The position numbers and the translations under genes are program-made. Shown here one piece after another: positions 1 to 28,860 of a stretch of DNA of 28,860 nt. Location: positions 1-28,860 of IMG/VR virus record IMGVR_UViG_3300034198_003563; one strand, given 5' to 3'. This stretch comes from a virus. The first letter of the stretch is position 1, and each line of letters starts with the position of its first letter. The notes below the pieces were generated by a model. It was not told the origin of the DNA, did not search any database, and saw only the letters and a program-made list of their open reading frames with translations.

Positions 1-92
1 CATTATACCAACACACAACACGATCAAATGGTGGATCAACTGCGGTTGTTACTTATGAAACTGGTGGAATGCTTTTATATCAAACTAACTAG
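1..92 (+). CDS. C-terminal end of a fibre-type protein (5' end outside window)
   Basis: An open frame enters from the left edge (first whole codon at base 3) and stops at TAG 90-92, giving 29 residues rich in Gly, Thr and Ser. It sits 8 bases before the connector gene. The composition suits the tip of a fibre or head decoration. If the molecule is circular, base 28860 plus bases 1-2 form GCA (Ala) and the reading frame of the long gene at 27156 continues without a break, giving a protein of about 598 residues. The frame match is seen directly; that the two ends belong to one gene is inferred. Confidence 0.6.
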   Translation, partial: LYQHTTRSNGGSTAVVTYETGGMLLYQTN

Positions 93-100
93 GGGTTAAT

Positions 101-811
101 ATGGCAATCTTTGGATACTTAGAAATAGAACAGACGGTTCAAGTTAATGATAAAATAAGAATCAATGCTACAAAATCTTATGTATCTAAAGGAGAGTCAG
201 CAATAACTCTAGTTAGGATTAAGCCTGAAAGCACTGGATCTTTTGTTACTGTTAGCGCATCTCCAGTGTTAGCTAAAGATTTCTATCTTGATTGGCAATA
301 TACAACATCAGGGAATAAAACAATCACACTAGAGATCACAACTAATGGATCTCCAGTAACATTTACAGACACAATTGAAGTGTTATCATCATCTGATGAT
401 AAGCTATTTAGTTCAGACAAAGATTTAATGGCTATTGAACCAGATATTTTGAAATGGATACCGGCAGGAAGAAACTCTTTTTTAAACGTACATAGAGCTT
501 CACAAAAGCTTATTCTTGATTGGCTAGATTCAATTAGAATCTGGAGAACTGATGGAACAAAGCTAACAAAAGCTGATTTAAGCTTAACAGATGATCTTAA
601 GCAACTATCGATTTATACAACCTTAGAGTTAATTTACATGGGCATTAGTAACAAAGTTGATGATGTTTTTTTGGCTAAAGCTAAGGAATATCGTTCAAAA
701 GCCTTTGAAGTTAAACAAAGAGGTAGGATACAAGCTGACTTTGATGGAAGCGGAACTCTTAGCTCTGGAGAAGGGGCAGATATGAGATCGTTCAATCTGT
801 ATAGAAGATGA
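101..811 (+). CDS. Putative head-tail connector protein with C-terminal EF-hand loop
   Basis: A 236-residue protein at the position of a head-completion or connector protein, directly before the tail-completion and tail-tube genes. The first ~95 residues look like a beta-rich Ig-like domain (alternating Thr, Val, Ile). The rest is helical and resembles the helical adaptors that dock under a portal. Residues 213-224 form a textbook EF-hand calcium loop: Asp at 1 and 3, Ser at 5, Gly at 6, Leu at 8, Glu at 12. The ATG at 101 follows a weak GGGG purine tract. The gene overlaps the next one by 4 bases (ATGA). The role rests on position; no family was identified with certainty. Confidence 0.6.
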   Translation: MAIFGYLEIEQTVQVNDKIRINATKSYVSKGESAITLVRIKPESTGSFVTVSASPVLAKDFYLDWQYTTSGNKTITLEITTNGSPVTFTDTIEVLSSSDDKLFSSDKDLMAIEPDILKWIPAGRNSFLNVHRASQKLILDWLDSIRIWRTDGTKLTKADLSLTDDLKQLSIYTTLELIYMGISNKVDDVFLAKAKEYRSKAFEVKQRGRIQADFDGSGTLSSGEGADMRSFNLYRR

Positions 812-1239
812 GTTTACAAGCGATTAGACCGTATGTTTCAGCTAAAATGAGTGCTCTTGGATATTCAGAGCACACTGATCCATTTAATGATGAAAATATT
901 CCATCTAGTTTATTGGATAATGGATTTCATCAAAGGTTTACCTCCATTCTTGGTGTTGAGAAAAATCAAGCATCTCAAGGGATTGAAGCCGGTATTGAAT
1001 TAAAGGTATTTTTTAAGGTATTTAGAACTCCAGAAGATGCACTAACACAAAGCATTATCAATGCAGAAAACATTATTGAAGAGCTTTCAGCATTTAAAAA
1101 TTATGTAAATAATGCTGATCCAATTATGTCGGTTCTGCTTGATTCGCTTTCTTTTGACCCGTACTCTAATGAGAGCAACGATAATATCGTGCAAGTTACT
1201 ATTAACTTTAGAATTGTTGTATTTATATGCGTTGAATAA
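808..1239 (+). CDS. Putative tail-completion / tail-terminator protein
   Basis: A 143-residue protein encoded between the connector and tail-tube genes, the usual site of the tail terminator that caps the tube and joins it to the head. The size fits that family. The pattern also fits: an N-terminal helix (residues 1-18), a beta-rich middle, and a last strand of alternating hydrophobic residues. No catalytic or metal motif is visible. The start overlaps the stop of the upstream gene (ATGA), so translation is probably coupled. The assignment comes mainly from gene order; a minor head protein is the alternative. Confidence 0.5.
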   Translation: MSLQAIRPYVSAKMSALGYSEHTDPFNDENIPSSLLDNGFHQRFTSILGVEKNQASQGIEAGIELKVFFKVFRTPEDALTQSIINAENIIEELSAFKNYVNNADPIMSVLLDSLSFDPYSNESNDNIVQVTINFRIVVFICVE

Positions 1240-1261
1240 TTATCCATAGGAGGATTTGGTA

Positions 1262-2191
1262 ATGGCTTGTAACACTTCTCAATATAATCTTGGTATTAGA
1301 AACATTCTTATTGGTAAAAATCGTCCACAAAAGACGTGCATTTATACCAAAGCAGATGTTAGCTCATCTCTTCAAAATAAATACATTGTGATGCATGAAC
1401 CTGTAACACAGGTAAAACATTACTTCTGGTTTAATGTTGGATCTGCTGGTGTTGATCCTGCTGTGCCAAATGCCACTGGTCACGTTGTAGCTATTTCAGC
1501 AAATGCATCTAAGAACTCTGTTGCATCTGCATTGCAAGCAGTAATCGATCCTCTTAGCTGGGTTGTTGCTACTGTTACAGGAAATATAATCGAATGCACT
1601 TTTGGAACAAATGGCTATGCTTATGAAGCAAGAGACGCATTGGCTTCTACATCAAGAACTGGTTTTAACGTGATTGTTAGCCAATTTGGATCGGTTCAAT
1701 TTGATGCTGGCGCTACCAACGGAGATATTACTTTTACCGTTGAAGAGCAAACCAAGGAAATCAAAAGCCCTCAAACTGGAGATTTCTTGCTTGCTGAGAT
1801 TCGTCGTGGTGCATCTGTTACTGTTGGATTTGAGCTTAAAGACACTTCTATGGCATCTATTCGCAGAGCGCTTAACTTCTACGGTCAAACCATTGTTACC
1901 GATGATGCAGCATCTGAGGTGATCACTGGTTACGGATCAAACAACCTATTTAAATCAACTGATGATGTGGCTGATCAAGTAATCCTTAGACCTACCGATA
2001 AGGCATCAGACAGTGATGCAAGCGAAGATTTCACTGTTTATAAGGCTAAGCTTAAACTTGGTGAGCTGACAATGAGTGCAGAAAATGAGCTTGTATTGCC
2101 TATCGAAGTTATGGGATACCTAGACACATCTAAGTCTGGATTTGCTAACCTATTCTCATACGGAGACGGATCAGCACTTCCATCTGCTTAA
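1262..2191 (+). CDS. Major tail (tube) protein
   Basis: A 309-residue protein placed where siphoviruses keep the tail-tube gene, directly before the frameshifted chaperone and tape measure. It is beta-rich with many Val, Thr, Gly and Asp residues. Codon use is richer in G+C and in CGT/CGC arginine codons than the neighbours, as expected for an abundant virion protein; the coat gene shows the same bias. The ATG at 1262 was chosen because AGGAGG (1248-1253) lies 8 bases upstream. A TTG at 1256 is in frame but only 2 bases from that site. The protein should polymerise around the tape measure to form the tube. Confidence 0.75.
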   Translation: MACNTSQYNLGIRNILIGKNRPQKTCIYTKADVSSSLQNKYIVMHEPVTQVKHYFWFNVGSAGVDPAVPNATGHVVAISANASKNSVASALQAVIDPLSWVVATVTGNIIECTFGTNGYAYEARDALASTSRTGFNVIVSQFGSVQFDAGATNGDITFTVEEQTKEIKSPQTGDFLLAEIRRGASVTVGFELKDTSMASIRRALNFYGQTIVTDDAASEVITGYGSNNLFKSTDDVADQVILRPTDKASDSDASEDFTVYKAKLKLGELTMSAENELVLPIEVMGYLDTSKSGFANLFSYGDGSALPSA

Positions 2192-2201
2192 TGGGGTGTA
2201 A

Positions 2202-2462
2202 ATGGAGTTCATAGCTAAGAAGAAAGTCCTTAAAGTGTCGATTGATGGGGTATCTCATGAGATGAGGTGCCCCACAATTGGAGAGCGTCAATCTTTTACT
2301 GAGAAGCTAAAAGACTGTAAACCAGAAGAGGCAGTTGAATTATATGCCAATTGGTTTAATGATTTGGGATTACCAAAAGAAGTTCTTTATAACTTTGATG
2401 CAGATGATTTCTTTGATTTCTTAGAGTTTGTAACTAATCCTAAAAAAAAATCTCAGAACTAG
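2202..2462 (+). CDS. Tail assembly chaperone, short form (lambda gpG-like role)
   Basis: An 86-residue protein that ends at TAG 2460-2462 if the ribosome stays in frame. It begins with a short beta segment (FIAKKKVLKV) and continues as an acidic helical domain. Such proteins coat the tape measure during tail assembly and are absent from finished virions. The last codons run over nine A residues (2442-2450), where a -1 slip creates the long form (separate entry). The position between tube and tape measure is diagnostic for this family even though the sequence is poorly conserved. Confidence 0.8.
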   Translation: MEFIAKKKVLKVSIDGVSHEMRCPTIGERQSFTEKLKDCKPEEAVELYANWFNDLGLPKEVLYNFDADDFFDFLEFVTNPKKKSQN

Positions 2463-2740
2463 ACATTTTTAAGGCTAAATTAGCTAGATTTTACGGCTGG
2501 TCTCCATCAGAGATTGATAATCTTGATGTAGAAACAGCCAGCCTTTATTGGCAAGCTATTGATGTTATAGAAGCTGGAGAGGTATTGTTAGAGTTTACAA
2601 TTCAGGATTATCCAAATTTAAAGGACGATACAAGGAAGGCACTGTTTAAAAAGTTCGACAGCAAGCTAAAAGGCGTGCGAAAATCTGAAAAGAAGAAGCT
2701 TTCTAATAAGGAGCTGGCTGATATATTAAGCCGAAGATAA
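2202..2740 (+). CDS. Tail assembly chaperone, -1 frameshift fusion (lambda gpGT-like)
   Basis: The frame from 2450 to 2740 lacks a start codon near its beginning and has an in-frame TAA at 2441-2443 just before it. It can therefore be read only by slipping from the short chaperone. A -1 shift on the A run yields 83 residues from the first frame plus 96 from the second, 179 in all. The second part is helical, ends in a Lys-rich tail (KSEKKK) and stops at TAA 2738-2740, 9 bases before the tape-measure ATG. By analogy with lambda gpGT, the extension should bind the tube protein while the shared part binds the tape measure. Confidence 0.8.
2444..2450 (+). other. Programmed -1 ribosomal frameshift site
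   Basis: The heptamer A AAA AAA sits in zero frame as required for tandem slippage: codons 2445-2447 and 2448-2450 are both AAA, preceded by A at 2444. It lies inside a run of nine A residues (2442-2450). The zero-frame stop is three codons later. The -1 frame is open for 96 codons. Transcriptional slippage on nine A residues could give the same product. Confidence 0.8.
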
Positions 2741-2749
2741 CGGAGTATC

Positions 2750-4459
2750 ATGGCAGATCAGAAGATTGAACTTGAGATAGTTTTAGACGACGGTTCTATC
2801 AAAAGAGCTTTCGGAACCATTAAGAAAGAAGCAGAAGAAACTGGTTCTATCTTTGGTGATGCTTTTAAAATCAAGTCTGTAACTGATTTGGCATCTGCAA
2901 TTTATTTGGCTAATAACGCTCTTGGGGCATTTAAAAAAACGGCTGATGCATTAATTAATGAGGTGTTAGCTGGAGAAAAAATTGATGCCATAACTAAAAG
3001 ATTTGAACTAATGGCACAATCTGCTGGCATTGGTGCAGAATCTTTAAGAGCTGGTATTGAAAAAGCCGTTGCTGGTACTGTTGACATGGAAGATGCGCTA
3101 CAAGCTACTTCCGTCTCATTAATCAATTTACAAACTGGACTAAACAAAATACCAGAGCTTTTTGAGATTGCTAGAAGATCTGCTTTGCTATTTGGTGGAG
3201 ATGCTTTATCTAACTTTGAAAAATTACAGCAAGCCATTTTGTCAGGCAATACAAGATCATTAAGAGAGCTTGGAATATTCATTAACTCCACAGCAACAAT
3301 TGACAACTTCGAGAAAGCTATTGGAGCAGCATCTGGAGGTTTAAGTGATGCTGGAAAGCAACAGGCTATTTTAAATGAAATCTTAAAAGTAGGTAATGAG
3401 AGATTTCAAAATGTAAATGCATCAATAACGCCTGTTGATGAGGCGCTAAAAAAACTAAAGGTTAGTACTGGAGAAGTTGGAGACACAATCTCACAGTTTA
3501 GTAACAATGTATTTGGAACCCTATTCTCTCAGGCAATTAATAACGCTGTTAGAAGTTTAGATGTTTTTAATATTAAACTTGGAGAAGTGTTGTTAGGTCA
3601 AATTCCTACAGCAAAAGACAATGTTAAGTTATTAAATGATCAAATTCTTGAATTAGAAAAATCTTTATTGATGTCTCAGGTTAGAGGAGATGTCGATAGA
3701 GCTGCTCAGATCATGGCAGAAATTGATGCTTTAAAACAAAAGAAAATGATTGAGCAAGAGCTTGTAAACCAGCAAGCAACAAAAGCAGCTATTGATTTGC
3801 AGAATCAATCATCAAATGAAAAAACATTGGTTCAGTATTATGCCATTACAGATGCAATGAAAGAGCAATTTGCAGTTATGGATGCATACACAAAGATGCT
3901 GAAAGATAATGCTGATAAAATGGCATTAATCAGTCAGCAGATTGGTGGAACAATTAGAGCTGGATTAGTAAATGTTATTTCTCAAAGTATGCAAACAATG
4001 ATTGGAAACCTTATAAAAGGTAAAGCAGCATTTGCAGATTTTGGTGGAGTTATATTGGGTTTACTTGGTCAAATGGCTATTCAAGTAGGTACAATCTTAT
4101 TAACAACTGGTATCGGTATGCTTTCTTTAAAGTTCTTAGATCCATCTGGTGCCATTGCAGCAGGTCTCGGATTGATTGCATTAGGATCTGTTCTAAGCGC
4201 TCTTGGAGAAGGTGGCAAAGGCAATGAAGGTGTAACTGCAAATGGTGGTGGCGTGGCATTTACAGGCAATCAACCTCTTCCTACCGATCAGCAAGGATTG
4301 ACATCATTTAATGCAGCAGAAAGACAACAGCCTAACACTATTGTTAACTTTACCGTTCAAGGAGATATTCTGGACAGCGATTCAACGCAGCAACGAATTG
4401 TTAGTTTATTAAATGATGCTATCGACACCAAGGGTGCTGTTGTGAGAGGGCTTGCATAA
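2750..4459 (+). CDS. Tail length tape measure protein
   Basis: A 569-residue protein, mostly helical, with long Ala/Glu/Lys/Gln-rich stretches (for example residues 290-400) and a hydrophobic Gly/Ala/Leu region around 427-485. That region suits the segment ejected with DNA into the host membrane. The C-terminus is Gly-rich, then beta-like. It follows the frameshifted chaperone, the classic order. At roughly 1.5 angstrom per residue, the rule for siphophage tape measures, the tail would be near 85 nm. The stop and the next start overlap (TAATG at 4457-4461). Confidence 0.85.
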   Translation: MADQKIELEIVLDDGSIKRAFGTIKKEAEETGSIFGDAFKIKSVTDLASAIYLANNALGAFKKTADALINEVLAGEKIDAITKRFELMAQSAGIGAESLRAGIEKAVAGTVDMEDALQATSVSLINLQTGLNKIPELFEIARRSALLFGGDALSNFEKLQQAILSGNTRSLRELGIFINSTATIDNFEKAIGAASGGLSDAGKQQAILNEILKVGNERFQNVNASITPVDEALKKLKVSTGEVGDTISQFSNNVFGTLFSQAINNAVRSLDVFNIKLGEVLLGQIPTAKDNVKLLNDQILELEKSLLMSQVRGDVDRAAQIMAEIDALKQKKMIEQELVNQQATKAAIDLQNQSSNEKTLVQYYAITDAMKEQFAVMDAYTKMLKDNADKMALISQQIGGTIRAGLVNVISQSMQTMIGNLIKGKAAFADFGGVILGLLGQMAIQVGTILLTTGIGMLSLKFLDPSGAIAAGLGLIALGSVLSALGEGGKGNEGVTANGGGVAFTGNQPLPTDQQGLTSFNAAERQQPNTIVNFTVQGDILDSDSTQQRIVSLLNDAIDTKGAVVRGLA

Positions 4460-5235
4460 TGGCATTAAATACAAAATGTAAATTTTATTATGGCATAGAA
4501 ATTACAGCAGATAATAATACTTTAGATTTTAGCGAAGGATCTGGTGAGCTTAATGTAAATATTCCAGTAGGTATTTACTCTCCACAGGAAATTGCTTCAA
4601 AATTAACAACGCTATTTAATGCTGCTGGATCACTGGTTTATACTTGCTCGTTTAATAGAACAACTAGAAAGCTAACCATTGCTACAACATCAAATTTCTC
4701 ACTTCTGATTGCATCAGGAACCCATGCTGGAACCTCTTTATATAATACTCTTGGTTTTACTGGTGGTATTGATTTAACTGGATCAAGCTCTTATCTTGCT
4801 CCTTCTTCAACGGGTTATGAATTTGTGCCTCAGTTTTATCTATTGGATTATGTTCCATTAGAAAATAACATAAGATCTATTCAAGCAAGCGTTAATGAAA
4901 CAGGATCTGGTCAGGTTGAGACGGTTAGATATGGCAGCAAGCGCTTTATGGAGTGCTCTATTGAGCTAATTACAAATAACAAGTTTAATAGTTCTACATT
5001 CTGGACCAGCTCTCTCACTGGATTAGATGATGCAAGAAACTTCATGAATTATGCTATTCAAAAAAGCAAGATAGAGTTCATGCCAGATAAAGATATTGTT
5101 AGCGATTATTATACTCTAATCTTAGAATCAACTGAGATTGATCAAAATGGGTTAGGGTATAAACTAACAGAACAACTAGAATACGGATCAGGGTATTATA
5201 AAACTGGTCGATTGATTTTTAGGGAGATTACATAA
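4459..5235 (+). CDS. Putative distal tail protein
   Basis: A 258-residue beta-rich protein encoded straight after the tape measure, where distal tail or tail-tip adaptor proteins lie. The first ~125 residues form an Asn/Thr/Ser-rich domain. The second half carries aromatic-rich strands and a segment near the end (residues 215-235) typical of structural tail proteins. No catalytic motif is visible. It is coupled to both neighbours by TAATG overlaps (4457-4461 and 5233-5237). The assignment rests on position and composition; a minor tail protein with another role is possible. Confidence 0.5.
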   Translation: MALNTKCKFYYGIEITADNNTLDFSEGSGELNVNIPVGIYSPQEIASKLTTLFNAAGSLVYTCSFNRTTRKLTIATTSNFSLLIASGTHAGTSLYNTLGFTGGIDLTGSSSYLAPSSTGYEFVPQFYLLDYVPLENNIRSIQASVNETGSGQVETVRYGSKRFMECSIELITNNKFNSSTFWTSSLTGLDDARNFMNYAIQKSKIEFMPDKDIVSDYYTLILESTEIDQNGLGYKLTEQLEYGSGYYKTGRLIFREIT

Positions 5236-6668
5236 TGTCAGTAATTGATGGACAAAATGCAGATGCAGCAACATTTAATGCAGCATTTGCTAGTAAATCT
5301 AGCGATAATACGTTAACAGGAAAGCAAACACTTAATAGATCTGGATCTGGTTCTGCCATTACTGATGTTCAGCAAGCCATTAATGATGTAACAGCAGCAG
5401 ATGCGCTTAAAATACCGCTTGCGCAAAAAGCTGCTGCAAATGGCGTTGCAACACTTGATGCTTCTACGTTGGTTCCAGTTAGCCAAATTCCTGATATTAC
5501 ATCTTCAAAGATTACAGATTTTAATAGCGCAGCAGATGCTAGGATTACAGCTCAAAAAGGTGCTGCGAGTGGAATTGCTCCATTAGATGCAACAGCAAAA
5601 ATTAATTCGTCTTATCTTCCATCTTATGTTGATGATGTAATTGAAGTGGCAAATTATGCAGCTCTTCCTGTAACTGGAGAGACTGGGAAGATTTATGTAA
5701 CTTTAGATACTAACAATACATATCGTTGGAGTGGTTCAGTATATGTAAAGATTGGTCAGCCTATTGGTTCAACGTCTGATGTGCCAGAAGGCACCAATCT
5801 ATATTTTACTGCTGCAAGAGTAGCAGATAAACAGATTGGTATTCAGTTCCAAGATGAAGGTTCTAATCTGGGTGCAAGCGCTACTGCTGACACCATTGAT
5901 TTTACTGGTGCTGGAGTTACAGCATCAAGAAGCACAAATAAGATTACGGTTAACATTGCTGGAGCTGGTTCTGGTGTAGTTCCAGAAGGTACGATTTTGC
6001 CTTATGGAGGTTCATCAGCTCCATCTGGGTATTTGCTTTGTGATGGAACTGCATATTCAAGAACTACATATTCAGCGCTATATGCAATCATTGGAACTGC
6101 ATACGGTAACGGTAACGGATCAACTACATTTAACGTACCTGATTTGAGATACATGTTCTTGAGAGGACATGGACCTTATATCAATGTGACTGGATCTGGT
6201 TCAGCAGCATCAAACAACGCAACATTTACTTCGCATGGAATCACAAGAACAGGGATCAGAGTCAGGAAATCGTCTGGAACATTAACCGGCTTATCTGCAA
6301 ATACCACTTATTATGCAATTGTAATTGATGCTAACACATTGGCATTTGCTACAACCTATGCAAATGCTTTGGCTGGAACTAAGGTTACAATTTCAGGAAC
6401 CAACAGCGCTGTTATTGTTCAGTGGGATGATGCAGATGTTAACTCTAGGGTTGCTCTTAATGGAGGAAACACAGGGGCTAATCTTGGATCTTATCAAGAA
6501 GATGAATTTGAATCTCACACACACAGAGCTGGCTTTGGTGGGTCAGGTTCTTTTGTTAACTCTTCAACATCAACAGGCGCAGCAGTGTCGAGTATGATAG
6601 TAGAAGCATCAGGTGGTAATAACACTCGCCCTATGAACGTTATGGTTAACTACATTATTAAGGCTTGA
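5235..6668 (+). CDS. Tail fibre protein with phage collar domain, probable receptor binding
   Basis: A 477-residue protein. Residues 50-120 hold two copies of a short fibre repeat (AxNGVATLDxS... then AxSGIAPLDATAKI). Residues ~135-170 resemble the common ALPVTGETGKIYVTLDTN fibre segment. A phage tail collar domain (PF07484 type) starts near residue 250 (GTILPYGGSSAPSGYLLCDG) and runs to DLRYMFLRG. About 85 residues (~312-397) then interrupt the domain before DADVNSRVALNGGNTG resumes. The insert has Gly-Leu-Ser-Ala-Asn-Thr-Thr-Tyr-Tyr features like the FCCH-type inserts seen in phage proteins. The C-terminus with an Asn-Asn-Thr-Arg-Pro-Met-Asn-Val motif is typical. Likely host-recognition fibre. 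Confidence 0.8.
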   Translation: MSVIDGQNADAATFNAAFASKSSDNTLTGKQTLNRSGSGSAITDVQQAINDVTAADALKIPLAQKAAANGVATLDASTLVPVSQIPDITSSKITDFNSAADARITAQKGAASGIAPLDATAKINSSYLPSYVDDVIEVANYAALPVTGETGKIYVTLDTNNTYRWSGSVYVKIGQPIGSTSDVPEGTNLYFTAARVADKQIGIQFQDEGSNLGASATADTIDFTGAGVTASRSTNKITVNIAGAGSGVVPEGTILPYGGSSAPSGYLLCDGTAYSRTTYSALYAIIGTAYGNGNGSTTFNVPDLRYMFLRGHGPYINVTGSGSAASNNATFTSHGITRTGIRVRKSSGTLTGLSANTTYYAIVIDANTLAFATTYANALAGTKVTISGTNSAVIVQWDDADVNSRVALNGGNTGANLGSYQEDEFESHTHRAGFGGSGSFVNSSTSTGAAVSSMIVEASGGNNTRPMNVMVNYIIKA

Positions 6669-6670
6669 TT

Positions 6671-6877
6671 ATGAAATATAATATTTATGATTCAATTACT
6701 GGAATATACAAAAAATCGATAGAACTAGATTATCAACCTGAGTTCTCAGTAACTGGGCATCTTCCAGAAGAAACACAATATTACACCATTGCTTATATAA
6801 ATAATGAATGGGTGTCTGTTGTTAGACCAGAGTATGAAATTATTGACGATAATTTTGTTCTAAAAATATTAAATTAG
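6671..6877 (+). CDS. Small protein following the tail fibre, possible fibre accessory
   Basis: A 68-residue protein with many Tyr and Ile residues. The ATG at 6671 is 2 bases after the fibre stop. A TTG at 6665 overlapping that stop is an alternative start. The segment around residues 28-45 (TGHLPEETQYYTIAYINNEW) recalls short proteins encoded beside phage fibres that help folding or cap the fibre. No motif proves function. It appears co-transcribed with the fibre gene. Confidence 0.5.
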   Translation: MKYNIYDSITGIYKKSIELDYQPEFSVTGHLPEETQYYTIAYINNEWVSVVRPEYEIIDDNFVLKILN

Positions 6878-6886
6878 GAGATTTAA

Positions 6887-7246
6887 ATGGCAACATATTC
6901 AAATAATACAACGATTAAATTTAACTCTAAAATATCTGTATCTGTTACTGGAACCAGCAATACAATTTACACGGTTCCAGCTAACTCATATCTTGAAGTA
7001 TGGCATTTGAACGCAGCAGTAACTGGTGCATCGAACGTACAACTTGTTTTAAGTATTGATGGGTTAACTTTATCTGGTCCATCAGCTCTTTCTAGTGGTT
7101 TGACTCTTGGATTAATTGCAAGCAGCACAACTATTACAGCACAGCCAAGAATTATTTTAGGTGCCGGTGCTGTGATCAGCTACTCTGGTGGAACAACTGG
7201 AGGCGGTGGAACAATTAAAGGAACTTTATTCTCTAATACACCATGA
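6887..7246 (+). CDS. Small beta-rich virion protein, unknown function
   Basis: A 119-residue protein almost free of charged residues, with alternating Ser, Thr, Val and Ile, and a Gly-rich C-terminal turn (GGTTGGGGTIKG). This looks like a beta-sandwich structural protein such as a tail spike tip or decoration. It has a good ribosome site (AGGAG, 7-8 bases before ATG 6887) and lies between the fibre genes and the lysis cassette, with a 4-base ATGA overlap at its end. No family was recognised. Confidence 0.5.
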   Translation: MATYSNNTTIKFNSKISVSVTGTSNTIYTVPANSYLEVWHLNAAVTGASNVQLVLSIDGLTLSGPSALSSGLTLGLIASSTTITAQPRIILGAGAVISYSGGTTGGGGTIKGTLFSNTP

Positions 7247-7491
7247 ATACATTAGATTCTAAAACAAACATTCCATTATTTGCGATTATCTCAGTTATTC
7301 CTGTTTTAACTGGATTTATCATCTGGCTTTCATCAGTAGCATTTTCAGCCAGTAATGCAGAAAAAAGGATTGCTGAACTAGAATCTAAACAAGAAACTTA
7401 TAATAATCTATTGGTTAGCATTAAAGAAGATTTAACGCTTGTTAAATATAAACTTGATATTAAGGAGAGAACAAATGGAAATGTTAAATAA
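7243..7491 (+). CDS. Single-span membrane protein with coiled coil, i-spanin-like or lysis accessory
   Basis: An 82-residue protein. Residues 11-37 form one hydrophobic span (PLFAIISVIPVLTGFIIWLS core). It is followed by a charged heptad-like helix (EKRIAELESKQETYNNLLVSIKED, residues ~41-64). An N-terminal span with a C-terminal coiled coil is the layout of inner-membrane spanins (Rz type). A lipoprotein gene and an endolysin gene lie just downstream. It overlaps the next gene by 17 bases. A holin-regulator role of the XhlA kind is the main alternative. Confidence 0.5.
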   Translation: MNTLDSKTNIPLFAIISVIPVLTGFIIWLSSVAFSASNAEKRIAELESKQETYNNLLVSIKEDLTLVKYKLDIKERTNGNVK

Positions 7492-7696
7492 CTTGATTAA
7501 GCACATTAATGAATTGTCAGGAAGTCAATTTCTTATGAGCATTGTAATTGCACTTGAGTTTGCATTTAGAATGTTTAAATCAGAGAAGCCTCTTTCAATC
7601 ATGTATCTCATTAGTGATCTTCTTAAAAAAGTTGGAGAGTTATTCCAGAAGCTAGGATCTTTGCTTGATAAGGTACTTCCTCAAAGGATTAAATGA
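7475..7696 (+). CDS. Putative holin or membrane-associated lysis protein
   Basis: A 73-residue protein with a hydrophobic segment (residues ~17-32, FLMSIVIALEFAFRMF), a second moderately hydrophobic stretch (38-55) and a basic amphipathic C-terminus ending KVLPQRIK. The ATG at 7475 was chosen because GGAGAG lies just upstream (7464-7469). Its place between the membrane/coiled-coil gene and the endolysin supports a holin-type role. The buried Glu and Arg in the first segment make a simple pore-forming span uncertain. The stop overlaps the next ATG by 4 bases. Confidence 0.4.
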   Translation: MEMLNNLIKHINELSGSQFLMSIVIALEFAFRMFKSEKPLSIMYLISDLLKKVGELFQKLGSLLDKVLPQRIK

Positions 7697-7938
7697 ACCC
7701 TGAGATTGTTTTAAAAATAGTTGAAGAGGGATTAATTTTAATTAATAAGCTAGTGCCAGATCAAGCTGTGAGAATCCAAAAGGAGATTAACGAAATAAGG
7801 GAGCTTTGGCTTTATGAATATTCTAAGGGGCATCTTCGCAACGATAGCATGCTTGATCATTTGGAGCTGCGCCTCTCAGGGTTACAGCAGTTATTCTCTC
7901 TTGCCTGTAAATCAGCGAACGATAAGATTAAGTCTTAA
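7693..7938 (+). CDS. Small helical lysis-cassette protein, unknown
   Basis: An 81-residue, mainly helical protein with no clear membrane span. Residues 1-40 are amphipathic (IVEEGLILINKLV, then IQKEINEIRELW). Its last 41 codons overlap the lipoprotein gene at 7814 in another frame, the arrangement found for i-spanin/o-spanin pairs. Lacking a transmembrane segment, it is not a normal inner-membrane spanin. It could work with the upstream membrane proteins. The start overlaps the previous stop (ATGA). Confidence 0.5.
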   Translation: MNPEIVLKIVEEGLILINKLVPDQAVRIQKEINEIRELWLYEYSKGHLRNDSMLDHLELRLSGLQQLFSLACKSANDKIKS

Positions 7939-8110
7939 CGGTCCTTATACTGAGTATCGTTGGTATCCAGAAAAACCATGTCCGTGGTTTAAGATCTTTC
8001 GATGCTATGATCCTGAGAAGATTGAAATTGATTTTGATTTCACAAAGCCAGAAGACAGAAAGCGCTTTAATGATCTTGGATTTGAGTGCTCTATTAGGAG
8101 AAAGCCATGA
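7814..8110 (+). CDS. Small lipoprotein, candidate outer-membrane spanin
   Basis: A 98-residue protein with a short basic N-terminus, a hydrophobic segment (residues 6-17) and a lipobox-like IIWSC that would make Cys19 the lipidated residue. The mature part of ~80 residues is rich in aromatics, Pro and Arg, with two Cys pairs possible (Cys56, Cys64, Cys92). It begins inside the previous gene in another frame after a ribosome site (AAGGGAG), and it overlaps the endolysin start. That embedded position beside an endolysin is typical of o-spanins (Rz1 type). A general phage lipoprotein is the alternative. Confidence 0.55.
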   Translation: MNILRGIFATIACLIIWSCASQGYSSYSLLPVNQRTIRLSLNGPYTEYRWYPEKPCPWFKIFRCYDPEKIEIDFDFTKPEDRKRFNDLGFECSIRRKP

Positions 8111-8541
8111 GCGAAAATATACCAAGATGGTTAGAAATAGCATCTCATGAGCTGGGTGTCTGTGAAATCGTTGGATTAGATAACAACAAAAGAATCCTTC
8201 AATACCATAGCGAGACAAGCCTAAAAGCTACAACAGATGAAATACCGTGGTGCTCTAGCTTTGTTAATTGGTGCATGAAACAATCAATGATCAAGGGAAC
8301 TTATTCAGCATCTGCTAGATCATGGTTAAATTGGGGTTATCCATGTGAACCCATTAATGGATGCATAGTTATTTTAAAGCGTGGGAAAGATGAGAAATCT
8401 GGTCACGTTGGCTTCTTAGTTGGTCAAGATGATAACTTTGTTCATGTCTTAGGTGGAAATCAATCAAATAAGGTATGCATTCAAAAGTATGCAAAGCATG
8501 ATGTTTTAGGTTATCGCTGGGCATTCAAGGTGCTAGGATAA
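8107..8541 (+). CDS. Endolysin, TIGR02594-type cysteine peptidase/amidase
   Basis: A 144-residue enzyme expected to cut peptidoglycan at lysis. The PWCSSFVNWC motif (residues 47-56) places the nucleophile at Cys49. GHVGF (99-103) supplies His100, and VLGGNQSN (114-121) is the conserved third block. ARSWLNWG (70-77) is another signature of the TIGR02594 family. There is no signal peptide, so release through a holin is expected. It has a good ribosome site (AGGAG, 8 bases from ATG) and a 4-base overlap with the lipoprotein gene. The length matches the single-domain family. Confidence 0.85.
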   Translation: MSENIPRWLEIASHELGVCEIVGLDNNKRILQYHSETSLKATTDEIPWCSSFVNWCMKQSMIKGTYSASARSWLNWGYPCEPINGCIVILKRGKDEKSGHVGFLVGQDDNFVHVLGGNQSNKVCIQKYAKHDVLGYRWAFKVLG

Positions 8542-8544
8542 ATT

Positions 8545-11292
8545 ATGGCTTATTCGCTAACAGCAAGAGCTGATGAACTTTTAAATGGAGTAAATGTTGA
8601 ACCAAATCTGATCTTAACCATTGATGGATATGATCGGATCTTTGCAATTAGCATAGCAAAAATTTACACCACTATTGGGATGTCAGGTTTAACGATTGGT
8701 GGAGGATGGGTTATCGGTGGTTTAAGTAACTCAAGCAATTGCGACGAATATATTTCACTCGAAGGAACAACTACAAACATATCTCAACAGCTTGATTTAG
8801 ATAAAAATAATGCATCAGGAACTCAAACAGTAAAGGTTAGGCTTGTTGATATAAATAGTGAAATCACTAGATTGATCAGCCCTAATTTTGAGCTAGATGA
8901 TATTCTATATAAAAATGCCACGATTAGACTAGGATTTAAAGATGGAGCGTATCCAGAAGATTATGTTGATTTGTTTCTTGGAAAGATCCAGCAAATTGAT
9001 GCAAGCACAGGATATGTTGAGCTAACCATTGCTCACCCCGAAGAGTTAAAACGATCAGAAATCTTTCCAAAGATTGAGACCACATTAGCAGCAGATCTTA
9101 ATTATTATAGCGCTGTCGTTCAAGATTTAACTTGGTACCAACAAGGAGATTTTAATGGCATTGCTGAGGTACGCTACATTAATACTCCTTTTATTGGAGA
9201 TAACGCTAATGTATCTGTTAGTGGAAATCTTATAACTGTTTCAATTGACAGTGGTGTAACAAAAGCAAAGACGATCAGAGAAACAATTATAAACTCCATT
9301 CAAGCAAGCTCTATTGCTGTGCCTGTAATTACTGGGAATAAAGATAATGTCCAAGTTACTCACCCAACTACACAGCTGAGCATTGGGAGCACTGTCGATG
9401 TGGAAGACATTAGTGGGTTCTTATTACCAGCAGCTCCTATGTTTAGAACTTATCTAAGAATAAATGATGAGTTGATGGAATACACTGGAATAGATACAGC
9501 AAATAATAGATTCACTGGTGTTACTCGACATGTTCTAACATCTGTTGGTAATAACCATAAAATAGACGACACGGTATCTAGTTTTTATAAACTTGGAGAT
9601 AACACCGAAGATTCAAATGCTTTGGATTTAGCTTTAAAAGTTATGATCTCTGGATCAAATCAAAGCTATATTTCTGATCTTAGCGGAGTAAAATTTTATG
9701 ATTTTGGAACTGGATCAACATATCCAAATGGTGTTTTAGTTCTTAATAAAGATTTAAAGCGTGATTATAATATTCAAATTGGTGATTTAATTGACATCAC
9801 AAATGCTACCAATGTTGCAAACAACGTATCTAGTACAATTGAAGATTATGAAATCATAGACATTGGAACAATTATTTATGTTACTGGGGCAAGCTTTGTA
9901 ACTGAATCAGGATCTGCGGCTAAAGTATCTATCGACAGCAAATATAATACACTTCCAAGTGGATGCGGATTTGTTCCATTTCAAGTTGATATTGATCGAT
10001 TTAATCTTGTTAAAGAGCGCTTCCCTTCATCAATAGCAAATTATGAGATTTATTTAAAAGATACAGTAAAGCCGAAAGACTTTATTAATATTGATTTATT
10101 CCTGCCATCAGCTCTTTATTCTATACCTAGACAAGGTAAGGCGTCTGTCGGTATTTCGGCACCTCCTTTATATGAGACAGATTCAAATATTCTAAATATC
10201 GATACGGTAAAAAATGTTAAAAAGCTAAAAACAACTCGCTCTATTAACAAATATTTTTATAACTCTGTAATTTTTAAATATAACGAAGATTCGATAGACG
10301 ATAGATCACTAAATGGAAGAATTGTTTATTCAGCAGATAGCCAAAATCGAATCAATGCACCGAACAAACCATACACAATTAATGCAAAAGGATTAAGACC
10401 GTCTGCACAGAATGATCAGTTGATTGAAAGAAACTGTAAAAGATTGCTTCAACGATACCAATATGGAGCTGAAACTATCCCTGTAGAACCAGATTTTAAA
10501 ACTGGTTATACAATGGAAGTTGGAGATTCAGTAATCTTTGGAGATGGAGAGATTCAATTATCAGATTCTCAATCTGGAGATAGAAATTTCAAGCCAAGAG
10601 TGTTTGAGATCGTTAATAAAGAGTTTGACTGGAGAGCTGGTGCAATTAAGTTAAACATTGTGGACACCAACTTCTCAAGTGGTGTTAGGTATGGGGTCTG
10701 GTCTCCAGCATCGAATGTTGTATCTGGATCAACTACAACAAAGATTAAGATTCAAGATAGCTTTGGTTCAGATTCGGATAAAGATAAGTGGACACCTTAT
10801 TTCAATAAAACAATTAGGGTTAGATCTCAGGATTATTTATTTACAGAAAATGTAAAGTTACTTGGATTTGATCCAGCAGATGATCATGCGATGTTAGTAT
10901 CTGCAATAAGTATTGCACCTTCATCTGGTTATATTGTTGATGTTCCATTATATGATGATTTAAATGCTGGTGCTGATGCCTTATATAAAGCCGTGCATCC
11001 GTTCTGGACACCAACAGTAACGCTTCCATCTGGGTCTGTATCTTATGGAAATAACTATTTCTATGTATCGGCTGGAGATATTGGACTATTCTTTGTTAAT
11101 GCGATTGTTAGGGTTAGATCAGAAGACTATTCAGTCGATACTGGTGGAACGATATACAAAGTAACTAGCGTAAATACGGTAACAAGATTTATAGGATTAA
11201 ATGCAGATATTGGATTTAGCGCTAATGCTGGTTATAAAATTGATTTAATCGGGTTTGTTAGTGATGAAGGCAACCCATATTGCTGGCTATAA
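8545..11292 (+). CDS. Large tail-tip / baseplate hub-like protein
   Basis: The largest gene, 915 residues, beta-rich with many Asp, Asn, Ser and Thr residues. The first 180 residues look like a tail hub domain (GYVELTIAHPEELKRSE near 150-165). Around residues 300-345 is a segment with RINDELMEYTGID, VTRHVLTS and an Asn-Asn-His turn, a pattern recurring in phage tail-tip proteins. The C-terminal third has repeated FVNAIVRVRSEDY-like strands. It likely forms the tail tip that contacts the cell. It lies right after the endolysin, so the lysis cassette is inserted in the tail module. The exact tail role is inferred. Confidence 0.6.
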   Translation: MAYSLTARADELLNGVNVEPNLILTIDGYDRIFAISIAKIYTTIGMSGLTIGGGWVIGGLSNSSNCDEYISLEGTTTNISQQLDLDKNNASGTQTVKVRLVDINSEITRLISPNFELDDILYKNATIRLGFKDGAYPEDYVDLFLGKIQQIDASTGYVELTIAHPEELKRSEIFPKIETTLAADLNYYSAVVQDLTWYQQGDFNGIAEVRYINTPFIGDNANVSVSGNLITVSIDSGVTKAKTIRETIINSIQASSIAVPVITGNKDNVQVTHPTTQLSIGSTVDVEDISGFLLPAAPMFRTYLRINDELMEYTGIDTANNRFTGVTRHVLTSVGNNHKIDDTVSSFYKLGDNTEDSNALDLALKVMISGSNQSYISDLSGVKFYDFGTGSTYPNGVLVLNKDLKRDYNIQIGDLIDITNATNVANNVSSTIEDYEIIDIGTIIYVTGASFVTESGSAAKVSIDSKYNTLPSGCGFVPFQVDIDRFNLVKERFPSSIANYEIYLKDTVKPKDFINIDLFLPSALYSIPRQGKASVGISAPPLYETDSNILNIDTVKNVKKLKTTRSINKYFYNSVIFKYNEDSIDDRSLNGRIVYSADSQNRINAPNKPYTINAKGLRPSAQNDQLIERNCKRLLQRYQYGAETIPVEPDFKTGYTMEVGDSVIFGDGEIQLSDSQSGDRNFKPRVFEIVNKEFDWRAGAIKLNIVDTNFSSGVRYGVWSPASNVVSGSTTTKIKIQDSFGSDSDKDKWTPYFNKTIRVRSQDYLFTENVKLLGFDPADDHAMLVSAISIAPSSGYIVDVPLYDDLNAGADALYKAVHPFWTPTVTLPSGSVSYGNNYFYVSAGDIGLFFVNAIVRVRSEDYSVDTGGTIYKVTSVNTVTRFIGLNADIGFSANAGYKIDLIGFVSDEGNPYCWL

Positions 11293-11301
11293 GGAGAATC
11301 A

Positions 11302-11850
11302 ATGGGAACTTATGTGAGTAATTTAAAACAAAAGATTTATGAGGAAGATGTAGAAACAGGGGCTGCTGCATCTGAGGCAACAATGACAAAATTTGGAGGA
11401 TCTCTCAACAAGATGCTTGATGAGACTTGGTACTCCCTTCACTGGATAGCGAACGGTAGCTATTGGATTACCACATATCCAGAGTATTCTATGGATAAGG
11501 AGCTATTAGTTCCATTTGACTGTGAGATTGTAAAAATAAGAGTCTACAATAAAACAGCAGGTGCATCAGGAACTAGCGAATGTGATATTGAAAAAAGACA
11601 GTTAGCCGGTTCTTGGTCAACAATCTTTACCACTAGACCAAAGATCCCTTATACATCTGGGGCAAATGCTCAGATTATTACTCAGCATCTTCCTACTGTA
11701 TCGACTATTTATGCATCATCAGGAACAACGGTGCCGGTTCTTGTTAGCACTCAGCTAAATGCAAATGATGTGTTAAGGTTTAACTTTCTTGATAAGCAAG
11801 CAGCTTCATCAGAAGGATTTGGTATTGAGCTTTTATTGAGGTCTCGTTAA
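11302..11850 (+). CDS. Putative tail accessory protein
   Basis: A 182-residue protein with a short helical N-terminus (to ~40) and then a beta-sandwich-like body with the Thr/Ser-rich strands common in small phage fibre or tip proteins. The strong ribosome site AAGGAG (11291-11296) lies 5 bases before ATG 11302. It follows the tail-tip gene and overlaps the next gene through TAATG. No family was recognised; a virion surface role is suggested by composition and position only. Confidence 0.5.
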   Translation: MGTYVSNLKQKIYEEDVETGAAASEATMTKFGGSLNKMLDETWYSLHWIANGSYWITTYPEYSMDKELLVPFDCEIVKIRVYNKTAGASGTSECDIEKRQLAGSWSTIFTTRPKIPYTSGANAQIITQHLPTVSTIYASSGTTVPVLVSTQLNANDVLRFNFLDKQAASSEGFGIELLLRSR

Positions 11851-12179
11851 TGAAAAAAGTAATTATTAGGAATTTAGACAATAAGCAAATTGATTCATTC
11901 TGCATGAATGATCCATATCAACTAATCGAAGAGCGCATATTAAAAAACTATTATGGCAAATCAGAGAGGCTAGAGAACGGTGTTAATCTTCCTGCTGATT
12001 ACACAATTAGCATCGAAGATATTGATGAATCTGAAATAAACAAAGACTGGCTAAAAAACAGACTTGAAGAGTATCCAACAATGAATGATTTTTTAAATGC
12101 TTTTTTTGATGGTGGAGAAAGTGCATTAGAAGAATTGCAGCAAAAAAGACTATTGGTTAAGGAAAAATACCCTAAATAA
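11850..12179 (+). CDS. Small tail-associated protein with conserved phage C-terminal motif
   Basis: A 109-residue charged protein. The middle (NLPADYTISIEDI, residues ~49-61) and the end (EYPTMNDFLNAFF ... KEKYPK) match a recurring pattern in short proteins encoded after phage fibre genes, EYPS-x-x-x-x-L-D-x-x-F followed by a KYPK terminus. Its function in those phages is not settled. It is the last plus-strand late gene and converges with the minus-strand block, overlapping the opposing gene's end by 8 bases, with no strong terminator between. Confidence 0.55.
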   Translation: MKKVIIRNLDNKQIDSFCMNDPYQLIEERILKNYYGKSERLENGVNLPADYTISIEDIDESEINKDWLKNRLEEYPTMNDFLNAFFDGGESALEELQQKRLLVKEKYPK

Positions 12180-12447
12180 TACCTGACTCAGCTTTTTTAA
12201 GTCTCTTTTTATTGCAAGATGAGCACAGTTTGTCAGTGCCTTTGCGATAAGGCTTTCTACAGTTTGTGCAGGTTCTTTTTAAACATTGTGAACATTTTTC
12301 ATAGCGTCCGCTATGAGTCGTCCCACATTCACAAATAATCAATAACCCTTTTTTGATCTTTCTTAGTGTTTCTGGATGATATGTCTTTTGTGGTAATGAG
12401 CTTTTGCAGGTGCAAACATATTGCAGACAGTCTGATTTGTGATCCAT
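12172..12447 (-). CDS. Cys-rich zinc-binding protein
   Basis: A 91-residue basic protein with eleven cysteines. Pairs occur as CTC, CEC, CSQC, CTNC and CSSC, enough for two or more zinc sites of ribbon type, followed by a KKRLKKAE basic tail. This suggests nucleic-acid or protein binding, perhaps as a late regulator. The ATG at 12447 follows AAAGGA at a good distance. It is the distal gene of the minus-strand block, separated from the ERF gene by 168 noncoding bases holding inverted repeats. It could be separately transcribed. Family not recognised. Confidence 0.6.
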   Translation of the reverse strand: MDHKSDCLQYVCTCKSSLPQKTYHPETLRKIKKGLLIICECGTTHSGRYEKCSQCLKRTCTNCRKPYRKGTDKLCSSCNKKRLKKAESGII

Positions 12448-12469
12448 TTATTATCCTTTGTAATTAAAA

Positions 12470-12554
12470 GCCGGCACCGAAGGAAACCAAAACAAGGTTT
12501 AACCATGTTATGCATCGATGCCAGCTATTCGTCTTAGTGGCAACCGTGACGAAT
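12470..12554 (-). ncRNA. Structured leader or terminator-like RNA candidate before the zinc-protein gene
   Basis: Read on the minus strand, bases 12554-12527 form a perfect 7-bp hairpin (ATTCGTC / GACGAAT, 14-base loop). One base later a second stem pairs GCTGGCA (12525-12519) with TGCCGGC (12476-12470), all paired with one G-U. It encloses a smaller hairpin (AAACC / GGTTT). The second stem is followed by TTTT, so it could terminate the ERF transcript or control the zinc-protein gene. A palindrome GCATCGATGC lies at 12512-12521. The pairings are seen in the sequence; the function is not known. Confidence 0.4.
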
Positions 12555-12615
12555 ATTTCTAATCTTTTTTAAATTTATATAACTCAATGTGAGATAAGTG
12601 CTATGCGATTATAAA

Positions 12616-13293
12616 TCATTCAATATTTTTATTTTTGTCCGTTGCCCATTGGTTAAAGGTATGAATAAAGTTAGTAGCTCTGTCTACAAACTCTTTTACA
12701 GCGCCGGTAATTTCTTTGCCTTCTTTCTTGGCTTTGTTCTCGATCTCAATAATGTAATTCTCAAGATCTTTCATTGGGATTTCTTCAAGAGTGCGCTTTT
12801 GAAACTTGCCAAAAGGGATAAGATATTTTGGTGATCCAACAGGATCTTCACTTGTTAGTTGATCGTTAAACTGCTTCATGCTCCAAGAGCTTTGTGGCTT
12901 AACTTGTGGCTTAACAATGGGATGGCTTGCTTGATTTCCATCATCATCAGCTTGAGTTATGCAAAACAGGCTTGCAAGCGAGTATCTGCGTCCATAGGTT
13001 ATTGCACTTCCCATTCCTTGCATATTAACCTTATCAAGCATTAGATATGTTTTAGAGCTAATGCTTTCTCCAGATTCTGCATGAATTAGAGAAGTATTAA
13101 CATACTGTCCATGTTCATCTGCGCCAGTGCCTTGAACAATTAAAACACCACAAGCGTTGGCTTGATCTTTAACAGCATCAATAACGCTTTCAAGCGTTGC
13201 ATAATCATTTTTAAAATGAGGGTTCTTAGCATCTTTTAATGCATTCTTAATATTTTTCTGTGCCTGTAATAAAGCCTGTGCAATGTGTTTCAT
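12616..13293 (-). CDS. erf: ERF-family single-strand annealing recombinase
   Basis: A 225-residue protein with the ERF superfamily (PF04404) signature. This comprises NPHFKNDYATLESV at residues 24-37, a beta core, and GSAITYGRRYSLASLFCI at 95-112 followed by ADDDGN. ERF proteins form rings that anneal complementary single strands and help circularise or recombine phage DNA. The C-terminal part (~135-225) carries a second small domain with PFGKFQKRTLEEIP, a pattern common in exonuclease- or nuclease-linked phage proteins. It partners logically with the SSB-like protein at the head of this block. The ATG follows a GGAG site. Confidence 0.9.
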   Translation of the reverse strand: MKHIAQALLQAQKNIKNALKDAKNPHFKNDYATLESVIDAVKDQANACGVLIVQGTGADEHGQYVNTSLIHAESGESISSKTYLMLDKVNMQGMGSAITYGRRYSLASLFCITQADDDGNQASHPIVKPQVKPQSSWSMKQFNDQLTSEDPVGSPKYLIPFGKFQKRTLEEIPMKDLENYIIEIENKAKKEGKEITGAVKEFVDRATNFIHTFNQWATDKNKNIE

Positions 13294-13294
13294 A

Positions 13295-13501
13295 TCACTC
13301 CTTAGTTAAAATCAATTTGGTAGCTTTCATGAATGTCTCAAGCGTATAAACTTCATCTTTTGTTGCTCTTAAATATTCCCAAACAAGCTCTGCTGGAGAA
13401 TCAACAATGCATTCCATGAGATAAACTGCGCCGCCTTGAATGTCGTTTTTATACTTCTCTTGAAACCATTTCTCAAATGCATTCTTATGATTATCAAACA
13501 T
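13295..13501 (-). CDS. Small unknown early protein
   Basis: A 68-residue helical protein with many Glu, Lys and aromatic residues (AFEKWFQEKYKN near the start, ELVWEYLRATKDEVYTLE in the middle). The ATG at 13501 was preferred because GAGG lies 6 bases upstream. An in-frame ATG at 13513 overlaps the previous stop and would add four residues. It ends one base before the ERF start, so it probably belongs to the same transcript. No family was recognised. Confidence 0.55.
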   Translation of the reverse strand: MFDNHKNAFEKWFQEKYKNDIQGGAVYLMECIVDSPAELVWEYLRATKDEVYTLETFMKATKLILTKE

Positions 13502-13509
13502 AGAAATCC

Positions 13510-13794
13510 TCATATAATCTCTACAATCGAATAGCCAACATCAGAGCAATATTCTTCTAGGTTATATTGAAAATAATCGTGAAATGCTCGCTCATCAGCT
13601 TTTAAAGATTGGGACATCTCAAGATCGTTCCAGCACCGTCTCATATAATCATAAAGCTCTGTTTGATAAGCATGATCAACAAGATCTGACCAAGATTCAA
13701 AATCAAGCATAACTCCATCTGGAGACTTGATGTAATAAGTACGCTTAATTGGCTGATTTAAAATGATTGGTTTTAAAAGATTTCTGTAATCCAT
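13510..13794 (-). CDS. Small unknown early protein
   Basis: A 94-residue protein, rich in Asp, Glu, Tyr and Leu, with a short basic strand (RTYYIKSP) and then acidic helices. The ATG at 13794 is preceded by AAAGG with 9 bases between. A TTG at 13833 would add 13 residues but has no clear ribosome site. It is followed by a 68-residue gene overlapping its stop. No motif suggests a function; the acidic character would suit a small inhibitor or DNA mimic, but this is only a possibility. Confidence 0.5.
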   Translation of the reverse strand: MDYRNLLKPIILNQPIKRTYYIKSPDGVMLDFESWSDLVDHAYQTELYDYMRRCWNDLEMSQSLKADERAFHDYFQYNLEEYCSDVGYSIVEII

Positions 13795-13857
13795 AGGTTG
13801 CCACCTTTGGATAACTTTTAACAAAACAACCAATAACTAGCTAATTAGTATTTATTA

Positions 13858-14055
13858 TCAACTGAGGCTATTTTTTTCAGAAATATTAATGATAAATGTT
13901 TGTGGACCTACCTTTAAATAAACGGTGTTATCCATAACATGAGAGGATTGGAACTTGTTTCCATCTGGTGTTTGAATTTGCTGAATAAGTTCATCTAAAA
14001 TCGATGCAATATCTTTGGCTGAATAACAATGTAGAAACTTTTTAGATTTGCTCAT
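13858..14055 (-). CDS. Small unknown early protein downstream of the phosphoesterase
   Basis: A 65-residue protein. The ATG at 14055 was chosen because it begins 1 base after the phosphoesterase stop (TAA 14059-14057), suggesting coupled translation. A longer frame beginning at 14106 would overlap the upstream gene by 50 bases. Residues 1-30 are helical (SAKDIASILDELIQQI) and the rest is beta-like (TVYLKVGPQTFIINI). No family was recognised. Confidence 0.5.
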   Translation of the reverse strand: MSKSKKFLHCYSAKDIASILDELIQQIQTPDGNKFQSSHVMDNTVYLKVGPQTFIINISEKNSLS

Positions 14056-14056
14056 A

Positions 14057-15001
14057 TTAGTAGGGTATAAATCTTGGTCCATATTCATCAATTGCTGCAA
14101 AGCCAAGTGTCCAGTCGTTCATCTTCTGGTTAGTATAACTTAAACCTTTTGATGTCGGATCTCCAGCCAATCCACAGTTTAACTCCCAAAGAACTTGGTT
14201 TTTAATGTTGCGATAAACAACTCCACCTTTATGTGTGTGTCCACCAACAAAGTTCATTTGCATAAAATCACGGTGCTGACCTAAGCGTGATCTATAGCCA
14301 TGATGAAATGCAATGTCTTCCAAAATAAACTCTTCTCTTGGATCAATCACGGTATGAACATTATCGAAAGTATATATGTCTTTGAAATATTTCTCTATCC
14401 AGTGCTCCATTGCTGGCATTACTTCAAGGGTTCTTTTGAGCACTCTTGCATCATGGTTGCCGATTAGCTGGATACACTTAGCTTTTGGTGCAGCTTTCTT
14501 CATTTCAGACCAGAACTCTTCAAGATTCTTTCTGGCAAGCTCTTCCTCTTGCTTTGGAGTAAATACATTATGTGATCGTGGAAACTTGCCCCACGAATAC
14601 TGGTCCATAGCATCTCCAAGTTGAATAATGTATTCAGGTTTAAACTTCTCAACAAAGAGTTTAAAATCTTGTTTTAAACTTGCATGGCTAAATGGTTCAT
14701 GCAGATCTCCAAGGCAAGCAATCTTAGGATAGGATTTTCTTTTTTGGATTGTATTATCTTGGTGGTTATCAATGTGCTCAGCGATGTCTACTCTAAAAAT
14801 CTCATTGGTTAATCTTTTGGCTTTTGGTGCGGGTTCTAGTCCTGCTGCTTGAATCATGATTGGATAACTTCCAAAGTTCTTATAAATCTGGCTATTGCTC
14901 ATGATCGTTGTAATTTCATGCCAATAGGGTGTCCTACCTAACTCGATCGCAAGCTCACGAAGCTTGTTAATCAGCTCTTGCTGCTTTAAAGGATCTGCCA
15001 T
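14057..15001 (-). CDS. Metallophosphoesterase with N-terminal HNH_repeat-like DNA-binding domain
   Basis: A 314-residue protein. Residues 92-300 are a calcineurin-type phosphoesterase with the complete metal set: GDLH (98-101), GDAMD (129-133), GNHD (181-184), HHG (233-235) and GGHTH (253-257). Residues ~8-57 match the HNH_repeat pattern (LRELAIELGRTPYWHEI, a YKNFGS turn, then IQAAGLEP), a small helical DNA-binding unit usually beside homing endonucleases. A nuclease or phosphatase acting on DNA ends is therefore likely. The ribosome site GGAGG lies 4 bases before the ATG. Substrate is not visible in sequence. Confidence 0.85.
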   Translation of the reverse strand: MADPLKQQELINKLRELAIELGRTPYWHEITTIMSNSQIYKNFGSYPIMIQAAGLEPAPKAKRLTNEIFRVDIAEHIDNHQDNTIQKRKSYPKIACLGDLHEPFSHASLKQDFKLFVEKFKPEYIIQLGDAMDQYSWGKFPRSHNVFTPKQEEELARKNLEEFWSEMKKAAPKAKCIQLIGNHDARVLKRTLEVMPAMEHWIEKYFKDIYTFDNVHTVIDPREEFILEDIAFHHGYRSRLGQHRDFMQMNFVGGHTHKGGVVYRNIKNQVLWELNCGLAGDPTSKGLSYTNQKMNDWTLGFAAIDEYGPRFIPY

Positions 15002-15051
15002 GATTCCTCCTTAGATATTCTTATGGTGTCTTATTTGAATAAGATTGCAAG

Positions 15052-15336
15052 CTATTTGGGTAGCCAGCCGTTTAAGCGCATTACCTTGATGATTGCCGTA
15101 GCAAGCTTATCAAGCTCACTGTGAGCTATTTTAACGCCATATTCATCAGCTATGGCATGAAGTAGCTCATGTGCTTCCGTCTCTTCCTCAAGGCGTTTAG
15201 ATAGGTTTAATTTGATATATAGGTGTCTAGTGAGACTGTCGCAGTATCCTATGGTGTTAGGATCGTCTCCGATTAGTTCTTGGAATACTCTTTCGTATGT
15301 AATCCGTGGTTTTATTCTGACTTGATTTGGTAGCAT
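15052..15336 (-). CDS. Small HExxH metallopeptidase-like protein
   Basis: A 94-residue protein with a HELLHAIADEYG helix (residues 56-67), the zinc-binding HExxH motif of metallopeptidases, following acidic residues (LEEETEAHE). The size and the second helix (SELDKLATAIIKVM) match small phage proteins of this kind, whose targets are unknown. The ATG at 15336 is preceded directly by AAGAAGG, closer than ideal. An in-frame stop eight codons upstream rules out a longer start. It lies in the minus-strand early block before the phosphoesterase gene. Confidence 0.65.
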   Translation of the reverse strand: MLPNQVRIKPRITYERVFQELIGDDPNTIGYCDSLTRHLYIKLNLSKRLEEETEAHELLHAIADEYGVKIAHSELDKLATAIIKVMRLNGWLPK

Positions 15337-15523
15337 CCTTCTTAGGATTGATTATTTCTAATATGATCTCAAGTAAAGGCTGGAAACAATTTTGATCATA
15401 ACAAAGCTTTGGTCTTTTTTTATAATACCGCACATCATTAAGATTGTTGTTTAATATATTTAATAAATCATGTGAGCAAATGAAATATCTAAATCGCTTC
15501 ATTCCATAATAATACCATGCCAC
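15257..15523 (-). CDS. Doubtful small basic protein
   Basis: An open frame of 88 codons between the SSB-like gene and the HExxH gene, overlapping the latter by 80 bases. The product is basic and Asn/Lys/Ile-rich, as expected of random AT-rich frames. No convincing ribosome site precedes the ATG at 15523, which lies inside one arm of a 9-bp inverted repeat. A real gene translated under structural control is possible, but chance is at least as likely. Confidence 0.25.
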   Translation of the reverse strand: MAWYYYGMKRFRYFICSHDLLNILNNNLNDVRYYKKRPKLCYDQNCFQPLLEIILEIINPKKDATKSSQNKTTDYIRKSIPRTNRRRS

Positions 15524-15567
15524 AGATTCGAGGTTGCTTTCCTTTTGTGGTTAGCTCCGTGGCATGG
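15515..15567. repeat. Perfect 9-bp inverted repeat in the gap after the SSB-like gene
   Basis: CCATGCCAC (15515-15523) and GTGGCATGG (15559-15567) are exact inverted copies around a 35-base spacer. On the minus strand a small hairpin (TTGC/GCAA) lies just upstream. The spacer holds GGTT, CCTTTT and TGGTT blocks resembling the loop of the element at 12470-12554. The gap 15337-15584 has no other clear signal. It may be a structured RNA, terminator or protein site. Confidence 0.4.
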
Positions 15568-15584
15568 CTTTGCGATATGCAAGA

Positions 15585-15893
15585 TCAAAAAGGGATGTCA
15601 GAATCGGACGATTCATTAAAAGCTTGCTGAACAGGTTGAGCTGGTTTTTTGTTTTGATATTCTTTAACTAGATTGATTCTATCTTGCATTTCCATTGCAT
15701 TGTCTCGCTGCTTTGGTTCTGGAATGCGATAATCTGGTTTTTTATCTCCAGCTTCTTTGTATTTATTTGGGAATGCTGAGAAGTTATGTTTCACACCGTT
15801 GATTTCAAGAGAGATTGAAAGATAATCTCCATACTGACCAGACTTAATCCAAATAGCACCGACATCTTTTTTCTTATTTTCGTTCATGTTCAT
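15585..15893 (-). CDS. SSB-like single-stranded DNA-binding protein with DIPF tail
   Basis: A 102-residue protein. Residues ~10-52 form a small beta domain (GAIWIKSGQYGDYLSISLEI, then HNFSAFPNKY) like the phage DUF736-type or minimal OB-fold single-strand binders. A Pro/Gln-rich linker follows, and the last residues are SSDSDIPF, matching the acidic DDDIPF tip by which SSB recruits host replication and repair proteins. It is the first gene of the minus-strand block next to the divergent control region, suiting early expression with the ERF gene. It is shorter than bacterial SSB; identity as a true OB fold is inferred. Confidence 0.65.
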   Translation of the reverse strand: MNMNENKKKDVGAIWIKSGQYGDYLSISLEINGVKHNFSAFPNKYKEAGDKKPDYRIPEPKQRDNAMEMQDRINLVKEYQNKKPAQPVQQAFNESSDSDIPF

Positions 15894-16007
15894 TGCTTAT
15901 CAAATTACTGAAAAATAGGCTTATTATTATAACTAATTATATATGTTTAAGCTTAATTAGAATTAATAAACAGCTTTCATATTTACTTTGATTTTTATTT
16001 ATTTTAA

Positions 16008-16036
16008 TTAATGGTTATTGCACCGAGAAATATAAT
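16008..16036 (+). promoter_or_regulatory. Candidate sigma70-type promoter for the replication operon
   Basis: Perfect -10 TATAAT (16031-16036) with a weak -35 TTAATG (16008-16013) at 17-base spacing, 3 of 6 matches. Transcription would begin near 16043, immediately before the leader hairpins. The spacing is right, but the AT-rich surroundings make chance matches common. Confidence 0.4.
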
Positions 16037-16047
16037 TAAAATTTATT

Positions 16048-16072
16048 AGCCTTAATTGGCTTTTACTAAGCC
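16048..16072 (+). promoter_or_regulatory. Competing leader hairpins (attenuator-like)
   Basis: AGCC (16048-16051) can pair with GGCT (16058-16061). Alternatively GGCTT (16058-16062) can pair with AAGCC (16068-16072), which is also the 5' arm of the terminator that follows. The first two pairings exclude each other, and the second would open the terminator. This is the logic of an attenuator, although the stems are only 4-5 bp against 11 bp for the terminator. Confidence 0.35.
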
Positions 16073-16113
16073 CTACGGATGTCTGAGTGCAATTCAAACC
16101 GTAGGGCTTTTTT
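16068..16113 (+). terminator. Strong intrinsic terminator in the leader of the replication gene
   Basis: A perfect 11-bp stem, AAGCCCTACGG (16068-16078) with CCGTAGGGCTT (16099-16109), has a 20-base loop and a run of six T (16108-16113). It points along the plus strand and ends only 15 bases before the ATG of the initiator gene, so it cannot close an upstream plus-strand gene (there is none). It should make a short RNA of ~70 bases or gate expression of the replication operon. Confidence 0.8.
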
Positions 16114-16127
16114 AATCTAAGGGTTGC

Positions 16128-16955
16128 ATGGAATATTTTAAGCATTTTACTTCTGCACATGAAAGCAATTCACTAATAACGCTTCGCGATTTATATGGAT
16201 CAGATGGTTATGCTGCATGGTTTATATTGTTAGAAATGTGTGCTCAAAAAATGCACAAACAATACGGAGGAACATTTACAGAAGATGATTGCAAGTTCAT
16301 CTTTAGTGAAAGATTAGTTCGGGAGAAGTTACGCTTAAGATCAACTAAAGTTGAACTAATCCTGAACTCTTGTTCAACTTTGAATCTACTTGAAGTCACT
16401 AAAGTTGAAGATAAGTTTCACTTCTATATTCCTAAGTTGTTGGAATCATTAGATAGAGACCAAAGAAGAGCGCGGCAAGTGCGCGACAACGCCGCGCAAA
16501 TAGCGCGCCTAGAAATAAGAAATAAGAATATAAGAAATAAGAATATAAGAAATAAGAAATTAGAAACTTCTGAAAGCGCACAAAATGCGCTTCAGTCTGT
16601 TGAGAGTTCTGGATCTAAATTATTTAAAGTTTATTCAGAAGCATTCTTAAATAGGTACGGTGTAACACCTACCAGAAATGCAAAGGTTAACAAAAATTGT
16701 CAACAAATATACGACAGACTTGGAGAGGATGCTTTTGAGGTGGTAAAGTTTTTTCTAACTCATAATGATTCATTTTATTTACGCACTCAACATCCGATCG
16801 GATCTTTGTTAAGAGATGCTGAATCTTTGCATACCCAATGGAAGCGCGGACAAGCAGTAACTGGAACTCAAGTTAGGCAATTTGAACGTTTACAAGCAAC
16901 TAAAGATGCTGCTACAGAAGCAGCAGATTATTTCAAACAAAAGGAGAAATTATGA
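16128..16955 (+). CDS. Putative replication initiator, DnaD-like / DUF4373-type winged helix
   Basis: A 275-residue protein. Residues 1-105 (YFKHFTSAHESN, LYGSDGYAAWFILLEMCAQ) match the N-terminal winged-helix domain of phage replisome organisers. Residues ~108-150 are a basic linker with Arg-rich and NKNIR repeats. The C-terminal part is helical (FFLTHNDSFYLR, HPIGSLLRDAE). Like lambda O, it probably binds an origin inside its own gene; the DNA coding for the linker has an origin-like layout (separate entry). It is first in the operon with the loader-like gene and overlaps it by 4 bases. The ribosome site is weak (GGG, 4 bases from the ATG). Confidence 0.7.
   Translation: MEYFKHFTSAHESNSLITLRDLYGSDGYAAWFILLEMCAQKMHKQYGGTFTEDDCKFIFSERLVREKLRLRSTKVELILNSCSTLNLLEVTKVEDKFHFYIPKLLESLDRDQRRARQVRDNAAQIARLEIRNKNIRNKNIRNKKLETSESAQNALQSVESSGSKLFKVYSEAFLNRYGVTPTRNAKVNKNCQQIYDRLGEDAFEVVKFFLTHNDSFYLRTQHPIGSLLRDAESLHTQWKRGQAVTGTQVRQFERLQATKDAATEAADYFKQKEKL
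16470..16592. other. Candidate replication origin inside the initiator gene
   Basis: Four GCGCG-type motifs (16470-16474, 16481-16485, 16493-16497, 16503-16508) are spaced 10-12 bases apart, one helical turn, in a genome otherwise poor in G+C. Next comes a pure AT-rich purine tract with two exact 15-base direct repeats (16518-16532 and 16533-16547) and partial copies either side, and then an inverted repeat AAGCGCA/TGCGCTT (16574-16580, 16586-16592). Binding-site array plus easily melted repeats inside an initiator gene is the lambda-type origin plan. Binding itself is inferred. Confidence 0.55.
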
Positions 16956-17485
16956 TTGCTAGTGAGAAGGAGCAAATTGCAAAGATTTTAGCGGTTCATG
17001 CAGAAATCAATAATAAGTCCTTATCTGCTGCTGCAATAATCATCATGGTAGAGGCTTTAGAGGATTTGGATTTTAATTCAGTTTATTCAGCTTTAAAAAA
17101 TTGGAATAAAAATAATAAAAATTTTCCATATCCATCAGACATTAGAAAATTAATTTCTCCAGAAGAAACTGATGAAGATAATTCTCAAGATGTTGCAAAT
17201 GCAATTATCGCTGCAATTTCTAAATACGGTTATACAAATAAAGAAAATGCTGAATCGTATATTGGATCACTAGGCTGGGAAGTGGTTATAAGAATGGGAG
17301 GATGGAGACATCTTTGTGAGGTTGTCACGCATGAAAATGAAGGCATCTATCGTGCTCAGATCAGAGATTACTGTGGAACAATTTCTCGAAAAATGAAACG
17401 TGGTGATTTAAACAAAATGCCTGAACTAACTTCAAGCGATGAAATCAAAAATATTATTAACAACTCATTTATTGGTATCGAATGA
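16952..17485 (+). CDS. Putative helicase loader
   Basis: A 177-residue protein without a Walker motif. The N-terminal ~70 residues (helix, then YSALKNWNKNNKNFPYPSDIRKLI) follow the pattern of G40P-type loader/inhibitor proteins and other phage DnaB loaders, where a short helical domain ends in a 'FP-x-P-x-D-I' turn. The remainder is helical with GGWRHLCEVV. Its place directly after the initiator gene (ATGA overlap) fits an O/P-like pair that captures the host helicase. Function by analogy; a general replication accessory is possible. Confidence 0.55.
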   Translation: MIASEKEQIAKILAVHAEINNKSLSAAAIIIMVEALEDLDFNSVYSALKNWNKNNKNFPYPSDIRKLISPEETDEDNSQDVANAIIAAISKYGYTNKENAESYIGSLGWEVVIRMGGWRHLCEVVTHENEGIYRAQIRDYCGTISRKMKRGDLNKMPELTSSDEIKNIINNSFIGIE

Positions 17486-17703
17486 AAGAGAATACTAAAA
17501 AAGAGAAGCCTCATAGAGAATATTGTATTTACTGTTTAGGTTCTGGATTTATTCTGGAAGACTTTCCATCAAACACAGCTTATCGATGCAGATGCAGTAA
17601 CGGTCAATCATTGCCAAGCTTCATCAGCACATGGAACAAACCTCTCGTCAGAAAAACATTAACTGATTATGAATTAGCCGAAGCAGCTCGAAAGAAAAAC
17701 TAA
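17482..17703 (+). CDS. Small zinc-binding protein of the replication operon
   Basis: A 73-residue protein with CIYCLGSGFI (CxxCxGxG, as in half of a DnaJ-type zinc finger) and CRC about 20 residues later. This gives four cysteines for one zinc ion. The N-terminus is basic and the C-terminal half helical. Similar small zinc proteins follow loader genes in many phages. It overlaps the loader-like gene by 4 bases. The partner is unknown. Confidence 0.6.
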   Translation: MKENTKKEKPHREYCIYCLGSGFILEDFPSNTAYRCRCSNGQSLPSFISTWNKPLVRKTLTDYELAEAARKKN

Positions 17704-17788
17704 TACGGCAAAAAGCGTTACTATAATTTTTTATGATTGTTTATTTTAACAACACTATGGTTAACTGACTTTCCTTTGTTGTTATCTA

Positions 17789-17859
17789 AGCCTGTTAGCT
17801 CAGTGGTTAGAGTGAATGAATAAAAACATTAGGTCGGGAGTTCAAATCTCTCACAGGCT
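17789..17859 (+). tRNA. tRNA-like element with abnormal anticodon arm (possible pseudo-tRNA)
   Basis: Acceptor AGCCTGT (17789-17795) pairs perfectly with ACAGGCT (17853-17859). D arm GCTC/GAGT has loop AGTGGTTA. T arm GGGAG/CTCTC has the canonical loop TTCAAAT (17841-17847). The anticodon arm (17815-17830) is only 16 bases. It forms a 4-bp stem AATG/CATT with an 8-base loop AATAAAAA, not the normal 5-bp stem and 7-base loop. If T17821 is U33 the anticodon would be AAA, but the geometry is wrong. CCA is not encoded; T residues follow. It lies alone between two genes. Confidence 0.6.
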
Positions 17860-17873
17860 TTTTTAGGAGAATT

Positions 17874-18137
17874 ATGATTTACAGATTTAATACACAGCCA
17901 GTCCCACAAGATAAAATCGATACAATTAATAACATGCTTCAAGATCCGATCGTTGGAGAGGCATGGGATATTTTTGTTTCTCTTGGTCAGCCTCATAACC
18001 AGATGCTAAGCATGAATCAAATCAGAGCTAGAGAGAAAGCATGGCAAGAATATTGCGTTGTCAGAGATAAATACTTGAATCTTCCTCCGCTTTCGGTACC
18101 TTATGTTCAAGGAACCCAAAATAGATACAGAAACTAG
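17874..18137 (+). CDS. Small unknown protein
   Basis: An 87-residue protein with a strong ribosome site (AGGAG, 6 bases before the ATG). It has a helical middle (MLQDPIVGEAWDIFVSLG, ARE-KAWQEYCVVRDKYL) and a Pro/Tyr-rich tail. It lies 14 bases after the tRNA-like element, with no promoter of its own visible. No family was recognised; its place among small early genes suggests a host-takeover or replication accessory. Confidence 0.55.
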   Translation: MIYRFNTQPVPQDKIDTINNMLQDPIVGEAWDIFVSLGQPHNQMLSMNQIRAREKAWQEYCVVRDKYLNLPPLSVPYVQGTQNRYRN

Positions 18138-18146
18138 GAGATTAAA

Positions 18147-18293
18147 ATGCCAATCAAAAAAGGTTATTCAAAAAAAACTATTTCAAAAAACATTAAAACA
18201 GAAATGGCACACGGCAAGCCTCAAAAGCAAGCTGTAGCGATTGCACTTGATGTAGCTCGCAAAGCTAAGAAGGCTTCCAAAAAGAAAAAATGA
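18147..18293 (+). CDS. Tiny basic protein, 48 residues
   Basis: A short protein, MPIKKGYSKKTISKNI onward, with a central GKPQKQAVAIALDVARKAKK helix and a Lys-rich end. This pattern (KKGYS, ISKNIK, G-K-P-x-K-Q-A-V-A-I-A) recurs in very small proteins of many marine and environmental phages, where its role is not known. It has a good ribosome site (TAGGAG, 7 bases upstream of the ATG). Being basic and helical, it may bind nucleic acid. It overlaps the next small gene by 4 bases. Confidence 0.75.
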   Translation: MPIKKGYSKKTISKNIKTEMAHGKPQKQAVAIALDVARKAKKASKKKK

Positions 18294-18442
18294 GGGATTT
18301 TATCCTGATTCAGTCCCTTATTTTAGCTGCATGGCTCTTCTGGTTTAATACCGACACACCAAGGAGAGCTTGCAGCGATTATTTTCTTCTTGGTAGAACG
18401 TATGAAATATGCATCACAGACAAAAGACCGTTTGAAGACTAG
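18290..18442 (+). CDS. Tiny single-span membrane protein
   Basis: A 50-codon frame beginning at an ATGA overlap with the basic protein. The N-terminus is a hydrophobic segment (residues 4-19, FILIQSLILAAWLFWF), followed by RRACSDYFLLGRTYEICI with two cysteines 14 apart that could form a disulphide outside the membrane. The last 41 bases overlap the nuclease gene in another frame. No ribosome site of its own is visible, so coupled translation is needed. The span and paired cysteines argue for a real gene; short length argues for caution. Confidence 0.5.
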   Translation: MRDFILIQSLILAAWLFWFNTDTPRRACSDYFLLGRTYEICITDKRPFED

Positions 18443-18767
18443 AATCATTCCAGAGAAGGCAATCGAAAATCATATCCTTCGCTGGCTTAACATAACTGGC
18501 ATCTTTGCATGGAAGAACCAATCCATTGGTATCTTTGATCCAGTAAAAAAAATTTATCGCAGATCTAACAATCCATTTCACATCAAAGGTGTCAGTGACA
18601 TTCTTGGTATTCTTGCAGATGGAAGATTGCTTGCAATCGAAGTGAAATCAAAAACAGGAAAGCCAAGTGTTGAGCAAATTGAGTTTATTAAAAAAATAAA
18701 TAACTCTGGAGGCAAGGCATTCATTGCAAGAAGCCTTGAAGACGTTCAGGAAGAATTAAACAAATGA
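18402..18767 (+). CDS. VRR-NUC domain nuclease
   Basis: A 121-residue single-domain nuclease of the VRR-NUC (PF08774) group. The core HIKGVSDILGILADGRLLAIEVK (split here) carries Asp66, Glu80 and Lys82 of the PD-(D/E)xK fold, and Gln92 follows in the usual helix. Stand-alone VRR-NUC proteins resolve or trim branched or flap DNA. The ATG at 18402 was chosen; a TTG at 18390 would add four residues. It lies between the tiny membrane gene and the lipoprotein gene, overlapping both (41 and 4 bases). Confidence 0.8.
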   Translation: MKYASQTKDRLKTRIIPEKAIENHILRWLNITGIFAWKNQSIGIFDPVKKIYRRSNNPFHIKGVSDILGILADGRLLAIEVKSKTGKPSVEQIEFIKKINNSGGKAFIARSLEDVQEELNK

Positions 18768-19342
18768 AGTATATTATTTTAGGATTTTTTTTATTCGGAT
18801 TAACAAATTGTTCAACTCTGATCGAGAAACGATCATCAGATGAAACAACAGCTCAGACTAGCGTAGTAACAATCCCCATTGTTGCTAAGCTAGTCGGAAC
18901 TGCATTCATCCCTGATGCGGTTTACACCACAGCTCAGGAAAAAACTATGATTCAAAATGCTGCATCTAAGCTAAACGAAGTTGTTAAATCTCAGTGTTTT
19001 TACAATTTCATTGCAATGCGCAAGATGATTCAAACTAAAAATCAGACTTCAAAGCAGGTTGCTGATCACATTTCCAATCTAAGTGGTCTAATAGCCGTTT
19101 CTATGCATTTTAAAAGGTGGACCAGTGCCATTGCATTCAGAGAACCAAATGCTCTTAAAATCAATTTAAATAGAAAATATTTCACAGCGTCAAAAAATGC
19201 CTGTATCTGGGCTAGTACTATGGCACATGAAGCGCTAGGTCACGCTCTCGGTGGCTACGATCACGATTTTAAATACTCGCCCTCAAGAGATTACTCCGTA
19301 CCTTATTCCATCAATGCTGCATTCGATGCTTGTTGTAGGTAA
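18764..19342 (+). CDS. Lipoprotein with HEALGH zinc-peptidase-like motif
   Basis: A 192-residue protein. The signal peptide ends in FGLTNC (lipid Cys16). Near the end, residues 155-160 read HEALGH within MAHEALGHALGGYDHD. This is HExxxH, the spacing of dipeptidyl-peptidase III (M49), and also looks like a metzincin HExxHxxG motif with one residue inserted. His167 is a possible third ligand. Cys147, Cys190 and Cys191 may form disulphides. Exposure outside the inner membrane suggests a role in envelope attack, superinfection exclusion or lysis. It overlaps the VRR-NUC stop by 4 bases. Confidence 0.6.
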   Translation: MKYIILGFFLFGLTNCSTLIEKRSSDETTAQTSVVTIPIVAKLVGTAFIPDAVYTTAQEKTMIQNAASKLNEVVKSQCFYNFIAMRKMIQTKNQTSKQVADHISNLSGLIAVSMHFKRWTSAIAFREPNALKINLNRKYFTASKNACIWASTMAHEALGHALGGYDHDFKYSPSRDYSVPYSINAAFDACCR

Positions 19343-19362
19343 TTTTTAAATCATACTGATAT

Positions 19363-19447
19363 AGCTAGTTCGTTACCATTCTAGAACAGGTAACTTATCA
19401 TCCTACTAGCTTCACTGAGCGTCCGGTAACTTCCGTGCTGGACGCTC
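19363..19447 (+). ncRNA. Structured intergenic element before the methyltransferase gene
   Basis: In the 180-base gap, AGCTAGT (19363-19369) pairs with ACTAGCT (19405-19411) around an inner stem GTTACC (19372-19377)/GGTAAC (19389-19394). Six bases later GAGCGTCC (19417-19424) pairs with GGACGCTC (19440-19447). Its loop begins with another GGTAAC (19425-19430), which could instead pair with GTTACC. No T run follows at once, so this is not a standard terminator. It may be a leader RNA or a packaging/regulatory site. Confidence 0.45.
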
Positions 19448-19522
19448 GTCTATTTATCATTTATCTTTTTTGTCAGAGAGAGCCAGTGGCATCTCGTTAT
19501 CAAATCCAGTGGAAAGATAAAA

Positions 19523-20698
19523 ATGATCGAAATTAAATGTAAAGCCGAAAACTTCAAGCTCATTCCTATTGAGCAAATTATACCAAATCCAAAAAACAAT
19601 AACCGTCACTCAATCGAGCAGATCAATGCTATTGCTAAGTTAATTAAGGCACATGGATTTCGTGAACCGTTGACGATTTCGAATCGCTCTGGATTCCTTA
19701 ACTGTGGTCACGCTCGCTTAGAAGCCGCAAAGATTCTAGGCATGAAAGAGCTTCCTGTTATTTATCAAGACTTCGCATCTGAGGCAGAAGAATATCAGCA
19801 CATGACAGCAGATAACGAGATCGCTCGCTGGGCAGAGTTAGACTTCCAAGGTGTTTACGATGCGCTGAAAGAGATTCCAGACATTGATACAAGCCTTCTT
19901 GGTATTGAAGATTTTAAATTGCCTGAAGTAGTAGAGCCTCAATGCGATGAGGACGAAGTTCCAGAAGCACCAGTTGAACCGATTACTAAACTCGGTGATA
20001 TTTATAAACTTGGGAATCATCGATTAATGTGTGGTGATTCGACAAGCATTGATGCGGTTGAGAAGTTGATGGATGGGAATAAGGCAGACATGGTGTTTAC
20101 TGATCCTCCATACGGAGTCTCATATCAATCAAACATGAGAACGAAATCAGAAAAGTTTGATGTTATTAAAAATGATGAAACATTTATTTCTGAATGGATA
20201 AACGTATTGCCAGTAGTAAGTCATGGATGGGTATTCGTATGGACTTCATGGAAAGTTATTTCTGAATGGATTGATATATGTGCTCCTATTGGAGACATGA
20301 CTAATATGATTATCTGGGATAAAGGCGGAGGAGGTATCGGAGACTTAACTGGAACTTTCTCGAGTGATTATGAAATTGCACTTGTTTATAATCGTGGCGC
20401 AAAAATTACTGGCAAAAGACTTGGTAGCGTTTGGAGTGTTGGAAAAGATAAATCAATTGAATATGTTCATCCGACACAGAAACCAGTTGAACTTGGAGAG
20501 ATGGCTTTAAATAATTGCACTAATTATAAAGATAATATTTTAGATCTTTTCGGAGGATCTGGTTCTACATTAATTGGATGCGAAAAAAATAACAGGAACG
20601 GATTTCTAATGGAACTTGATCCTAAATACTGCGACGTTATTGTAGATAGATGGGAGAAATTCACAGGAAAGAAAGCTGAGTTAATCAATGGCTGTTAA
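19523..20698 (+). CDS. ParB-like domain fused to a beta-class DNA methyltransferase
   Basis: A 391-residue protein. Residues 10-130 are ParB/sulfiredoxin-like (NPKNNNRHS, then CGHARLEAAK 61-70). Residues 155-385 form an N4-cytosine/N6-adenine methyltransferase. The catalytic DPPY is at 194-197, HPTQKP at 316-321, and the AdoMet motif DLFGGSGST at 341-349, an order that marks the beta class. It should modify phage DNA against host restriction. The gene overlaps terS by 11 bases, linking it to packaging. Base composition falls sharply right after the DPPY codons (see findings). Ribosome site GGAAAG, weak. Confidence 0.85.
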   Translation: MIEIKCKAENFKLIPIEQIIPNPKNNNRHSIEQINAIAKLIKAHGFREPLTISNRSGFLNCGHARLEAAKILGMKELPVIYQDFASEAEEYQHMTADNEIARWAELDFQGVYDALKEIPDIDTSLLGIEDFKLPEVVEPQCDEDEVPEAPVEPITKLGDIYKLGNHRLMCGDSTSIDAVEKLMDGNKADMVFTDPPYGVSYQSNMRTKSEKFDVIKNDETFISEWINVLPVVSHGWVFVWTSWKVISEWIDICAPIGDMTNMIIWDKGGGGIGDLTGTFSSDYEIALVYNRGAKITGKRLGSVWSVGKDKSIEYVHPTQKPVELGEMALNNCTNYKDNILDLFGGSGSTLIGCEKNNRNGFLMELDPKYCDVIVDRWEKFTGKKAELINGC

Positions 20699-21044
20699 TA
20701 TTGATAAAGCCAAGTTAGAAGCAATGATGCGACTCAAGCCGACTCTTGAGGATACCGCAGCTTTCTTCCAATGCTCTGCTAGAACGATTGAGCGATTCAT
20801 TCATGATCACTATGATGTAACCTTTGTCGAGTTTCGTAACCAAAGAATGGTACATACTCGCCATGCGCTAATCAGGAAGGCAATCGACAAAGCATTGAAT
20901 GGCGATAATACAATGCTGATCTTTTGTCTGAAGAACTTATGCGGTTGGGCTGATAAACATGAAGTCGCTGGAAGTACTGATGCTCCACTTGCAATGACTT
21001 TAAATTACGAAAGAAAAGCAAAGCCTAGCGTAAATGAGCAATGA
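20688..21044 (+). CDS. terS: Terminase small subunit
   Basis: A 118-residue protein. A helix-turn-helix occupies residues ~15-45 (TLEDTAAFFQCSARTIERFI), followed by a helical oligomerisation segment (ALIRKAIDKALNGDNTMLIFCLKN) and a short tail. This is the usual layout of TerS, which recognises the packaging site and regulates the large subunit. It overlaps the methyltransferase gene by 11 bases and the terL gene by 11 bases. Assignment rests on the helix-turn-helix and the position before terL. Confidence 0.75.
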   Translation: MAVNIDKAKLEAMMRLKPTLEDTAAFFQCSARTIERFIHDHYDVTFVEFRNQRMVHTRHALIRKAIDKALNGDNTMLIFCLKNLCGWADKHEVAGSTDAPLAMTLNYERKAKPSVNEQ

Positions 21045-22392
21045 CATTTATTCGAAGCCTAACTTCATCGACTTCTCACCTCGGATCATTCCTTATCAAT
21101 CTGATGTAATCGACTTTCTAGATGACTGGAATTACTCGACAGGTACTCCTGAGATCTTGCTCTCTGGAAGTTACGGATCAGCTAAGTCTATCCTCATGGC
21201 TCATCTAACTGTCAGACACTGTTTAGAGAATCATGGCGCGAGAGCTTGCCTCGCTCGTAAGGCAATGCCAGATCTGAAGGATACGATCTTTAAAGAGATC
21301 CTAGAACATATCGCTGATGACTTCATCGAAGGAAAACATTACTGGGTAAATCACACCTCAGCTAAAATCACTTGGTTTAACGGCAGCGAGATCATTTCAA
21401 GGTCATGGTCAGATAAGAAGTACAAGAAGGGACGATCTCTCAAGCTATCCATGGTGATATTCGAGGAGCTAACTGAGAACAACGAGGAAGATAAGCAAGC
21501 CTTCGATACCCTCAAGGCTCGTCTTCGTCGTATCCCCACCGTTAAAGAGAACATCCTTATCGCTGCGACTAACCCTGACAGTCCAGCTCACTGGGCTTTT
21601 AAATATTGGTTCGAGTCAGAAAGACCAACTCGCAAAGTATTTAAATCAGTAACCACAGATAACCCATTTCTTGATCCAATATACATAGAACAACTTAAAC
21701 AAGATTTAGATCCAAGATCAGCGCAACGATATATCTATGGAGAATGGATCGAGTTAGATCAAGATCGTATTTATTATTCTTATGATGCTGAAAAAAACTA
21801 TCTAAAACAAGATTATGAAATAAATCATAACTATCCAATCATTCTGGCATTTGACTTTAACATTGGTCACGGCAAGCCAATGAGTTCATGCGCTATGCAA
21901 TTTGTGAATGGTTCATTCCATATATTCGATGAAGTAGTTATCTCTGGAGCAAACACACATCAAGTAGCAGAAGAATGGATCACAAAAGGATACATCAAAC
22001 CTCATAGAAAGATTTTGATTCGTGGCGATGCGTCAGGAGATGCAAGAGACACTCGATCAATTCTCAGTGACTACGATATTCTTAAACGTGCCTTTAATAA
22101 TGCTGGTGCAATTGTTGAGATGCAAATTCCGAGATCTAATCCTCCTATTAGGAGAAGACATAATCTTGTAAATGGTTATTGCTTAAATGAAAATGGAAAT
22201 AGAAGGCTATATATTTACAAGCGATGCACTGTAGCTCATGATGGTATGAGATTGACTGCGTTAAAAAAAAGCAGCGATATTGTTGAAGACGATAGCAAGC
22301 CATATCAGCACATCACTACTGCGATAGGGTATAGTATCGTCTATGAACATAACAACCTAGGTGCCGTTCAAATCGGTTCTAGCAGGAGATAA
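21034..22392 (+). CDS. terL: Terminase large subunit (ATPase and nuclease)
   Basis: A 452-residue packaging motor. The Walker A motif is SGSYGSAKS (44-52), Walker B with catalytic Glu is VIFEE (141-145), and the coupling motif AATNPDSPAHW is at 177-187. The RNase H-like nuclease begins with AFDFN (Asp274), and RGDASGDAR (~332-340) supplies the second acidic site. The length is normal. The DNA for the ATPase half is near 50% G+C and the nuclease half near 25-30%, changing at about 21600 just after the coupling motif. It overlaps terS by 11 bases. Confidence 0.9.
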   Translation: MSNDIYSKPNFIDFSPRIIPYQSDVIDFLDDWNYSTGTPEILLSGSYGSAKSILMAHLTVRHCLENHGARACLARKAMPDLKDTIFKEILEHIADDFIEGKHYWVNHTSAKITWFNGSEIISRSWSDKKYKKGRSLKLSMVIFEELTENNEEDKQAFDTLKARLRRIPTVKENILIAATNPDSPAHWAFKYWFESERPTRKVFKSVTTDNPFLDPIYIEQLKQDLDPRSAQRYIYGEWIELDQDRIYYSYDAEKNYLKQDYEINHNYPIILAFDFNIGHGKPMSSCAMQFVNGSFHIFDEVVISGANTHQVAEEWITKGYIKPHRKILIRGDASGDARDTRSILSDYDILKRAFNNAGAIVEMQIPRSNPPIRRRHNLVNGYCLNENGNRRLYIYKRCTVAHDGMRLTALKKSSDIVEDDSKPYQHITTAIGYSIVYEHNNLGAVQIGSSRR

Positions 22393-22397
22393 ACTTA

Positions 22398-23870
22398 ATG
22401 CTTAATTTACTTAATCCAAATATTAGAAAGCAAATTATCGAAGAGACAAATGGCACTGAAAATGTGGAGCGTAAAAAAGTCTCTTTTGGTCAATATGAAG
22501 TTTATCGTGATCGGATTTATCAACAAGTAAAAAGCTATCTCTCAGGATTTTACTCTAAGCAAACAATTGAAAATACTCCTATTGTTGCATCTGTTAACCT
22601 TGCTCGCCGTATCGTTAATAAAGAAGCTTCTCTTTATGTGAGAGAACCAAAAAGACAGTTTAAAAATGTAACTCCAGACCAAGCAGAAATCTTGGAGCAA
22701 GCTTTTGATGATATGAAAATTAATACTGTGATGAATAAGTTAAACCAGTATTACAAGCTTCAAGATCAAACACATTTATATATTGCTCCTAGAAACGGTA
22801 TTTTAAAAATGATGCCTCTTATAGCTCATCAACTTGATGTTGTTCCATCTAGCGAAGATCAGGAAATTGGAGAGGTTTACCTTTTAACTGGTTTTAATAG
22901 AGTAATGGCTAATGAGAAAGTAACAGATTATGGCGACAGCATGAATCAACTTATTGCTGATGAAGATGATTATAAATCTGCAAATCAAGCCATTGCAGTC
23001 TGGTCTCCAGTTTTTAACTTTGTAATGGATACCGAAGGCAATATTTATCAAGCAAACAGCTACGATAACCCTATCGGTGGAGTGGTTCCATTTGTTGATA
23101 TTTTCTCATCTAAAGATGGCGAATATTGGGTCAGATCGGGAGCTTCATTAACTGATTTCACTATTCAATACAATGCAAGTTTAACAGATCTTGGAAACAT
23201 TGTTAGAATGCAAGGCTTTGGTCAGGCATGGCTTAAAGCTCCATCGAATCTTATTCCAGAGAATATCCAAGTTGGACCTAACTTTATTTTAAGATTGCCT
23301 ATTGATCCAAATAATCCAACTCCAACTGATTTTGGATATGCAAATGCAAATCCAGATCTTTCAGGATCTTTAGCTTATATCGAAGGATTGCTTTCAAGCT
23401 TCTTAACTTCAAGAGGTGTTGATCCTAAATTGGTCAATGCTAAGTATGATTCTATTAAATATTCAAGTGGAGTTGAAAGACTTCTGGCAATGGTGGAACA
23501 GTTTGAAGCATCTGAGCAAGATTCAGAGCTGTTTGAAGATGCAGAGAATAAGATCCTAAAAATTGTTATCGCTTATATTGAAACTTATGGTGGAACTCCA
23601 GTTCTTCCAAATTACCCGAAAATGATTTTTCCAAAAGATGCTTATGTCGAAGTAGAGTTTGTGAAACCTACAGACATCCAATCAAAAGCTGACAAGCTTG
23701 CAGACATTCAGCACAGGCTTGAAATGGGATTGATCTCTAAAGTTGAAGCAATTGCAGAAGATCGTGATATATCTGTTGAAGAGGCTAAAATTGTTCATGA
23801 TCAAATAAATCAGGTTGAAATGATTCAGCCAACTCCTAATGCAAATCCTTTATTGATTAGCAATGAGTGA
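22398..23870 (+). CDS. Portal protein
   Basis: A 490-residue protein directly after terL, the standard portal position and size. Features include a long helical and beta mixture, PIVASVNLARRIVNKEASLYVREPKR near 55-80 as seen in SPP1-type portals, and a long C-terminal helix (ESSEQ-type acidic region ~370-395). Twelve copies would form the channel through which TerL pumps DNA. AGGAG (22385-22389) gives a good ribosome site 8 bases before the ATG at 22398. The gene overlaps the next one by 8 bases. Confidence 0.85.
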   Translation: MLNLLNPNIRKQIIEETNGTENVERKKVSFGQYEVYRDRIYQQVKSYLSGFYSKQTIENTPIVASVNLARRIVNKEASLYVREPKRQFKNVTPDQAEILEQAFDDMKINTVMNKLNQYYKLQDQTHLYIAPRNGILKMMPLIAHQLDVVPSSEDQEIGEVYLLTGFNRVMANEKVTDYGDSMNQLIADEDDYKSANQAIAVWSPVFNFVMDTEGNIYQANSYDNPIGGVVPFVDIFSSKDGEYWVRSGASLTDFTIQYNASLTDLGNIVRMQGFGQAWLKAPSNLIPENIQVGPNFILRLPIDPNNPTPTDFGYANANPDLSGSLAYIEGLLSSFLTSRGVDPKLVNAKYDSIKYSSGVERLLAMVEQFEASEQDSELFEDAENKILKIVIAYIETYGGTPVLPNYPKMIFPKDAYVEVEFVKPTDIQSKADKLADIQHRLEMGLISKVEAIAEDRDISVEEAKIVHDQINQVEMIQPTPNANPLLISNE

Positions 23871-24429
23871 AGCAGGAATCAAACTAAGCAAATCCAAAAT
23901 CACACAAACAATCGATCTTAATGATGTGATCGGTTCTGATATATCTAGCGATGAGGTTCTTGTTAATCGTATTGGTCAAGCCATCATTGATTACATGGAG
24001 AATCGAGTTAGTGATGGAAGAGGATTAGATAACGTCAAACTAAAGTCTCCATATTCAGATTCTTATGCAGACAGCCTTAACTTTAAAGCTGCTGGAAAGA
24101 CTAAGAACAATGTAAACATGAAACTTAGTGGAGATATGCTGGGATCAATTGATCTTTTAAAGGTTGATGGATCAAAGCTAACTATTGGTATTGAAGATCC
24201 AGATCAAGCAATCAAAGCTTATGGACATCAAACAGGATTTGAAGGACACCCATTTTTAAAAGGACCAAAGCGTCCATTTTTTGGTGTTTCTACAGAAGAA
24301 CTTAAAAAGAAAGTTCTAACTGATTTTAAAAAAGAGATCGAAGCCAAGAAAGTGACATCATTTGAAACACAATCAAAGATGATAAACTTAATTAGGGGCA
24401 TTAAAACACTAGGAGATCTTCTCAAATGA
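23863..24429 (+). CDS. Putative neck / virion morphogenesis protein A
   Basis: A 188-residue protein. The pattern MKLSGDMLGSIDLLKVDGSKLTIGIED, with 'SGDML-S' and a following beta hairpin, resembles virion morphogenesis (Mu gpG-like) or HK97 gp10-type neck proteins. The following gene seems to share the fold, with ITGQLLDAMS and GIAIVFKG. The gene lies between portal and scaffold, where minor head proteins usually sit. It overlaps both neighbours (8 and 4 bases). Confidence 0.5.
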   Translation: MSEAGIKLSKSKITQTIDLNDVIGSDISSDEVLVNRIGQAIIDYMENRVSDGRGLDNVKLKSPYSDSYADSLNFKAAGKTKNNVNMKLSGDMLGSIDLLKVDGSKLTIGIEDPDQAIKAYGHQTGFEGHPFLKGPKRPFFGVSTEELKKKVLTDFKKEIEAKKVTSFETQSKMINLIRGIKTLGDLLK

Positions 24430-24956
24430 AGATGGGACTAAAGATAAATCAAAACACTATTGATAAAGCTGAGACGGAAGTTAAATTAAAAATCCAAAAA
24501 GCCATAACAAGCCCTGCATTATTGTCAGATATTGCAGAGGTAGCAATCACAGACATAAAATATCAAGCTCGCAGAGGTGTTAGCACCGAGACGGATAGTA
24601 AATTTAAACCGCTTTCTTCAAGATGGATTAAACAGAGACAAAAAATTGCACAATCAACAGCAGTTCATGAAGCATTTCAAGCCAATAGATCAAACGTTAC
24701 TATAACAGGACAGTTACTTGATGCAATGAGCAAAGTTTTAACTAAGACTGGTATTGCCATTGTCTTTAAAGGAATACATAAACCGTATTTAGCAAAGAGA
24801 GTTAGGAAGAGCGGTAACAGAACTATTGGAAAGCCAATAGATAATGAAACTCTTTCTGAATATGTAAATGAAGTTAGACCGTTTTTTAAAATAAGAGAAA
24901 GTCTTATTCCAAGATTAAAAAACATTGTAATTAGATACATAAGACGTAAACTTTAA
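24426..24956 (+). CDS. Putative neck / virion morphogenesis protein B
   Basis: A 176-residue basic protein. LSSRWIKQRQKI (~57-68) and VTITGQLLDAMSKVL (~90-104) match the usual 'S-x-x-W-x-x-R-K ... L-x-x-S-G-x-L-x-x-S' plan of Mu gpG-like virion morphogenesis proteins. It begins at an ATGA overlap with the related gene upstream, suggesting ancient tandem duplication. The C-terminus is strongly basic (YIRRKL) and could touch DNA or the portal. Head completion is the likely job. Confidence 0.55.
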   Translation: MKMGLKINQNTIDKAETEVKLKIQKAITSPALLSDIAEVAITDIKYQARRGVSTETDSKFKPLSSRWIKQRQKIAQSTAVHEAFQANRSNVTITGQLLDAMSKVLTKTGIAIVFKGIHKPYLAKRVRKSGNRTIGKPIDNETLSEYVNEVRPFFKIRESLIPRLKNIVIRYIRRKL

Positions 24957-24991
24957 ATATTAACTTGAAACATAAGAAGGAGAATATCACA

Positions 24992-25570
24992 ATGAATCAA
25001 GATCCAGTCGGTCTCAGTGAGACACCTAGCCAATCCAGTGGAGAGTCTAGCGAGAAGGATGTCGTTAAATACGAAACTTATCGCAAGGCTATTGGGGAAC
25101 TAAAATCCTTAAAAGCAAAAATGGGTGAGTATGAAACGAAAGAGCAAGAACGTGAGCAATCTCTTTTAGCAGAACAGGGAAAGTTTAAAGAGGCGCTTGA
25201 GTCAGCAATTTCCAAAAGGAAAGAGTTGGAGCAAGCACTTGAAGCCAAGGAGAAGGCATTTGCCAAAAAGATTTTCACTAAGGAAGTTCAAGAAGTTGCG
25301 CTTTCATTAGGTGCTCGCAAGGATGCTCTTGATGATATTGTGAAAGTTGGTGATTGGTCTTCTGTGGAGATCGATGAAAATTTTAGCATTAATAAAGAAC
25401 AGCTAAAAAATCAAATTGCCAGCCTAAGCAAGTCTAAACCGTTCTACTTTGCTAGTACAGCAACCGCACCAAGAGATGTAAACACTTCAAATGCGGTTGC
25501 ACCTACTGACAAAAAGATCGAAAATATGTCAATTGAAGAACTCAAGGCTAAAATTATAGCTTTGAAATAA
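24992..25570 (+). CDS. Capsid scaffolding protein
   Basis: A 192-residue protein with a disordered Ser/Pro/Glu-rich N-terminus, then a long charged coiled coil (residues ~25-95; runs of Glu, Lys, Gln, Ala). A globular part (KEVQEVALSLGARKDALDDIVKVG) and a helical end follow. This is the usual scaffold build and it stands directly before the coat gene. The ATG at 24992 was chosen because AAGGAG lies 9 bases upstream; a TTG at 24965 lacks a site. It should direct procapsid assembly and then leave. Confidence 0.8.
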   Translation: MNQDPVGLSETPSQSSGESSEKDVVKYETYRKAIGELKSLKAKMGEYETKEQEREQSLLAEQGKFKEALESAISKRKELEQALEAKEKAFAKKIFTKEVQEVALSLGARKDALDDIVKVGDWSSVEIDENFSINKEQLKNQIASLSKSKPFYFASTATAPRDVNTSNAVAPTDKKIENMSIEELKAKIIALK

Positions 25571-25591
25571 CAAACCAAAAAGGGGTAAATC

Positions 25592-26437
25592 ATGGCTACA
25601 GAAGTAATCACAGGTAATACTGAGTTGGTCGCTACTAAACAAGCGCTCATCTCTTCACTTATTCAAAAAGAACTTAAATTCAAATCTAAACTCTTGCCAA
25701 CAGTAACAGATCTTTCTGCTTTCGCTGTTAAAGGTGCTAAGTCAATCAGCTTTCCAAAGCTGAATTCTTTCACTGTTGCAAATCGCTCATCTGCTGCTGC
25801 TGGTGATATTCAAGCTTTGACATCTTCTGTCGATACTCTTGATCTTAACATCAATGCTTATGTTAGCTTCTTGATCGATTCTTTCGATCTTCAACAGACA
25901 GCTATCGATGCAGAGATGGAATATGCTAATCGTGCTGCTTCTGCACTTGCTCGCTACGTTGACACTCAAATCATCAGCGTACTTGAAGCTGCTGCTGCTA
26001 CCGATGTAGGAACTGCTCCTATCACTGCTGACATGATTCTCGATGCTCGTGAGCAATTGCTTAACAGCTTCGCAGATCCTGCTGCTTGCGTATTTGTAGT
26101 TGGTACCGATCAAGAGAAAGCAATGCTTAAAATTGCTGACTTTGTTCGTGCTGATTACTATGGTTCTTCTAACATCGGTTCTGGTGTTATTGGTTCTGTC
26201 TATGGATTGCCAGTATTGGTTCATCAAGGAGTATCTGCTGGTAAAGGATACTTCTACTCTAAAGATGGAGTAGGTATCGCATTTCAGAAACAAATCACTA
26301 TGGCTGAGCAAGCTGAAATTGCATACGGCACCGGCGCTAAGCGAGTTGCTATGGATATGCTATTCGGCTGTAAAGCTCTTCAAGTTGGTGAACTTGGAGC
26401 TGCTGCTGGTAAATCTCCATTGATCGTTAAATTGTAA
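25592..26437 (+). CDS. Major capsid protein
   Basis: A 281-residue coat protein, HK97 fold inferred. Typical elements are the N-terminal helix, a strand-rich middle (SFLIDSFDLQQTAIDAEMEYANRAASAL, split here), the YVDTQIISVLEAAAA helix and the GLPVLVHQGVSAGKGYFYSKDGVG stretch near the end. Codon use differs from neighbours: CGT/CGC for Arg and GCT for Ala, as in highly expressed genes. The ribosome site is AAGGGG, 6 bases before the ATG. It follows the scaffold gene. A 37-base hairpin lies 55 bases after its stop. Confidence 0.85.
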   Translation: MATEVITGNTELVATKQALISSLIQKELKFKSKLLPTVTDLSAFAVKGAKSISFPKLNSFTVANRSSAAAGDIQALTSSVDTLDLNINAYVSFLIDSFDLQQTAIDAEMEYANRAASALARYVDTQIISVLEAAAATDVGTAPITADMILDAREQLLNSFADPAACVFVVGTDQEKAMLKIADFVRADYYGSSNIGSGVIGSVYGLPVLVHQGVSAGKGYFYSKDGVGIAFQKQITMAEQAEIAYGTGAKRVAMDMLFGCKALQVGELGAAAGKSPLIVKL

Positions 26438-26453
26438 TTTATAAAGGAATAGC

Positions 26454-26678
26454 TTGAGGACAGATACTCTTCCGACAGCAATTCCTAACTATTTAGCCGC
26501 CGTTACTCCTATGGGGTTACGGCGGCTAATGTTTATTAATAATGCTCGAATGGGAGCGCATGTTAGATACTTCGACATTCAACAAGCAAACATTAACGGT
26601 CGCATAATGTGGGTTGCATGGTTCTATGAAAACATGGACGACAGAACAGCGATGAAAGAACTAGGAGAGGCTAAATAA
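26454..26678 (+). CDS. Small protein after the coat gene (TTG start)
   Basis: A 74-residue protein. The TTG at 26454 has a good ribosome site (AAAGGA) 5 bases upstream; the first internal ATG is after the hairpin codons. The sequence holds an unusual Leu-Ala-Ala-Val...Leu-Arg-Arg-Leu segment encoded by a very strong hairpin (separate entry), then WVAWFYENMDDRTAMKELGEA. Small proteins here often decorate or complete the head. No family was recognised. The last base overlaps the next start. Confidence 0.55.
   Translation: MRTDTLPTAIPNYLAAVTPMGLRRLMFINNARMGAHVRYFDIQQANINGRIMWVAWFYENMDDRTAMKELGEAK
26493..26529 (+). promoter_or_regulatory. Very stable mRNA hairpin just after the coat gene
   Basis: TTAGCCGCCGT (26493-26503) pairs perfectly with ACGGCGGCTAA (26519-26529). 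After one T-T mismatch, ACTCC pairs with GGGGT (one G-U) leaving a 3-base loop. It lies inside the 74-residue gene and forces codons such as CGG-CGG and GGG that the phage rarely uses. No T run follows. It may protect the coat mRNA from 3' decay or limit downstream expression. Confidence 0.7.
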
Positions 26679-26968
26679 TGGCACTCACCAGAAGTTCAAT
26701 TTTAGATAGAGAATTAAACAAATTTGTAGAATCTCCATCAAGATCTGGAGAACCTGCGATTGAAGTCGTCTCTGGATCTAAATTTAGCATTCCATCAAAT
26801 GCAGTATGTTACACATTGACGCTTTCAACAGATGGAGCTTATTACACAGAAGTTTATAGATTTTATTCATCTGGAACACCGACATCTCCAGTTGGTCTTT
26901 TAAAAACAATTACTCTTTATTACACTGATTCTGCAAGATCTGTAGAATATGGAGGGATTATTTCATGA
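26678..26968 (+). CDS. Small unknown head-region protein
   Basis: A 96-residue protein with a helical start and then strands rich in Tyr, Ser and Thr (YTLTLSTDGAYYTEVYRFY), resembling a small beta domain. It overlaps the previous gene by one base (TAATG) and the next by 4 bases (ATGA). Position between coat gene and long fibre gene suggests a head-surface or fibre-attachment part. No family was recognised. Confidence 0.5.
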   Translation: MALTRSSILDRELNKFVESPSRSGEPAIEVVSGSKFSIPSNAVCYTLTLSTDGAYYTEVYRFYSSGTPTSPVGLLKTITLYYTDSARSVEYGGIIS

Positions 26969-27159
26969 AAAAAAGATTTAATCCTTTTACTGGGACGCTT
27001 GATTATGTTGGAGATGGAGGTGGAGGTGGTTCTTCGCTAACCATTAAAGATGTAGTTGATGCAATTTTGCTAGATTCAGATGAAACAGCAACACTTCCAG
27101 TGGCATCTATATTATTTGATAACGATTCGATACTATATAATGATGATGGAGAATTATGA
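26965..27159 (+). CDS. Small structural protein with KRFNPFTGTLDY motif
   Basis: A 64-residue acidic protein. The start MKKRFNPFTGTLDYVGDGGGGG matches a short motif found at the head of many small phage proteins encoded before fibre genes, possibly the link between fibre and virion. The end is rich in Asp and Leu. It overlaps both neighbours by 4 bases (ATGA), so translation with the fibre gene is likely coupled. The exact role is not known. Confidence 0.5.
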   Translation: MKKRFNPFTGTLDYVGDGGGGGSSLTIKDVVDAILLDSDETATLPVASILFDNDSILYNDDGEL

Positions 27160-28860
27160 ATAGTCCACATATTGTTAGAAAATCAAGCTCACCTTCAAGC
27201 GCTCCTGTGGAAGCCGGTATCCATTGGATCAATACAACTACAAAAGAAGAGTATTTTTCTGTTGGAACTTCATCAATCAATGATTGGATTAAAAGAGGAA
27301 CAACTAACACAGCAGATGCGCTTGTTACTACTGTCTGGAACCAGACAGGATCTTCAATCCCTGCATTCAGCGTTGTTTATATTAATGGATCTCAAGGAAC
27401 TCTTCCGACAGTAGCACTCTCTCAAGCAAATTCTGAGGCAGCGTCAACAGGAACTTATGGAATTACAACAGCGTCAATTGCAAATAATGCGCAGGGAACT
27501 GTTGTAGCTTTTGGTTTATTAGAAAATGTTAATACAAACTCATTTACAGATGGTGATAAATTGTGGCTTAGTCCAACTGTTGCAGGTGGAGTTACTACTA
27601 CAAAGCCTGTTGCACCTAACCATAGTGTATTTATTGGTACTGTTACCAGAGCACATCCTAGCCTTGGTAGAGTAGAAGTTAAAATTGCAAATGGATATGA
27701 GTTAGAAGAATTGCATAATGTTTTAATTACAACTCCAGCCAACAATCAGGTTCTGAGCTATGATTCAGCAACATCATTGTGGAAAAACACAACACCAAAT
27801 GCAGGAACTGTAACGGCTGTTTCAGTGGCATCTTCAAATGGATTTGCTGGAAGTGTTGCAAATGCTTCTACAACTCCAACAATTACTCTTTCAACATCAG
27901 TTAGTGGTATTTTAAAAGGTAATGGAACATCAATTAGTTCCGCAACATCTGGAACAGACTACGAACCACCAGTAACAAAAGGTAACTTAACAGAATCAAC
28001 ATCATCTGTTCTAACTGTAACTGGTGGAACTGGATCTGTTATCGGATCAGGAACAACGATACAGGTAAAAAAAGCAAGCGCCACGCAAGATGGATACCTT
28101 GGAAGCTCTGACTGGACAACATTTAACAACAAACAAAATGCCATTACTGGTGCAGCATCAACGATTACCACTACTGATTTAACACAAAATAGGGTTTTAT
28201 TATCTGATGCGTCTGGAAAGGTGTCTGCATCAACTGTAAATAATGTCACCCTTGGATACCTTGATGCTTCATCTAGTATTCAAACACAGCTTAATTCTAA
28301 ACAAGCAACGATTACAGGTGCAGCTAGTACAATTACAACAGCAAATCTAACAGCATCTAAGGCTTTAGTTTCAGATGGGTCAGGCAAGGTTGTTGCATCT
28401 TCTGTTGCTAGTTCTACGCTAGATTTTTTAGATGCTACATCAAGCGTACAAACTCAACTAAACTCTAAAACATCTCTTGGATCTTCTGCACCATCAAACG
28501 TTAGTTCTGCCGGTTCAGTGGGTATTGCTACTGACGCAGCTAGAAGCGATCATGCTCACAGGGGTATTTCATCATTTTCTAAAAATGGTAGCTCTCAGCT
28601 TTTTGGTGATGTGACAATATCTGCTGGCACTGGTGTTACACTGACTCAATCTGGTCAAGATATTTCAATTGCATCAACAGGCGGAGGATCTGGAACGGTT
28701 ACAGATGTTTCTGTAGTTAGTTCAAACGGATTTGCTGGGACAGTTGCAAACTCAACTACAACTCCTGCGATTACTCTTTCAACTACTGTAACAGGATTGT
28801 TAAAGGGAAATGGAACCGCAATCAGTGCAGCATCTTCTGGAACTGATTATGAACCGCCAG
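27156..28860 (+). CDS. Long repetitive fibre / head-fibre protein (3' end outside window)
   Basis: Open to the right edge, at least 568 residues. An N-terminal domain (~1-190) carries a 'WINTTTKEEYF' element and a beta segment. Repeat blocks follow: two copies of the common phage fibre motif GTVTxVSVxSSNGFAG ... GNGTxISxAxSGTDYEPP (residues 217-272 and 513-568), and two copies of QAITGAASTITTxxLT ... TQLNSK (~330-440). A SDHAHR element (~466-471) suits a metal-bound trimeric fibre tip. The product is likely a fibre binding the host or decorating the head. It probably continues at base 1 if the molecule is circular. No stop codon was found. Confidence 0.75.
   Translation, partial: MNSPHIVRKSSSPSSAPVEAGIHWINTTTKEEYFSVGTSSINDWIKRGTTNTADALVTTVWNQTGSSIPAFSVVYINGSQGTLPTVALSQANSEAASTGTYGITTASIANNAQGTVVAFGLLENVNTNSFTDGDKLWLSPTVAGGVTTTKPVAPNHSVFIGTVTRAHPSLGRVEVKIANGYELEELHNVLITTPANNQVLSYDSATSLWKNTTPNAGTVTAVSVASSNGFAGSVANASTTPTITLSTSVSGILKGNGTSISSATSGTDYEPPVTKGNLTESTSSVLTVTGGTGSVIGSGTTIQVKKASATQDGYLGSSDWTTFNNKQNAITGAASTITTTDLTQNRVLLSDASGKVSASTVNNVTLGYLDASSSIQTQLNSKQATITGAASTITTANLTASKALVSDGSGKVVASSVASSTLDFLDATSSVQTQLNSKTSLGSSAPSNVSSAGSVGIATDAARSDHAHRGISSFSKNGSSQLFGDVTISAGTGVTLTQSGQDISIASTGGGSGTVTDVSVVSSNGFAGTVANSTTTPAITLSTTVTGLLKGNGTAISAASSGTDYEPP
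27804..27971 (+). repeat. Fibre repeat, copy 1
   Basis: Codes for a 56-residue block (GTVTAVSVASSNGFAG ... SGTDYEPP) that recurs at 28692. The DNA differs at many third positions, so the copies are old or exchanged with other phages. Confidence 0.7.
28692..28859 (+). repeat. Fibre repeat, copy 2 (ends at window edge)
   Basis: Codes for GTVTDVSVVSSNGFAG ... SGTDYEPP, the second copy of the block at 27804, 888 bases away. The window ends one base after its last whole codon. Confidence 0.7.

Follow-up and report, generated by a model that had tools for sequence, protein, structure and literature searches.

An 11-bp CGCG array within the gene of a Lin1244_N-like phage initiator as a candidate replication origin

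The 28,860-base virus record analysed here in its entirety (the window) contains an ORF at positions 16128-16955 encoding a protein of 275 aa, and within that ORF a regular array of CGCG motifs is followed by an A-rich purine tract. This raises the question of whether the repeats act as DNA, and if so, whether they are the place where replication of the phage starts. From the sequence, the array region is a strong candidate for the phage replication origin, and in our estimation is highly likely to be one, situated where the phage's own initiator gene encodes the linker. By analogy with known systems the best reading is very probably a lambda-like in-gene origin, putatively bound by the N-terminal domain of the same initiator. 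The features concerned, all on the + strand, are the following.

16128-16955, + strand: replication initiator gene, 275 aa, with the array inside
16128-16466, + strand: N-terminal winged-helix DNA-binding domain of the Lin1244_N/DUF4373 type, residues 1-113 (AlphaFold2 model, structure match and profile match)
16467-16477, + strand: 11-bp unit 1, AGAGCGCGGCA, core CGCG at 16471-16474
16478-16488, + strand: 11-bp unit 2, AGTGCGCGACA, core CGCG at 16482-16485
16489-16499, + strand: 11-bp unit 3, ACGCCGCGCAA, core CGCG at 16493-16496
16500-16510, + strand: 11-bp unit 4, ATAGCGCGCCT, core CGCG at 16504-16507
16511-16566, + strand: A-rich purine tract with 15-bp repeats, a candidate DNA unwinding element (composition, exact repeats, relatives)
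16570-16595, + strand: GC inverted repeat (DNA fold −9.7 kcal/mol, z −2.8)
16617-16943, + strand: C-terminal domain, phrog_11527/O-like, the presumed helicase or loader contact
16952-17485, + strand: next gene, candidate helicase loader (weak match to the helicase loader family phrog_2289, E 0.0033)

On sequence grounds the protein is assigned as an initiator by family, with a Lin1244_N-like winged helix at the N-terminus and an O-like match at the C-terminus. Its C-terminal part matches phrog_11527 (E 2.6e-20) and, more weakly, O-like initiators, the profile matches including phrog_2562 (replication initiation) and phrog_391 (O-like). For Lin1244_N (PF14297) the protein scored 22.1 bits against a curated cut-off of 25, which its relative L092 passed in the genome search (25.3 bits), and comparison of the window N-terminus with clear Lin1244_N members over the cut-off gave a profile-profile probability of 98.4 (E 9e-15). 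In the AlphaFold2 model residues 11-100 fold as a winged helix, predicted well for the most part (block means of pLDDT as high as 92), and a single long helix, residues 102-151, runs through the linker. The best solved match of the N-terminal model was the RepA_N-type initiator domain 4pt7 (Z 9.1, rmsd 3.0, 91 residues aligned); the staphylococcal RepA_N-type plasmid initiator domains 4pt7, 4pql, 4pta and 5kbj together gave Z 7.9-9.1, with the next unrelated rows at 7.4. The lower-confidence model of L116, a clear Lin1244_N member, was likewise a winged helix and did not single out RepA_N, the CRP/FNR and ORC winged helices tying in this weaker model and 4pql reaching Z 7.4. RepA_N (PF06970) was not matched in the window protein at E 0.1, nor by a profile search against PDB sequences, and Phage_rep_O (PF04492) was absent from it in the Pfam search; because the sequence match is missing for both, the protein is claimed neither as a lambda O proper nor as a RepA_N member. 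Homologues of the candidate helicase loader gene also adjoin the initiator in L012, L022, L025, L029, L044 and L046, and DnaB-like helicase or AAA ATPase genes lie downstream of the initiators of relatives. The initiator start is preceded, at a distance of about 20 nt, by a strong terminator-like hairpin (16068-16109; 11-bp stem followed by T6; RNA fold −20.3 kcal/mol, z −4.7), a possible attenuator or antitermination target.

The array lies directly 3' of the winged-helix domain and before the purine tract. An earlier note on this DNA had described four GCGCG-type motifs 10-12 bases apart; the four motifs stand, but the spacing is tighter than stated, the palindromic core CGCG recurring at 16471, 16482, 16493 and 16504, exactly every 11 bp or about one turn of the helix. 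The four units were initially read as dyads, a view given up once the CGCG core showed that a simple 11-bp direct array describes them better. CGCG occurs only seven times in the 28,860 bases, and the pattern CGCG-N7-CGCG occurs three times in the window, in each case within the array, and not once in 100 dinucleotide shuffles. Synonymous recoding, in which the protein was kept and the codon usage was that of the phage itself, likewise failed to reproduce the array: codons 111-131 contain five GCGC, with a maximum of four in 20,000 recodings, the CGCG count in the same codons had P = 0.00055, and the lag-11 self-match was 22/33 as against a mean of 14.7 and a maximum of 20 in 1,000 recodings. 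A period of 11 bp is no whole number of codons and so cannot arise directly from a repeat in the protein; this, together with the recoding results, indicates that the array is constrained as DNA. Rare codons are used in it, namely CGG (3/245 Arg) and GCG (29/522 Ala). Codon conservation in the array exceeded that of the remaining N-terminal half no more than marginally in pairwise comparisons (p about 0.02-0.05; one pair 0.82).

The adjoining tract is about 84% A+T, 79% purine and 66% A, which makes it the extreme of the window for purine and A content (a fraction of about 1e-4 among all 58-bp windows) and places its A+T content in the top 0.2%. The exact 15-base repeats reported earlier were found, with ATAAGAAATAAGAAT at 16515 and 16530 and 14 bases of it again at 16545. 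These repeats are in frame, so that the DNA and protein levels are inseparable in the tract. A search with the exact purine-tract pattern gave one match, at an unrelated intergenic site. The GC inverted repeat, present as noted at 16570-16595, is not conserved, being absent from L092, L022 and L096, and is probably not essential; the idea that its GCGC motifs at 16576 and 16587 make up a further set of iterons was set aside because the relatives lack it. GC skew showed no local minimum at the array and was uninformative, being confounded by gene direction, with strand switches nearby. The DnaA-box consensus TTATNCACA had zero matches across the whole 28,860-base window.

Full-length homologues were found via alignments of the C-terminal and N-terminal domains; short peptide patterns used to search directly for whole-protein relatives found none, and the terminase relatives L009-L011 are without the initiator. 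All four CGCG cores recur at 11 bp in L092 (protein about 40% identical to that of the window), L022 (about 34%) and L096, which with the window makes 16/16 cores in four phages, and the loss of phasing in relatives that the earlier note had named as evidence against its idea was therefore not seen. The cores are unchanged although L022, L096 and the window encode different residues there, and an A-rich purine tract, with differing repeat units, is present at the same place in all close relatives. In L096 the array precedes a C-terminus without a phrog_11527 match; among the array-bearing genes scanned in this branch (group A) the match was missing only in L095 and L096, and a swapped C-terminus in L092 was ruled out by a phrog_11527 match at 7.6e-7. 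Further away within this N-terminal family the motif differs and the 11-bp period persists, with AGGCCT in L095, CTCGGGAG in L097 and five to six TCAAGA-type units in L098 (lag-11 match 32/33). Lag 11 rose above synonymous recoding (z > 3) in 7/9 group A genes. Exceptions to the 11-bp signal are L044 (not significant, p 0.54) and L099 (marginal, p 0.04).

A second branch (group B), which includes E. coli phage mEp515 and Vibrio and Pseudoalteromonas phages, is homologous to the window family by profile comparison (98.4%, E 9e-15). Among its 55 dereplicated genes, 53/87 adjacent pairs of GTCATGA-like units were 11 bp apart, and 41/55 genes had a GTCATGA-like pair at 11, 22 or 33 bp (recoded mean 9.6, maximum 15), a clear pair being lacking in the other 14. 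The 10-bp lag was as strong as the 11-bp lag in this group and is assigned, from the sequences, to 5-bp GATTA-like units of the downstream tract. The Listeria phages A118, A006 and B025 lacked a PF14297 match. The spacing of 11 bp is thus kept while the motif changes among Lin1244_N/DUF4373-type initiators, and it is this shared spacing with changed motif, in group A and its relatives, which argues that the region is very probably a replication origin. The array type belongs to a wide family, and its supposed distinctiveness in the window phage was not upheld.

When the same lag method was applied to the lambda O gene, it gave lags of 20, 23 and 24 bp, in agreement with the annotated iterons, which start at 39034, 39054, 39078 and 39101 (steps of 20, 24 and 23 bp). 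Genes of the same C-terminal family with other N-termini reached z > 3 at lag 23 in 19/39 cases, at lag 22 in 11/39 and at lag 11 in 6/39; a Pfam scan of ten such proteins detected Lin1244_N in 0/10 and a weak HTH_36 match in 1/10. As lag 11 prevails in 7/9 group A genes and the peak lies at 22-23 bp with other N-termini, the period follows the N-terminal module. These sister initiators without Lin1244_N (L012-L091) mostly have 22-23 bp in-gene arrays of very varied motifs, and one O-like initiator (L029:3308-4321) carries an HNH endonuclease domain at residues 142-185, where it separates the N-terminal part from the C-terminal domain. Natural exchanges were apparent in E. coli prophages. A gene of the mEp515 type, over at least 80% of its length, is present in 26/5,426 complete E. 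coli genomes. L198 has GGTCATGA-type units at 11 bp, L196 has a Lin1244_N N-terminus similar to that of L198 and CCATGG-type units at 11 bp, and L197 has the same C-terminal half (about 92% identical DNA), its N-terminus being of the HTH_36 type and its lag 22-23 bp. Comparison of the three therefore indicates that domain and array change together.

The layout of the window has known counterparts. In lambda O/ori-lambda and in the O genes of Stx phages the origin likewise lies within the gene for the initiator, where it separates the DNA-binding domain from the C-terminal one, and consists of four iterons followed by an A-rich tract; the window has this lambda-O-type architecture, with in-gene repeats between domains and an A-rich, strand-asymmetric tract directly beside them. 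The earlier statement that lambda O follows the same plan with different motifs is thus supported, the window protein being an initiator by family. The lambda iterons, however, are 18 bp long at 20-24 bp spacing whereas the window units measure 11 bp, and the lambda O N-terminus is PF04492 (123 bits) whereas that of the window is Lin1244_N-like. Some relatives have an O-like C-terminus, as in XM1 (phrog_391, E 3e-39). The closest solved fold to the model of the window N-terminal domain is that of the RepA_N plasmid initiators (pSK41, pTZ2162) and PLE RepA; the pSK41 origin is located within the rep coding region (PMC5703833) and the C-termini of RepA_N initiators vary with host (PMC7145576). 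RepA_N iterons are described as semi-palindromic repeats in which a poly-A tract is flanked by inverted arms of 8-9 bp, in contrast to the short palindromes every 11 bp of the window. The replisome organizers of the lactococcal phages TP901-1 and Tuc2009 bind direct repeats in their own gene, which form the phage origin (PMC8965321); by Pfam, TP901-1 Rep is HTH_36 plus DnaB_2, and its gene has lags of 15 and 22, not 11. The Lin1244/Lin1753 (DUF4373) proteins of E. coli, Vibrio and Pseudoalteromonas phages, mostly annotated as hypothetical or of unknown function, have a homologous N-terminal domain and 11-bp in-gene arrays, but differ from the window in motif (GTCATGA, CCATGG) and C-terminal domain. 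Searches of the open-licence literature turned up neither a replication role for DUF4373 or Lin1244 nor a phage origin made of 11-bp repeats within a gene. The in-gene origin as such is already known from lambda, TP901-1 and pSK41, and what would be new is the 11-bp array of Lin1244_N/DUF4373 initiators, which we did not find in that literature.

Lambda, the Stx phages, TP901-1 and pSK41 also suggest how such an origin might work. Copies of the N-terminal winged-helix domain would bind neighbouring units along a single face of the helix, each 11-bp unit taking about one protomer or each 22 bp one dimer, and the resulting nucleoprotein complex would strain and melt the adjacent A-rich tract. 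The exchangeable C-terminal domain would then recruit the helicase loader or helicase putatively encoded by the following gene. Since they adjoin in the DNA, array and DNA-binding domain could be exchanged together as a self-matching cassette. A wider proposal, for which we see about as much in favour as against, is that phage initiators of the Lin1244_N/DUF4373 type generally encode their origin as an 11-bp one-turn palindrome array in the linker, to which the protein binds in a continuous filament of one protomer per turn. This would set them apart from lambda O with its 20-24 bp iterons and from the sister genes with their 22-23 bp arrays. The proposal further holds that DNA-binding domain and origin form one swappable cassette whose specificity is readable from each gene.

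Three other accounts of the array have to be weighed. It could be an autoregulatory operator, at which the initiator binds within its own gene and blocks transcription while replication starts elsewhere. Winged-helix proteins are often repressors, and the terminator-like hairpin upstream (16068-16109) suggests controlled expression; on the other hand, about 340 bp of the gene precede the site, every close relative has an A-rich purine tract next to the array, as fits melting and not repression, and the same layout serves as origin in lambda, Stx phages, TP901-1 and pSK41, which leaves the operator improbable. Still less probable, and distinctly so, is a cause at the protein level, in which a long basic helix (RARQVRDNAAQIARLEIRNKNIRNK) was selected and the DNA repeats are its by-product. 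The modelled helix 102-151, the in-frame 15-bp repeats of the tract and the fact that 11 bp correspond to about 3.7 residues, near one helical turn, would all suit such an origin of the repeats. Yet the array was lost on synonymous recoding with the protein kept, the rare codons CGG and GCG are used in it, and the residues vary among L022, L096 and the window where the cores are constant.

The least probable account, to which we attach hardly any weight, is a chance cluster joined to functionless simple repeats made by slippage. The tract is indeed low in complexity and its repeat length varies among relatives, but the absence of any match in 100 shuffles and the 11-bp register in independent phages with different motifs speak against it. 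A replication origin bound by the initiator's own N-terminal domain is therefore retained as the preferred reading. It would offer a function and a binding site for the many phage proteins that now bear the label hypothetical, DUF4373 or Lin1244, those of E. coli, Vibrio and Pseudoalteromonas phages among them, and would predict the origins of these phages to the base. With DNA-binding domain and target in each gene, hundreds of natural protein-site pairs would become available, from which it might be learned how a winged-helix domain changes specificity with the spacing fixed, and the cassette idea is open to direct test in a laboratory strain, through E. coli prophages with a common C-terminal half but a different N-terminus and array type.

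Several further features of the window were observed. A tRNA gene is located on the + strand in the replication region (17789-17860; Rfam RF00005, 51.9 bits). The ORF at 14057-15001 encodes a metallophosphoesterase with an N-terminal homing-endonuclease-associated repeat (PF18780), and that at 19523-20698 a ParB-like N-terminal domain fused to an N6/N4 DNA methyltransferase. The segment 21553-28860 is 99.96% identical over 7,308 bases to contig L011 from another metagenome record, and its terminal part (27804-28860) contains internal repeats of about 73-75% identity in an open-ended ORF at the 3' end.
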